NCBI GenBank assembly: GCA_028690665.1
Contig: JAQVAV010000015.1
Span: 26,896-90,895 of the forward strand
Length of the DNA stretch: 64,000 nucleotides
DNA from: Paludibacter sp.
Lineage (GTDB): Bacteria; Bacteroidota; Bacteroidia; Bacteroidales; Paludibacteraceae
Direction: 5' to 3'
Each line of letters starts with the position of its first letter. The stretch's first letter is position 1. Below the pieces are notes generated by a model, which had not been told where the DNA came from, made no database searches, and saw nothing but the letters and a program-made list of their open reading frames with translations. This document shows, in pieces, positions 1 to 64,000 of the stretch. A program made the translations under genes and the position numbers.

Positions 1-405
1 CTCTCCTTTGTCTTTGGTAATTATTACCATATCTGCATTGTCATTTCCGGAAACCCTGTAATAGATATTCACCCTTTCGCCCTTGTCGCGGACCTCGACA
101 GCCGATTCAAAATTGCCTTTTTCAATGATTTGATACAATTCTTTGGTTATTGATTTTAAAAATGGAGAATCAGCTTTCTCTTCAAGAGTCAGAATTTTGA
201 GTCCCTGCATTTTATTCATGACCTTTTGTTCATCTTTGGCAAGCCCCCCGAGAACCGAAGCCATATTCATCATTCCTTTGTTGATTGACACATATTGGAA
301 ACGTTCATCATCTCCGTATTTATCAAAAAAAGATTGCAAGGATTGAGCATTTACTGTAATTGCTGAAAACATTATAAATAATGCTACTGAAAATATCTTT
401 TTCAT
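1..405 (-). CDS. DUF4252-like protein, C-terminal end cut by window edge
   Basis: Minus-strand open frame from CAT at 403-405 to the window edge; translated segment resembles the adjacent ORF 418-906 (ADMVI..KDKGE vs DMVIAVREKDE). Confidence 0.6.
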   Translation of the reverse strand, partial: MKKIFSVALFIMFSAITVNAQSLQSFFDKYGDDERFQYVSINKGMMNMASVLGGLAKDEQKVMNKMQGLKILTLEEKADSPFLKSITKELYQIIEKGNFESAVEVRDKGERVNIYYRVSGNDNADMVIITKDKGE

Positions 406-417
406 AACCTTGTCATT

Positions 418-906
418 TTAATCGTTAAGCATTTTACCATTTTGAATCTTATGAACCATATCCTGATCAAAATTTCCATTGAGCCAAATAAGGCTGAACT
501 CATCTTTTTCCCGAACCGCTATTACCATATCCGTGAATTTTGTCCCGTTAGTTTTAGTGTATATATCTACTTTTTCCCCTTTTTCCCGAACTGAAAGAGC
601 AGACTCCAATGCTTCATGCTTCACTACCTCTTCAAACTCATCCATCAACTTCCCATAGTCAAGGGCAAGTGTAGAATCCTTGCTGGTAAGAATCTTTATT
701 TTATGCATTGCCGATAACACATCCCGTTCATCTTTTTCCAAATCACCGGCCAGCATAGCCAGCCCAAAGGCCATTTTATTAACCGTCACAGATTCAAAAC
801 TCTCATTTCCGTTGTATTTTTTAAAGAAAGAATTCAAAGTCTGACTTTTTAATCCGGAAAATAACATTACTATAAAAGTAACCACAATAATTATTATACG
901 TCTCAT
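418..906 (-). CDS. DUF4252 domain-containing protein, exported
   Basis: ORF with signal peptide (MRRIIIIVVTFIVMLFSGLKSQ) and DUF4252-like pattern. Confidence 0.7.
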   Translation of the reverse strand: MRRIIIIVVTFIVMLFSGLKSQTLNSFFKKYNGNESFESVTVNKMAFGLAMLAGDLEKDERDVLSAMHKIKILTSKDSTLALDYGKLMDEFEEVVKHEALESALSVREKGEKVDIYTKTNGTKFTDMVIAVREKDEFSLIWLNGNFDQDMVHKIQNGKMLND

Positions 907-927
907 AACTTTCTATATTTATCAATT

Positions 928-1425
928 TTACTTATTTATTTTGTCACTTATATTTGAAACTTTTCTGATAGGTTCCAGATTTTCATGAACCCGTTCAATA
1001 GACTTTAAAGGTTCGAGATTTCGGGCTAACATCCGGTTTACTTTGGAAAGACGTGCCTGAGCCAGTTTTTGCACTACCTGCTCATTTTCAATCACCTTAC
1101 CATTTATCACAGCATAATCATCTTTGGGTGTTTGTGTGCCGAATAACCATAAAGCTACAAGCACAGTAGCTGCGATACCGGAAGCACTTGCAATCCAGAT
1201 CCGGAGTTTATTTTTGTGGATAATATGCGCCGGTTCGTAATGCAACACCAGTTTCGACGGATTTGTAATCTGACTTTCCTGTCCAAAATTTGAAAACATT
1301 GCCTCATAAGGTTTATGCTCTTCGGCAACCTTATCCGAATCAAAATACTCTTTAAGTTCGTTTTCTTCAGCAATTGAAGTTTGTCCCTGAAAATACTTAT
1401 CCAAAAGCTCATTTATTGTCGCCAT
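928..1425 (-). CDS. Single-TM protein, putative anti-sigma factor partner of the ECF sigma
   Basis: ORF overlaps the 3' end of the ECF sigma gene; one TM segment (IWIASASGIAATVLVALWLFG). Confidence 0.55.
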   Translation of the reverse strand: MATINELLDKYFQGQTSIAEENELKEYFDSDKVAEEHKPYEAMFSNFGQESQITNPSKLVLHYEPAHIIHKNKLRIWIASASGIAATVLVALWLFGTQTPKDDYAVINGKVIENEQVVQKLAQARLSKVNRMLARNLEPLKSIERVHENLEPIRKVSNISDKINK

Positions 1426-1931
1426 ACCTTCTCCTCCACTCTTTTATTCTCGTTCATTATCTGTTCCCTGATTTTCTGACGGGCCCGGGACAAATTTACG
1501 GTCACCGCATTGGCCGTCAGATTGGTTATATATGCTATTTCGCTGATTTCCACACCTTCCACATCACGCATGCGAATAATAGTGCGTTGCAACTCGGGCA
1601 ATTTATCAATCATCTGTCTCACTCTTAGTGCCATATCATTCGTTTCGGTCTGCTGATACGGATTCAGTTCCGTAAATTCCACATCGTTTTGAATTTCACC
1701 CGTTTCGCGATGCTGGCGAAGTGTATCAAGACATAAATTTCGCATTGACCTCATTGCAAATGCCGGTACATTATCAACTACATCAAGTTTATCTCTCTTT
1801 TCCCATAATTTAAGGTTCAATTCCTGCACAGCATCCTGAGCAGCATCATCGCTTTGCAAAATTGATTTTGCCAATCGGAATAATTTATCCGACAACGATA
1901 ATATGTAAACATTAAACCGGGAAGAATCCAT
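1413..1931 (-). CDS. RNA polymerase sigma factor, ECF subfamily
   Basis: Region 2 (DAAQDAVQELNLKLWEKRDKL) and region 4 (LPELQRTIIRMRDVEGVEISEIAYITNLTANAVTVNLSRARQKIRE). Confidence 0.9.
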   Translation of the reverse strand: MDSSRFNVYILSLSDKLFRLAKSILQSDDAAQDAVQELNLKLWEKRDKLDVVDNVPAFAMRSMRNLCLDTLRQHRETGEIQNDVEFTELNPYQQTETNDMALRVRQMIDKLPELQRTIIRMRDVEGVEISEIAYITNLTANAVTVNLSRARQKIREQIMNENKRVEEKVWRQ

Positions 1932-2222
1932 GGATTGTTATTAATCTTTGTTTTTATTTTTCTCGTTTCTATATTTATGACGTCGGGCAAAAATAATTCT
2001 TACATCCCTGAACGAAAAAAATCATTTTTATATTTACAAATAACACACAACACAATAATTATCAATATATTATATTAAATATTATTTTTAATTATCGCAT
2101 AAAACAACCTTCTCATAAATCAACAAAACTATTGAAAATTCAGTTATAAATATGTATATCAGCTTTTTTTTGTAATTTTCGAGTTTATTTAGGGATACTG
2201 ACCATTAGGTATAAATTATTGT

Positions 2223-4265
2223 ATGAAACTAAAAATAACTCACTCTCAAATTCAGAATATTATAAAAATTGGCTTGTTCGTTTGCGTAATAGCCATCATT
2301 ACCCAACTTTTTCCAAGCCAAAACAAATTCAAATATCAGTTTGAAATCGGGAAACCCTGGTCATACGAGTTAATCACAGCTTCGTTCGATTTTCCTATTT
2401 ATAAAAATGAAACGGAATTGAATAGGGAGAAACAGGAATTGCTCAGGAACTACGTTCCTTATTTTAATATTGACACAACTTTAACCCAAAAACAATTCCG
2501 TAAATTAATTACCGACTACAGGAAGTTAAATGGTACAGACCTGATGTTTCAGGAGCTTGTTTTACAAAAAATGCAATCTATTTATCAAAAAGGAATCATT
2601 TCGGTAGAAGAACAAAGTAAGTTGCAGCAAAACGGGAAAAATTCAATTAACTGCATATTCCCCAACAGGCTAAAAAAAGAACGGAATCTGAATGAAATAT
2701 ATACACCGAAAACAGCGTATGAAGAAATTCTGAAAAACAGCCCGCAAGTATTAAAGACATACAATCTGAACTTATATCTAACTGAAAACCTGAGATATGA
2801 CAGTATTACCTCGGAGTTCTCAAAAGCCGAACTTCTTAAAAATTTATCGTTGACATCAGGTATGATTCAGACCGGTGAACGAATTATTGACCGAGGTGAA
2901 ATTGTGACTCCGGAACTTTACCTGATTCTGAATTCTCTGAAGATTGAATATCAAAAACGGAAAGACTCCATACAGCAATCAGCCTTAGTTACCGCAGGAG
3001 AAATCATTATTATCTCTATACTTATTGTACTCTTTTTCCTTTATCTTAACTTATTTCGTCCCCGCATTTACGACAGTTTTGGGAACCTGTTCTTTATTTC
3101 GCTAATGATGCTCATGATGGTTGGTATCACTTCGTTTGTGATCAATTATTCGACCATCAACTATTATATGATTCCATTCGCATTGCTACCTATTATTATC
3201 CGTGTATTTTTCGATTCACGAACAGCACTTTTTGCTCATATAATCACCATGCTGATTATTGCCTTTATGGCCGACAATTCGTTCATGTTCATTCTTTTAC
3301 AGATTGCAGTAGGAATGGCGGCAGTATCCAGTCTGAAAGACATGACACAACGTTCACAGCTGGCCCAAACGGCTCTTTATATTTTCCTCACTTATGTGGC
3401 AATCTATCTCTCCTTCGAATTTATTTCGGAAGGTGATATTCAACGAATTCATTATAAGAACATTCTGTATTTTGCAATAAGCAGCGGTTTTCTGCTATTC
3501 GCATACGTGCTCATTTATATTTTCGAAAAGATTTTCGGATTGATTTCGGCTGTAACATTAGTAGAACTTACCAATATAAATAGTGACCTCATGATGAAAT
3601 TCGCCGAACTGGCACCGGGAACATTCCAACACACATTGCAAGTTTCAAATTTGGCAACAGAGGCCGCTAAGAAAATCGGAGCTAATAGTTTGCTTGTGCG
3701 CACAGGAGCGCTGTACCACGATATTGGGAAAATGAAACATCCGGAAAATTTCACAGAAAATCAAATGGGTGGTAAAAATCCTTTATTAGAAATGGATTAT
3801 GAAGAAGCAGCAAAAATCGTCATAAACCACGTACCGGACGGTATGGAACTGGCTAAAAAAAGTCATTTGCCGGAACAGATTATCAATTTTATCACAACCC
3901 ATCACGGACGTAGTAAAACAAAATATTTCTACAATTCATTTATTAATGCTAATCCGGGTAAAACGCCAAACGACGAAGCTTTTACTTATCCCGGGCCACT
4001 GCCCAACAGTAAAGAAACTGCCATCCTGATGATGGCCGATGCCGTGGAAGCCCGTTCAAGAAGTCTGAGCGTTTATACCGAAGATACTATCAATGATGCG
4101 GTGGAACAAATGATTGATTCCCAAATTGCAGACGGACAATTTAAAAGCGCTCCAATCAGCTTCAGAGATGTGGAAACAGTGAAATCTGTTTTCAAAGAAA
4201 AGATTAAAAATATTTACCACACCCGTATTGTATATCCGGAATTAAAAAATCCTGAGTCGAAATAG
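2223..4265 (+). CDS. 7TM-HD family phosphohydrolase (PgpH-like)
   Basis: 680 aa with extracytoplasmic domain, multiple TMs and an HD domain (LVRTGALYHDIGKMKHPENFTENQ). Confidence 0.9.
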   Translation: MKLKITHSQIQNIIKIGLFVCVIAIITQLFPSQNKFKYQFEIGKPWSYELITASFDFPIYKNETELNREKQELLRNYVPYFNIDTTLTQKQFRKLITDYRKLNGTDLMFQELVLQKMQSIYQKGIISVEEQSKLQQNGKNSINCIFPNRLKKERNLNEIYTPKTAYEEILKNSPQVLKTYNLNLYLTENLRYDSITSEFSKAELLKNLSLTSGMIQTGERIIDRGEIVTPELYLILNSLKIEYQKRKDSIQQSALVTAGEIIIISILIVLFFLYLNLFRPRIYDSFGNLFFISLMMLMMVGITSFVINYSTINYYMIPFALLPIIIRVFFDSRTALFAHIITMLIIAFMADNSFMFILLQIAVGMAAVSSLKDMTQRSQLAQTALYIFLTYVAIYLSFEFISEGDIQRIHYKNILYFAISSGFLLFAYVLIYIFEKIFGLISAVTLVELTNINSDLMMKFAELAPGTFQHTLQVSNLATEAAKKIGANSLLVRTGALYHDIGKMKHPENFTENQMGGKNPLLEMDYEEAAKIVINHVPDGMELAKKSHLPEQIINFITTHHGRSKTKYFYNSFINANPGKTPNDEAFTYPGPLPNSKETAILMMADAVEARSRSLSVYTEDTINDAVEQMIDSQIADGQFKSAPISFRDVETVKSVFKEKIKNIYHTRIVYPELKNPESK

Positions 4266-4913
4266 ATCTGGCCTTTTTTGTATAGCCTGTTAGGCACAGA
4301 CGGAAGAGCGATCGTGCGACAATAAATCTAACAAATCAAAAAAAATGACATGATAGCCAGCGCACAAAGCACAAGTTTGACAGCCCATCCCCGCGCTGCC
4401 AAGCACATGCTTTTTTCGCTCCATTTAATTCAGTGTTCAAGAAAAAAACATTTAATCTAAGAGAAAGAATCCAAAGATATGCGTGGATAATTGAATAGAA
4501 AAGTTCGAAAATAAATTCATGTGAATTTAATATAAACATAACACGCTTATTATATTGAATTTGTAAATTTAAGTTTTTAAAATAACTTACTCTTGTAAGA
4601 TTTATGAAGACATTTATAATAGAACTTATCTTGACTTTTAAATCAAGGCAGAATTAACGAGTATTATATTCCCTTTTCAGACAGAAAATACAGATTTTAT
4701 TCTCTACAGATTTCTGTAATCCTGATTCTATCGAGGAATCTTTTGTCTTATTTTTCTAATCTTTATTGAAACAAAGAATTACTACGAAAAGTCAAGACGA
4801 GTTCATAACATGATTGTAAAATTATAAAAAACAAAGAAATATATCTTGTATTTTCAATAACTCACTATTAACAAAAAATATGAAATTATTGAATAACTAT
4901 GATTCCCCAAAAT

Positions 4914-5320
4914 ATGAAAGAAAAATTATTAATTTATTTTGTTTTAGTTATTAGTTTAACTAATTGCGCCAAAATAATGACCCTGTTATACCGGACAGAG
5001 AAGCCCGTGTTATAGACATTTTAATATCTGATACCTTGGTGGAAATTAAAAAGCACCAATTTTCTGTAGTTTATTACCTTTCTGGATGTGAGGTCTTCAA
5101 AGAATACCAAACAACAGAAACAGATAGTTCTTCTTTATACAAGATTTTTGTTTATAACCCGGAATATTATAATAAAGAAGTAGGTTGTGCTACTGTTCTA
5201 TATCAAGACACCTTAAATTTGGAATTCTACCCACATAAAACGGGGGAATATACCGTATATTTTAATGATTCACTTTTAACCAAAAAAACTAAAATAATTG
5301 AACAACCAGAACTTAAATAA
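4914..5320 (+). pseudogene. Small lipoprotein gene with a frameshift just after the lipobox
   Basis: ATG 4914 gives MKEKLLIYFVLVISLTNC then stops early; the rest (RQNNDPVIPDREARVIDIL...) is in another frame (ORF 4964-5320). Confidence 0.55.
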
Positions 5321-5322
5321 AC

Positions 5323-6814
5323 ATGAAAAAACTATTAATTATTTTAATGGTAATATTATATACAATGAATATTTATTCACAGGAAATTACTAAACTTGAT
5401 GAAAAAGGTAATATCATTGAGGACGCTGAAAGTATTATTTCTAAATATGTAGAGGGAGAAATAATCATTAAATTTAAAAGGGATGCAATTGATGAAGATA
5501 TTGTCAAAAAACTACCACCACATTCAAAATTTAAGGTTGAAACGATAAAAAAGCCAAAATCTAAAAAAGCCCAAAATGACAAATCTATTTTCCAGGATTA
5601 CAATGGTCATTCTTTACGAAAAGTAATCAATAAAACATATCCTGATTTTGCACTATCAAACAAGATTGGATTACAAAGATTAATGGTGTTGGAAGTAGAC
5701 AGAAGCAAAGACATAAAAAAGTTAATACAGGATTTATCTTCATATCCTGAAATTGAATATGCTGAACCTAATTTTATAGGTAAACTCATTGCCAATCAAC
5801 CCAATGATTCCGAATATTTTAACAATCAAAAGGGATTTAAAAACAGATCTGTATATCATTATGACATGGATATCGATGCCGAGAGGGCTTGGGATTTTTC
5901 AACAGGTAATAGTGCTATTAGGGTTGCTGTAATCAATAATGGGGTAGATTATCATCATATTGATCTCGGAAATGGCAGTTTTGGCACCGGGGCGAAAGTA
6001 GCCAGGGGCTGGGATTTGTACATAATGACTCGGACCCGGATTATACAGAATATCAACTGGTTGGTCTGCTGCCAATCTAAATTATCAGACTGGTTTTTAT
6101 GATGTTGTTGATGTCAATGGCAATACAACCACTTTACGGACTTTTACATATGAAATATATACACTTTCTGGTACATATTATGGTTGGTATCCTGCAAATG
6201 GAAACAATGTTATTTTTACTTATACAACTTTGAGTAATGGATGTTTGGAGGATAGAGTTGTTTCAGAGGATATCTATCCGAATACTGAAAACAATACAGC
6301 AACATATTCTGCAAGTAATTCTATTTCTGCAAATAGTAAAATCACGACAGGAAGCAAAATTGAATACAATGCGGGTAATTCAATAGAATTATTGCCTGGT
6401 TTTGAGGTTGAAACCGGAGCTGAATTTAGTGCCTATATCGGAGAGTGTGATTTATCAACAACATCTTCATTAAAATCTGCAAAAATCGAGAATAATGAAA
6501 GCTACAATATGTATAATGAGACAATTATAGATTCAATAGAAAAAAGTGACATTTTTTCACTTATGGTATATCCAGATCCTTTCACTGAATATGTTTCTTT
6601 TAAATATTATATAGAAGAAAAATCACATGTTACTATTAAAATTTTTGATTGCAATGGAACTTTAGTATCTGTAATAGTGGATAATGATTTAAGAGAAATA
6701 GGTTGGTATAATGATAATTTTGGGAAAAGCAATCTATCTCCTGGTATTTATCTCTATTCCATTATGATTGGAGAAAAATCAAAGGCAGGTAAAATTATAA
6801 AAAATAAAATATAG
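5323..6814 (+). pseudogene. Decayed subtilisin-like (S8) T9SS-secreted protease
   Basis: Prodomain and start of the catalytic domain in ORF 5323-6102; DSDPDYTEYQLVGLLPI continues in a second frame near 6024; SAANLNYQTGFYDVVDVNG... and the T9SS C-terminus (ORF 6230-6814) in a third; catalytic His/Ser region absent. Confidence 0.8.
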
Positions 6815-7243
6815 AAGTAAATCTTAAAAACTGGGAAGCAACCTAATATACTGGTGAGCAAACATGAAGGACTGGGGACCCGATTTGATATTAAAGGGAG
6901 TTAATTCGAACAACCGGGAAGATTTGGAGATTTCCTACGCAAACCTTCCCTTCTGTTTACAGGCACATTTTGCAAGCCCTACAAGCCAATTCGCGAAGCA
7001 AATTTGTAAAAGGGAACTTTTCGTCCGTCCCGTCCCAACGCTGGAATGAGAGACAGTGCAACCAATATAACTAAACGAATTGAGAATATAAACCACCAGT
7101 ACCTAACGCACGTCTATGCGCATTGGCAAGCTGATGTGCATTCGACAGTTTTTACTTCCGCATTCACTTTGTCGCTATGCAACAGTGAACGCTCCCGAAA
7201 AATGCCAAATGCCCATAGCATCGGCCTTTATAAATTAGGGGAA

Positions 7244-8275
7244 CTACAGCAAATTGGGTAATACTAACGAAAAAATAAGAACTGCCATGCCCGACACCAA
7301 TACTATAATAGTAACCGGCTTCACACCTTTCCATTCCTTCAAAATTATACCCCAGACATTGCTGAAAGTTACATTCAACGACATAAGGATGCTCCACGAG
7401 AAAGCCATCATAACACTACCTTCGGTTAGAAAACTTTTGCCTAATGCCAAGCCGAAAAACTGTGAATACCAAAGCACTCCGGCCAAAGCTGAAAACAGGA
7501 TATTATTGGTAAATACTGCTCCCGAAACTCCAAAGTAGTCTTTCAAAGTTTTGTTTTTTATGTTCTGATATAAACAATACACCGCATTGGTCAGAAATCC
7601 ACCCAGTGTAATCAGTAAAATGGCAGGTAATCCGGCATACAAGGCGTCAGAACCCATTTCAAGAGCAACAGCCTTAATTGGTTCCGCAGCTTCGAGCCCC
7701 AAACTGAAACAGGCACTCATTACTCCGGCCAAAATAGCGACAAACAACCCTTTTCCTAAAGCGAAGTCTTTAACCGCTGCTTTTTTCTGTTCTTCCGTCA
7801 TATTTTGAGCCCGAAGACTTCCGGCATAACCGATTATGGCAATTCCGGCAATGGCCACACTTACTCCAATCAGGAGTACTAACCCGGCACCATGAAACAA
7901 ATCAGTTCCGGCCATCAAAGCTGGAATCAACGTCCCAAAGGCCGAACAGGTTCCCAAGGCAATACTTTGTCCGAGGGCCACACCAAGATAGCGCATACTC
8001 AATCCGAAAGTCAATCCTCCGACACCCCACAAAGCTCCGTAGAAAACAGCTTTCCATGATGCACTATCACTCGAAGCAATAATTTCACCCAAACTATGAC
8101 CTTCGGGTACCGCCAGCAATGCACCCAGATACGGAAATACAAGCCATGCAAAAATTCCCTGTACTAACCAGAAACTTTCCCATGCCCATGTTTTTACTTT
8201 TTTAATCGGGACATAAGAACTACTTTGTCCCAAACTGCCAATGGCAATAATTAACAATCCAATGAGTGTATTCAT
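7244..8275 (-). CDS. rhaT: L-rhamnose/proton symporter RhaT
   Basis: MNTLIGLLIIAIGSLGQSSSYVPIKKVKTWAWESFWLVQGIFAWL...; 10-TM RhaT pattern; adjacent to rhaA/rhaB; start chosen at 8275. Confidence 0.92.
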   Translation of the reverse strand: MNTLIGLLIIAIGSLGQSSSYVPIKKVKTWAWESFWLVQGIFAWLVFPYLGALLAVPEGHSLGEIIASSDSASWKAVFYGALWGVGGLTFGLSMRYLGVALGQSIALGTCSAFGTLIPALMAGTDLFHGAGLVLLIGVSVAIAGIAIIGYAGSLRAQNMTEEQKKAAVKDFALGKGLFVAILAGVMSACFSLGLEAAEPIKAVALEMGSDALYAGLPAILLITLGGFLTNAVYCLYQNIKNKTLKDYFGVSGAVFTNNILFSALAGVLWYSQFFGLALGKSFLTEGSVMMAFSWSILMSLNVTFSNVWGIILKEWKGVKPVTIIVLVSGMAVLIFSLVLPNLL

Positions 8276-8356
8276 AATATTAGTGGTAGCGAGTAGCAGA
8301 TAGCGAATAGCGGGCAAATACCCCCTACTCACTTACCGCTACATTTTATTAGTTTA

Positions 8357-9616
8357 TTATCTTTTTGAAGTTACTTCTGCTTCGTATTTTTCAATATCGG
8401 TAATATAAGATTCTCCTACAATAACGCCTTTTTTAGCGCAATAGTAGTTATATATTGCTCCCCAAGGCATTGATTTTGCTTCTTCGAGCAAGGCCATACG
8501 TTCGAAGAACTGACCTTTAGATTCATATTCACGAAGTTTTGCAATTGGTTCCAGTAATGCCTGAAGCAAAGCTCTCTGTGTAGCGCGTACCCCAACTACA
8601 TAAGCACCGATCCGGTTGATAGAAGCATCAAAATAATCGAGTCCGACATGAACTTTATCAACAGCATCAGCACGAACAATTTCCTGTGCGATGGCTAATA
8701 ATTCTTCGTTCAGAATCACCACATGATCGCTATCCCAACGTACACCACGGGTCACATGAAGCATAATTTCCGGTAAGAATAGCAACAAAGAAGAAATTTT
8801 ATCCGAGATAATTTCGGTCGGGTGGAAATGTCCTGAATCGAGAGTTACCACAACATTATTTTTCATACCATAACCCATATAAAACTCGTGTGAACCAACA
8901 GTATAACTTTCAAGCCCTACCCCAAACAGTTTACTTTCGATACAGTCAAGCATATATTCATCATTGGTTTTATATTCGAAAATTTTATCCAATGATTCTT
9001 TCAAATTCTTACGATACTGCAAACGATTCACTGTTACATCTTTGGAGCCGTCGGGAATCCAGATATTGTGCATACATTTGGAGCCGAGTTGACGTCCCAT
9101 TTCTTCTGCAATTTTACGACTGCGTATAACATGTTCAATCCAAAAATTCCGGATTTCCGGGTCTGGATGAGATAATGTCAGACCATCAGCTGATTTTGGA
9201 TGCGAAAAGCAGGTACAATTAAAATCAAGTTTGTAGCCTTTTTCTTTGGCCCAGTCAATCCAGCTCTGAAAATGTTTTGGTTCAATCTGATCACGATCCA
9301 CAAATTTACCTCCGAAATCGCCATAAAAAGCATGGAGATTTACACGATGATTTCCAGGAATCAGCTGCATTGCTTTATCAATATCGGCACGCAGTTCTTC
9401 TATTGTACGAGCCTTACCCGGATAATTTCCGGTAGCCTGAATACCTCCGGTCAGAGCACCATCCGGATTTTCGAATCCGGTAACATCGTCAGCCTGCCAA
9501 CAATGTAATGAAATAGGTAATTTATCTAATTGATCAAGAGCTTTGTTTACATCCACTCCAACAGCAGCATACTCTGCAACAGCCAAATCAAAGGCTTTTT
9601 GAATTTTTTCGTCCAT
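8357..9616 (-). CDS. rhaA: L-rhamnose isomerase
   Basis: 419 aa; SLHCWQADDVTGFE, GNHRVNLHAFYGDF, LDSGHFHPTE, RGVRWDSDHVV typical of RhaA. Confidence 0.95.
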   Translation of the reverse strand: MDEKIQKAFDLAVAEYAAVGVDVNKALDQLDKLPISLHCWQADDVTGFENPDGALTGGIQATGNYPGKARTIEELRADIDKAMQLIPGNHRVNLHAFYGDFGGKFVDRDQIEPKHFQSWIDWAKEKGYKLDFNCTCFSHPKSADGLTLSHPDPEIRNFWIEHVIRSRKIAEEMGRQLGSKCMHNIWIPDGSKDVTVNRLQYRKNLKESLDKIFEYKTNDEYMLDCIESKLFGVGLESYTVGSHEFYMGYGMKNNVVVTLDSGHFHPTEIISDKISSLLLFLPEIMLHVTRGVRWDSDHVVILNEELLAIAQEIVRADAVDKVHVGLDYFDASINRIGAYVVGVRATQRALLQALLEPIAKLREYESKGQFFERMALLEEAKSMPWGAIYNYYCAKKGVIVGESYITDIEKYEAEVTSKR

Positions 9617-9638
9617 GATATTAAGTTTAAATTGTTTT

Positions 9639-11111
9639 TTATTTTGTTCTAGTTAAATATCGATAATAATTTGCTTCCCAGTCTTCCCGATGTTCAGGTT
9701 CAAACACAACCAAATCAACAGACTCCCGGATACTATTCCGCATAGATTGAATATCAGCATAAAGTCCGTTTGTTTTTGCCTGAACCATAATATTGCCAAT
9801 AGCAGTAGCCTCCATAGGCCCTGCATACACAGGAATTCCCAAAGCATTTGCAGTAAACTGGTTCAGCATAACATTTTTAGATCCGCCACCAATAACATGT
9901 AAGCTATCAATCGGGAAATCAGCAAAGGATTTCAGACTATCAAGCACCTCTTTATATCTGAATGCGAGGCTTTCAAAAATACAACGGGTAATCTCGGCTT
10001 TCGTGCGGGGAATGACCTGAGAGGTTTTTTCACAAAAGTTTTGAATGGCTTTCACCATCGATACAGGGTTGGCAAAATCGGGTGCATCCGGATTAATAAA
10101 ACTAATAAATCCATCGGTCTCTTTTGCATCAGCAATCAATTGCCCGTAAGAATTTTCTTCTGAGTTTGTTCCCCATTCCAAGCGGCATCTTTCGAGCAAC
10201 CACATTCCGCATATATTTTTGAGAAAACGAATCGTTCCCTCAACACCTCCTTCGTTGGTAAAATTTTGCAAGAAACTTTCATCCGTAATAATCGGTTGAT
10301 TAGTTTCGATACCCATCAATGACCATGTTCCGGAACTCAGATAAGCAAAATTTTTTCCCTGTGCCGGAACAGCAGCAACTGCAGAACCGGTATCGTGACC
10401 AGCTACAGCAATAACCGGAACAGCTCCCAACCCGGTTTGTTTCTGAACCGATTCTGACAATTCGCCAATCACTTCTCCGGGAAAAACAAACTTTCCGAAA
10501 TTTTCTTCTGTCAATCCCAACGCTTTTAGCAATACGTTGTCAAAACCTTTTGCCTTTGCATCAAGCATTTGTGAGGTAGAAGCAATGGTGTATTCCGTAA
10601 CCATTTTACCGGTAAGCATATAGGAAAGGGCATCCGGCATGAAAAGGATTTTATCTGCCACAGGAAGAATTGCAGAGTTATGCTCTTTCATTGCTGACAA
10701 CTGGAACAACGAATTAAAATTCATGAACTGAATTCCGGTTGTTTGATATACCTGATCACGCGAAATTTTCGTAAAAAATTTCGGCTGAGCATCATCTGTA
10801 TGCGGATCGCGGTAGCTATACGGATTTCCGAGAATTTCTCCATTTTTGTCAAAACAAACAAAATCGACTCCCCATGTATCAATACCGACAGATTCTATTT
10901 GAATGCCTTCATCTGCAATTATCTTTAATCCTTCGAGAATTGACTGGTACAAACCCAGAAAGTCCCAATAGAAATGTCCGTTTGCTTCAATAATTTTGTT
11001 TGGAAAACGATTAATTTCACGCAGTTCAATCGAACCGCTTTTAATCATTCCCAGAATTGTACGACCACTGGTGGCTCCAAGGTCTACTGCAAAAAAATTC
11101 GTGGTTTTCAT
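9639..11111 (-). CDS. rhaB: Rhamnulokinase (FGGY family)
   Basis: AVDLGATSGRTILG, VGIDTWGVDFVCFD, VAGHDTGSAVAAVPA, HVIGGGSKN. Confidence 0.95.
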   Translation of the reverse strand: MKTTNFFAVDLGATSGRTILGMIKSGSIELREINRFPNKIIEANGHFYWDFLGLYQSILEGLKIIADEGIQIESVGIDTWGVDFVCFDKNGEILGNPYSYRDPHTDDAQPKFFTKISRDQVYQTTGIQFMNFNSLFQLSAMKEHNSAILPVADKILFMPDALSYMLTGKMVTEYTIASTSQMLDAKAKGFDNVLLKALGLTEENFGKFVFPGEVIGELSESVQKQTGLGAVPVIAVAGHDTGSAVAAVPAQGKNFAYLSSGTWSLMGIETNQPIITDESFLQNFTNEGGVEGTIRFLKNICGMWLLERCRLEWGTNSEENSYGQLIADAKETDGFISFINPDAPDFANPVSMVKAIQNFCEKTSQVIPRTKAEITRCIFESLAFRYKEVLDSLKSFADFPIDSLHVIGGGSKNVMLNQFTANALGIPVYAGPMEATAIGNIMVQAKTNGLYADIQSMRNSIRESVDLVVFEPEHREDWEANYYRYLTRTK

Positions 11112-11236
11112 TTATTAAATAATCAGTTATATTTTGTTATTTATTTTTTGTTTATAAAATTTACGCAGCTGAACTTTTGAACTCAATCGCATAGTTTCAT
11201 TATGTTTCGACTCTCAACGTTTAACCCGGAATTTAG

Positions 11237-12667
11237 TTACAAATTCACTCCTACACAATTACTTATATCCGGTTTTTTCTGTTCTGTCCCCTCTACACTA
11301 AAATTTTCAAATGTCCAATTTTTAGCCCAACTGACTGAACCTGTATTTTTCCCTTCAAAATGTACATTCTTAAATACGAAATTATCGATTGTACTACTCT
11401 CAATACCCCCTACTTTCATACAAACAGCAGCATCTTTGACATCAATATTTTTGAAAATAATATTTCTGAATTTCGGAGTACCTTCCTTTGGGTCGACAGG
11501 CTCAAGCATTTTTTTCCAATACTCCGGAATACTGTCCGGAGTATAACCTTCAGGCAGCAAAGAATTGCTGTAAGCCGGATTCCAATTCAAATTTACCACA
11601 AACGGATTACGCACTCCCTCCATAGTAATATCAGACAGATAGATGTTTTCAATTACACCTCCGCGTTGTACAGTTGATTTAAAACGCAATCCGTATTTTG
11701 TTCCTACTCCTTTCAAGTTGTAAGCAACAACATTACGTATTCCTCCCGAAGTCTCGCTGCCACAAGTAAACAGTCCGTCGCCATGTCCGGCCACACAATC
11801 CCGGATTACAACATATTCGGTAGGTTTATTCACCCTCAAGCCATCAGCATCGCGCCCGGCTTTCAGGCAAAAATTATCGTCATTGCAGTTTATATTGCTG
11901 TTCTGGACAAGAATTTTTGTGGAAGAATCAATGTCAATACCGTCTGTACTTGGCCCACGGCCTTCGATATTATTGCTGATAATTACACCATCGACAGTAA
12001 TATGATCGGAGTAAAGAATGTGCAACGACCAAAATCCGGGTTGATAAAGTACAATATCTTTTACAGTAACATTTTTACAATTGGAAATAATAATTCCCTG
12101 CGGACGTTCGCAGTCATAGTCCACAATCCAGCGCAAACCTTTTGGGTCGTATTCCTGACGCATCATCCAATATTTGTCCCAGAAAATTTTTCCACGGCCA
12201 TTAATAACGCCATCTCCGGAAATAGCTGCATTTTTTTGCCCGATAATATTGACTAATCCTGCTGGCCACGTCATTTCAATGCCGGCAATGCGGGTATCAA
12301 TTTTTTTATAATCAGCGAGATTCTGACTTCCAATGATCATTGTTCCTTTGGAAATCTCAAAGTTCACATTACTTTTTACGAATACGGAACCAGAAAGATA
12401 AATACCGGGATGAAAGCTTACTTTGCCTCCACCATTGGTAGCACATACATCTATGGTTTTCTGAATAGCTTCGGTACAATCCATCACGGCATCGCCCACT
12501 GCACCAAAATCATTTACATAATAAATCTTAGAACTTTCGGGAAAGGATTTTGCACCCACATCTTTCATCCACGCAAAAGCAGGAAATTCGTTTTTTTCAT
12601 CTGCTTTGGCAAATGAACAGACGAGCAATATGAACACTAAAATTGGAGGAAATAACCTTTTCATCAA
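11237..12667 (-). CDS. GH28 family glycoside hydrolase (polygalacturonase-like)
   Basis: Signal peptide plus GH28 motifs (GPSTDGIDIDSS, NCNDDNFCLKAGRD, GHGDGLFTCGSETSGGIRNV). Confidence 0.92.
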   Translation of the reverse strand: MMKRLFPPILVFILLVCSFAKADEKNEFPAFAWMKDVGAKSFPESSKIYYVNDFGAVGDAVMDCTEAIQKTIDVCATNGGGKVSFHPGIYLSGSVFVKSNVNFEISKGTMIIGSQNLADYKKIDTRIAGIEMTWPAGLVNIIGQKNAAISGDGVINGRGKIFWDKYWMMRQEYDPKGLRWIVDYDCERPQGIIISNCKNVTVKDIVLYQPGFWSLHILYSDHITVDGVIISNNIEGRGPSTDGIDIDSSTKILVQNSNINCNDDNFCLKAGRDADGLRVNKPTEYVVIRDCVAGHGDGLFTCGSETSGGIRNVVAYNLKGVGTKYGLRFKSTVQRGGVIENIYLSDITMEGVRNPFVVNLNWNPAYSNSLLPEGYTPDSIPEYWKKMLEPVDPKEGTPKFRNIIFKNIDVKDAAVCMKVGGIESSTIDNFVFKNVHFEGKNTGSVSWAKNWTFENFSVEGTEQKKPDISNCVGVNL

Positions 12668-12690
12668 GTAGCAGACTTAAATTTATATTG

Positions 12691-12698
12691 CAAATGTA
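12691..12698 (-). promoter_or_regulatory. Candidate Bacteroidota -7 element TACATTTG for the GH28 gene
   Basis: Reverse complement of caaatgta matches TAnnTTTG ~25 bp upstream of the start codon; no well-spaced -33 TTTG. Confidence 0.4.
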
Positions 12699-12859
12699 TA
12701 TTTTACAGTCCCTTCGTTTATTACAAAATTTGATTTATTGCCTGTAATTTTTGGTAATACTGTAAAAAAGGGAAACATTACAAATAAAAAAATTAATCTG
12801 CATTTGTAACATGGAGATCTGTACCGTTAAATAGATAAATGTTCAACCGGTACTCTTTT

Positions 12860-13348
12860 TCAAAGGATAAAATGAGTCATATTTCGATCTGTTATAATTC
12901 CTTGTTTTTCAAAAATTTCTTTTGTTGCCAGTTCAAAATCGTTGAAATCAAATCCCGGGGCAACAGTACAACTTACAAGCCCGTAGCCTTTGGCATCGTG
13001 AAGCTGAGCAGCAAACCAACTGTTGGCCGGAACTATAATCTGAGGCTTCTCTCCGGCAAGCAGGTCATTTCCTAACTTCATTATTTTCAACTCATTATTT
13101 TCAATTATAAAAATATCAATCGCAGCTCCAGCATGGAAATGCCATATTTCATCTGATTTTATTCTATGAAAATGAGAAATGTCTTCATTTTCAAGTAAAA
13201 AATAGATTGCGGTGGAAACGTTTCTTTCATTTCCTTCGGGGGTAAGCAGTGTTTCAGCAGAACGGTACGTTTCTTTGTACCAGCCACCTTCGGGATGAGG
13301 CTGTAAATCAAGCTTTAATTTTATATTTTCTACAGTCATGCTATTCAA
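12860..13348 (-). CDS. Cupin domain-containing protein (DUF985 family)
   Basis: LDLQPHPEGGWYKETYRS ... SHFHRIKSDEIWHFHAGAAIDIFII ... GYGLVSCTVAPGFDFNDFELA. Confidence 0.9.
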   Translation of the reverse strand: MNSMTVENIKLKLDLQPHPEGGWYKETYRSAETLLTPEGNERNVSTAIYFLLENEDISHFHRIKSDEIWHFHAGAAIDIFIIENNELKIMKLGNDLLAGEKPQIIVPANSWFAAQLHDAKGYGLVSCTVAPGFDFNDFELATKEIFEKQGIITDRNMTHFIL

Positions 13349-13391
13349 AAATTATCGTTTCCGGCAAATGTACGAATTATATAAAAACGGA

Positions 13392-14945
13392 TTACTTTTC
13401 TATTTCTCCACTCACATTATCAAGCTTTACATTTTCGTAATTTTTCAGTTTTACGGCAGGTCCCTTTTGAGCTACAATGTCGACATTCTTCAACACAATG
13501 TTCCTGCTTTCCTTTATTTCGGCTCCATATTTTGAGGTAATCAATGCATTTTCCACGTAAATGCCTTCAATCGGATTTTCAGGCAAACCATTAAAATACA
13601 GTGCTCGGTTGGCATTGGCACAGCGAATATTTTTCACGTGTATATTCCGGAATGTAGGCGTAGTTTCATCTACTCCGGGCAAAACTCGTTTTATCGGATT
13701 TCCATTGGCATCTTCCATCATTTCAGCAGCAGATTTTCCCATATAATAAAGATCAAATAACAACGCTTCTGTTACAATATCAAACATACCGATATTATCA
13801 ATATAAATATTTTCGACAACTCCCCCGCGCCCACGTTTACTCTTAAAACGTAAACCGACATCTGTTCCGAGAAACTGGCAATTGCTGACTTTCATATTCT
13901 TTACTCCACCGGACATTTCACTGCCGACGACAAAACCTCCATGCCCTTTGAACACAGTACAATTATCCACAAGCAGATTCTCGCAGGGACGTGCACGACG
14001 ACGACCATCCTCATCTTTACCACTTTTAATGCAGATACCATCATCGCCTACATCAAAAGAAGAATTGACTATCAGTGAATTTTTACATGATTCCAGATCA
14101 ATACCATCACCATTGGCTGCATAAGCCGGATTGCGCACAGTTACACCATCGACAATCACATTTTCGCACATCAGAGGATGCAATGTCCATGCAGGGGAGT
14201 TTTGTACAAAAACACCCTGAATCATTACATTTTCACATTCGATAAAACTGACCATTACCGGACGCAGGAAGTCTTTAATAGCCATAAATTCCGCATCGGT
14301 TTTCAACCCGGCAGGGACATTCATGTTAGCAATACTGTCTCCTTTCAGATATTGAACGGATGGCATCCAATAATCCGGACGTTTAAATGCTCCACCCTGA
14401 GCAATAGTTCTTCTCCATTGTTTTTCAGTAACATCCTGTTTTTTCAATGGGCGCCAAAATTGCCCGTTACCGTCAATGGCTCCCTGACCTGTAATGGCAA
14501 TATTCGTCAGATTTCGTCCCGAAATTGGTGATTGGCAACGTTTTGTATCCAATCCTTCAAAAATGGTTTCAACCAATGGGTATAAACTTTTGTCCGGAGA
14601 AAAAAGAATAATAGCCCCTGCATCGAGATGCAGATTAACATTACTTTTAAAAACAATAGGCCCCGTGAACCATACCCCTACCGGTACATTTACAGTTCCT
14701 CCTCCTTTGGAAGAAACTGCATCGATAGCGTTGACAAAAGCGTTGGTACAAAGTTCCTGTCCATTACCTATGGCTCCGAAATCGGTAATTGAAACCGTAT
14801 ATTTGGGAAACTCCGGTATCTGTACCTTCGGCATTTCGAAGGGAAGATTTTTATAAAGATAATCGTATTTATATTTCGCTGCATGTAGCGAAAAAAAGCC
14901 CAGAACAACCATGCCGGCTGTCAATAAGTTTCTAAGTCTTGTCAT
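13392..14945 (-). CDS. GH28 family glycoside hydrolase (polygalacturonase/rhamnogalacturonase-like)
   Basis: ITDFGAIGNGQELCTNAF, ANGDGIDLESCKN, DVGDDGICIKSGKDEDGRRRARPCENL, GHGGFVVGSEMSGGVKN. Confidence 0.92.
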   Translation of the reverse strand: MTRLRNLLTAGMVVLGFFSLHAAKYKYDYLYKNLPFEMPKVQIPEFPKYTVSITDFGAIGNGQELCTNAFVNAIDAVSSKGGGTVNVPVGVWFTGPIVFKSNVNLHLDAGAIILFSPDKSLYPLVETIFEGLDTKRCQSPISGRNLTNIAITGQGAIDGNGQFWRPLKKQDVTEKQWRRTIAQGGAFKRPDYWMPSVQYLKGDSIANMNVPAGLKTDAEFMAIKDFLRPVMVSFIECENVMIQGVFVQNSPAWTLHPLMCENVIVDGVTVRNPAYAANGDGIDLESCKNSLIVNSSFDVGDDGICIKSGKDEDGRRRARPCENLLVDNCTVFKGHGGFVVGSEMSGGVKNMKVSNCQFLGTDVGLRFKSKRGRGGVVENIYIDNIGMFDIVTEALLFDLYYMGKSAAEMMEDANGNPIKRVLPGVDETTPTFRNIHVKNIRCANANRALYFNGLPENPIEGIYVENALITSKYGAEIKESRNIVLKNVDIVAQKGPAVKLKNYENVKLDNVSGEIEK

Positions 14946-15089
14946 ATTTTTATAAAGTGGTTAGTTGAGTTTTTTATTTTTCGTTTTAAAAGGTTTATTT
15001 CCGTATAGAGTTCACCGATTCATTAGCACATTATCCAATCAACCGTAGACTTTTGACTTATTTATCGTTCATCACTCACCATTATCTGA

Positions 15090-17894
15090 TTAATGCTTTA
15101 TCTTATAAACTTCAATAGTTACGGGCGAGCACAAGCCACTTTCCATCAGCTTCCAGTGCCCGTATCCTGTTTTTTTATAATTTCTGTCAACAAAATTGAT
15201 TTCCTTGAAAATACGCCAATCGACTCCACGACGATCATAATCGGCAATCCGGTTTGCGGGCAGGTTCGTGACTTCGATTCGCAGTTTATTCTCACCCGGT
15301 TTCAAATACTTGCCTATATTACATTCGAATGGAGCAGCCCATACGACACCGGCATTCTGACCATTGACACTCACCCGAGCACTTTCGCGAACATCTCCCA
15401 AGTTCAACAAATACATCCGGCTTTCATCAACTCTATCCAAATCAAAAGTTGTTTCATATACACCGGTACCTCCGTTCACCTTCAGTTTCTCGTTTTCCAA
15501 ATTTGTCCAGGAAGTTAATGTATCTAATCTGAAAGTATCTGCAATTTGAGGTTCACTTTGCACAAAACTTAAAGTCCACGGACGAACTAATGGCATATTT
15601 TGTACTTTCGCTCCTGTATATTTCCAATGGGTAAGTTGTATATCTTTATCCGTGAAAGTTTTCAGAATTAATGACGCCCCGGATTTCAACTGAAGATAAA
15701 CCTGCATTTTCCCATTCTGAATCCGCGTCAACGCTTTCCCTGTTTCACCAGTCATCGGATCAAAAATTTCAACGGATTTTACAGGTACCGATAAACTAAT
15801 CCAGGCATCAGTGTCATCCGGTTTAAGTGCTGAAACAAAGTAATGGTAACCGGTTTCATCAGAACGACGGATTGCATGTAGTCCATATTTAGTAATTATC
15901 TCTTCCGGTTGAACTCCAATGGCATCCAATGTTTTGCGATAATCAGTTCCGGTAATTACGAATCCTTTCTGAAACTTATTGATCTGAGTTGTACTGAAAT
16001 CTGTTGTTAATACGATTTTCTTCAGACTTTTATCAAAAACTTTACGTCTGCACTTCAACTTAGCAAAGCCGGGAACATCATTCGGATAATTGCCAATAAC
16101 GGCTATTTTGGCTCCCTGAACCACCAAATCGACGAGATGTTTTAATACTGGTTCCGGCATTTTATCAACCGAGGGTAATATCAACGCCATGTAACGTGCT
16201 CCGCTTTCGGTAACAATCTGTCCCTGCTCACAACGAGCAGACAGAATAAATTTATCTGAAATGTAATCCACATCATAACCGTTACTATAAATAGAATGTA
16301 CCACGTGAATAAACTCAGGCATTAACTTTTCCATTTGATGAATCGTAAACTGGAAAAAACGTCCTTCCTGATTGTTCCAAACATCATAAACCGGCAGGTA
16401 AACCAAAAAATCGTTATCCGGATTGCCACTTTGCAAAAAAGACTGGCAACGGGTAATATATTCCATCAAAGCAGGAGCATCCTGCCAGATAGTATTAGTT
16501 GGCGACATATCAATAGATGCATAAAATTTCCAGCCGGGCCAGGCTGCTTCACGTGGAGAATATGCCGTTCCGTGAAAATTCATGTGATTGACTCCCGCAA
16601 CAAACATCAAATCCAGATCAGGTTTACATTGCGACAAAGAAGTACGAAAATGTTCTGTCAGCCAGGTAAATGTTTCACTTGATACATATTGTTTTCCAGC
16701 AATATGAGCAGCCGATGAAGCATATTTGAGCATAGAAAGTTCCGAATCGTTTTTCCGGGTAAGTGAATCTTTGCGCAATCCTCTGATTCCGAAATCAGAC
16801 AGTCCAAATCCTTCAATTTCAGGCACATCGACAGTAGCATACAAATCAATCAGATTACCGGGAGAACCATGTGCCTGATTGCGGGTTTTACTACCATGAC
16901 TATGAGCCCAGTCAGTCCATTGGCGTGTAAAATTCTCAAGTAACAAGTCTGAAATTGTCTCTCGGTAGTCGGCTACAATCCTGCGTGTTTCATCCGTTCT
17001 TGTCTTTGACAAAAACAGAGGCAAATAATTTTCGAGTTTATAGCCCCGGCGTGTTTCAAATTGCTCAAAAAAATCTTCCGTCCAATCGGCTCCATAAACT
17101 TCGTATGAATCATTGAAAAAATTATGCGGATAAGCTGTTCCGGAAATATCGAAAGCTTTTTCGAAACGGCTCAGATAATTTTTTACGGCTTTCGACGAAA
17201 AATGATCCATAACATAACCTTCTCCGCCCGGAGCGGCCCGTTTTACTTTCTGAAAGGTTTTACCATTAAACACAGCAATAATTGTCCAGTTGCCTTTCGG
17301 TACTTTCCAGTTTATTTTTTCCGAAGCATTCACCTGTGAAGTCAAATTTACGACTTTCGTACCGTTATAAGCCATCAATCGTTGCAACCGGGCTACTTTC
17401 TGCTGGTCTTTCTCAACAGGAACAATTGTTTCTGAGAATAACGAACCTCCCTGCTTTTTATATTCTCTCACAAGCATTTTCGAAGCAGCATCTTCCTCGG
17501 TTACTTGAGGCCCGCCAAAAGGCCAGCCGGTGCCTGTATTCATATCGGTCTGAATGCCCAGATGATTATTAACCGATTCTGTAAATGAAAGCATTTTCAT
17601 CCATTTTCCAGAAAGAAACGGAATCTCATTGGCATCGTTATGCTGAACACCGTAAATCGGCGTTATCTCTACTGTACCTAATCCGGTACGCGCATATTCA
17701 TCCAGGTTATAGCGTAAATTAGCGGTGTCCACTGCACTCCCCATCCACCACCAACGTGTTCCGGGTTTCATTTCCGGCGAAACAGCCGGCCAGGAAAAGT
17801 CATCCTGCGCCATAACAACAAAAGCGTTACATAATACCGTGAATAAAACGATACTAAGTATTTTTTCCTTTATATAATGGGTTCTCATAAGCAT
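15090..17894 (-). CDS. GH106-like alpha-L-rhamnosidase
   Basis: 934 aa, signal peptide; MKPGTRWWWMGSAVD.., GLGTVEITPIYG.., FFNDSYEVYGADWTEDFFEQFETRRGY; C-terminal sugar-binding fold. Confidence 0.85.
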   Translation of the reverse strand: MLMRTHYIKEKILSIVLFTVLCNAFVVMAQDDFSWPAVSPEMKPGTRWWWMGSAVDTANLRYNLDEYARTGLGTVEITPIYGVQHNDANEIPFLSGKWMKMLSFTESVNNHLGIQTDMNTGTGWPFGGPQVTEEDAASKMLVREYKKQGGSLFSETIVPVEKDQQKVARLQRLMAYNGTKVVNLTSQVNASEKINWKVPKGNWTIIAVFNGKTFQKVKRAAPGGEGYVMDHFSSKAVKNYLSRFEKAFDISGTAYPHNFFNDSYEVYGADWTEDFFEQFETRRGYKLENYLPLFLSKTRTDETRRIVADYRETISDLLLENFTRQWTDWAHSHGSKTRNQAHGSPGNLIDLYATVDVPEIEGFGLSDFGIRGLRKDSLTRKNDSELSMLKYASSAAHIAGKQYVSSETFTWLTEHFRTSLSQCKPDLDLMFVAGVNHMNFHGTAYSPREAAWPGWKFYASIDMSPTNTIWQDAPALMEYITRCQSFLQSGNPDNDFLVYLPVYDVWNNQEGRFFQFTIHQMEKLMPEFIHVVHSIYSNGYDVDYISDKFILSARCEQGQIVTESGARYMALILPSVDKMPEPVLKHLVDLVVQGAKIAVIGNYPNDVPGFAKLKCRRKVFDKSLKKIVLTTDFSTTQINKFQKGFVITGTDYRKTLDAIGVQPEEIITKYGLHAIRRSDETGYHYFVSALKPDDTDAWISLSVPVKSVEIFDPMTGETGKALTRIQNGKMQVYLQLKSGASLILKTFTDKDIQLTHWKYTGAKVQNMPLVRPWTLSFVQSEPQIADTFRLDTLTSWTNLENEKLKVNGGTGVYETTFDLDRVDESRMYLLNLGDVRESARVSVNGQNAGVVWAAPFECNIGKYLKPGENKLRIEVTNLPANRIADYDRRGVDWRIFKEINFVDRNYKKTGYGHWKLMESGLCSPVTIEVYKIKH

Positions 17895-17924
17895 ACAAAA
17901 TGATTTTTACGAAATTTATGAACT

Positions 17925-20762
17925 TTATCTGAAATCAAACCATAATTTCATACTGATTCCTTCATCTCCTTTTTTAATTCTGACAGATTCTGGCTGGCTA
18001 TCCGGACCTTGTTGAGAAGTCGGTTTAAATGACCGAATTGCAGGGATTTCATACAAAAAAGATAAATCGCCTTCCGGGAAATCAGGCATGGTATTTTCGC
18101 CATTCTGCCGGTATTTCGGTTCTTCCGGAGTAAACACCCGAAAAAACACATGATCGCTTTCGCTGTATATGCTGAAATCAGACTCTCGTGTTTGCAGCGT
18201 AGCCCAATACAGATTGGCGTGATAGCCCTTAAATTCAGGGTATACCAACGTATCGGTGCTTTCGCCGGTAATTGTATTATTATATGCTTTATCCCATAAT
18301 CCAAAATTAGTTCCACGAATCCGGTTTTTCCAAACACGATACGGACCGCGGCCAAACCACTTCATACCTTTTACCCTCGATTCAGGATAAGAAAAAGTCA
18401 GGCCGAGATTTGTGATATTTTCCTGCATAAACGAATCGTCGAATCCACTCCCGCCCGAAGCACGGTTAAGCATAAGAGCAGACATGTGCAATAATCCGTC
18501 TGGAAGCATTTCCCAACGAATAGAATCAACTCCTCCTAAATAATAGAAAGTCAATACCGATTTTTCAGCTTCCTGCCTGATTTTATAATCTTTAAAACGT
18601 ACTTTCATACCCACTGTAACAGGGCCTTTATTAAAAGAGACCAACCCCTTTTCATTTCGAACAGAAGTAATTAAACCGGAATTCAGGCTAAACGAAACAT
18701 GTACATTACCGGCATACATTGTAGCAATCGTATCTTTAATTTCGCAAGCAGCTCTTCCTCCGGTTGCAGCAGTTTTCAGTTCCAGCTCCATATAATTTTG
18801 TGGACGCTTTATTGTAAATGTTCTGGTACACACCACTTGTCCATCGGCATCCATGGCATCTATTTCAAGCACATCAGCCTTAAAAAAATCATTATCAACG
18901 GGGATAACAACTTTCGAAGTTTCATCTCGTTTGATAGCCGGTAGTTCCACAACACCTTCTTTCAACAAAATACTCTGAACTCCGGACAAAGGTGAACTTA
19001 TTCTTTTTAGACGATATTTCAAACTGCAACCTTCGAGAGTTGAGAACAGATAACGATTGGTAACAAACAAATCGCCCTTATACGAAGGAGTGATTAAAAA
19101 ATCACGAATCTGGATCGGAGACCATATTTCCCGGACACTATAGAAACTTCCTTCTTTTTCGCGATACGGACCAACAATGCCATCCGGAGCATTAAAACCA
19201 TCTGTATCCATAATACCTCCTTTATCCGTTCGACGCACTCCTTCATCGCAATATGCCCACATAAATCCTCCGGCAAACAACGAACTTTGTGTCCATTTAT
19301 CCCAGAAATTTTCGAGACCTGCGCCCAATCCCTGATCATACATACCATGCATAAATTCGGTAGGCATAAATATGTTTTCGCCATTGGTAAAACGTGCAAC
19401 ACCAGTCTGATATGCCGGATAGTGGTGTGTATCCAATCCGTCAAAATCAGCCCAGGGGTGAATAACATGCCGTTTTTGAGGGTCATATTTTACAAATTCG
19501 CCATCCACTTCGGTATTCCAACCGCCTTCATTGCCATTGTCCCAGATAATGACACAAGGATGATTCACATCCCGGATTACCGTCTCACGGATAAGCTTTT
19601 TACCAACTTCTGTATCATAAGCATTTTGCCAACCTGCCAGTTCATCCAAATAAAATAATCCCAGCGAATCACACATATCCAGAAAATGTTTGTCAGGAGG
19701 ATAATGAGACCGGACAGCATTCATGTTCATCGATTTAATTAGCTTAGCATCCATCAACGAAATTTCGCGATTAGTACAGCGCCCCCCGTCAGGGTGGAAC
19801 GAGTGCCGGTTGATCCCCTTCAATACCAGCTTTACGCCATTCAGATACAATCCATCATTTCGCCGAAATTCAATGGTACGAAACCCGATACGCTCAGTAA
19901 AAATATGCACCAGCTCATTTTTTTCGTCACGAAGTTCAAGTTTCAGATTGTACAGATTAGGCGTCTCATTAGTCCAGTTTTTTACCGTAGGCCATTCTAC
20001 CGAAATTTGTTGAGAACTGACTCCGGATTGAAGTTTTATGAGTTTTTCTGGGAAATGAATTTTTCTATCCAATGAACTTACAGAAGCTACAACACAATAT
20101 CCCTGAGGAAGCATTGACGTAAAAATATTGGCATTCAATTTTCCTCCGGCCTGAGCATCAACTGATATCCGCTCAATGCTGTTTACAGGACGAGCTTCGA
20201 GATAGACAGGACGATAAATACCTCCAAACAGCCACCAGTCGGCTTTACGCTCGGCTGCATTCACCGATTTATTGGCAGAATTCTTGAAAACTTTTACTTC
20301 GAGTTTATTGGTATGTCCGAATTTAAGTATATCGGTAATATCATAAGAAAATTCGTAAAATCCACCTTGATGAATATCTCCTGCCGACTGATTATTGATT
20401 TTCACTTCCGTATCGGTCATTGCTCCTTCGAAAACAATTTTCACCACTTTGTTCTTCCACGAAGCCGGGACTTTAAAACGGTATTCGTACAAGCCATATT
20501 CCATACTCGGATGTTTTAATCCGGCTTTGTACCAACGCCCGTAAGTATATTCACCAAATTCCTGAAGCTCCCACTGTGACGGTACTTTTATTTTGCTCCA
20601 CCGGCGACTGTTCATGCCATCAGAACAATAGAATTTCCAGATTTTTTCATGTCCGAACCCTGTCCCGGAAAGATACTGAAATTCAGTTTTTTGGGAGAAT
20701 AAACTAATTGAAATGCAAAGTAGTGCAATGATCTGAATCGTAGTTTTCATGTGTTTAAGCAT
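17925..20762 (-). CDS. GH2 family beta-galactosidase
   Basis: 945 aa; GINRHSFHPDGGR, AVRSHYPPDKHFLDMCDSLGL, WDNGNEGGWN; C-terminal beta-gal small-chain domain. Confidence 0.88.
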   Translation of the reverse strand: MLKHMKTTIQIIALLCISISLFSQKTEFQYLSGTGFGHEKIWKFYCSDGMNSRRWSKIKVPSQWELQEFGEYTYGRWYKAGLKHPSMEYGLYEYRFKVPASWKNKVVKIVFEGAMTDTEVKINNQSAGDIHQGGFYEFSYDITDILKFGHTNKLEVKVFKNSANKSVNAAERKADWWLFGGIYRPVYLEARPVNSIERISVDAQAGGKLNANIFTSMLPQGYCVVASVSSLDRKIHFPEKLIKLQSGVSSQQISVEWPTVKNWTNETPNLYNLKLELRDEKNELVHIFTERIGFRTIEFRRNDGLYLNGVKLVLKGINRHSFHPDGGRCTNREISLMDAKLIKSMNMNAVRSHYPPDKHFLDMCDSLGLFYLDELAGWQNAYDTEVGKKLIRETVIRDVNHPCVIIWDNGNEGGWNTEVDGEFVKYDPQKRHVIHPWADFDGLDTHHYPAYQTGVARFTNGENIFMPTEFMHGMYDQGLGAGLENFWDKWTQSSLFAGGFMWAYCDEGVRRTDKGGIMDTDGFNAPDGIVGPYREKEGSFYSVREIWSPIQIRDFLITPSYKGDLFVTNRYLFSTLEGCSLKYRLKRISSPLSGVQSILLKEGVVELPAIKRDETSKVVIPVDNDFFKADVLEIDAMDADGQVVCTRTFTIKRPQNYMELELKTAATGGRAACEIKDTIATMYAGNVHVSFSLNSGLITSVRNEKGLVSFNKGPVTVGMKVRFKDYKIRQEAEKSVLTFYYLGGVDSIRWEMLPDGLLHMSALMLNRASGGSGFDDSFMQENITNLGLTFSYPESRVKGMKWFGRGPYRVWKNRIRGTNFGLWDKAYNNTITGESTDTLVYPEFKGYHANLYWATLQTRESDFSIYSESDHVFFRVFTPEEPKYRQNGENTMPDFPEGDLSFLYEIPAIRSFKPTSQQGPDSQPESVRIKKGDEGISMKLWFDFR

Positions 20763-20861
20763 TAATATCCATACAAATCTAAGAAATTCAAATCACCTAA
20801 GAAAAGCTGTATTTGGCTTAAAAGTTAATAACGTATAATTGAAAATGAAATTGTACAAAAT

Positions 20862-20899
20862 TCAAGGATAAACTCTCTAAAATAAGAATTTATCCTTGA
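20862..20899 (-). terminator. Terminator-like hairpin downstream of the pectate lyase gene
   Basis: Perfect 11-bp inverted repeat TCAAGGATAAA / TTTATCCTTGA next to short T/A tracts. Confidence 0.6.
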
Positions 20900-20964
20900 G
20901 TTTTTAAGAGATTAAATTAAGCTTATAACTTCTGTTGCTAATTTATGTAAGTTTCCAATATTTA

Positions 20965-23805
20965 TTATTTGAGCAACAATTTTGAGCAAAGATTATTGTT
21001 ATTCTCTGAGACTGTAACAATGTATGCTCCACGATTTAGAAATTCCAGTCCCGTAATATGCAACCTGTTTCCACTGGCAGCAAAATTCTTTGTATATAAA
21101 ACGGTTCCACTGAGTGTTGCAATTTTCACTTGTAAATTCCGGTTTCCAAAATCAGAAGCAACAATATTAAATTCATCAACAAACGGAAGAGGATAAACCG
21201 ACATTTCTGCTGAAAACCGGGGATTAAACAGACCTGTTTTCATTCCCTCATTATAATTATCCAGCACGTCCTCGGCAGTCAAAGCTCCTTTATAAATCGA
21301 AATTTCATCAAGTGATCCGCCAAATGCATTTACAAAATTCACATTCGTATTCCCTATAACTAAATTTTCTGTTTGAGAAATATCACCGGTTACATCTGTC
21401 TTTGTACCTTTTAATACTCCATCGATATAGAGATTCAACACATCATTTTCCACATCCCTTACTCCTACCAAATGATGCCACACATTGTCAAAATATGTCG
21501 AGCCGGTAATATCAAGAGCCGTTTTAGTTATATTATCATCGATCGCCCATGTAAGGCGGTCATTGCTTCCGGTATTATTGTACTGAACACCAAACCATTT
21601 CCCCGTTGCTCCCGTTGTTGTATTGGCAGTATGACTTCCTTTGTGAAGCAAATACCAGTCGACTGCACCGCCGGCTGATTTAAACCATAATTCTACAGAA
21701 AATGACTCATTCCCTAATGAAATGGCATCATAATGGTTTTGAACGAATGCAGCATTTGTTGGTGATGAAGGTATTGTTACGCAATTATTTACAACACCGG
21801 TTCCCCATGTCGGGGTAAAATTCTCAGCAGTAGCGTATCCCTGCACTTCATTCATTGCTGTCGTACCTTCTGTTTCATTCATAGGGAAATAGGCCACTTT
21901 TCCCCGTTCCGGTTTTTGTCCGGTTAGAAAAGACCAAACATCTCCCTCCTGGCTTCCTAACAAATTACTTGTATCTACACGCCAAAAATATGTTGTATTT
22001 GACAGAACTGTAAGATTATAAGAGGTAGCAGTAATACCCGTCGCCACTTCGCTCAGGTTACCGGCATCTGTTCCCACAAAAACATTATAATACAAATTTC
22101 CACCCCAGACACCGGTCAGATTTGTCCACTGCAAAGTAACCTGAGTATAAGAAGCTACAGTTGATTGATCTTCCGGTACAGGTTCTACACAAGCAACAGG
22201 AGGAGCTGCTTCACCCAAAGTAGCTCCTTTCACCGAAGAAGTATAAACTGACTCCTGATTTCCTTTAATCGTTTTTAATCTGAAATAATAAGTTGTATTA
22301 GAAGCCAATCCTGTGATCTTATATTCAGACAATGCCGGATCTATGGTTGCAACTTCTTCAAAACTAACATCATCTATAGATTTCTCGACAATAATATTAG
22401 TTGCAGCAGCTTCATTATTAGTCCATTTTATTGTCACAAAATCAGTGTCAACGGCTTTCACCGAAAGTAGTGTAGGATATTTCACATAGTTCTGTCCTGA
22501 AGTAATACTATTGATATAACGTTCAATATTCAGGTATCCGCTTTCATGTACAGTCAATGCATCCGAAGCGTCATTTTTATCTAATCCGTTAGCATCTTCC
22601 CACGTATCTGGAATTCCATCATTATCACTATCTGGGGCTTTTATACCAGCAAATACATATCCAACCGTATTCGGTAATCCCAGAGAAGATTCTCCATAAA
22701 TCAAGGCACCGGCAGTTCCTAACGAAGTCAGTTCATTAATAAGATATTTATCAACTTCATCGCGATAAGGTAAGACGGCTCCAACACTGTCAACCACCCA
22801 GTTATAAGCGGCTTCTGCCGTAAGTTTATTTTCAATAACAGGATGTGATTTAGGAATTCCGGTAAAACTATTATAATCAGCAACAAACGTTCCGGGACCA
22901 AAGTCATCCTCAACAGCAAGAGTTCCGTTTAATGTACCATCAGTAGTATAATCTAAATAATTGCCGGACTGGCAAATTTGAAAATTTTCATTGGCTCTTA
23001 CAAAAGCATCTGTAGTTCCGGTTTCAGGACCTTTAATAAAATAATTATTTTCAATGACAGCCCAGGAGGATCCTTCAGAATCTCCCAAAATATATCCACC
23101 GCCTGATCCCCAGTCATAGACCACATTATTCACATATTGATTTAAACCTTTGACTTTCGGATTACGGGTTTTATTATCAATATAAAGGTTTTTATACAAG
23201 GTAACGCCACCGTCAGTCTGAATAAGTCCTCCGGCGGAATGAGTCATAATTCCCTGACCGATAATTGAATTCTGAATAGTTATATTTCCAGGTTCAGTAC
23301 CTTTATCATCCCAGCTGACAGAGAATGTTTCATCAAGTCCCCATGTAATTGAACAATGATCAAAAATCATATCAGTTCCATTAGCAATTCCGGCGGCATC
23401 CTTCCCTGAATCCCCGCTCAGCCCCATCCTGAAACGCATATAACGAACAATTACGTCTTTAGCCCCTGAAAATGAAACCCCATTCCCATATACCACAATG
23501 CCTTCACCTGGTGCTGTTTGACCTGCAACAGTTATGTTACCAGAAAAAATAAGCCTGCTATCGATTTTTATGACCCCTGCTACATCGAAAACAACAATTC
23601 GGTTTGATTGACTAACGGCATCGCGTAACGAACCCGTACCTGAATCATTAAGGTTTGTTACATGATAAATGGTAGGAGCCGAAGCAGCCCGGGCCCCCTT
23701 GGTATATTTTCCAAAACCTTCTGCTCCTGGGAACGCTTCTATCTGAGCAAAAAAAATCGTAATCGACAATACAAGAAATGTAATTGTAAGTATTGATTTC
23801 TTCAT
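20965..23805 (-). CDS. T9SS-secreted PL1-like pectate lyase with FN3 and LamG domains
   Basis: AFPGAEGFGKYTKGARAAS, IFDHCSITWGLDE, NTRNPKVKGLNQYVNNVVYDW; type-3 repeat; two FN3-like domains; LamG-like region; T9SS sorting tail. Confidence 0.88.
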   Translation of the reverse strand: MKKSILTITFLVLSITIFFAQIEAFPGAEGFGKYTKGARAASAPTIYHVTNLNDSGTGSLRDAVSQSNRIVVFDVAGVIKIDSRLIFSGNITVAGQTAPGEGIVVYGNGVSFSGAKDVIVRYMRFRMGLSGDSGKDAAGIANGTDMIFDHCSITWGLDETFSVSWDDKGTEPGNITIQNSIIGQGIMTHSAGGLIQTDGGVTLYKNLYIDNKTRNPKVKGLNQYVNNVVYDWGSGGGYILGDSEGSSWAVIENNYFIKGPETGTTDAFVRANENFQICQSGNYLDYTTDGTLNGTLAVEDDFGPGTFVADYNSFTGIPKSHPVIENKLTAEAAYNWVVDSVGAVLPYRDEVDKYLINELTSLGTAGALIYGESSLGLPNTVGYVFAGIKAPDSDNDGIPDTWEDANGLDKNDASDALTVHESGYLNIERYINSITSGQNYVKYPTLLSVKAVDTDFVTIKWTNNEAAATNIIVEKSIDDVSFEEVATIDPALSEYKITGLASNTTYYFRLKTIKGNQESVYTSSVKGATLGEAAPPVACVEPVPEDQSTVASYTQVTLQWTNLTGVWGGNLYYNVFVGTDAGNLSEVATGITATSYNLTVLSNTTYFWRVDTSNLLGSQEGDVWSFLTGQKPERGKVAYFPMNETEGTTAMNEVQGYATAENFTPTWGTGVVNNCVTIPSSPTNAAFVQNHYDAISLGNESFSVELWFKSAGGAVDWYLLHKGSHTANTTTGATGKWFGVQYNNTGSNDRLTWAIDDNITKTALDITGSTYFDNVWHHLVGVRDVENDVLNLYIDGVLKGTKTDVTGDISQTENLVIGNTNVNFVNAFGGSLDEISIYKGALTAEDVLDNYNEGMKTGLFNPRFSAEMSVYPLPFVDEFNIVASDFGNRNLQVKIATLSGTVLYTKNFAASGNRLHITGLEFLNRGAYIVTVSENNNNLCSKLLLK

Positions 23806-23925
23806 TTTAAAACAAAATATTAGGTTTGATTCTGAATATATTCAACAAAAGTATATTTTTCAGCTTTTGCTTTCGCTTCGGAATTTGATAGTATGACTTT
23901 TCCTATTGTTTTTTCTAAACCAAAT

Positions 23926-23954
23926 GAGCCGGTCATTTTATAAACAACCGGCTC
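23926..23954 (-). terminator. Hairpin downstream of the T9SS beta-helix gene
   Basis: Perfect 8-bp stem GAGCCGGT / ACCGGCTC. Confidence 0.55.
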
Positions 23955-23974
23955 AGAGTTTATCTCAATATAAT

Positions 23975-26089
23975 TTACTTCAATATCAGTTTTTCCACTT
24001 TGGTTTCTCCATTCATAAGCACTTTGGCATAATAAATACCCGGTGCCAGATCAGCAACGCTGAATCTTGTAGTTGCAGCGTTGACATTTTTATTCAACAC
24101 AACTTGTCCCTGCATATTGATAATTGATACAGAAGAAATTATATCTTCTCCTGCGTTGAAGTTTATTGCTCCACGAACCGGATTTGGATATACTTTTAGC
24201 ATTGTTTTCGAGGGAGTATTTACTTCCGATGCGGAAGCACTACCATGTGCCGTTACAATTACTTTATAATTTACAATAACAGAGTCCATCTCTACTGTTG
24301 TTATTGCAGTAGAATCTGCATTTGTAGCAGTTATTACATGATCGGTAAATGTATAAGTTTCTTTATCAATAGACACAGTATCATATTTTGCTTCCACACT
24401 CCACGTAACGCCCTCAATTGTAGGATATTCAATATCAAATCCGGAGGAATTCGCATCAAGGCTTCTTGCTTTAATAATTTCAAATTGATCGCCATCGTTA
24501 ATTATAAAACCATTCCGTGTGTCCATTGCAATTTTAATTTTAGGTTTACCAGCACTAATAGTATCAATTTGGAATTTCAGTTTTCCACTGGCAACTACCT
24601 GATCGTAATTTTCAACCGTATTTATCTGGAATTCTGCTACGGAACCGGCATTTAAATTCAGATTATATGAACCGGTACCTCCAAATTTATTGGAAACGGT
24701 TGCACTTGTACTGGTAGTATCAATATAAGAAAAAGAATATGAAAAGGGACGATCATATTTATCAATCATGGCAGCACTCAATGAATCTGAAATCATCAAT
24801 GTTCCAACACCATTGTTTCCCGGCTCTAATTTTCCGGCAACAGTCACATCGCCCATTATACGACCGGTACCACCCAACATTCCGTTTTCTTCTACATTTA
24901 CCCAGTTACCGATTCCGCCACGATACGTTCCACGTAAATTTTTATCACATACAAGCAAACCTCCTTCACGCACAATAACACCACCAATAATATCATTATC
25001 ACTATTTGTAAAAGTGTAAGTACCTGTACCCACTTTATATATTCCTACATGGTTGTAGTGGGTAGTGATCCCATTTGCCTGAGCAATGCGGCCAGGAAAA
25101 ACAACATCGGTATTCAATCCTCCAATGAAATAATATACTTTAGGACTATTGGATTTCTTATAATATCCGGCCAAAACTGAAGTCGTATCAACAGCCTGTA
25201 ATTCTCCAATTGCATAAGCTTTCACTCCGGATTCGGAAGCAATAGTCACTTCAGGTCCTAAAGTAAGTCGGCGATTATAAAATATTGAATCGATATTAAA
25301 TCCCTGTAACGAATCTTTAAAAGTCTTATTTGCTTCAAAAACAAGGCCCTTAAATCCGGGAGTTCCACTGCTATTTGTATTTTTGTCTACCTGAACATTT
25401 CCCTCGAAATTGCTCCAGTCACCATGATTTTTTGATTTTTTACCTAAATAATTTCTGTCTCCTCCAGCATAAATATGCAAATCACCCTTACCTGAAAGAG
25501 GACTCTGCCAGTTGCAATATCTTGGCAAACGAATAGCACCTTCCTGACCTTCAGGAATTTCCATAGACACTGATACTTCAGGATAATTCTTTGAATCATT
25601 TTCTGCAAATACAGCGGTTCCACCTTCAAATTTTAGTATAGCCCCAAAAATACTGTTACTTGTATACTTTTCCATAACAAGCTCTCCATTTTTCAAAACG
25701 GTTCCACCTTCCAGGTCGTTCACAACATCCATAACAAATGTCCCCTCCCCATTTTTCACGAGAGCTCCTGTTCCTTTGATAGAATCAGTAGCATCGGTGT
25801 AGCGAATGACATAAGTTTTGGTTCCATTTACAAAAACACTGTCTGCCAAAACATTTCCGGACAATTTAATTGTATCGGAACCATCTACCGAAGTATCATC
25901 AAAAATAGCATCCGCTCCTTCTACAAATGTCTTTGGGAGAGGCACTGTAAACGAAGGGTCGAGCCAGTTAGCTGTTGCATAATCCCATAGCTGATCAGTT
26001 TGCGAACCATTCCATTTTCTCTGAATATTTTCAGAAAACACAGTGCTCGCTATCAGCAATCCAAAAACGAAAAACGTAATTTTTTTCAT
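23975..26089 (-). CDS. T9SS-secreted beta-helix protein with autotransporter-associated-type repeats, function unknown
   Basis: Signal peptide; repeats GTGALVKNGEGTFVMD.., GGTVLKNGELVMEK, GGVIVREGGLLVC, GGTGRIMGDVTVAGKLEPGN; T9SS tail LKVYPNPVRGAINFNAG..KVEKLILK. Confidence 0.75.
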   Translation of the reverse strand: MKKITFFVFGLLIASTVFSENIQRKWNGSQTDQLWDYATANWLDPSFTVPLPKTFVEGADAIFDDTSVDGSDTIKLSGNVLADSVFVNGTKTYVIRYTDATDSIKGTGALVKNGEGTFVMDVVNDLEGGTVLKNGELVMEKYTSNSIFGAILKFEGGTAVFAENDSKNYPEVSVSMEIPEGQEGAIRLPRYCNWQSPLSGKGDLHIYAGGDRNYLGKKSKNHGDWSNFEGNVQVDKNTNSSGTPGFKGLVFEANKTFKDSLQGFNIDSIFYNRRLTLGPEVTIASESGVKAYAIGELQAVDTTSVLAGYYKKSNSPKVYYFIGGLNTDVVFPGRIAQANGITTHYNHVGIYKVGTGTYTFTNSDNDIIGGVIVREGGLLVCDKNLRGTYRGGIGNWVNVEENGMLGGTGRIMGDVTVAGKLEPGNNGVGTLMISDSLSAAMIDKYDRPFSYSFSYIDTTSTSATVSNKFGGTGSYNLNLNAGSVAEFQINTVENYDQVVASGKLKFQIDTISAGKPKIKIAMDTRNGFIINDGDQFEIIKARSLDANSSGFDIEYPTIEGVTWSVEAKYDTVSIDKETYTFTDHVITATNADSTAITTVEMDSVIVNYKVIVTAHGSASASEVNTPSKTMLKVYPNPVRGAINFNAGEDIISSVSIINMQGQVVLNKNVNAATTRFSVADLAPGIYYAKVLMNGETKVEKLILK

Positions 26090-26224
26090 ATTATAAAAGA
26101 ATTAATGAATAATTAGATTTTATTATGCAAATAAAGAGATTGTAAGCCTTTTTACTGATACTATTTTTGGCAGTTAGACTTACAATTTTGATTGTATTAC
26201 ACTCCCGAAAGATATAAATGTCTT

Positions 26225-27451
26225 TTATCTCCGGGATTTGGAAAGTTCTATACAACCCATGATAAAAGGCCCGGTTGCTTTTGAGTCATTATCCCGGATT
26301 CTTTCATTGATATAATAATCGTAACTACCATCCCTGTATGGTTTACCTCCAAGCCCAGCAACAGCACAGCACTTTGTCATACTATAAGTACCATCTTCGT
26401 TTCTTACAATCAAATGATCTAGTAGCCCGTTATAGGCTTTTACAGAAGTGTCCAGATATTTCTTATCTATATAATGATGATTTACAGATTTTGCAACGGC
26501 GTACATAATCATGCTCGAAACAGAGGCTTCTTCATAATTCTCGTCCTTACCTCCCAGATTTACCACCTGATACCATAATCCGTTCTTCGATTGATACTTG
26601 GTCATGACCTCTGCCAGATGCTGCAAAATTCGAATCAATTCCTGACGCCGTGGATGATTTTCAGGGACAAAATCAAGTACATCAACTGTAGCCATAAAAA
26701 ACCAACCGATACTCCGACCCCAAAAATTCGGAGAATGTCCGGTTCTCGGATTTGCCCATTTCTGTTTGCTACTTTCGTCCCAGGCATGATACAACAACCC
26801 TGTTTTTTCATCTAATGTCCGCTTATAACACAAGGTAACCTGCCGGATAGCCTCATCAATCCATACCGGTTGATTAAATTGAACACCATATTGAGCCATA
26901 AACGGAGAAGCCATGTAAATACCGTCTAACCAAATCTGATCAGGATAAACGAGTTTATGCCAATATCCCCCTTCTGCCGTCCGGGGTTGATGCTTTAACT
27001 GCTCAATTAAGAAATCTATGGCAATTTTATATTTTGGATTTCCGGTTTTTGAATAGACATCGAACAGTATTTTTCCTGAATTGATAAAATCAATATTATA
27101 TTTTAATGGTTCATATAAATATATCTCGCCCTCATCGTTTATAAGAGAGTCAGCCCATTTCCCCACATAAGTATAGTACTTTTCATCTCCGGTAGCTTTC
27201 CACATTTTCAGCATAGCTAAAGCCTCAACACCTTGTGCATACCCAAAATACAATCTTTTTCCATGGTCTAACTGCCATGCCTCAGGGAAACGTTTCATTT
27301 CCGAGTCGACAAACAAACAAGCAAACTTAATTTCATCGGGATGTTTAAACTTTTCTGACAGAGTCTTTTTGGAAAAATCGCAGGAAAATGCAATTAAGAA
27401 CAAGATTATAGTTATAAATAAAACCTTTAAGAAAAAATACAGTTTTGTCAT
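26225..27451 (-). CDS. GH105 family unsaturated rhamnogalacturonyl/glucuronyl hydrolase
   Basis: DHGKRLYFGYAQGVEALAML, WLDGIYMASPFMAQYG, WGRSIGWFFMATVDVL, YEEASVSSMIMYAVAK. Confidence 0.9.
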   Translation of the reverse strand: MTKLYFFLKVLFITIILFLIAFSCDFSKKTLSEKFKHPDEIKFACLFVDSEMKRFPEAWQLDHGKRLYFGYAQGVEALAMLKMWKATGDEKYYTYVGKWADSLINDEGEIYLYEPLKYNIDFINSGKILFDVYSKTGNPKYKIAIDFLIEQLKHQPRTAEGGYWHKLVYPDQIWLDGIYMASPFMAQYGVQFNQPVWIDEAIRQVTLCYKRTLDEKTGLLYHAWDESSKQKWANPRTGHSPNFWGRSIGWFFMATVDVLDFVPENHPRRQELIRILQHLAEVMTKYQSKNGLWYQVVNLGGKDENYEEASVSSMIMYAVAKSVNHHYIDKKYLDTSVKAYNGLLDHLIVRNEDGTYSMTKCCAVAGLGGKPYRDGSYDYYINERIRDNDSKATGPFIMGCIELSKSRR

Positions 27452-27489
27452 AATTTATAAGATATTGAATATGTGATAATTACACAATA

Positions 27490-27518
27490 CAAAATTAAGT
27501 ATCTGAATAAATTACAAA
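27490..27518 (-). promoter_or_regulatory. Bacteroidota-type promoter (TTTG-N17-TAATTTTG) for the GH105 gene
   Basis: Reverse complement reads TTTG TAATTTATTCAGATACT TAATTTTG upstream of the start at 27451. Confidence 0.6.
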
Positions 27519-27793
27519 CATTGGATTTTGGCTTAATTGATATACTTTTTGTCCTAAAAGACGAAGAGTATTATGTCGGGAGATTCTACTTAATTATTAA
27601 CAGAAAAAAGTTTTTATTCAGAAGAAATTTGAAATACATATTTGATTCACAGTATATTAACTAAAATAATTTATAAAATAATCGGCATTAAGACTTCGAG
27701 AAGAAATAAATTATTCCGAAAAAAATTTTTTTGTGATGGAAAAATTGATAATTTTGCAGGACTAATTAGTACTAACAAAAATTTTTAAGAAAA

Positions 27794-27964
27794 ATGGCTT
27801 ACGTTATTTCAGAAGACTGTATTGCATGCGGATCTTGCATCAGCGAATGTCCGGTAGACGCAATCTCAGAAGGTGATATCTATGTAATTGATCCGGATGT
27901 TTGCACTGACTGTGGAACTTGTGCAGATGTTTGTCCTTCAGAAGCAATCAGTCCGGCAAACTAA
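27794..27964 (+). CDS. 2x[4Fe-4S] ferredoxin, 56 aa (absent from the ORF track)
   Basis: MAYVISEDCIACGSCISECPVDAISEGDIYVIDPDVCTDCGTCADVCPSEAISPAN: two CxxCxxCxxxCP motifs; preceded by TAATTTTG at 27749-27756. Confidence 0.95.
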   Translation: MAYVISEDCIACGSCISECPVDAISEGDIYVIDPDVCTDCGTCADVCPSEAISPAN

Positions 27965-27987
27965 GAAATTTGCCCAAGAATTAAAAA

Positions 27988-28024
27988 AGACCGGTTTAAA
28001 ATTTAAACTGGTCTTTTCTTTTTT
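27988..28024 (+). terminator. Rho-independent terminator of the ferredoxin gene
   Basis: AAGACCGGTTTAAA / TTTAAACTGGTCTT stem followed by a T-rich tract. Confidence 0.85.
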
Positions 28025-29045
28025 ATCTGGGGTTATAGGTTGCTTTATCCAATATCTTCTGATAATCATTTTCCACCATTAACTGTACCAAAGTGACATC
28101 TTTGTTTTTGTCCATATAATTCCGGACAATCTGCCATCCGACCCAGGTACCGAGCCTTCCGGGAGAATCCTGCGAAACAGGAGAAGTAAACGGGGCATCG
28201 TTCAGATATTTACGAATCAGCATTATATCCGTCGAAAACAAATCATTTCTGTCGAGTATGGTTTCCCAAATATCTTTTTCGTACTTTCGGCACCACTCCC
28301 ACTGCAATTTATCGTACCCTATAATATCATTGGGATGCTGATCAGGCATAAGGACAGAGAGTAAATACATCACTTTGCCACGATACAACATATCGTCCAA
28401 CAGGCGATCTTCCTTTACATCAACCGGAAAATTCTTAAACAACCAGGCCGAAACCACATCTACAGGAATACATTCCGACCTCATATTATAAGTCAGATAT
28501 TTATAGGAAAGTCGGGCATATTCAGGATAATCAGATCCAAGATACAAATCAGTTCCAATTCCAATTAAACTATCATTCAGGATAATAGAGCGATTAAATC
28601 CTGAAACAAAAAAATACACCTGTGGCAATTCCATTTTCGGAAAATACGACTGTAAGTGTGCATAAGCATCGGCAATAGAAAGTTCAATATTGGAAATATC
28701 CTGAAAACGAGCCAGAACATCCTTATTTACGGGAGTAAAAGTCGTATCGGATAAAAAGTTCCGGAACAAAGCAGAAACACGGTCTGTGTCCTTCGGATTT
28801 TCATTCAGTATTTCAGAAATATATACCGGCATAAACTCCGGATATTTTTTATATAAACCAGCCACAGCATTTTTTATATCAGAAGTATCCACAGCAATCA
28901 GATCAACATCAAAACGTTTTATATGAAAATTCTCCTCCTTAGGATTTGTTTCAATAGCAAAACGATTACTCTTTTTGCAGGAAGACAAAAAGCTAAATCC
29001 TAAAACGATGAATAACAACCCAATAATATTTAATTTTGTATTCAT
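28023..29045 (-). CDS. gldB: Gliding motility lipoprotein GldB
   Basis: Lipobox FLSSC; KRFDVDLIAVD, GIGTDLYLGSDYPEY. Confidence 0.85.
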   Translation of the reverse strand: MNTKLNIIGLLFIVLGFSFLSSCKKSNRFAIETNPKEENFHIKRFDVDLIAVDTSDIKNAVAGLYKKYPEFMPVYISEILNENPKDTDRVSALFRNFLSDTTFTPVNKDVLARFQDISNIELSIADAYAHLQSYFPKMELPQVYFFVSGFNRSIILNDSLIGIGTDLYLGSDYPEYARLSYKYLTYNMRSECIPVDVVSAWLFKNFPVDVKEDRLLDDMLYRGKVMYLLSVLMPDQHPNDIIGYDKLQWEWCRKYEKDIWETILDRNDLFSTDIMLIRKYLNDAPFTSPVSQDSPGRLGTWVGWQIVRNYMDKNKDVTLVQLMVENDYQKILDKATYNPR

Positions 29046-29060
29046 AGACCTTAACTAAAC

Positions 29061-29104
29061 AAAAAGCGCAAATTACAAAGTTTGACCCTGTAGATTGCGC
29101 TTTT
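29061..29104 (-). terminator. Terminator between yidC and gldB
   Basis: Inverted repeat AAAAGCGCAA / TTGCGCTTTT. Confidence 0.7.
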
Positions 29105-29125
29105 ATACTTTTATTTAAAATTTAT

Positions 29126-31039
29126 TTACTTTTTGTTACGAAGAGCTTTCTCCTGCTCACGTTGCATTTTTTCAAGACGTTCCATAAAACCACTTTTCTT
29201 CTTCGGAGCCTTGCTGTTACGTTTAGCATGAAGTTGGGCAAGCAATTTCTTTTCATCAACCGTAGCACGGATAATATAAGTCTGAGCAATGGTAATCAAC
29301 GTTGAAATAAAATAGTAGTAACTCAAACCGGACGCATAGCCATTGAACATAAACATGAACATAACCGGCATTAGGTACATCATCCATTTCATCATTCCCG
29401 CACCGGGCTGATCATTAGTAGCACTATTAGTCATATTCAGTTTCGTTGAAATCAAAGTCGCTATAGTCATCAATAAAGTGAACAAGCTTATGTGATTTCC
29501 AAAATATGGCGTAATAAGTGGAATATATGTGTTCCAGCTTACAATAGCATCGTATGACGAAAGGTCACTGGCCCACAGAAAACTCTGCTGACGAAGTTCG
29601 AATGCTGCCGGGAAGAAACTGAACATGGCAAACAAAATCGGCATCTGAAGTAACATAGGCAGACAGCCACTCATTGGACTGACCCCGACTTTATTATAAA
29701 GATCCATGGTTGCCTTTTGGCGCTCGGCTGCTTTTTCTGCCGGAATACGCGCGTGAATTTCGTCTATCTCGGGCTTCAATACACGCATTTTGGCGCTCGA
29801 CATGTAAGATTTATAAGTCAATGGAAACAAAACCAATTTGATAACAATAGTCATCAAAAGAATAATGATCCCAAAACTTGAAATAAACTTACTGAACAAA
29901 TTGAACATCGGGATAATTGCAAAACGGTTAACCCAGCCAAAAATACCCCAACCCAGCGGAATCAAACGACTAAGTAACAACTTATCATCTCCTTTAAGGC
30001 CTTTGTCATAAGCGGAAAGAACTTTGTACTGATTCGGGCCAAAAAACAGTTTAAATCCGGTCGCAAATTTGCCCGTCGGATCAAAACTTACAGAAGTTTG
30101 TGTGCTGAACGATTTGAGATAACCAGAGTTTTCAGCTTCGGAAACACTTTTCAATACAGTACCCGTAAAAGCATCATCGGCAATAAATATACTGCTAAAA
30201 AACTGATCTTTATAGGCAATCCATTTCACTTTATTAGGGACGTCTTTCTGGTCATTTTTAGCCGGATTTAATTTTTCGACATCATCTGCCACATATTTAA
30301 ATTCCAGACCGGAATACCTGTCCTCGAACTTACGGCCTTTTTCCTGTTGACGAATTTTTGACAACCACTGCATTTCAAGAGAGTTGGTTCCCACCGGCAT
30401 AACTGTATTCATTTTAACCGGCTGAATGGCAAAGCTCATCATATAATCATTGGCAGGAAGCGTATATACAAAATCCATATAAGCCTCACCCGTAGTTTTT
30501 AGCCGAAGTGAAAACTGTTGATCTCCGTTTTCAAGAGTTTTTATTCCGGATACCGGCTCAAAATAAAGATTGGCGGTATTTACGACACGATTATTATTCG
30601 TTACCAACGTAAAACCTAATTTACTCTCATTGCCATCAAACAAAATCAACGGTAAAGAATCATGTGTCATGTATTTCTTGAGCAATACAGAGGAAATTCG
30701 TCCACCTTTGTTGCTCAATGTAACTTTTACCAACTTATTTTCAAGGGTATAAGTGGTGTCTTTACCTATGGCATCTACCCCGAATGCTCCGTAAACATCA
30801 TTCAGTTTTGAGACATCTGCACTATCATTCTCATTGATGACAGCCTTTTTGGTTTGAGCCACCGAATCTACTTTTTGTTGAGCAATTGCAGCTTCCTGAC
30901 GGGTCTGCTCAACGAGAGCTATTGAATCATTATACCGTTGCTGTTTGGCAAGTTCTTCCTTGCTCGGTGCATTATATACTGAAAATCCAATTAAAACGAG
31001 TGCAATAAGCACGAATCCGATAATCGTGTTTTTATCCAT
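29126..31039 (-). CDS. yidC: Membrane protein insertase YidC
   Basis: MDKNTIIGFVLIALVLIGFSVYN; FGIIILLMTIVIKLVLFPLTYKSYMSSAKMRVLKPEI; QMPILFAMFSFFP. Confidence 0.96.
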   Translation of the reverse strand: MDKNTIIGFVLIALVLIGFSVYNAPSKEELAKQQRYNDSIALVEQTRQEAAIAQQKVDSVAQTKKAVINENDSADVSKLNDVYGAFGVDAIGKDTTYTLENKLVKVTLSNKGGRISSVLLKKYMTHDSLPLILFDGNESKLGFTLVTNNNRVVNTANLYFEPVSGIKTLENGDQQFSLRLKTTGEAYMDFVYTLPANDYMMSFAIQPVKMNTVMPVGTNSLEMQWLSKIRQQEKGRKFEDRYSGLEFKYVADDVEKLNPAKNDQKDVPNKVKWIAYKDQFFSSIFIADDAFTGTVLKSVSEAENSGYLKSFSTQTSVSFDPTGKFATGFKLFFGPNQYKVLSAYDKGLKGDDKLLLSRLIPLGWGIFGWVNRFAIIPMFNLFSKFISSFGIIILLMTIVIKLVLFPLTYKSYMSSAKMRVLKPEIDEIHARIPAEKAAERQKATMDLYNKVGVSPMSGCLPMLLQMPILFAMFSFFPAAFELRQQSFLWASDLSSYDAIVSWNTYIPLITPYFGNHISLFTLLMTIATLISTKLNMTNSATNDQPGAGMMKWMMYLMPVMFMFMFNGYASGLSYYYFISTLITIAQTYIIRATVDEKKLLAQLHAKRNSKAPKKKSGFMERLEKMQREQEKALRNKK

Positions 31040-31096
31040 TTAAAATACTGTTTTCTGTTTTAAAAATGTGAACCTCCCGGTTTTTTTGTATCAACT

Positions 31097-32716
<1,620 letters not shown>

Positions 32717-32916
32717 TTAAAAATTACTATCTTATTTTTGGCATTTTTAAGTCTACAAATTTCGGAAAAAAAAATGAATAACGAAAACGCCTGTCATAAT
32801 TTAAACTTTTTCTCTTTCCTTTTTTAAGGTTGATCTTCAATAGAGTTGTATAAATGTCAGATTTTCATTTTCAAGGCTTTACTTCTGATCTTTTATAATA
32901 ACGAGGTCATAAAAAA

Positions 32917-32950
32917 TGCGGGGCATGAACCAAAGCTCATTAACCCCGCA
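32917..32950 (-). terminator. Terminator of the universal stress protein gene
   Basis: TGCGGGG / CCCCGCA stem; T-run on the minus strand (plus-strand aaaaaa at 32911). Confidence 0.75.
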
Positions 32951-32980
32951 CCCAAACTCTCTAAAAAAGAATCCCGGCAT

Positions 32981-34075
32981 CTAAACATGTGTAACAAAAA
33001 GCATTGTATCTGAATGTAAAATAAATTTATACGCCAGACCCGGATTAAAAATACGGGAAAGCAATTTTCGTTTTCTGGAATTAAATGCCAATAAATTTAT
33101 ATTTTTCTTCTTCAGGTAATCATCAATAATTTCAGTTTTATCATTTGCTCCTATCAGCGCATAATGAGTTACCAGATTAGGATAGTGCGATGCAAAATAC
33201 GATTTGATACCAGCCAGCATAACTTCGTCCCAAGCCTCATTTTTTTCTGAAGCATGAATAAAAAATATTTCAAGTTCTTTTGAATTACAAATTTCTATTG
33301 TTTTATCAATGGCAATCAAATCTTTCTGATCAAAGTTGGTCATAAACGCTACCCGTTTGATAGCACTGACCGAGTCCAGACTCACTTTCATTGGAATGCC
33401 AAGAACCGGAACAGCAGACATATCCATCACCTCAGCAGTTACACTCCCTATCAAATCATTGGAAACTTTCTTTCCATGGGTGCCCATCACCACTAAATCC
33501 GGACGGTTTTTCTTACAATAATCCAGAATCTGATCTTCCGCAACTCCTTCCTGCAATTCTATCCTGTATTCTAAATCTGGTAATTCACCCGCTTCTATAC
33601 GTCTTTTTATCTCATTTTTAAGATTATCTGCATCTGCATTGGCCTGATTGATAATTCTGCGAAGTAATTCTCCATCACTCAGACTGTACATGCTCACATC
33701 ATTATTGAGCGATATGGTATAAGTAGGACTAAAATATACATGTAGCAGGGTAACTTCAGCTTTAATATTTGCCGCAATATTAAATCCAAAATCAATTACT
33801 TTCTGGCTAAAATCAGCAAAATCCACAGGAATCAAGACATGTTTACCTACCGGTTCATCTTCCGATTCCCAGGCCGACTCCATCTCTTCAACAATTTTCA
33901 GGGCGTTGGGTAAATCAGACTCCTTGATCCTCACCCTTACTCCGACAGCCATTTCGGGGTGTTCAAGATTCAGATTCTGAATAACAGCTTCAATCCCTTT
34001 TTCCTCTAAAACTGTCTTTATCATTTGGGCTCTGTGGTAAGTCCGAATAGCTAATGTTACTAATTTATCTTCCAT
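32981..34075 (-). CDS. DUF2007-like N-terminus fused to tandem universal stress protein domains
   Basis: N-term VTLAIRTYHRAQMIKTVLEEKGIEAVIQNLN; USP motifs ILIPVDFADFSQKVIDFGF, DLVVMGTHGKK...GSVTAEVM. Confidence 0.85.
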   Translation of the reverse strand: MEDKLVTLAIRTYHRAQMIKTVLEEKGIEAVIQNLNLEHPEMAVGVRVRIKESDLPNALKIVEEMESAWESEDEPVGKHVLIPVDFADFSQKVIDFGFNIAANIKAEVTLLHVYFSPTYTISLNNDVSMYSLSDGELLRRIINQANADADNLKNEIKRRIEAGELPDLEYRIELQEGVAEDQILDYCKKNRPDLVVMGTHGKKVSNDLIGSVTAEVMDMSAVPVLGIPMKVSLDSVSAIKRVAFMTNFDQKDLIAIDKTIEICNSKELEIFFIHASEKNEAWDEVMLAGIKSYFASHYPNLVTHYALIGANDKTEIIDDYLKKKNINLLAFNSRKRKLLSRIFNPGLAYKFILHSDTMLFVTHV

Positions 34076-34412
34076 TTTCTGAAAATATTTAATTGGTTTT
34101 ATGCACGTTATAACATAAAATCATGTCCTTTTCGATATTAACACAACTTCGCTGGTAAAGTTAGTGGATAATTTCAAAGGTTATTCTCCGAAAATTATCT
34201 TTTGAAACATTTTTTTAATAACTTTCTCCTAATGCCGGAGTTAAAGCAACAGCACCCATTCAAATTGTACTTCCGGAGTTTTTCTCAAAAAAAATTTCAC
34301 TCTTTTATCACAGACTCATTTCAGACACACCCTCATTACAAAAAAATCACTATTTTTGCGCTAATCGGATTTGACTTAAAACTCCGGCATTAAATAACAA
34401 ATTAAATAACAA

Positions 34413-35753
34413 TTGGAACCTGACATTTTCAACTCTCTTTTCTCCGGAATAACAGTTCACCCTTTCAGTTTGTCTGCTGCTATTTCATTAATTGTTAGCG
34501 GTCTGCTACTTGCACTTTCGGCAACCATATCTGCTTCTGAAGTTTCATTTTTTTCACTTACTCCACAGGATTTGAATGAGCTGGAAGAAAGTGACAAAAA
34601 ACAGGACCGGAAGATATTAAATGCACTTGAAAATCCGCAAAGACTATTGGCAACTATACTGATAGGAAACAACTTTGTGAATGTCACCATCATTATACTT
34701 CTTACTTATTTCACCAATTCTATTCTGAATTTTGATAACGCTCCAATCGTCGGATTTATTTTTCAGACGATTATCATTACGTTTTTGCTCTTATTGTTTG
34801 GCGAAATAATGCCCAAAATATACGCAACTCAATTTGCACGGCGCACATCGGCCAAGACAATAGGCTTCCTGACCGCGCTTGAAAAAGCTTTTTCTCCGAT
34901 TGTAACCTTATTGGTAAAATCAAGTTCCGTGGTAAATACCCGTTTAGCCCGACACACACATAATAATCTATCGAAAGAAGATCTGAGTCAGGCGCTCGAA
35001 CTCACCTCCGACAGCAAAGATGAGGATAAAGAAATACTTGAGGGAATTATAAAATTCGGAAATATTCATGTAATTGACATAATGACATCGAGAGTTGATA
35101 TGGTCGACGTCAATATAAAAACTTCCTATAAACAACTGCTTGAAATCGTTATTCAGTCAGGCTATTCACGAATTCCTGTTTATTCGGCAAATCAGGATAA
35201 CATCAAAGGAGTTTTATACGGAAAAGATCTGCTCCCTCATTTAAACAAACCAGCTAATTTCCGTTGGCAAAGTCTGATACGCCCGGCTTACTTCGTTCCT
35301 GAAACAAAAAAAATAGACGATTTGCTGAATGAATTTCAGGAAAATAAAGTCCATTTGGCCATTGTTGTTGACGAATATGGCGGAACATCCGGACTTGTTA
35401 CTCTTGAAGACATTCTGGAAGAAATTGTCGGAGATATAAGTGATGAGTATGATGAAGAAGAACAACTTTACACAAAAATAGATAATCACACCTTTATATT
35501 CGAGGCCAAAATTCAATTGAACGACTTCTTTAAGATTGAAGAAATTGAAGAATCTGATTTTACAAAGGTTACAGAAGAAGTTGAAACGCTGGCCGGTCTG
35601 ATTCTCGAATTGAAAGGAGAAATTCCCGCTAAAAATGAACGAATCGGCTACGGGAAATACGTTTTCGAAATTATGTCGGTCGACAATCGTCGTATCAAAA
35701 AAGTAAAACTTTACATTAAAGACGATTACCCCAAAAGAGAGGAAGAAGAATAA
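34413..35753 (+). CDS. gldE: Gliding motility-associated protein GldE (CNNM/CorC-type)
   Basis: CNNM transmembrane domain, CBS pair, CorC_HlyC C-terminus; directly upstream of gldD. Confidence 0.88.
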   Translation: MEPDIFNSLFSGITVHPFSLSAAISLIVSGLLLALSATISASEVSFFSLTPQDLNELEESDKKQDRKILNALENPQRLLATILIGNNFVNVTIIILLTYFTNSILNFDNAPIVGFIFQTIIITFLLLLFGEIMPKIYATQFARRTSAKTIGFLTALEKAFSPIVTLLVKSSSVVNTRLARHTHNNLSKEDLSQALELTSDSKDEDKEILEGIIKFGNIHVIDIMTSRVDMVDVNIKTSYKQLLEIVIQSGYSRIPVYSANQDNIKGVLYGKDLLPHLNKPANFRWQSLIRPAYFVPETKKIDDLLNEFQENKVHLAIVVDEYGGTSGLVTLEDILEEIVGDISDEYDEEEQLYTKIDNHTFIFEAKIQLNDFFKIEEIEESDFTKVTEEVETLAGLILELKGEIPAKNERIGYGKYVFEIMSVDNRRIKKVKLYIKDDYPKREEEE

Positions 35754-35775
35754 AAACATCCTTTGCAATTTTGAC

Positions 35776-36348
35776 ATGCTAAAACGACTAACAATCATTA
35801 CATTTATATCCTTTACGCTGATTTCATGCGGGGGAAACTACAGTCCGAAACCTTATGGATACTTCAGAGTAGATATGCCTGCTCATAAATACCGCATAGC
35901 AGACACATTAAACCTTCCGTATAAATTCGAATTATCAGATTATGCGGAGATTGTATCGCGTGAAGAACCGGGAGAAAATTACTGGATTGACATCAATTAC
36001 CCGGGGCTCAATTGCAGTGTGTACTGTAGCTATAAGCATGTGAAAGGCAATCTCAGGGAATTATCAGAAGATGCTCATCGGTATGTGTACAAGCATGCGG
36101 TAAAAGCAGATGCTATCAATGAGAAATTGTTCGAAAATCCGAAAAAAAAAGTATACGGGATCCTCTATGATCTCAAGGGGAACACAGCATCGTCGCTGCA
36201 ATTTGTATTAACTGACAGCACACGACATTTTTTCCGTGGCGCCCTGTACTTCAATAATGTTCCTAACAAAGATTCAATTGCCCCAATGGCCAATTACATT
36301 CGTGAAGATATGATTCGTCTGATAGAAAGTTTCGAATGGAAAAAATGA
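35776..36348 (+). CDS. gldD: Gliding motility lipoprotein GldD
   Basis: Lipobox TLISCGG; YSPKPYGYFRVDMPAHKY; syntenic with gldE. Confidence 0.9.
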   Translation: MLKRLTIITFISFTLISCGGNYSPKPYGYFRVDMPAHKYRIADTLNLPYKFELSDYAEIVSREEPGENYWIDINYPGLNCSVYCSYKHVKGNLRELSEDAHRYVYKHAVKADAINEKLFENPKKKVYGILYDLKGNTASSLQFVLTDSTRHFFRGALYFNNVPNKDSIAPMANYIREDMIRLIESFEWKK

Positions 36349-36974
36349 TATACCAACATTTCATATCATCTGAAAACAATGCCAAAATTCTGATTTGGAA
36401 AATTACAGAAACCGAGGAAGAACTGATAACATCGTTAGCCAATTTTAAAAAATACGAACCTGAGTTTATCGTATTAAAGAACTCCAAACGAAAACTTGAA
36501 TTTTTGGCCTCACGAATAGCATTAAACTATCTTGCCGGGCAAACAGTATATATAGCTTACGACACATCGGGGAAACCATTTCTGTTGAATGAAAAACTCC
36601 ACATAAGTATTTCCCATAGCAGACAATGGGTCGCGGTCATGTTAGCCGGAACAAATTGTGGAATTGATATTGAATGTCCGACAGATAAAATTCTGAAAGT
36701 ATATAAACGGTTTTTAAACGATCAGGAACAAAAAGATTTATTTCAGAATACGGGCGACATTGTCAAGTTACAATTAGCCTGGTCGGCCAAGGAAGCGCTA
36801 TATAAAATCATTGGCGAAAAAGCCGTCGATTTCTCGGGTCAATTGCAAATTGCACCCTTTGAAGCTCAACAAGAAGGCCGGATTGAAGCAGTTCATTTAC
36901 CAGCCAACAAAATGTATGAGCTTGCGTATAAAGCAACTCCGGGTTTCAACCTTGTTTATTGTACAACAGATTAA
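36336..36974 (+). CDS. 4'-phosphopantetheinyl transferase superfamily protein
   Basis: LHISISHSRQWVAVMLAGTNCGIDIE ... LAWSAKEALYKIIG. Confidence 0.88.
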   Translation: MEKMIYQHFISSENNAKILIWKITETEEELITSLANFKKYEPEFIVLKNSKRKLEFLASRIALNYLAGQTVYIAYDTSGKPFLLNEKLHISISHSRQWVAVMLAGTNCGIDIECPTDKILKVYKRFLNDQEQKDLFQNTGDIVKLQLAWSAKEALYKIIGEKAVDFSGQLQIAPFEAQQEGRIEAVHLPANKMYELAYKATPGFNLVYCTTD

Positions 36975-36987
36975 ATTTTCAAAAAAA

Positions 36988-37740
36988 ATGAAAAACATTA
37001 TACTAAATACAATCAAAGAAAATGCTGCCCAAAAGAAAAAAATGCTGGCAGTCCTGTTAGATCCGGAAAATTGTGCCAATGCTTTTCTGGAAAATGTCTG
37101 CGATATTTTCACAAACTATGCGCCTGATTTTATTTTTGTCGGAGGAAGCCATACAACTTCGAATATCGACAAATTAATTGACCGGATTAAATCGGTAACA
37201 AAAACACCGGTAGTGTTATTTCCGGGCAATGTAACCCAATTTTCAGATAAAGCAGATGCGATCCTTTTCTTATCTCTTCTATCCGGCAGAAACCCGGAAT
37301 ATCTTATCGGACAACATATCTATTCTTCTTTATTTATAAAAAATTCAGGCATTGAGGTCATTCCCACAGCTTATCTTTTAATTGACGGAGGCAGAATAAG
37401 CTCAGTGGAATATATAAGCAATACCCGGCCTATTCCTTACGAAAAAGATTCAATTGCGCTTTCAACTGCCGTAGCAGGTGAGCTACTCGGCATGCAGTTA
37501 GTTTATCTTGAAGCCGGCAGCGGAGCCAAACAACCTGTATCTGAAAAAATGATCGATACGGTCATGAAAGGAATAGATGTTCCTCTGATTGTTGGCGGAG
37601 GAATAAAAAACACCGACGAACTGTTGACGGCTTACAACGCAGGTGCCGATCTGGTAGTTGTAGGCAATATATTTGAAAAAGAACCTCAAAAAATCAGGGA
37701 ATTTATCGAACAGGTTCAGAAACTCAACGGGGTTCTTTAA
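36988..37740 (+). CDS. Geranylgeranylglyceryl/heptaprenylglyceryl phosphate synthase family (PcrB-like)
   Basis: MLAVLLDPENC, FIFVGGSHTT, VVLFPGNVTQFS, VYLEAGSGAKQPV, PLIVGGGIKN, GADLVVVGNIFE; start assigned at ATG 36988. Confidence 0.9.
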   Translation: MKNIILNTIKENAAQKKKMLAVLLDPENCANAFLENVCDIFTNYAPDFIFVGGSHTTSNIDKLIDRIKSVTKTPVVLFPGNVTQFSDKADAILFLSLLSGRNPEYLIGQHIYSSLFIKNSGIEVIPTAYLLIDGGRISSVEYISNTRPIPYEKDSIALSTAVAGELLGMQLVYLEAGSGAKQPVSEKMIDTVMKGIDVPLIVGGGIKNTDELLTAYNAGADLVVVGNIFEKEPQKIREFIEQVQKLNGVL

Positions 37741-37773
37741 AGAAACATTTTTAATAAAAATTTATTGTATTAT

Positions 37774-38175
37774 ATGGAATACTTGGGTTCTTGTTTATGC
37801 AAAGGAGTTAAATTTAAAATTATTGGTAACTTTGAAAGTTTTTATTTATGTCATTGTAGATATTGCAGGAAAGATACCGGATCTGCCCATGCGGCAAATT
37901 TATTTTCGACAACAGCGAAACTTGAATGGATAAAAAGAGAAACAGAGATTAGAATTTTTCAACCATCTAAAAGTAATCATATTAAAGCATTCTGTACAAA
38001 ATGTGGATCTGCATTACCTAATTTGCAAATGAAAGGTAAACTCTTAGTAGTTCCTGCTGGATGTTTAGATACTAAATTAGAAAAAAGACCTGATGCACAT
38101 ATTTTTATTTCAAATAAGGCAAGTTGGGATGAATCTCTGGAAAAGATAAATAAATATGAACGTTTTCCTGAGTAA
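37774..38175 (+). CDS. GFA family protein
   Basis: GSCLCKGVKFKI, CHCRYCRKDTGSAHAA, FCTKCGSALP zinc-ligand cysteines. Confidence 0.9.
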   Translation: MEYLGSCLCKGVKFKIIGNFESFYLCHCRYCRKDTGSAHAANLFSTTAKLEWIKRETEIRIFQPSKSNHIKAFCTKCGSALPNLQMKGKLLVVPAGCLDTKLEKRPDAHIFISNKASWDESLEKINKYERFPE

Positions 38176-38394
38176 ATCAAAGGACTTAACAATAAAAAAT
38201 AACATCAAAGAGGGATAGACATAATTTCCGAAAACAGATTGTCAAATAGGAATTTAGTTCAAATTGACATCATTGGGATCGTTACATGCAGCCAAGAAAA
38301 AACTATCATAAAAAATCAATTGAAATTTTTATGAAAATAAAAACCACATATAATCTAATTGGTCTTTTATTCTAACTTCCAAAATCATTTAAGA

Positions 38395-39852
38395 ATGAAA
38401 TCAGCTTTTATATTATTTCTATGTATATCATCTTGTTTGCCAATGGCTCATGCAGCCAGCTCTGACACCCTACCTGTAACAGACAGCGTAAAAAACAAGT
38501 TGACTCTGCAACAAAAAAAAGATCAGCCCCGCCTGATACTAAATTTAGAACTGATTGATTTTCCTTATCAAACAGATGCATCTAAAACCGTTGATAACGG
38601 GAATGTATCTTTGTCCAGTTTTTTAAAAGGTTATGCAAATCCAAGTATGCATCAATCACTTCAACTAACAACCAGCTTATATTCAGGAGTGCATTATTGT
38701 ATTGATAAATTGTTTAGAAAAGATGCATACGCCGATTGGAGTGGAGGTAAGCGTCTTTTACACACAATAACATTATTGGCAAGTGACTACATATTGATAA
38801 CGGCGCCCGGGTTTGATGGTTGGTTGCATGAAGAGTTCCATCGCTCTGTCCTGACTCGTTTCGGAGTTAATAGTTATGATGAAATGAATAAATTTCCTAT
38901 TGGTGTCGAAACGGTAAGTGTGAGTCATATTACAGATGAAGACCTCATAAGATTTAAGCAACAAAGTCCTTCTGATTTTATTCGTATGCATGTTGCCGGT
39001 ATCGAAGGAGAATATTTGCTTGCCGAAAAAATGCAAAAAAATAATTTTTTCTACAATCAGAATGCATCCCATGAGATTGCATTTATGCTGAACATATTAA
39101 ATGCAATTGCATACGTGAATATATCGGCAAACTCGCTCCGTGCCGATGAAATGACAGATCAAATGAACGCGAAAGAAACTACAATATCGTCGAGAGACTT
39201 TACGGGACTGGATTTTACGGGTTGGACGTATGACTTATTCAGACCGAATGAACCATATACTTCACGTGGAGTTCATCCCAGTGGTTTGGGGATAAACCGT
39301 TATATTAAAGTCAGTGATTTGACCAATACTGAACTCAATTATTTAAAGAAACAAGGCAATTTACAATGGCTAAATTTGTTATCACCAATGATTTATGGCA
39401 TTAAAGACATAAAACTAAATGAGAATGGGGTATATGCAAATTTTGCAATTCGAAATTATCTTACTTCATTCGGAAACGACATATCTGCCAATATTCTTCT
39501 CAGAAACAAAAGTTATAATTATGCTTTCACTTTACATAACTATAATAATTACAACCATTATTTTCCTGCCATAGAAATGGAATTAGTTGATTACATTCAA
39601 CCAATTAGTCAACAATTACTATATATTACCCCTCGAATACTTGCTGGTTTACAACCCTTTGAACAAAATTTTACTACCAGTAAATCATCTTTTCTGGGTT
39701 TACTGGAATGTAAATTAGAATACAAAACGCACTTAAACCTGAATCCTTATATTGAACTATCATCGAAAACAAATGGTTGGATTGCCGGGAATGAATTTCT
39801 GAACAGCAATCTAAGTATAAGAATAGGGGCAAGTATGAGAATTTATAAATAA
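38395..39852 (+). CDS. Hypothetical exported protein, predicted beta-barrel C-terminus, internal HEEFH motif
   Basis: Signal peptide MKSAFILFLCISSCLPMAHA; DGWLHEEFHRSVLTRFG; alternating beta-strand-like C-terminus. Confidence 0.7.
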   Translation: MKSAFILFLCISSCLPMAHAASSDTLPVTDSVKNKLTLQQKKDQPRLILNLELIDFPYQTDASKTVDNGNVSLSSFLKGYANPSMHQSLQLTTSLYSGVHYCIDKLFRKDAYADWSGGKRLLHTITLLASDYILITAPGFDGWLHEEFHRSVLTRFGVNSYDEMNKFPIGVETVSVSHITDEDLIRFKQQSPSDFIRMHVAGIEGEYLLAEKMQKNNFFYNQNASHEIAFMLNILNAIAYVNISANSLRADEMTDQMNAKETTISSRDFTGLDFTGWTYDLFRPNEPYTSRGVHPSGLGINRYIKVSDLTNTELNYLKKQGNLQWLNLLSPMIYGIKDIKLNENGVYANFAIRNYLTSFGNDISANILLRNKSYNYAFTLHNYNNYNHYFPAIEMELVDYIQPISQQLLYITPRILAGLQPFEQNFTTSKSSFLGLLECKLEYKTHLNLNPYIELSSKTNGWIAGNEFLNSNLSIRIGASMRIYK

Positions 39853-39884
39853 CGCAATCTCTTAAATTTATTATAGCAGTTATT

Positions 39885-40529
39885 TTATGGAGCTAATCTT
39901 TCTATATTCCACTCCCCTGCTTCATTTTTTGAATAATAAAGGCGGTCGTGCAAACGATTAGGACGTCCCTGCCAGAATTCAAAAGTAATAGGATGTACCA
40001 AATAACCGCCCCAATGTGGAGGGCGGGAGACAGATTCACCAAACTTTTTCTGAAAAAATTCAAACCGTTCATCTAGGTATTCAGCCGAAGGAATAACGGT
40101 GCTTTGTTCCGAAGCCCAAGCTCCAAGCTGACTATCGACAGGCCTCGAAGCAAAATAATCGTCGGAAACAGTTGCAGAAAGTTTCTCAACCCGACCGGTA
40201 ACCCGAACCTGTCGTTCGAGACTCTGCCAGAAGAAGAGTAACTGAATACGATTATTATCCTCCATTTCTTTTGCCTTATTTCCTTCGTAATTAGTATAAA
40301 AAACGAATCCGACCGGACTAAAATCTTTCAGCAAAACGACGCGGGCATGAGGTTGCATTTGCCGATCAACCGTAGACAGAATCATAGCCGTCGGTTCCTG
40401 TTCATCACTATTCAGAGCAGTATCAAGCCATATCTGAAACTGATCGAAAGGATTTTCCTCGGCTTCCAGCTCATTCAAAGCAGAACGTTCGTATTGTTTT
40501 CGTATATCGCGCAGCATGTGTCGTATCAT
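39885..40529 (-). CDS. pdxH: Pyridoxamine 5'-phosphate oxidase
   Basis: RHARVVLLKDF-like PHARVVLLKDFSPVGFVFYTNYEGNKAKEM; SRPPHWGGYLVHPITFEFWQGRPNRLHDR. Confidence 0.95.
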   Translation of the reverse strand: MIRHMLRDIRKQYERSALNELEAEENPFDQFQIWLDTALNSDEQEPTAMILSTVDRQMQPHARVVLLKDFSPVGFVFYTNYEGNKAKEMEDNNRIQLLFFWQSLERQVRVTGRVEKLSATVSDDYFASRPVDSQLGAWASEQSTVIPSAEYLDERFEFFQKKFGESVSRPPHWGGYLVHPITFEFWQGRPNRLHDRLYYSKNEAGEWNIERLAP

Positions 40530-40819
40530 AAAATGAGTTAGTTCTCGGGATTTATGCGTCTATGGAATTATTTGATTCACCAACTTTGTAAACTATGACC
40601 CTTGGAATAAATACAAACAATTTTCAGAAACATTGGTTTAAAACTATTATCAAAAAGGAGATTATTTTTCAAAAAACATTCAAAAAACATTCAAAAATTT
40701 ACGACTTAAAAGTCACGAAAAAATACCGTATTTTGTTGATATTTTTTCAGTTTCGGACTCCGCTTTTCTCGAAGATTTCCATTACATTTGGCATCCATAA
40801 ACATAATTCATAGTTATAA

Positions 40820-43669
40820 ATGAAAGATATGCTAAAAGGCCGGCACATTGGAGTGCCGGAAACAGATGAGGCACAAATGCTTCAAATTATAGGGGTGAAT
40901 AGCATAGATGAATTGATAGAACAAACTATTCCTTCCAATATCAGACTTAAAAAGCCCTTAGAACTTCCACAACCGCTCACCGAGCGTCAATATGCAGGTT
41001 ACATTGCCGAACTTGCTTCCAAAAACAAAGTATTCACTTCCTATATAGGCCAAGGTTGGTACGACACGGTTACACCGGCGGTCATCATGCGGAACATTTT
41101 TGAAAATCCGTCGTGGTACACCTCGTACACTCCTTATCAGGCCGAAATTTCTCAGGGACGGCTTGAAGCTTTATTAAACTTCCAGACGGCAGTTTCGGAT
41201 TTTACGGGCATGCCTCTTGCCAATGCTTCGCTATTAGACGAAGCTACTGCCGGCGCAGAAGCGATGACCATGCTGTACAACCTCCGGAGCCGCGAGCAGG
41301 CAAAAAACGGAGTGAATATTCTTTTTGTCGATGAGAATATTTTTCCTCAAACGCTGGCTGTAATAAAAACCCGTGCTCATGCACAGGGAATTGTTTTAGA
41401 AATCGGTGACTACCAAAATAAAACGTTCACAGGCAACTGCTTCGGAGCAATTATTCAATACCCCAACGTCAACGGAAGTATTGAAGATTATGCTGATTTT
41501 GTGACCGAAGCTCATACCGCAGGAATTAAAGTGGCTGTGGCTGCTGATATCTTAAGTTTAGCATTGCTTACACCTCCGGGAGAATGGGGAGCAGATATTG
41601 TTTTCGGATCGACTCAACGCTGGGGCATACCCATGAATTACGGAGGCCCGTCAGCAGCTTATTTCGCCACGCGCGAAGAATTCAAACGCGACATGCCAGG
41701 ACGTATCATCGGTATCAGCAAAGATGTAAACGGAAAAACGGCTTACCGAATGGCTTTACAAACCCGCGAACAGCATATTAAACGTGAAAAAGCAACATCA
41801 AACATCTGTACAGCCCAGGCTTTATTAGCTTCCATGGCTGGCATGTATAATGTTTATCACGGAGCTGAAGGTATTAAAGCCATTGCAGAAAGAATTCATG
41901 CCATTGCAACATACATCAATGAAATATTACCGGTTTATGGATATACACAGGAAAACGAAAACTTTTTCGACACGCTGAAAATAGTATTACCCGAAGGCGG
42001 AACCATTGAAAAATTTCGTGAAACGGCATTGGATTATAAAGTCAATTTCCACTACTTCGAAACAGGAGAAATCGGACTTAGCATTGACGAAACGACTGAC
42101 GTGGACGCAGTAAACATTTTGATTGAAATATTAGCTACTGCCGCCAACAATGCTCCAGTATATGCAGACGAAGAAAGTCTGGAAGGACTCCGCTCATTCG
42201 ACGAAAATTTCGAACGCCGGTCGGAATATCTTACATTCGACGTTTTCAGCCGTTATCACAGCGAAACAGAAATGATGCGCTATATCAAAAAACTGGAACG
42301 TCGGGACATTTCGCTAACACATTCAATGATTTCGCTCGGTTCATGCACCATGAAACTGAACGCTGCTTCGGAAATGTTTCCGCTCAGCCGCCGCGAATTT
42401 AACGGCATGCATCCGTTAGCTCCCAAAGATCAGACCGAGGGTTACAACGAACTTATTTCGGAATTAGAGAGTTTTCTCTGCACCATTACCGGGTTCGACG
42501 CCTGCACACTTCAACCCAACTCTGGCGCAGCTGGTGAATTTACCGGATTAATCACTATCAGGTCATATTTCGAATCTATCGGACAACCGGAACGTAAAAC
42601 AGTGCTTATCCCCGCATCGGCTCATGGCACGAATCCGGCCTCAGCAGCCCAGGCCGGCCTCAACATTGTAGTAGTGAAGTGTGACGAAGGTGGAAATACC
42701 GATCTTGCAGACTGGAAAGCTAAAGCGGAAAACAATAAAGAGACCTTACTTGGCTGTATGATAACTTACCCTTCGACACACGGTATTTTTGAAGCAGCCA
42801 TTCAGGAAATGTGTGAAACAATTCATGCCAACGGAGGCTTGGTATATATGGATGGAGCCAACATGAACGCGCAGGTCGGTCTCACCAATCCCGGAACCAT
42901 CGGCGCAGATGTTTGTCATCTCAACCTCCATAAAACGTTTGCCATTCCTCACGGAGGAGGTGGTCCGGGAGTCGGTCCCATTTGCTGTACCGAAAAATTG
43001 AAACACTTTCTGCCGGGTATAAACTTTGGCAAAAACACTGTAGCCGCAGCCCCTTATGGAAGTGCAGGTGTATTGTCCATTACTTACGGATACATTCTTA
43101 TGCTCGGGGAAGAAGGACTGATCGCTTCTACCAAAGCAGCCATTCTCAATGCCAATTACCTCGCAGCCAGACTAAAAGACAGTTATGGCATACTTTACAC
43201 AGGCGAAAACGGACGTGTAGGTCATGAACTGATTTTAGAATGTCGCAATTTCAAAACCAGTTCGGGTGTAACTGAAACCGACATTGCCAAACGACTGATG
43301 GATTATGGGTTCCATGCTCCCACCCTTTCATTTCCGGTTCACGGTACTTTGATGATAGAACCTACAGAAAGCGAATCACTGGCAGAATTAGATCGTTTTG
43401 CTCAGGCTATGCTACAAATATTTGACGAAATCAGGGAGATAGAGAACGGAAGTGCTGATAAAACCGACAATGTTTTAATGAATGCTCCTCACCCTGAATA
43501 TACTATAGTAGGTGAATGGAACCACCCTTACAGCCGTAAAAAAGCTGCATATCCGACTGATTGGGTAGCTGAAAATAAATTCTGGATGAATGTGGGACGT
43601 ATCAACGATGCTTTCGGCGATCGTAACTTGATGTGCACCTGCCGTCCAACCAGTGAGTATGAAAATTAA
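40820..43669 (+). CDS. gcvP: Glycine dehydrogenase (aminomethyl-transferring), P protein
   Basis: 949 aa; SLGSCTMKLNAASEM, CHLNLHKTFAIPHGGGGPGVGPI. Confidence 0.97.
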   Translation: MKDMLKGRHIGVPETDEAQMLQIIGVNSIDELIEQTIPSNIRLKKPLELPQPLTERQYAGYIAELASKNKVFTSYIGQGWYDTVTPAVIMRNIFENPSWYTSYTPYQAEISQGRLEALLNFQTAVSDFTGMPLANASLLDEATAGAEAMTMLYNLRSREQAKNGVNILFVDENIFPQTLAVIKTRAHAQGIVLEIGDYQNKTFTGNCFGAIIQYPNVNGSIEDYADFVTEAHTAGIKVAVAADILSLALLTPPGEWGADIVFGSTQRWGIPMNYGGPSAAYFATREEFKRDMPGRIIGISKDVNGKTAYRMALQTREQHIKREKATSNICTAQALLASMAGMYNVYHGAEGIKAIAERIHAIATYINEILPVYGYTQENENFFDTLKIVLPEGGTIEKFRETALDYKVNFHYFETGEIGLSIDETTDVDAVNILIEILATAANNAPVYADEESLEGLRSFDENFERRSEYLTFDVFSRYHSETEMMRYIKKLERRDISLTHSMISLGSCTMKLNAASEMFPLSRREFNGMHPLAPKDQTEGYNELISELESFLCTITGFDACTLQPNSGAAGEFTGLITIRSYFESIGQPERKTVLIPASAHGTNPASAAQAGLNIVVVKCDEGGNTDLADWKAKAENNKETLLGCMITYPSTHGIFEAAIQEMCETIHANGGLVYMDGANMNAQVGLTNPGTIGADVCHLNLHKTFAIPHGGGGPGVGPICCTEKLKHFLPGINFGKNTVAAAPYGSAGVLSITYGYILMLGEEGLIASTKAAILNANYLAARLKDSYGILYTGENGRVGHELILECRNFKTSSGVTETDIAKRLMDYGFHAPTLSFPVHGTLMIEPTESESLAELDRFAQAMLQIFDEIREIENGSADKTDNVLMNAPHPEYTIVGEWNHPYSRKKAAYPTDWVAENKFWMNVGRINDAFGDRNLMCTCRPTSEYEN

Positions 43670-43709
43670 TAATTATCATACAAATTAGAAAACATCCACA
43701 TAGCTGCTC

Positions 43710-44063
43710 TTAGTTTTTTCTTGTTATCAACTTGTATCCGGTGGCAAGCCATTGAACAGTACCCGCTGTAATGTGCATTTCAATCATTAGTGTTGAAAAT
43801 GCCACATTTAGAATCGTTTCATTCAGCAGGGCAAGAAAACTGCCAAGCATCAGAGGGTGTCTCAAAAGAAAAAAGAACACAAATTTCGCAAATAAACGCA
43901 AATTTTTACAAATCATAATTATTTCTATTTCAATAATATATTAAATTTATTAATCTGTTTTATTTGTGAAAATTTGCGGAATTTGCATTCAAAATTCTCT
44001 TTTTGGACGCCCTCCTCTTTTGAAATTGGGTTGTAAAACCTGATTAGTTTTTGTTATTGTCAT
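43710..44063 (-). pseudogene. Remnant of an EmrB/QacA-type MFS drug transporter N-terminus
   Basis: LMLGSFLALLNETILNVAFSTLMIEMHITAGTVQWLATGYKL then stop; possible original start MTITKTNQVLQPNFKR (from 44063) on the far side of an inserted palindromic element. Confidence 0.65.
43853..44014. mobile_element. MITE-like palindromic element (~162 bp) with imperfect terminal inverted repeats
   Basis: Ends GAGGGTGTCTCAAAAG / reverse complement GAGGGCGTCCAAAAAG; inner repeat CGCAAATTTTTACAAAT / ATTTGTGAAAATTTGCG (16/17). Confidence 0.6.
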
Positions 44064-44326
44064 AAAAATTCTCTCAATTATTTTTCATAAATCGAGCGCA
44101 AAAGTAAAACGAATCACAGATTTGGATTTGATGATTCTTGCTATTTTTATGACTGAAATTGTTTTAAAACCGGAATGAACCGGAGGCGGGAGAAAAATAC
44201 AAAACAAATAATAAAGTCATCGACACAAAACAGACAAGATGTTATTTTACAAGCAAATACATATCAAAAATTAAAAACCGAAGTAACTGAGTCCCAAAGC
44301 AACCAGCTATTTTATTGCTGATAAAA

Positions 44327-45508
44327 TCACTTTTTCACGTCTACTTTTGCAATAGCGGTAAAAGTCAAAACCAACCCGACAAGAGCTATGGCAGCAGCCA
44401 GAAAGTAAGCACCATACACACCACCCAAAGCATATCCTACACCAACAATGAAAGGTCCGATTGTCTGACCTATTCTCAGACTCATACCATTTATCGACAT
44501 AAATGCTCCGCGCAAATTTTCCGGAGCAATATTCAACAACAAAGTTTGTAAACTCGGCATGTTCAAAGCCTGCGCCACTCCAAAAAACAATACAGGAATA
44601 ATAAACAGGAAAAGGTGATTAAACATTGGGAAAAGGACATTGGCAACCGCATATAATATAAACGCAACTTTCAGTAAATTAGCGCTTCCGTATTTCTTTG
44701 TCAATGCTCCGACACGCGTTGAAACAATAACCGATGCAACGGACGACAAAGAAATTACCACTCCAATCATTGGTGCCGAGAGATTAAATTTTTGCTTCAT
44801 CAAAAACGGGATATAGGTAATCAATGCACCATAAAGAATCACAAAAGTCAATATACTTAAAACAAAAATAGCAATGACATTCTTCTTTAACATGGCATCA
44901 GCCATAGATTTAAAATAGCTTTTAAAATCAGTCGGATTATCTATTGAAGGTTCTTCAATTCCAAATATCAGAAACAAAGCTACCGGAATAGCCAGCAACG
45001 GCAACAAAAAAGGGAAATACCAGGAAAAACCGGCCAAAGCTCCTCCAACGAGTGGATACAAAGCAGTAAAAAAGCTTAATACTCCGGCATTATAACCCAT
45101 AGCTTCCGGACGTTGAGGTCCTTTAAAAAAATCTCCGATCAACGTACCGTTTATTGATCCCAGAGATGCGGCTCCTACTCCCTGTAAAAAACGCAGGGCA
45201 ACCATCCACTCGAATTTATGGACGAAAAACAGCGAAAATCCGGATACTGCAAAAATAATCAACGATGGTACCAACACTGTCTTTCGGCCCCATCTGTCAG
45301 CTATAATCCCGGCAAAAGGAGTCAGAAAAATGCCCGGAAATGTAAAAGCACTAATCAACCAACCCACTTCCACACGGCTGAGATGCAACACTTCCGACAT
45401 TTTCGGGAAAGCAGGTGTCAGGCTTGCAACTCCCATTACAGAAACCACCGTAATGCTAAATATCACGTATAATCGTCTATCTTTTAATACACCTTTCATT
45501 TCAATCAA
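44327..45508 (-). CDS. MFS transporter
   Basis: 12-TM pattern; FAGIIADRWGRKTVLV; QGVGAASLGSINGTLIGDFF. Confidence 0.9.
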   Translation of the reverse strand: MIEMKGVLKDRRLYVIFSITVVSVMGVASLTPAFPKMSEVLHLSRVEVGWLISAFTFPGIFLTPFAGIIADRWGRKTVLVPSLIIFAVSGFSLFFVHKFEWMVALRFLQGVGAASLGSINGTLIGDFFKGPQRPEAMGYNAGVLSFFTALYPLVGGALAGFSWYFPFLLPLLAIPVALFLIFGIEEPSIDNPTDFKSYFKSMADAMLKKNVIAIFVLSILTFVILYGALITYIPFLMKQKFNLSAPMIGVVISLSSVASVIVSTRVGALTKKYGSANLLKVAFILYAVANVLFPMFNHLFLFIIPVLFFGVAQALNMPSLQTLLLNIAPENLRGAFMSINGMSLRIGQTIGPFIVGVGYALGGVYGAYFLAAAIALVGLVLTFTAIAKVDVKK

Positions 45509-45662
45509 TTATATTTAACACACAAACCAACACAAAACTATAAAAATCATTTAAACCGAACAACATAAATAATCAATGTGTTTAAAGAGGCAAACGCTTA
45601 TACAGAGTTTTTGTCTCCACTTACAATTTCTATTTATAAAGAATTAAAAAGCAAACAATACA

Positions 45663-46244
45663 ATGAACTCAAAAGTTGACTTATATTTAAGTAAAATCAC
45701 AAAATGGCAAGCTGAAACGGAAAAACTAAGAACCCTGCTTCTGGACTGTCAATTAACCGAAGATTTGAAATGGGGAAAGCCCTGCTACTCATATCAGGAT
45801 AAAAACATTGCTATAATTCAGGGATTTAAAGAGTATTTTGCATTACTATTTTTCAAAGGAGCATTACTGAGCGATCCGGAAAACATATTCATAAAAATGG
45901 GAGAAAATACTCAGGCCGGACGCCAGATACGCTTTGCGGATGTCAATCAGATAATTGCTTTGGAACCAACCATAAAAGCCTGTATATATGAAGCTATTGA
46001 AGTAGAAAAAGCAGGATTAACCGTGGACTTAAAAAAAGTTGATGACTATGCAATTCCGCATGAATTAGAAACAAAATTAAATGAATTTTCTGAACTGAAA
46101 TCAGCATTTTATGCTTTGACTCCGGGACGGCAACGGGCATATATTATCTTCTTTTCAGCTCCCAAACAGCCAAAAACCAGAGAATCACGAATAGAAAAAT
46201 ACATTCCATATATTTTGAAAGGGAAAGGATTGAGTGACAAATAA
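45663..46244 (+). CDS. YdeI/OmpD-associated family protein (DUF1801-like)
   Basis: TEDLKWGKPCYSYQDKNIAII...FFKGALLSDPE; C-term TPGRQRAYIIFFSAPKQPKTRESRIEKYIPYILKGKG. Confidence 0.85.
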   Translation: MNSKVDLYLSKITKWQAETEKLRTLLLDCQLTEDLKWGKPCYSYQDKNIAIIQGFKEYFALLFFKGALLSDPENIFIKMGENTQAGRQIRFADVNQIIALEPTIKACIYEAIEVEKAGLTVDLKKVDDYAIPHELETKLNEFSELKSAFYALTPGRQRAYIIFFSAPKQPKTRESRIEKYIPYILKGKGLSDK

Positions 46245-46259
46245 CTATTTAAAGATAAC

Positions 46260-47092
46260 ATGGAACAACCTGATAATACAGCTTTAAGAACAGCTTTGTG
46301 GTGGGCCTTACATGTTCAAACAGACGACAAACCTCATATTATTGAAGACGAAATAGGACTCCGGTTAATTAATCCGACTGACGATTGGAAAGAACGCCCG
46401 GACATGAAATATACAAAGCGTCTTCGGGCATCTGTGGTAGCCCGGGCCCGTTTTATCGAAGACCTGGCTAAAGAACAAATTGCAAAAGGAATAAAACAAT
46501 ACGTTCTCCTTGGTTCCAGACTCGATTCCTTTGCACAAAGAAATGCTGAAATAGCTTCAAAAATTGAGATTTATGAGATTGATCAGTCCAACACTCTAAA
46601 TTGGAAAAAAGAAAAACTGATAGAAAATGGGTACAGTCTTCCAAAAAATTTACACTTTGTACCTGTTGATTTCGAAACATCTTCAGGGTGGAAAGAATTA
46701 TTAAAAAAAGATTTTAAAATCGAAGAAAAAACATTTATTTCCTGCACCGGAGTAACTCTGTATCTCACCAAAGAAGCAATAATAAGAACTTTGCAACAGT
46801 TTTCCATGCTCTCATCCGGTTCTATAATAGCAATTGCATTTTATCTGCCGATAGAATTGCTTGACGAAGAAGACCGTCCAATGCAGGGAATTGCAAACAA
46901 AGGAGCCAAAGAGTCAGGAACTCCATTCGTTAGTTTTTCTCAATTGATGAAATTATGCAAATGGCCAAAGAAGCCGGTTTAAATGATATAAAAATAGTGA
47001 CAACTAAAGACATGGAAAACTTATACTTCACAAGCAGGACGGATCAGCTTTTGCCAGCTAGTGGAGAATTTTTTCTAGTTGCTAAATCATAA
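46260..47092 (+). pseudogene. Class I SAM-dependent methyltransferase (leucine carboxyl methyltransferase-like), frameshifted
   Basis: ORF 46260-46982 ends abnormally; IDEIMQMAKEAGLNDIKIV...GEFFLVAKS continues in another frame to TAA at 47092; break at the T-run ~46934-46938. Confidence 0.8.
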
Positions 47093-47262
47093 AAACATCA
47101 AATAATAACCTATAAATTGATTGGGTATGAAAAAAATTAAAATCATTACAAATATTCTAAACTAAATACCAGTTAAACAAGTTATAAAATCAATACAGAA
47201 TTCATACTGTTGTAAAATTAATATTTACTTCCGGATAAAGGGATAAACTGATATTACAAAAT

Positions 47263-47757
47263 ATGGAAACAAACAAAAATAACTTCGCCAAAGAATATAA
47301 TGCTCTGAGTAAAGAAATAGAAGTAAGAGATGACCTTGTATGGAATTTTAACATCCCGCTTGCGGACGAATTGTATCAAATTACGTTGAATACATTTCCG
47401 GAACTTGTGGCACAACCCGAAGGCACAAAAAGATTGATAAAATTCAAAGCTTTTTTCCGGGCCGGTGAGCTGAGCGATTTTATGTTCCAACGTATCTATG
47501 ATGGAGAAGACGACAGGGACGTAGATGTGAATACATTGCGGGTTCCTCTATCAGAATTGGTTCCATCAGAAAAAACATCTAATTCGGAAATTGAACTGAT
47601 ATATAATTGCTTCACTATTGCAAAAAAAATGCTGTGGAATAAATTTCCGGAAATGAGCGAATTTTCAGCAAATTCTCTACTACACATGAATTACTGGGCC
47701 TACAAGCAAATGTTGCAATACACAGAGAACGTACAATCGGTACTATCTCAAAAATGA
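47263..47757 (+). CDS. Hypothetical protein
   Basis: 164 aa ORF with good codon pattern, no recognised family. Confidence 0.55.
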   Translation: METNKNNFAKEYNALSKEIEVRDDLVWNFNIPLADELYQITLNTFPELVAQPEGTKRLIKFKAFFRAGELSDFMFQRIYDGEDDRDVDVNTLRVPLSELVPSEKTSNSEIELIYNCFTIAKKMLWNKFPEMSEFSANSLLHMNYWAYKQMLQYTENVQSVLSQK

Positions 47758-47769
47758 AGATAAATATAA

Positions 47770-48498
47770 CTACCCCATTCTGGCCTCTAATCGTGGAAGC
47801 AACTTATCCCGAACCCATTTAAAACGTGGCTCCATACGCAACAATCTTTCATACAGGGAATGAGCACTTTGCAACTCCCCTAATGCCTCATAGTTTTGAG
47901 CTATTGTTGTCAACAAATTCAAGTACAGCCAGTTAAAATCAGCTTGTTGCTGAGTTTCAATCAGCTTTGCCGCTTTTTGGTATAACTCTAACGATTTTTG
48001 TTTGTCCCCGCCAAACAGAGCAGGCGTATGATAAAAAATGTTTGCCTTATCAATAATGCCCTGAATATTTTTGCTATCCAACTGCAAGCATTTATCTATT
48101 GCTGCACTACTCTCTGGAGCAAGAGAAATGGATTTCAAATGATTGAGCCCTATTTCAAATCCGATAAAAGCGCCCTTAAAAGCATATACCGTAGGATTCT
48201 CGGGCCATTTAACCAAAACACTTTTAATTAATTCTTTAGCCTTTCCAATATAAATCTTTGCATCTTCCTTTTTCTTATGCCCGATAAGGTATCCCGTATA
48301 ACCATAAATATAACTAAGCAACTCAAGCTTCTTATTTAAAGTAGCCGGATTATCTCTCTCAATAGTGTAAATAACAGAAGCCCATGTAGACATATCACCG
48401 TTGAGATAAGCCTGATAAATTATTTTCTGATAAGCATTCTGGGCATTTGAACCTATAACAACAAACGATATTAAAATAAAAACAATAAATCTTTTCAT
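47770..48498 (-). CDS. Exported TPR-like hypothetical protein
   Basis: Signal peptide MKRFIVFILISFVVIGSNAQ; helical repeats; start reassigned to 48498. Confidence 0.7.
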   Translation of the reverse strand: MKRFIVFILISFVVIGSNAQNAYQKIIYQAYLNGDMSTWASVIYTIERDNPATLNKKLELLSYIYGYTGYLIGHKKKEDAKIYIGKAKELIKSVLVKWPENPTVYAFKGAFIGFEIGLNHLKSISLAPESSAAIDKCLQLDSKNIQGIIDKANIFYHTPALFGGDKQKSLELYQKAAKLIETQQQADFNWLYLNLLTTIAQNYEALGELQSAHSLYERLLRMEPRFKWVRDKLLPRLEARMG

Positions 48499-48640
48499 AT
48501 ACAATTTATTCCAAATCAACATTTTACACAAGCGATGCTTCAACAACGAACAAAAATAACAAATAAATTCTGATTAATCAGAAAACAATTATCTCACACC
48601 GTTGTTTACTTTGACAACTATGCAAATTCAAATTATTTTG

Positions 48641-48648
48641 TACCTTTG
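48641..48648 (+). promoter_or_regulatory. Bacteroidota -7 promoter element TACCTTTG upstream of the TPP riboswitch
   Basis: Matches TAnnTTTG about 65 bp before the riboswitch. Confidence 0.6.
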
Positions 48649-48708
48649 CAGCCGGTTTAGTAAACAGACATTCTGTTATTAAACCAAAAAACTTTCATTA
48701 ATTACACA

Positions 48709-48780
48709 ATGGGGTGCCTAAATATCACGGGCTGAGATCATACCCTTTGAACCTGCACGGGTAATTCCGGGAAGGGAAAA
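48709..48780 (+). ncRNA. TPP (THI-box) riboswitch
   Basis: GGGGTGCC...GGGCTGAGATCATACCC..TTGAACCTG..CACGGGTAATTCCGGGAAGGGAA matches the conserved THI-element core. Confidence 0.95.
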
Positions 48781-48857
48781 AGAAAATCTTATTTTTACAT
48801 AGCCTTTATTTTAAGCCCTCATTTCATTTTGTTACACTCAAAAAATAACTAAATGTT

Positions 48858-51293
48858 ATGAGAAGAATTTTTTTTATTGCTTTCATGCAAGTATGTGCAT
48901 TTGCCCTTTTTGCACAACAAACTGTAAAGGGCCGGGTATTGGACGAAAACGGAGAACCGTTGACCGGAGCATCTGTTTTCGTGGAAAATGTTGGTCAAAG
49001 TACCAATGATAAAGGAGAATACAATTTCCCTGATATAAAAGGGAAAACAGTTACTCTAAAAATAAGTTACATAGGCTACGAAACTTACAATCATGTGGTG
49101 GCTATCCCCTTCAACAAAGAGATAAAGCTGCAAAAATCAGTAGGGCTTTTGCAGGAAATAACTGTCTCATCGCTTCGCGCCAACGACAAATCGCCGGTTG
49201 CATACACCAATGTAAGTAAAGAAACCATTGAAAAAACAAATTTTGGCCAGGATATTCCGTACCTGCTGACAATGACTCCCTCGTTTGTAGCCACATCAGA
49301 TGCCGGTAACGGAATCGGATATACCGGGTTCCGGATAAGAGGGACGGATGCATCCCGTATCAATGTCACAATCAATGGTATTCCATACAACGATGCGGAT
49401 GAACAGGGAACTTACTGGGTAGATATACCTGATTTTGCATCTTCGGTTGAGAATCTTCAGGTTCAACGCGGAGTTGGAACTTCGACGAATGGAGCAGGAG
49501 CTTTCGGAGCAAACATCAATATGCAAACCAGTAATTTCTCAGAGAATGCATCCGGTGAAATTGGTGTTTCCGGAGGATCGTTTGGAACGGTAAAAGCAAC
49601 GGCAAAAGCAAGCACAGGGCTTATGGGGGGACATTGGGCTGTTGACACCCGCTTATCACGTATTCACTCCGATGGCTATATCGACCGGGCCACGACGGAC
49701 ATGAGTTCCTATTTTGTACAAGCCGGATATTACGCAGAAAAAACAACAGTAAAACTTCTGACATTTGGCGGAACTGAAAAAACTTATCATGCATGGGATG
49801 GGATATCGGCTGATACGCTGAAAACAAATCGTACATACAATCCCTGCGGATATATGGGAGATGATGCAAATGGTAACCAATTATACTATAAAAATCAGAC
49901 AGACAACTACATTCAAACTAATTATCAGTTACTGGCCATACAAAATCTGACTCCGGAACTCACTTTAAATGCAGGATTGCATTACACTCGAGGAGATGGT
50001 TATTATGAACAATATAAAGATAATGAAACTCTGACAGAATATGGATTGTCATCTTTTACTGTTGACGGAGAAACTATCGAGTCAACCGATCTTGTTCGAC
50101 AAAAATGGATGGGAAATAATTTTGCAGGCGGTATATTCTCTTTAAATTATGATACAAAAAAACTTTCCGCAGTATTAGGTGGTGCATTAAATGACTACTG
50201 GGGACAACACTGGGGAGATGTTACCTGGGTAAAGAACTATATTGGCACCATATATCCAGATTCAGAATATTATCGCAGCGATATAAATAAATGGGACGGA
50301 AACATCTATCTGAAAGCGAATTATAAAATCACTAAAAAATTGAACGGCTATGCCGATTTACAATACCGCCATGTAAAATACAGTTTAAACGGAACCAACG
50401 ATAACTGGGATTACACAATTAATCAAATGCAGGTTTTAAATATAAATAAAACGTTCAATTTTTTCAATCCGAAAGTCGGCTTATTGTATAGTTTAAATAA
50501 AAACAATGATCTTTTTGCATCATTTGCAATTGCCAACCGAGAACCGACCCGCACCAACTATACCGATGGTTCGGAGAATTCATGGCCAACTCCTGAAAAA
50601 TTATACGATTACGAAACCGGATATAAATACAAAAGTCAAAATCTGAGTTTCGGAGCAAATCTATATTATATGAACTACAAAGACCAGCTTATTCTTACAG
50701 GAAAAATAAACGACATCGGAGAAGCGCTGACCGAAAATATTGCAAAAAGCTATCGTGCTGGGATTGAACTTGTTGCTGGAATAAATGTGGCAAACTGGTT
50801 ACGTTGGGATGGTGCCATCACTCTCAGCCGGAACAGAATTAAAAACTTTACGGAATATGTAGATATTTACGATGCCAACTGGGATTGGACCAGGCAACAG
50901 GAAAATCAATTAAAAGACACCCCTATCGCATTTAGTCCAACCGTAACAGGTAAAAGTTTATTTTCATTTACAGTTGCCGGATTTGAGGCTGGAATACAAT
51001 CCATATACGTAGATAAACAATATGTAGATAATACAGGCTCTGCAGACAGAATGTTAGATGCATATTTTGTAAATAACTTGAGAATGAGTTATACTATACC
51101 CGTTAAAGGAATACAAAGTATTTCCTTTAACCTACTTCTCAATAATTTATTAAATGAAATGTACGAAAGTAGTGCATGGGTCTATTCATACTACTTCCAA
51201 GAAAGTGCCAACAAGACGATAAGATGTAATGATTTTGGGTATTCTCCACAAGCCGGATTTAATTTTCTCGCAGGTATTACCATTAAATTATAA
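48858..51293 (+). CDS. TonB-dependent receptor, TPP-riboswitch controlled (putative thiamine/precursor uptake)
   Basis: CarboxypepD_reg N-term (GRVLDENGEPLTGASVFVEN), plug (FRIRGTDASRINVTINGIPYNDADEQG), barrel ending in aromatic strand. Confidence 0.93.
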   Translation: MRRIFFIAFMQVCAFALFAQQTVKGRVLDENGEPLTGASVFVENVGQSTNDKGEYNFPDIKGKTVTLKISYIGYETYNHVVAIPFNKEIKLQKSVGLLQEITVSSLRANDKSPVAYTNVSKETIEKTNFGQDIPYLLTMTPSFVATSDAGNGIGYTGFRIRGTDASRINVTINGIPYNDADEQGTYWVDIPDFASSVENLQVQRGVGTSTNGAGAFGANINMQTSNFSENASGEIGVSGGSFGTVKATAKASTGLMGGHWAVDTRLSRIHSDGYIDRATTDMSSYFVQAGYYAEKTTVKLLTFGGTEKTYHAWDGISADTLKTNRTYNPCGYMGDDANGNQLYYKNQTDNYIQTNYQLLAIQNLTPELTLNAGLHYTRGDGYYEQYKDNETLTEYGLSSFTVDGETIESTDLVRQKWMGNNFAGGIFSLNYDTKKLSAVLGGALNDYWGQHWGDVTWVKNYIGTIYPDSEYYRSDINKWDGNIYLKANYKITKKLNGYADLQYRHVKYSLNGTNDNWDYTINQMQVLNINKTFNFFNPKVGLLYSLNKNNDLFASFAIANREPTRTNYTDGSENSWPTPEKLYDYETGYKYKSQNLSFGANLYYMNYKDQLILTGKINDIGEALTENIAKSYRAGIELVAGINVANWLRWDGAITLSRNRIKNFTEYVDIYDANWDWTRQQENQLKDTPIAFSPTVTGKSLFSFTVAGFEAGIQSIYVDKQYVDNTGSADRMLDAYFVNNLRMSYTIPVKGIQSISFNLLLNNLLNEMYESSAWVYSYYFQESANKTIRCNDFGYSPQAGFNFLAGITIKL

Positions 51294-51328
51294 AATATCA
51301 CTTTATTGTATATTTATAGTTGTTTTAA

Positions 51329-51360
51329 AATGGTCGGAGCAGTTCCTCCGGCCATTTTTT
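51329..51360 (+). terminator. Rho-independent terminator after the TonB-dependent receptor
   Basis: AATGGTCGGAG / CTCCGGCCATT stem followed by TTTTTT. Confidence 0.9.
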
Positions 51361-51539
51361 ATAAAGACCAATTCCACATTAAAAAGTATGCTTTTTTGTT
51401 TTAATGATTATTATACATAATTTACGGCTTAATGAAAAACATTTTATGGCCGTATACGTTTTTTACATATAAAAGCACAAAGATTATTTAACAGCACTTT
51501 ACACGGTTTTTCAGACTAAATTAAATCAAAAAAATCCGT

Positions 51540-51570
51540 TTTGAAAAGTGGAAAAAAAATAGTAATTTTG
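51540..51570 (+). promoter_or_regulatory. Bacteroidota-type promoter for the primary sigma factor gene
   Basis: TTTG (51540-51543) N19 TAATTTTG (51563-51570). Confidence 0.7.
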
Positions 51571-51592
51571 CGAGCTAATTTTCTATATAGGA

Positions 51593-52456
51593 ATGAGACA
51601 ATTAAAAATTACAAAATCGATTACAAATCGGGAAAGTGCATCTCTTGACAAATACTTGCAAGAGATTGGACGCGAAGATCTTATCACAGTTGAGGAAGAA
51701 GTTGAGCTGGCTCAGAGAATCAGGAACGGGGACAGAATTGCACTCGAAAAACTGACCAGGGCTAATTTACGTTTCGTTGTATCTGTGGCAAAGCAGTACC
51801 AAAATCAGGGGCTAAGTTTGCCGGACCTTATCAACGAAGGAAACCTTGGACTCATTAAAGCTGCCGAAAAGTTCGACGAAACCCGCGGTTTTAAATTCAT
51901 TTCTTATGCTGTATGGTGGATTCGCCAGTCAATTTTGCAGGCTTTAGCCGAACAATCTCGTATCGTCCGTCTGCCTTTGAATCAAGTTGGTTCGTTGAAT
52001 AAAATCAACAAAGCCTTCTCTAAATTCGAACAGGAAAACGAACGTCGTCCTTCACCGGAAGAACTTTCAGAACAGTTGGACATTCCGGTCGACAAGATTG
52101 CCGACACGATGAAAGTTTCCGGACGTCATATTTCTGTAGATGCTCCTTTCGTTGAAGGAGAAGACAACAGTTTGTTGGACGTAATGGTAAACGATGATTC
52201 TCCAAATGCCGACAGAGCTTTGATCAACGAATCACTATCCAAAGAAATTGAACGGGTTTTGGCGCATACACTTTCTGACAGAGAACGCGATATTGTAAAA
52301 AAATTCTTTGGTATCGGAGTTCCCGAAATGACTCTTGAAGAAATCGGGGACGAGTTTGGACTGACACGTGAACGTGTCCGTCAGATTAAAGAAAAAGCAA
52401 TCAGAAAACTAAGGCCAAATTCAAAAAGCAAACTGCTTAAAAGTTTTCTTGGCTAA
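51593..52456 (+). CDS. rpoD: Primary RNA polymerase sigma factor (RpoD/SigA, Bacteroidota short form)
   Basis: [86 protein letters not shown]. Confidence 0.96.
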
Positions 52457-52474
52457 AATTAAAAAACGATTTTC

Positions 52475-52503
52475 AAGCGAAGCGGTTATGCTTCGCTTTT
52501 TTT
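52475..52503 (+). terminator. Rho-independent terminator of rpoD
   Basis: AAGCGAAGC ggttat GCTTCGCTT followed by TTTTT. Confidence 0.9.
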
Positions 52504-52516
52504 ATCCCGTATAAAG

Positions 52517-52804
52517 ATGAAAAAAGGAACCGGACTCTTGTTTTGCATAATAATGGATGTTTTAGGGAGCCTTAGCTACTTATGGCCGGTTTTCGGAGAA
52601 TGGTTCGACCTTATATGGGCTCCGGTTTCAGCATATATCTTTTATAAAAAATTCGGTTCAAAGACTGGCACGCTCATAGAATTTACAGAGGAATTATTAC
52701 CCTATACCGATATACTTCCTACTTTCACCATCATGTATTTCTACAACAAGGTATTTTCAAAAAAGAAGTCAACGATCAACAATTCAAAAGAAACTGATTT
52801 ATGA
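52517..52804 (+). CDS. Small membrane protein, hypothetical
   Basis: 95 aa; overlaps the next ORF by ATGA. Confidence 0.6.
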   Translation: MKKGTGLLFCIIMDVLGSLSYLWPVFGEWFDLIWAPVSAYIFYKKFGSKTGTLIEFTEELLPYTDILPTFTIMYFYNKVFSKKKSTINNSKETDL

Positions 52805-53505
52805 AAAAGCGCTCTATTCACACTTTAATGCACGTGCCTTATGAAGGATTAGGCTGTATCGAAAACTGGACAAAAATTAAAGGCTATCAGGTTTCTTACA
52901 CTAAATTCTACGAAGATATTACGTTCCCCGACATTTCAGACATCGATATGCTGATTATAATGGGAGGCCCAATGAGTGTGTATGAAGAACTGCAATTCCC
53001 GTGGTTAATTCAGGAAAGAGCATTTATCAAATCTGTCATAGAAGCCGGAAAAACGGTATTGGGGATTTGCCTTGGATCGCAATTGTTGGCCGAAGTACTC
53101 GGAGCAAAAGTATATCCTAATCATGTAAAAGAAATTGGTTGGTTTGATATTCAGAAAACCGATTCAGGAAAAAGCAACTCTATCTTATCTGATGTTGACG
53201 AACAGTTTAAAGTTTTTCACTGGCATGGAGACACTTATGACATTCCACCTCACTGCGAACATCTGTTTCAAACTTCCAACTGCCGTAATCAGGCCTTCTT
53301 GTACAACAACAAAGTATTAGGACTGCAATTTCACTTTGAGGTAACAGAAAGTACCCTGACAGGGATGGTTGAAAACGGTAAAAATGAATTAAAAAAATCA
53401 GAAACGGTACAAAGTGCCGAAGAAATTCTATCAACAACCGGATACATTAACAATAATAACAAAATGATGTATTCAATCCTTGACCGACTTGAGAATCAAC
53501 TTTGA
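52801..53505 (+). CDS. Type 1 glutamine amidotransferase
   Basis: LIIMGGPMSVYEE, VLGICLGSQLLAEVLGA, HWHGDTYDIP, GLQFHFEVT. Confidence 0.92.
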   Translation: MKKRSIHTLMHVPYEGLGCIENWTKIKGYQVSYTKFYEDITFPDISDIDMLIIMGGPMSVYEELQFPWLIQERAFIKSVIEAGKTVLGICLGSQLLAEVLGAKVYPNHVKEIGWFDIQKTDSGKSNSILSDVDEQFKVFHWHGDTYDIPPHCEHLFQTSNCRNQAFLYNNKVLGLQFHFEVTESTLTGMVENGKNELKKSETVQSAEEILSTTGYINNNNKMMYSILDRLENQL

Positions 53506-53549
53506 TTACTCAGCAAAAAAACATTCAATATTCAGCCAAGTTTATTAAT

Positions 53550-54743
53550 CTAAAACGGTCTCTTATAAAGCATACGTTTTGTTCTGAAAACCCAGTTGGA
53601 ATAACGTACCAGCAAAAGTACGAGAATAGGAAACACAGCGCTATTAAATGATTGTATAGATAGTGCAAGTACAAGCATGGCCAAACCAATTAAAATAATA
53701 TTCAACAATTGATAAAAAAACAAAGGCCTTTGCATTTTTCGAAATAAAATCAGAATCCCTGCCACAATATTTACCGGATTCAACCAAAGGATATTCAGAT
53801 TCATTTTCACTAATGGATGTACCGAAAAGAAGGACAAATAAAACACAATCAATCCGGCAAGTCCTGTAACAACAAGCAACATAGAATCAACCACAACAAA
53901 ATACTTTCGTTTTATAACCTCCAGAACAGACAACCCTATTCCTAAAATCATAAGCAAATAAAATACAAATACCGGATTATCAAATAATCCGGGCCGCACC
54001 GTGGCTTCTTTTTCGGCAGACACAAGCAACCGTCTTTCCACAATCAACGGTTTTTCGTTTTTTGTACCTTTCTCTGTAATTTTAGCCGACTCAAAAGCAT
54101 GCATCAATTCCTCCGGCAGAAAGAAACTCTCAAACCGAGTAGCATCTGTATCGGCATCCTTACCCAGTAATAAATCAATACCAAATTTTGTCCATGAGTT
54201 TCCCAGATAAGCATCTATCCATTGTCTGAATGTTTTGACATCTGTTTTATCATAACGAACGTATCCGCTCACAGCTGAAAGTATTTTATCCCGGGGGCGT
54301 GTAGCACAATTATCAAAAACAAAGTTATACCTGTATTTTCTATTTTCAGGTTTAAAATTTTCCAACAAAGACTCAATTAATTTCTGTTTTTCCCTGGGGG
54401 TCAGATTCAAAACCTGCTCCCATACATTTGAATTCCGGCTTTGATATTCGGGTAAAAACATATTAGTAGGAACGACCCCTAAATAGTAATCCGTCTCCCC
54501 CTTAATAAACTTCAATATGAAATTATCTGTCTGAAAACTAAAAATTCCATAATTAAAAACAACATCCAATTTGCTTACAGGATCGAAAAGTCTCACCCCA
54601 GAATGACCAAAACGTTCATACACCTCTTTGCCCGGAGCACAGGTTATAAGACTAATTTGGGTTGAATCGCCGAAAGACAAATATTGAGCACGCATATTCA
54701 GGGATAGAACAATAACAAGGAACAGTAAAATTTTCTTTTTCAT
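53550..54743 (-). CDS. DUF4105 domain-containing membrane protein
   Basis: SFGDSTQISLITCAPGKEVYERFGHSGVRLFD; FVFDNCATRPRDKI; C-terminal TMs; start reassigned to 54743. Confidence 0.85.
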   Translation of the reverse strand: MKKKILLFLVIVLSLNMRAQYLSFGDSTQISLITCAPGKEVYERFGHSGVRLFDPVSKLDVVFNYGIFSFQTDNFILKFIKGETDYYLGVVPTNMFLPEYQSRNSNVWEQVLNLTPREKQKLIESLLENFKPENRKYRYNFVFDNCATRPRDKILSAVSGYVRYDKTDVKTFRQWIDAYLGNSWTKFGIDLLLGKDADTDATRFESFFLPEELMHAFESAKITEKGTKNEKPLIVERRLLVSAEKEATVRPGLFDNPVFVFYLLMILGIGLSVLEVIKRKYFVVVDSMLLVVTGLAGLIVFYLSFFSVHPLVKMNLNILWLNPVNIVAGILILFRKMQRPLFFYQLLNIILIGLAMLVLALSIQSFNSAVFPILVLLLVRYSNWVFRTKRMLYKRPF

Positions 54744-55028
54744 AAATGGGAATAATTGCTTGTCAGTCAACAAATCATGACGCCCAAACAAAACTACTGA
54801 ATAACTAATTTTATTATTGCAAATGTAATAACAATTCTTTAATCAGGGTTCAAACACCCACACAAATATCTCACTAAAACCAAATTAATGTTATCTCTGC
54901 CAGAAATAGTAATTATGTTCATTAAATAAATATTAATACATAAAAAATCATTGTTTAAGTTTCCCGGATTTTGTAGCTTTGTAGAAATCGTTTTATTTCT
55001 GCATTACCCATTTTAAAATATTTGCAAA

Positions 55029-55721
55029 ATGAAATTATTCTTAAAAAAATTATTTACCGGAATAATTATTTTCACAATCATTTTCTTTTCCTCCTGTAAG
55101 TCAAAGGTTGATTCTAATGAAGACACCAGCCTCATAAAAATCAACAATAATAAATTTGAAGTATCAGACTTTGACTCGGTAACGTTAATGACCACTATGA
55201 AAATAAAAACCGAAACGGGATTTATGATCGTCGATACTGCTATTTACAGCCAGTTTACTCAAAATTCCAATCTGGAACTTTTACTCCCTGAAAAAATTTT
55301 CAAAGGGAGACTCACTAAACCGGATTTCATAACCGATGGAAGTATCCTCATTTCAGATGAAAATGTAAAACTATCAAGCCCGCTATGTATTAATACATTT
55401 AAAGCTGGAGAATACTGTGGTAAATTTGTATTTACAAATTTGAGTAAAGAAAATTATCTGGCAAAAAATAATAACATTGATTATTGCGAAGCGGTCTATA
55501 TTTATGCTGACCGTCCGGCAAAAATCAGTGGAACTAACTTCATATATCGCACAGAACTTAGTTGTAACAATCTTTACAATCAACATTATGACATTCAACT
55601 CAAAAAAGGGTGGAATCGTCTCATTTATAAATTAGACTATGTGTCTCCCGGTGTTTATAATATTGAATATTTGTCCGGCGGTTATACAACCGGTATGAAA
55701 TGGATTTACATAAGCGCTTAA
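55029..55721 (+). CDS. Hypothetical lipoprotein
   Basis: Lipobox IFFSSCKS; TAGCTTTG promoter-like element at 54974-54981. Confidence 0.7.
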   Translation: MKLFLKKLFTGIIIFTIIFFSSCKSKVDSNEDTSLIKINNNKFEVSDFDSVTLMTTMKIKTETGFMIVDTAIYSQFTQNSNLELLLPEKIFKGRLTKPDFITDGSILISDENVKLSSPLCINTFKAGEYCGKFVFTNLSKENYLAKNNNIDYCEAVYIYADRPAKISGTNFIYRTELSCNNLYNQHYDIQLKKGWNRLIYKLDYVSPGVYNIEYLSGGYTTGMKWIYISA

Positions 55722-55725
55722 TTTC

Positions 55726-56622
55726 ATGAAATATTTTGGCAAAGTACATATAACTGTTTTATTTCTGGCAACTTTTTATCTGGTGTCTGGTGTTGTTTAT
55801 GCCCAAAAAGATATAAATCTTTCGGACTCGGATACTCTTTGCATAGCCACCTATAATGTCCGCATAAGAACAATAGCAGATACAGGCCCGCGCAACTGGA
55901 AAAAGAGAAAAAATCAGGTTGCCGATCTTATCAAAAATCATCATTTTGACCTATTTGGTGTTCAGGAGCTTGATGGCCTCCGGCAGGAAAATGATTTAAA
56001 AAAGCTTTTAAAAGAATACGATCACATTTCACGGGGACGTGATGATAATGCGGGAAAAAGAGGAGAACGTCTTGCCATATTTTATGATAAAGACAGATTT
56101 GAGTTACTAAATTCTGGTCATTTTTTCTTATCCGAAACTCCTGATACCGTGAGTAAAGGTTGGGACGCTGCACTTAAGCGGATTTGTTTATGGGGTAAAT
56201 TCCATGACAACAAGACTCAACACAATTTTTACTTTTTCAATGTGCATTTCGATCATGCCGGATTTATTGCAAGGAAAGAAAGTGCAAAACTTCTCATTAA
56301 AAAGGTCAAACAAATAGCCGACAATGACACTATTTTTTGTGCCGGTGATTTTAATGCAAGCACAACAGAAAGTTCTATTTACAACACAATGACAAGTTAT
56401 CTCGCCGATAGCAGGGAAACTTCAGACAAAAGTCCAACCGGGCCGGAAGGAACATATAACAACTGGGATGTTAATTCTCAAAAATTTGGAGAAAATGTAA
56501 AAATAGATTATATATTTGTACGTAATATTCACACAAGAACATATAGTGTTATTCAAGACAGATTTTGCACTACTAATTATCCATCAGATCACTTTCCGGT
56601 TATGATAAAATGCACATTCTGA
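55726..56622 (+). CDS. Endonuclease/exonuclease/phosphatase family protein
   Basis: ATYNVRI, GVQELDGLRQ, NVHFDHAG, CAGDFNAS, SDHFPVMIK. Confidence 0.93.
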   Translation: MKYFGKVHITVLFLATFYLVSGVVYAQKDINLSDSDTLCIATYNVRIRTIADTGPRNWKKRKNQVADLIKNHHFDLFGVQELDGLRQENDLKKLLKEYDHISRGRDDNAGKRGERLAIFYDKDRFELLNSGHFFLSETPDTVSKGWDAALKRICLWGKFHDNKTQHNFYFFNVHFDHAGFIARKESAKLLIKKVKQIADNDTIFCAGDFNASTTESSIYNTMTSYLADSRETSDKSPTGPEGTYNNWDVNSQKFGENVKIDYIFVRNIHTRTYSVIQDRFCTTNYPSDHFPVMIKCTF

Positions 56623-56629
56623 ATCAAAT

Positions 56630-57049
56630 ATGAACACAGAAATTAACCGAAACCATCTATACCGATTATTGATGCTCATCGAAGTCATAGTCTGCGGACT
56701 CACTTCCCGAAAATTCAGTTACCTTCTTCCGGATTTTGTCAACACTTATTTAGGAGATGCTCTGTGGGCTTTAATGATTTATGTTCTTTGTAGTTTATTA
56801 TTCTCTCACAAATCACGAACTACCATCGTCTTTATAAGTATAATTTTCTGCTTTTCTATTGAATTCAGTCAATTATATCATGCTCCATGGATTGACAAAA
56901 TAAGAGCAAATACTCTCGGAGGACTCATCTTAGGTTATGGCTTTCTCTATTCTGATTTAATAGCCTACAGTATCGGAGTTCTGTTTGGTTATTCAGTAGA
57001 GAAGCTCGTACAATCTTTTTCAAAAAAAACTGAGCCACTAAATTGTTAA
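56630..57049 (+). CDS. DUF2809 family membrane protein
   Basis: LTSRKFSYLLPDFVNTYLGDALWALMIY; EFSQLYHAPWIDKIRANTLGGLILG. Confidence 0.85.
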   Translation: MNTEINRNHLYRLLMLIEVIVCGLTSRKFSYLLPDFVNTYLGDALWALMIYVLCSLLFSHKSRTTIVFISIIFCFSIEFSQLYHAPWIDKIRANTLGGLILGYGFLYSDLIAYSIGVLFGYSVEKLVQSFSKKTEPLNC

Positions 57050-57130
57050 AAAATACCAAAAGGAGTAAACACTGATTCTGCGAACATTTCAATTAGTCAA
57101 CTTGAATGTATTTCCTTAAATTTATATATC

Positions 57131-57709
57131 ATGAAAAAAATACTAATTATCAATGGTCATCCCGACATAAAAAGTCTGAGCACAGAACTTGCTCATTCTT
57201 ATGAGAAGGGAGCATTGGCTTCGGGTGCAGAATGTAAGCTCATCCATCTTTGTGAGATCAATTTCGATTTAGTTCTGCATCATGGTTATCATCATCGTAC
57301 ACATTTGGAGAATGAACTTATTCAGGTACAGCAGGACATTAAACATGCTGATCATATCGTGTTTGTCTACCCTACGTGGTGGGGCACCTACCCGGCACTA
57401 TTAAAAGGACTAATTGACAGGATATTTCTTCCCGGGTTTGCCTTTCAATATCGTGAAAATTCATGGAAATGGGATAAACTTCTCACAGGAAAAACAGCAC
57501 GCCTGATTGTTACAATGGACACTCCCCTCTGGTATTATTACTTCTGTTTCGGGAAACCGGGGCACAAGTCGATGAAAAAAAATATTTTAGAATTTTGTGG
57601 CATCAAGCCAGTTAAGATTAGCTCTTTTGGCCCAGTAAAATCTGCCGGCGAAATAAAAATAAAACAATGGTTCAGAAAAGTGGAAGATTTGGGCCGACGA
57701 ATGATTTGA
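57131..57709 (+). CDS. NAD(P)H-dependent oxidoreductase, flavodoxin-like fold
   Basis: INGHPDIKSLSTELA; ADHIVFVYPTWWGTYPALLKGLIDRIFLPGFAF. Confidence 0.92.
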   Translation: MKKILIINGHPDIKSLSTELAHSYEKGALASGAECKLIHLCEINFDLVLHHGYHHRTHLENELIQVQQDIKHADHIVFVYPTWWGTYPALLKGLIDRIFLPGFAFQYRENSWKWDKLLTGKTARLIVTMDTPLWYYYFCFGKPGHKSMKKNILEFCGIKPVKISSFGPVKSAGEIKIKQWFRKVEDLGRRMI

Positions 57710-57852
57710 TAAAAAAATCTCGAATAGCTTGGAAAGAAATTAAGAAAATCTGTATTGGATTTTTGCTGTTAAAATGAAATTTCGTACATTTGCACACTAT
57801 TTAAATAAATGTGCAAATAACACAACATATTTCATAATCAAAAAATCATCAC

Positions 57853-58317
57853 ATGAGCCAAATCGTTATCAACAATTTTGATGAATTCAATCAGTATGTC
57901 GGCAAAGAATTAGGAACATCTGATTATATAAAAATAACTCAGGAACAAATCAATCTCTTTGCCGACGCTACTCTTGATCACCAATGGATACATGTAGATA
58001 AGGAAAAGGCGGAAAAAGAAAGCCCCTTCAAAACAACCATTGCACACGGCTATCTTAATCTGTCTATATTACCTTATTTATGGGAACAAGTTGTTCAGGT
58101 AAACAATTCAAAACTTACGGTAAATTACGGTATCGAAAAACTCAGATTTATGCAACCTGTCGTTGTAAACAGTGAAGTAAGAGTAAAAGCAAGACTGAAC
58201 TCTCTCGCAAATCTTCGCGGTACTACCAAAGCTGAAATTTCGGCAACTCTCGAAATTAAAGATAGCAAAAAACCAGCTTTAGAAACGACTATAATTTTTC
58301 TTTATCACTTTGTATAA
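57853..58317 (+). CDS. MaoC family dehydratase
   Basis: SDYIKITQEQINLFADATLDHQWIHVDKEKA..TIAHGYLNLSILPYL. Confidence 0.93.
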   Translation: MSQIVINNFDEFNQYVGKELGTSDYIKITQEQINLFADATLDHQWIHVDKEKAEKESPFKTTIAHGYLNLSILPYLWEQVVQVNNSKLTVNYGIEKLRFMQPVVVNSEVRVKARLNSLANLRGTTKAEISATLEIKDSKKPALETTIIFLYHFV

Positions 58318-58363
58318 AATTTCCTTTTTTGAGATAAAAAAGAATATCATAAAAAACACACAG

Positions 58364-58399
58364 GCCTGAGAATTTATAGAAAATTTTCAGGCTTTTTAT
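58364..58399 (+). terminator. Rho-independent terminator after the MaoC gene
   Basis: GCCTGAGAATTT atag AAAATTTTCAGGC followed by TTTTTA. Confidence 0.88.
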
Positions 58400-58472
58400 T
58401 TATAAATAGATATATTAGCACGATAATTTCAACCTTTAATTAGTCGAATAGATTGGATTAAACATAGTGCTT

Positions 58473-58970
58473 ATGTTACATTCTGATAGGATTACATTAG
58501 TTCCTCTAACTCCCGGGGATCTCGAAATTTATGCCGATTCTCCAGCTAAACTTGCTTGTCAGTACGGATTATCAGACCCGGCAACTCTTGACCATGAAAC
58601 GCTAGAAGCTCTAAACGAATGCCTGCTTCCCAATATTAAAAATCCAACACGTGAGTTTCTATTTTACACGATGTGGCTTGTTGTTGATCACAACATCAAG
58701 ACTGTAGTTGCAAGTTTATGCTTTCATGGAGAACCTGAAGCCGGAATAGTTGAAATCGGTTATGGAACATCAGAGAAATTCAGAAACAAACATTATATAA
58801 CGGAAGCTTTACAATTAATTATAGGCTGGGCTAAAAAACGTACAGACATCCGTATTATAACCGCAGAAACCGAAGCTGAGAATTTGCCATCTCAAAAAGC
58901 ACTCAGGAACAATAGGTTCTATATTTATAATCAAAACGATCACAGTATCTTTTGGAAAATAGATGTTTGA
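58473..58970 (+). CDS. GNAT family N-acetyltransferase
   Basis: EIGYGTSEKFRNKHYITEALQLIIGWAKKR; ETEAENLPSQKALRNNRF. Confidence 0.88.
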   Translation: MLHSDRITLVPLTPGDLEIYADSPAKLACQYGLSDPATLDHETLEALNECLLPNIKNPTREFLFYTMWLVVDHNIKTVVASLCFHGEPEAGIVEIGYGTSEKFRNKHYITEALQLIIGWAKKRTDIRIITAETEAENLPSQKALRNNRFYIYNQNDHSIFWKIDV

Positions 58971-59059
58971 CCACATTAAAATGCTTTTTATAAGTATTTA
59001 TGTTGGAAATTATTGCTTGAATGGGTATTTTTGTTTCAGTAAAAATTTTTAGAAAAAAC

Positions 59060-59518
59060 ATGGAACAACCATTATTAAACGAAGCAAAAAAGCAGTACAA
59101 TGAACCCATGCACACCTGCGAACATATTCTGAACCAAACAATGGTACGCATGTTTGGCTGTCCCCGATCGACAAACGCCCATATAGAAAGAAAAAAAAGT
59201 AAATGTGATTACAACTTATCTCAGGCTCCTACTTCGGAACAGATAGATGAGATTGTTCGTCGCGTCAATGAAGTAATTGAGAACCATTTGCCGGTTTACG
59301 AGGAATTAATGGTTCGCAATGATGCTAAAAAAATTCTTGATTTATCAAGACTACCGGAAGAGGCCTCTGAAACTTTGCGTATTATTCGAGTAGGCGATTA
59401 TGATGCTTGTCCCTGTATTGGTCAGCACGTAAATAACACGTCAGAACTCGGTCATTTTGAAATAATAAGCCACGACTTCGAAAATGGTCGTTGGCGGGTG
59501 AGATTTAAACTTGTATAA
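59060..59518 (+). CDS. Stand-alone AlaX/ThrRS-like editing (SAD) domain protein
   Basis: HTCEHILNQTMVRMFG (HxxxH) and CIGQHVNNTSELGHFEI (CxxxH) spaced as in AlaX/ThrRS second additional domains. Confidence 0.7.
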   Translation: MEQPLLNEAKKQYNEPMHTCEHILNQTMVRMFGCPRSTNAHIERKKSKCDYNLSQAPTSEQIDEIVRRVNEVIENHLPVYEELMVRNDAKKILDLSRLPEEASETLRIIRVGDYDACPCIGQHVNNTSELGHFEIISHDFENGRWRVRFKLV

Positions 59519-59524
59519 ATAAAA

Positions 59525-59557
59525 AAATCCGGAGAATCGACGATTTTCCGGACTTTT
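59525..59557. terminator. Bidirectional terminator between the editing-domain gene and fabH
   Basis: AAATCCGGAGAATC gac GATTTTCCGGACTTTT between convergent genes. Confidence 0.85.
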
Positions 59558-59576
59558 AATATCATTTGAGAAATAA

Positions 59577-60566
59577 TTAGTATCCCCATTTCAACCATAC
59601 AGATCCCCATGTAAAACCGGCTCCAAATGCAGTAAGAATAATATTATCACCCTTTTTAAATTTATCCTGAGCTTCCCACATACACAAAGGAATACTTGCT
59701 GCCGAAGTGTTTCCAAAATGATCAATATTGATCAGTACTTTATCGTAACTTACCCCAGTCCTTTGTACTGTTGCATCTATAATCCGCAAATTAGCCTGAT
59801 GAGGAATAAGCCACGCAATATCATCTCCGCTTAAATTATTTTTTTCCATTATTTCAGCAGAAACACCTGCCATATTGGTTACGGCATGTTTAAACACATA
59901 TTGGCCTTCCTGATAAATATAATGCTCCTTTTTCTCAATCGTTTCGTTAGAAGCCGGATTTGCAGATCCACCTGCTTTCAGCATCAGGTGCATTCCTCCG
60001 ATTCCATCAGTCTTAAGAATCGAATCCATCACCCCAAATTCTTCTGTTGTCGGTTCAACCAACATAACACCGGCACCATCGCCAAACAGAGGAGCTGTTG
60101 TACGATCTTCATAATTAGTAATAGATGACATTTTTTCGGCTCCAAACACAAGCACCTTTTTAAAGCGACCAGACTCAATGAAGCTTGCTGCATTAGTTAA
60201 TGCAACAAGGAAACCGGCACAGGCCGCCTGTAAATCAAATGCCAAAGCATGCTTTACGCCCAATTTTTCAGCAACGACAGACGCACATGAAGGAAAAACA
60301 AAATCCGATGTTGTTGTTGCAACAAGAATTAAATCAACATCTTCAGGTTTTGTACCTGTTTTTGCAAACAACTCCTCAGCGGCTTTCGCTGCCATATAAG
60401 ATGTTCCGGCACCAGGTTCTTTCAAAATCCGGCGTTCCTTAATGCCAACGCGTGTGGTAATCCACTCGTCACTGGTATCCATCATGGTGCTAAGTTCGTG
60501 ATTATTCAGGATATATTCCGGAACATATCCTCCTACACCTGTAATAACTGCATGAATTTTAGACAT
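59577..60566 (-). CDS. fabH: Beta-ketoacyl-ACP synthase III
   Basis: [45 protein letters not shown]. Confidence 0.96.
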
Positions 60567-60659
60567 ATTATTTATATTAAGTATATAAAAATCAAGCCCA
60601 AAGATTTAATCCTCAGGGCTTAAAATAATTTTATCGAATTTGGAAACAAGCATGAGCGA

Positions 60660-60845
60660 TTAAACAGTTGCAAGTTTCTCTATTGCTAATTTACCTCTGT
60701 AGTAGCCACATTCACCGCATACAGTGTGATAAATATGAGCAGCACCGCAATTTGAACATATTGCCAATGTCGGAGCTTCTGCTTTATAATGAGTTCTTCT
60801 TTTAGCGGTACGGGTTTTAGAATGTTTTCTCTTAGGATGTGCCAT
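60660..60845 (-). CDS. rpmF: 50S ribosomal protein L32
   Basis: MAHPKRKHSKTRTAKRRTHYK...CSNCGAAHIYHTVCGECGYYRGK. Confidence 0.97.
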   Translation of the reverse strand: MAHPKRKHSKTRTAKRRTHYKAEAPTLAICSNCGAAHIYHTVCGECGYYRGKLAIEKLATV

Positions 60846-60856
60846 TTCGTTCTTTT

Positions 60857-61426
60857 TTAATTATTGTTATCTATTATATTTTGCAAACCTTCCCATCTCG
60901 GGTCTATTTGATTATCGTCTTCAACCACATCATCGTCATCATCAAAATCCATGTCATTTTCATCATCATCTTTCGACCGAGCAATATGGCGCTTAAGTTT
61001 AGAAACCATTGTTTTATTACATTCCCCCGGAGCATGTACATGCTTGAGCGGAATGTTCAAAACAATAAATTCATATAGAAACCATGCTATATTAATAGTT
61101 CCCTCTGATTCAGGAACGACTACAATATCATTCTCTTCCGAAAATTTAGTTCCAAATTTCACCAACAATTTTTCTTTGTATGAAATTGGCTGTTTCATGT
61201 CATCAAGGCAACGATCGCAGGGAATCAACACATATCCATCTAACACAAATTGCAACTCAAAAGTTTCTATTTTTTTTCGAACAGTTACTTTTGCATTCAC
61301 ATTCCCTCTCTGAACCTCAGGACTATCTATTTTTTTGAAATATACATCATCTAAGTCATATTCAAAAACACTCGTTCCGGTTGTAATATCCTTTAAAACG
61401 ACGTTGTACAATTCGAATTTAGACAT
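60857..61426 (-). CDS. DUF177 (YceD-like) protein
   Basis: Upstream of rpmF; LIPCDRCLDDMKQPISYKEKLLVKFG; start reassigned to 61426. Confidence 0.9.
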   Translation of the reverse strand: MSKFELYNVVLKDITTGTSVFEYDLDDVYFKKIDSPEVQRGNVNAKVTVRKKIETFELQFVLDGYVLIPCDRCLDDMKQPISYKEKLLVKFGTKFSEENDIVVVPESEGTINIAWFLYEFIVLNIPLKHVHAPGECNKTMVSKLKRHIARSKDDDENDMDFDDDDDVVEDDNQIDPRWEGLQNIIDNNN

Positions 61427-61453
61427 AGTTCTACATTTGATTAAAAAACCGTG

Positions 61454-61461
61454 CAAAGGTA
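61454..61461 (-). promoter_or_regulatory. -7 element TACCTTTG for the DUF177-rpmF-fabH unit
   Basis: Reverse complement of caaaggta matches TAnnTTTG ~28 bp upstream of the start. Confidence 0.6.
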
Positions 61462-61572
61462 CAAAAAAAGGTTCTATTTCAAAATACTTTCATTTTTTAT
61501 TTTCACAGGAAAACCGAAAATATTTTTTAAATGCAGATGTTACAAACACCAATTCTTTCATACAATTTTACT

Positions 61573-62748
61573 TCATCGATTTTTCAACTCTGATTTCAAT
61601 ATGATTCTAAAGGTAGTACCTACATTCATCTCTGACTGTTTAACAAATATCTTTCCTCCATGATACTCCTCAATAATCCTTTTTACCAATGAAAGACCTA
61701 ACCCCCAACCTCTTTTCTTTGTTGTAAAACCAGGATTAAAAACTGTTTTAAATTTATTACGTTCGATTCCTTTGCCGGTATCTGTAACATCAATAATTAC
61801 CTCTTTATCTTTTTCAAAGACCACAATATCTATTTTACCACTTCCATCCATTGCATCGATGGCATTTTTACACAAATTCTCAATCACCCATTCAAACAAT
61901 GGTATATTTAGCTTCAAGAAATAATGATTTTCCTCATTAAAATGACAATTGATGGCAACCTTCTGAGATGCCCGATTACTCATATACTGGACTGCATTCA
62001 GCAATGACTCATTTAGACTTACCAACTGTAAATCGGGGGCAGATCCTATTTTTGAAAACCGTTCTGCAATAATCCTCAAACGGTTGACATCTTTTGCCAT
62101 TTCCCCGATTAATTCATCATCTTTATGTCGTACTTTGAGTAAATCGACCCAAGCCAGCAAAGATGAAATTGGAGTTCCTAACTGATGTGCAGTTTCCTTT
62201 GAAAGACCGACCCAAACCTTGTTCTGCTCAGCTTTTTTGGTTCCGGAGAAGGCAATAAATGCAATCATTAAAAAAATAACAATTATCCCAATTTGAATAT
62301 AAGGTGAATAATATAACTGCTTTAACAAAAGAGAGTCATCGTAATAAATATACTGAACTTTATCGTCATCTAAATTAATAACAATCGGCTCATGCTTTTC
62401 TTTTAATCGAGCAATTTCCTTTTTATAAAACTTATCTATATTTTTTTTAGGCTCATCAAAATTACGAGCCTGTACCATTTCATCGCAATCATCCACTATT
62501 ATAACGGGGATAGTTGTATTTCCTTCAATAATATTGAGTATGAAATTTATATCTGTACCCGGATCAGCCTGAACCAACTGCTTTGTTGCTTCAGCCCATA
62601 TTTCAATTTTCCGCTGCTCCTCAAGAGCCAATTTATGCGCTAACCGATTTGTAAACAGAATCGATAATATTATTATAGCGGCTCCCACGACAATAAAAAT
62701 AAGTTTATAATGCCGGGATAATTCAGATACTTTCTTTAGATCAAACAT
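61573..62748 (-). CDS. Sensor histidine kinase
   Basis: Two TMs; LSKETAHQLGTPISSLLAWVDLL; WVIENLCKNAIDAMDGSGKI; TGKGIERNKFKTVFNPGFTTKKRGWGLGLSLVKRI. Confidence 0.93.
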   Translation of the reverse strand: MFDLKKVSELSRHYKLIFIVVGAAIIILSILFTNRLAHKLALEEQRKIEIWAEATKQLVQADPGTDINFILNIIEGNTTIPVIIVDDCDEMVQARNFDEPKKNIDKFYKKEIARLKEKHEPIVINLDDDKVQYIYYDDSLLLKQLYYSPYIQIGIIVIFLMIAFIAFSGTKKAEQNKVWVGLSKETAHQLGTPISSLLAWVDLLKVRHKDDELIGEMAKDVNRLRIIAERFSKIGSAPDLQLVSLNESLLNAVQYMSNRASQKVAINCHFNEENHYFLKLNIPLFEWVIENLCKNAIDAMDGSGKIDIVVFEKDKEVIIDVTDTGKGIERNKFKTVFNPGFTTKKRGWGLGLSLVKRIIEEYHGGKIFVKQSEMNVGTTFRIILKSELKNR

Positions 62749-62843
62749 TGTTTATAGTAATTGAAACGAAGTATATTTTTGATTTATCAAATATATAAAA
62801 ATTATCAGGAAAAGCCTCCATTGAGTATCTCCTTAAATTATTG

Positions 62844-62851
62844 TATCTTTG
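62844..62851 (+). promoter_or_regulatory. -7 element TATCTTTG upstream of era
   Basis: Matches TAnnTTTG ~48 bp upstream of ATG 62899. Confidence 0.5.
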
Positions 62852-62898
62852 TATTTAATAACAAGGTAAGGATATATTTATCTTATAATTCAGGTTTT

Positions 62899-63780
62899 AT
62901 GCATAAATCAGGTTTTGTCAATATAGTAGGGAATCCCAATGTTGGTAAATCAACATTAATGAATGCTCTTGTAGGTGAACGAATATCAATAATCACCTCA
63001 AAAGCACAAACAACACGTCATCGTATTCTCGGAATTGTAAACGGAGAAGATTTCCAGATAGTATATTCAGACACTCCCGGCGTGCTAAAGCCTAATTATC
63101 GCCTTCAGGAGTCAATGCTTAACTTCTCACGCTCAGCACTTACCGACGCAGATGTTTTAGTCTATGTGACAGACATATATGACTCTTATGAAAAAAATGC
63201 AGATTTCGTTGACAAAGTAAACAACAATCCGGCTCCTTTAATTTTAGTAATCAACAAAATTGATTTAATGGATCAGGAGCGTCTGGAAATTTTAGTTAAA
63301 AAGTGGGAGCAATTGATTCCCCGTGCAGAAATTTTTCCTATTTCTGCCATCGAAAAGTTTAATATCGAGCCACTGTTTAACCGCATCAAAGAACTTCTGC
63401 CTGATTCACCTCCGTTCTTTGACAAAGATCAGTTAACGGATAAACCCGCTCGATTCTTTGTAACTGAAATCATTCGTGAAAAAATTTTATTAAACTACGA
63501 CAAAGAAATTCCATATTCAGTAGAGGTCGAGGTCGAACAGTTCAAAGAAGAGGATAATTTAATACGCATTAATGCTGTAATTTATGCCGAAAGAGATTCA
63601 CAAAAAGGTATTATTATCGGACATGGCGGAAAATCTCTTAAAAAAGTAGGATCTGAAGCAAGAAAAGACATGGAATTATTCTTTGAAAAAAAAGTTTTTT
63701 TAGAACTTTTTGTTAAAGTCGAAAAAGATTGGCGAAATAAAGAAAGAAAATTACGAGATTTTGGCTATCAAATAGAATAA
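62899..63780 (+). CDS. era: GTPase Era
   Basis: GFVNIVGNPNVGKSTLMNALVGERISIITSKAQTTRHRILGI; NKIDLMDQ; KH domain GIIIGHGGKSLKKVGSEARKDME; start reassigned to 62899. Confidence 0.96.
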   Translation: MHKSGFVNIVGNPNVGKSTLMNALVGERISIITSKAQTTRHRILGIVNGEDFQIVYSDTPGVLKPNYRLQESMLNFSRSALTDADVLVYVTDIYDSYEKNADFVDKVNNNPAPLILVINKIDLMDQERLEILVKKWEQLIPRAEIFPISAIEKFNIEPLFNRIKELLPDSPPFFDKDQLTDKPARFFVTEIIREKILLNYDKEIPYSVEVEVEQFKEEDNLIRINAVIYAERDSQKGIIIGHGGKSLKKVGSEARKDMELFFEKKVFLELFVKVEKDWRNKERKLRDFGYQIE

Positions 63781-63946
63781 ACAAAGAATATATTTTACTT
63801 TACCATCTTTATTCTCTTAAGCTCAATTCTAAGCCATAATGTTGGTTCTTATATTCTATCCAACAAAATAAAACGGATCAATGTAAAAAGTAGGTGGAGT
63901 AGTTGTAACTGATAAAGTGTCTTTTTATCTTTGTATAAAAAAGTTC

Positions 63947-64000
63947 ATGCCCTTAGAATACGATTTAGCCTCCCTGATTCTTCCTTTAGAGATATTGCCC
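63947..64000 (+). CDS. Start of an ORF cut by the window edge, possibly transposase-like
   Basis: ATG CCC TTA GAA TAC GAT... MPLEYDLASLILPLEILP open to the window end; preceded by TATCTTTG-type promoter tract (tttttatctttgtat). Confidence 0.35.
   Translation, partial: MPLEYDLASLILPLEILP

Follow-up and report, generated by a model that had tools for sequence, protein, structure and literature searches.

A predicted outer-membrane barrel protein of Paludibacter with a conserved HExxH domain, possibly a metal-dependent hydrolase

The gene at 38395-39852 of the window (the whole 64,000-nucleotide stretch of Paludibacter sp. DNA analysed here) encodes an exported protein whose HExxH motif and later Glu are kept almost unchanged over two phyla; this points to a metal-dependent enzyme, anchored in the membrane, of a kind not yet described. 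Our preferred reading, at about even odds, is a hydrolase of gluzincin-like type that is anchored in the outer membrane, depends on a metal and most likely cleaves peptides, with H145, H149 and E204 as candidate ligands. We propose the following mechanism: the signal peptide would direct export, and a small barrel of about ten strands would insert the protein in the outer membrane, with the helical domain forming a large loop that joins strand 1 to strand 2. H145 and H149 on the HEEFH helix, together with E204 on the AGIE helix, would coordinate a single metal ion (zinc being the most likely), with E146 activating water for hydrolysis, most likely of peptides. The active site would sit on the outward side of the barrel, and the enzyme would act at the cell surface. 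What we infer in this proposal is that the protein binds a metal, is a hydrolase and a peptidase, and is exposed at the surface. The features concerned are these:

38395..39852, + strand: complete gene for a 485 aa exported protein with HEEFH (open reading frame and translation; homologues nearly full-length)
38395..38454, + strand: signal peptide, residues 1-20 (MKSAFILFLCISSCLPMAHA); the protein's hydrophobic maximum, with Q conserved after the expected cleavage point
38530..38556, + strand: candidate barrel strand 1, residues 46-54 (RLILNLELI); family-average beta moment 0.41
38563..39390, + strand: mostly helical domain, residues 57-332, containing all candidate catalytic residues; alpha periodicity above shuffles, beta below
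38827..38844, + strand: HEEFHR, residues 145-150, with candidate ligands H145 and H149, candidate general base E146 and conserved R150; H-E-H in 41/47 members, R150 in 45/47
38935..38937, + strand: D181, near-invariant (45/47 members)
39004..39006, + strand: E204 of the AGIE stretch, a candidate for the third metal ligand (kept by 46/47 family members; E at the matching position of 4/6 sister proteins)
39391..39843, + strand: C-terminal beta region, residues 333-483, with about nine predicted amphipathic strands and a terminal BAM-type beta-signal (beta periodicity, loop/turn conservation, family C-termini)

The reading frame opens with ATG at 38395 and its stop codon ends at 39852, on a + strand whose opposite is densely interrupted by stops. 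The first-pass annotation had described an exported protein between exactly these coordinates, and the signal peptide is indeed present. An upstream TTG start at 38359 was dropped in favour of the ATG, because the ATG sets the signal peptide at the N-terminus. A lipoprotein reading of ISSC (residues 11-14) is not favoured, since the signal peptides of relatives end in a typical x-Q junction; Q stands at the mature start in 39 of 45 relatives.

The case for an enzyme is supported by conservation of the motif. HEEFH occupies residues 145-149 (38827-38841), and its conservation among homologues had been set beforehand as the test on which the idea could fail. An alignment of 47 members, drawn from the window's order, another branch of the phylum, Spirosoma plasmids and Treponema-group genomes, keeps HExxH in 41 of them, and it includes a branch of the HEEGHRS type that is only about 20-25% identical to the window protein. 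The motif thus passes this test and is more than a chance occurrence. Besides the motif, R150, S160, D181, R197 and G202 are near-invariant. The six members without HExxH represent two losses on the maximum-likelihood tree, one in four Treponema copies that group as a clade, the other in two proteins with an N-terminal carboxypeptidase-regulatory-like domain. In these exceptions the motif is gone as a unit, with the first His left in one only, while R197, E204 and mostly D181 are retained; HExxH therefore has a separable function. The earlier suggestion that acidic residues about 50 positions downstream could supply a third ligand stands in part: in HVAGIEGEYLLAEKM, which starts at residue 199, the sole near-invariant acidic residue is E204, a Glu at a suitable distance (55 residues past H149), whereas E206 varies.

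A second, distantly related family, reached via weak C-terminal matches (six proteins, L047, L084, L085 and L089-L091), extends this pattern. Profile comparison by hhalign gave E 5e-13 and probability 98 with three sister members, and E 4e-18 and probability 99 with all six against the full family. In the six-member alignment, the HE-H of HEExHR pairs with the HE-GH of HExxGHxxR, which has one residue extra, and AGIE aligns with GGxE. HExxGH is found at the aligned position in 6/6 sister proteins; the E204 column holds E in four and Gly in two. Because E204 is kept in motif-less members and replaced by G in two of the six sister proteins, it may serve the structure in its own right. HExxxH is an established metal-binding variant in TldD and DPP III (PMC5810440), and TMCP/KIAA0895L is a further HExxxH metallopeptidase (PMC10499314).

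The protein is probably embedded in the outer membrane, as judged from three features that are all present: a signal peptide, amphipathic strands and a C-terminal beta-signal. Family-averaged hydrophobic moments gave a mean beta moment of 0.31 for residues 336-485 vs 0.21 +/- 0.02 in shuffles, about 4 sd above; residues 60-330 have alpha-type periodicity, and an isolated beta-like stretch lies at residues 46-54. The C-termini of several relatives, such as SVKAGISVRF and SVKIGVSARF, are typical BAM beta-signals by the described rule (PMC13067283). Within the beta region, the turns at 342-345, 371-373, 401-406 and 446-449 are short and variable and were assigned to the periplasmic side, on the assumption that the last strand runs down toward the periplasm; the loops at 357-360, 384-390, 419-432 and 460-472, on the opposite side with the helical domain, are conserved and fixed in length. 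This asymmetry is significant (Mann-Whitney p = 1.6e-5), with strand borders placed manually on the very alignment used for scoring. From the alternating turns and the strand at 46-54 we arrive at ten strands, with the helical domain pointing outward beside the conserved loops; plausibly, then, this is a ten-strand barrel whose HExxH domain is the first outward loop. The C-terminal barrel-like strands of the first-pass annotation are borne out by beta periodicity and the BAM-type C-terminus, and the picture is refined in that strand 46-54 is probably included, so that the HExxH domain probably interrupts the barrel instead of just preceding it. AlphaFold models built from a three-sequence input have low confidence (pLDDT 32.2 for the full protein and 34.9 for the helical domain); they contain helices in the helical domain.

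Searches against known families agree with the earlier remark that no recognised family fits, as Pfam, NCBIfam, PHROG and PDB gave none. Pfam returned no match to the window protein even at E 10, with stray matches only among relatives; PHROGs gave only weak matches of unknown function; phmmer and a profile search of the PDB found no solved relative, and two PDB profile matches (phage fibre and RPA, E 0.026 and 0.3) were judged to be chance. The sole NCBIfam match, NF047736 LIC_10202 (E 0.014, 14.7 bits vs a curated cut-off of 50), is also a chance match: true members are ~340 aa long, lack an exported start and lie beside genes read as glycosyltransferases. The family is thus unrecognised by the curated libraries searched (Pfam, NCBIfam, PHROG), and in the open-access literature we found no description of HExxH combined with an outer-membrane barrel.

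How the conserved residues are to be read needs to be weighed. Most proteins with HExxH or HExxxH are peptidases, and this speaks against the suggestion that the protein is an outer-membrane metal enzyme of another kind, whose substrate would be a lipid, LPS, a glycan or a peptidoglycan stem at the barrel face. For such an enzyme, a hydrophobic segment at 121-139 just ahead of HEExH and a helix at 227-246 suggest closeness to the membrane, and the many conserved Arg and Asp residues (R150, D181, R197, R267, D273, R302) would suit an anionic substrate; indeed, HEExHR with its conserved Arg and Asp could serve a different chemistry. No neighbour gene at the 23 loci compared hints at lipid or glycan work, however, and we regard a non-peptidase substrate as rather unlikely, if the most credible of the alternatives. 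Slightly below it we place a purely structural reading, in which the HEExHR helix and AGIE form a core of salt bridges and packing without metal or catalysis, in a protein that works as an adhesin, a receptor or a channel. The persistence of E204, R197 and mostly D181 where HExxH is gone means that the domain survives loss of the motif, and several Gly, Pro and Phe columns are as conserved; yet two His and a Glu kept in exact HExxH spacing over 20-25% identity, and matched by HExxGH among the sister proteins, are the hallmark of a metal site, and each of the two losses strips the motif from a domain that otherwise remains. The same ligands might also serve a non-hydrolytic metal protein, such as an iron-dependent oxidative enzyme, a metal sensor or an uptake protein, given that some HExxH proteins are no peptidases and an HEXXH oxidative enzyme is known (PMC12636437). 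We think this very improbable, as no redox partner or cofactor motif was seen and an exported stand-alone protein better suits hydrolysis.

The hydrolase that we favour resembles several known systems without, by the tests run, belonging to any of them. It is like the gluzincins (MEROPS clan MA(E), thermolysin-like HExxH...E) in its HExxH, in the conserved Glu 55 residues on and in the helices predicted at both sites, but it has an attached barrel and an Arg right behind the motif, and the Pfam and PDB searches found no homology to any known peptidase, of this clan or another. The sister family resembles M49 DPP III, TldD/E and TMCP/KIAA0895L (HExxxH) in having HExxGH and, in most members, a Glu ~50 residues on. 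These proteins are unlike the window protein, which has HExxH, in that they are not outer-membrane proteins, and no homology to them was found; in TldD, moreover, the metal ligands are two His and a remote Cys (PMC5810440), unlike the candidate site here.

In architecture, the nearest comparison is with the omptins (OmpT, Pla; A26), to our knowledge the only integral outer-membrane barrel proteases, whose metal-free catalysis relies on Asp and His residues of the barrel. The window protein has no omptin Pfam match and differs from them in its proposed metal site, and it is alike in its predicted 10-strand barrel (OmpT has 10 strands; PMC7383365) and in the outward position proposed for its active centre. 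By the tests run it falls in neither family: its motif is like that of the gluzincins, its predicted layout like that of the omptins. If our proposal is true, an HExxH domain built into a barrel would be a surface-enzyme design distinct from the metal-free omptins, and it would offer a concrete function for 'hypothetical' proteins of Bacteroidota and spirochaetes.

The HEEFH gene is a stand-alone accessory gene with a patchy distribution. It is single-copy in its own genome; a single-protein search found members in 13/199 close relatives, and a profile search in 34/393 genomes of the order and in only 2/396 across the phylum. Members also occur in 7/199 genomes around a Treponema MAG and on two different Spirosoma plasmids (NZ_CP089544.1 18179-19609 and NZ_CP051678.1 7480-8910), where they are 51-53% identical, annotated as hypothetical and set in unrelated gene surroundings; the phages and viral contigs searched held no family member. 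No substantial neighbour gene recurs across the 23 loci. In the window, the gene lies between a GFA-like gene and pdxH. Six genomes of the same genus have pdxH, beside gcvP in four, and the stretches around it lack the other window genes, the HEEFH gene included, which is therefore accessory at this locus. On the maximum-likelihood tree, the Treponema sequences near L016 fall together in a single clade, which sits within the window, Spirosoma and G135 sequences; this fits inter-phylum transfer, but calls for caution, as the named Treponema record comes from a metagenome bin.

As a wider and more tentative idea, it is possible that these proteins make up a so far undescribed superfamily of metalloenzymes built on outer-membrane barrels, with an HExxH/HExxxH domain as first outer loop, a metal-dependent counterpart of the omptins that has spread horizontally between Bacteroidota and Treponema and that includes intact and motif-less tandem pairs in some Treponema.

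The gene is often in tandem in Treponema-group genomes. At L016:5935-8654, a motif-less copy (HNEFER) is directly followed by an intact one (HESFH); at L052, an intact copy adjoins a motif-less copy with frame breaks; and L053 has two consecutive motif-less copies. These arrangements (L054 belongs to the set too) resemble an enzyme/partner pair such as TldD/TldE; TldD pairs with the motif-less TldE, as intact and motif-less copies do at some Treponema loci (PMC5810440, PMC10499314).

Several relatives have an unusual layout. Two of ~790 aa, at L045:307-2655 (+) and L046:1489-3873 (-), carry an N-terminal PF13715/PF13620 domain and have lost HExxH, and one of 630 aa at L004:1489-3378 (-) is extended at its N-terminus by a part that matches DUF2846 weakly, below the cut-off. 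In the open frame at L013:158-2137, half of a family member (the N-terminal one) is joined to a transglycosylase domain (PF00912), probably an assembly chimera, no real fusion. At L005/L015 (G188:C913) a member is split over three frames, probably because the gene is decaying or the sequence is faulty. Elsewhere in the window, at 34413-36348, a CBS-domain protein that we take from its sequence to be GldE-like lies beside what is presumably a GldD-like lipoprotein; this pair, from which the window was read as Bacteroidota DNA, is suggestive of Bacteroidota gliding/type IX secretion genes.
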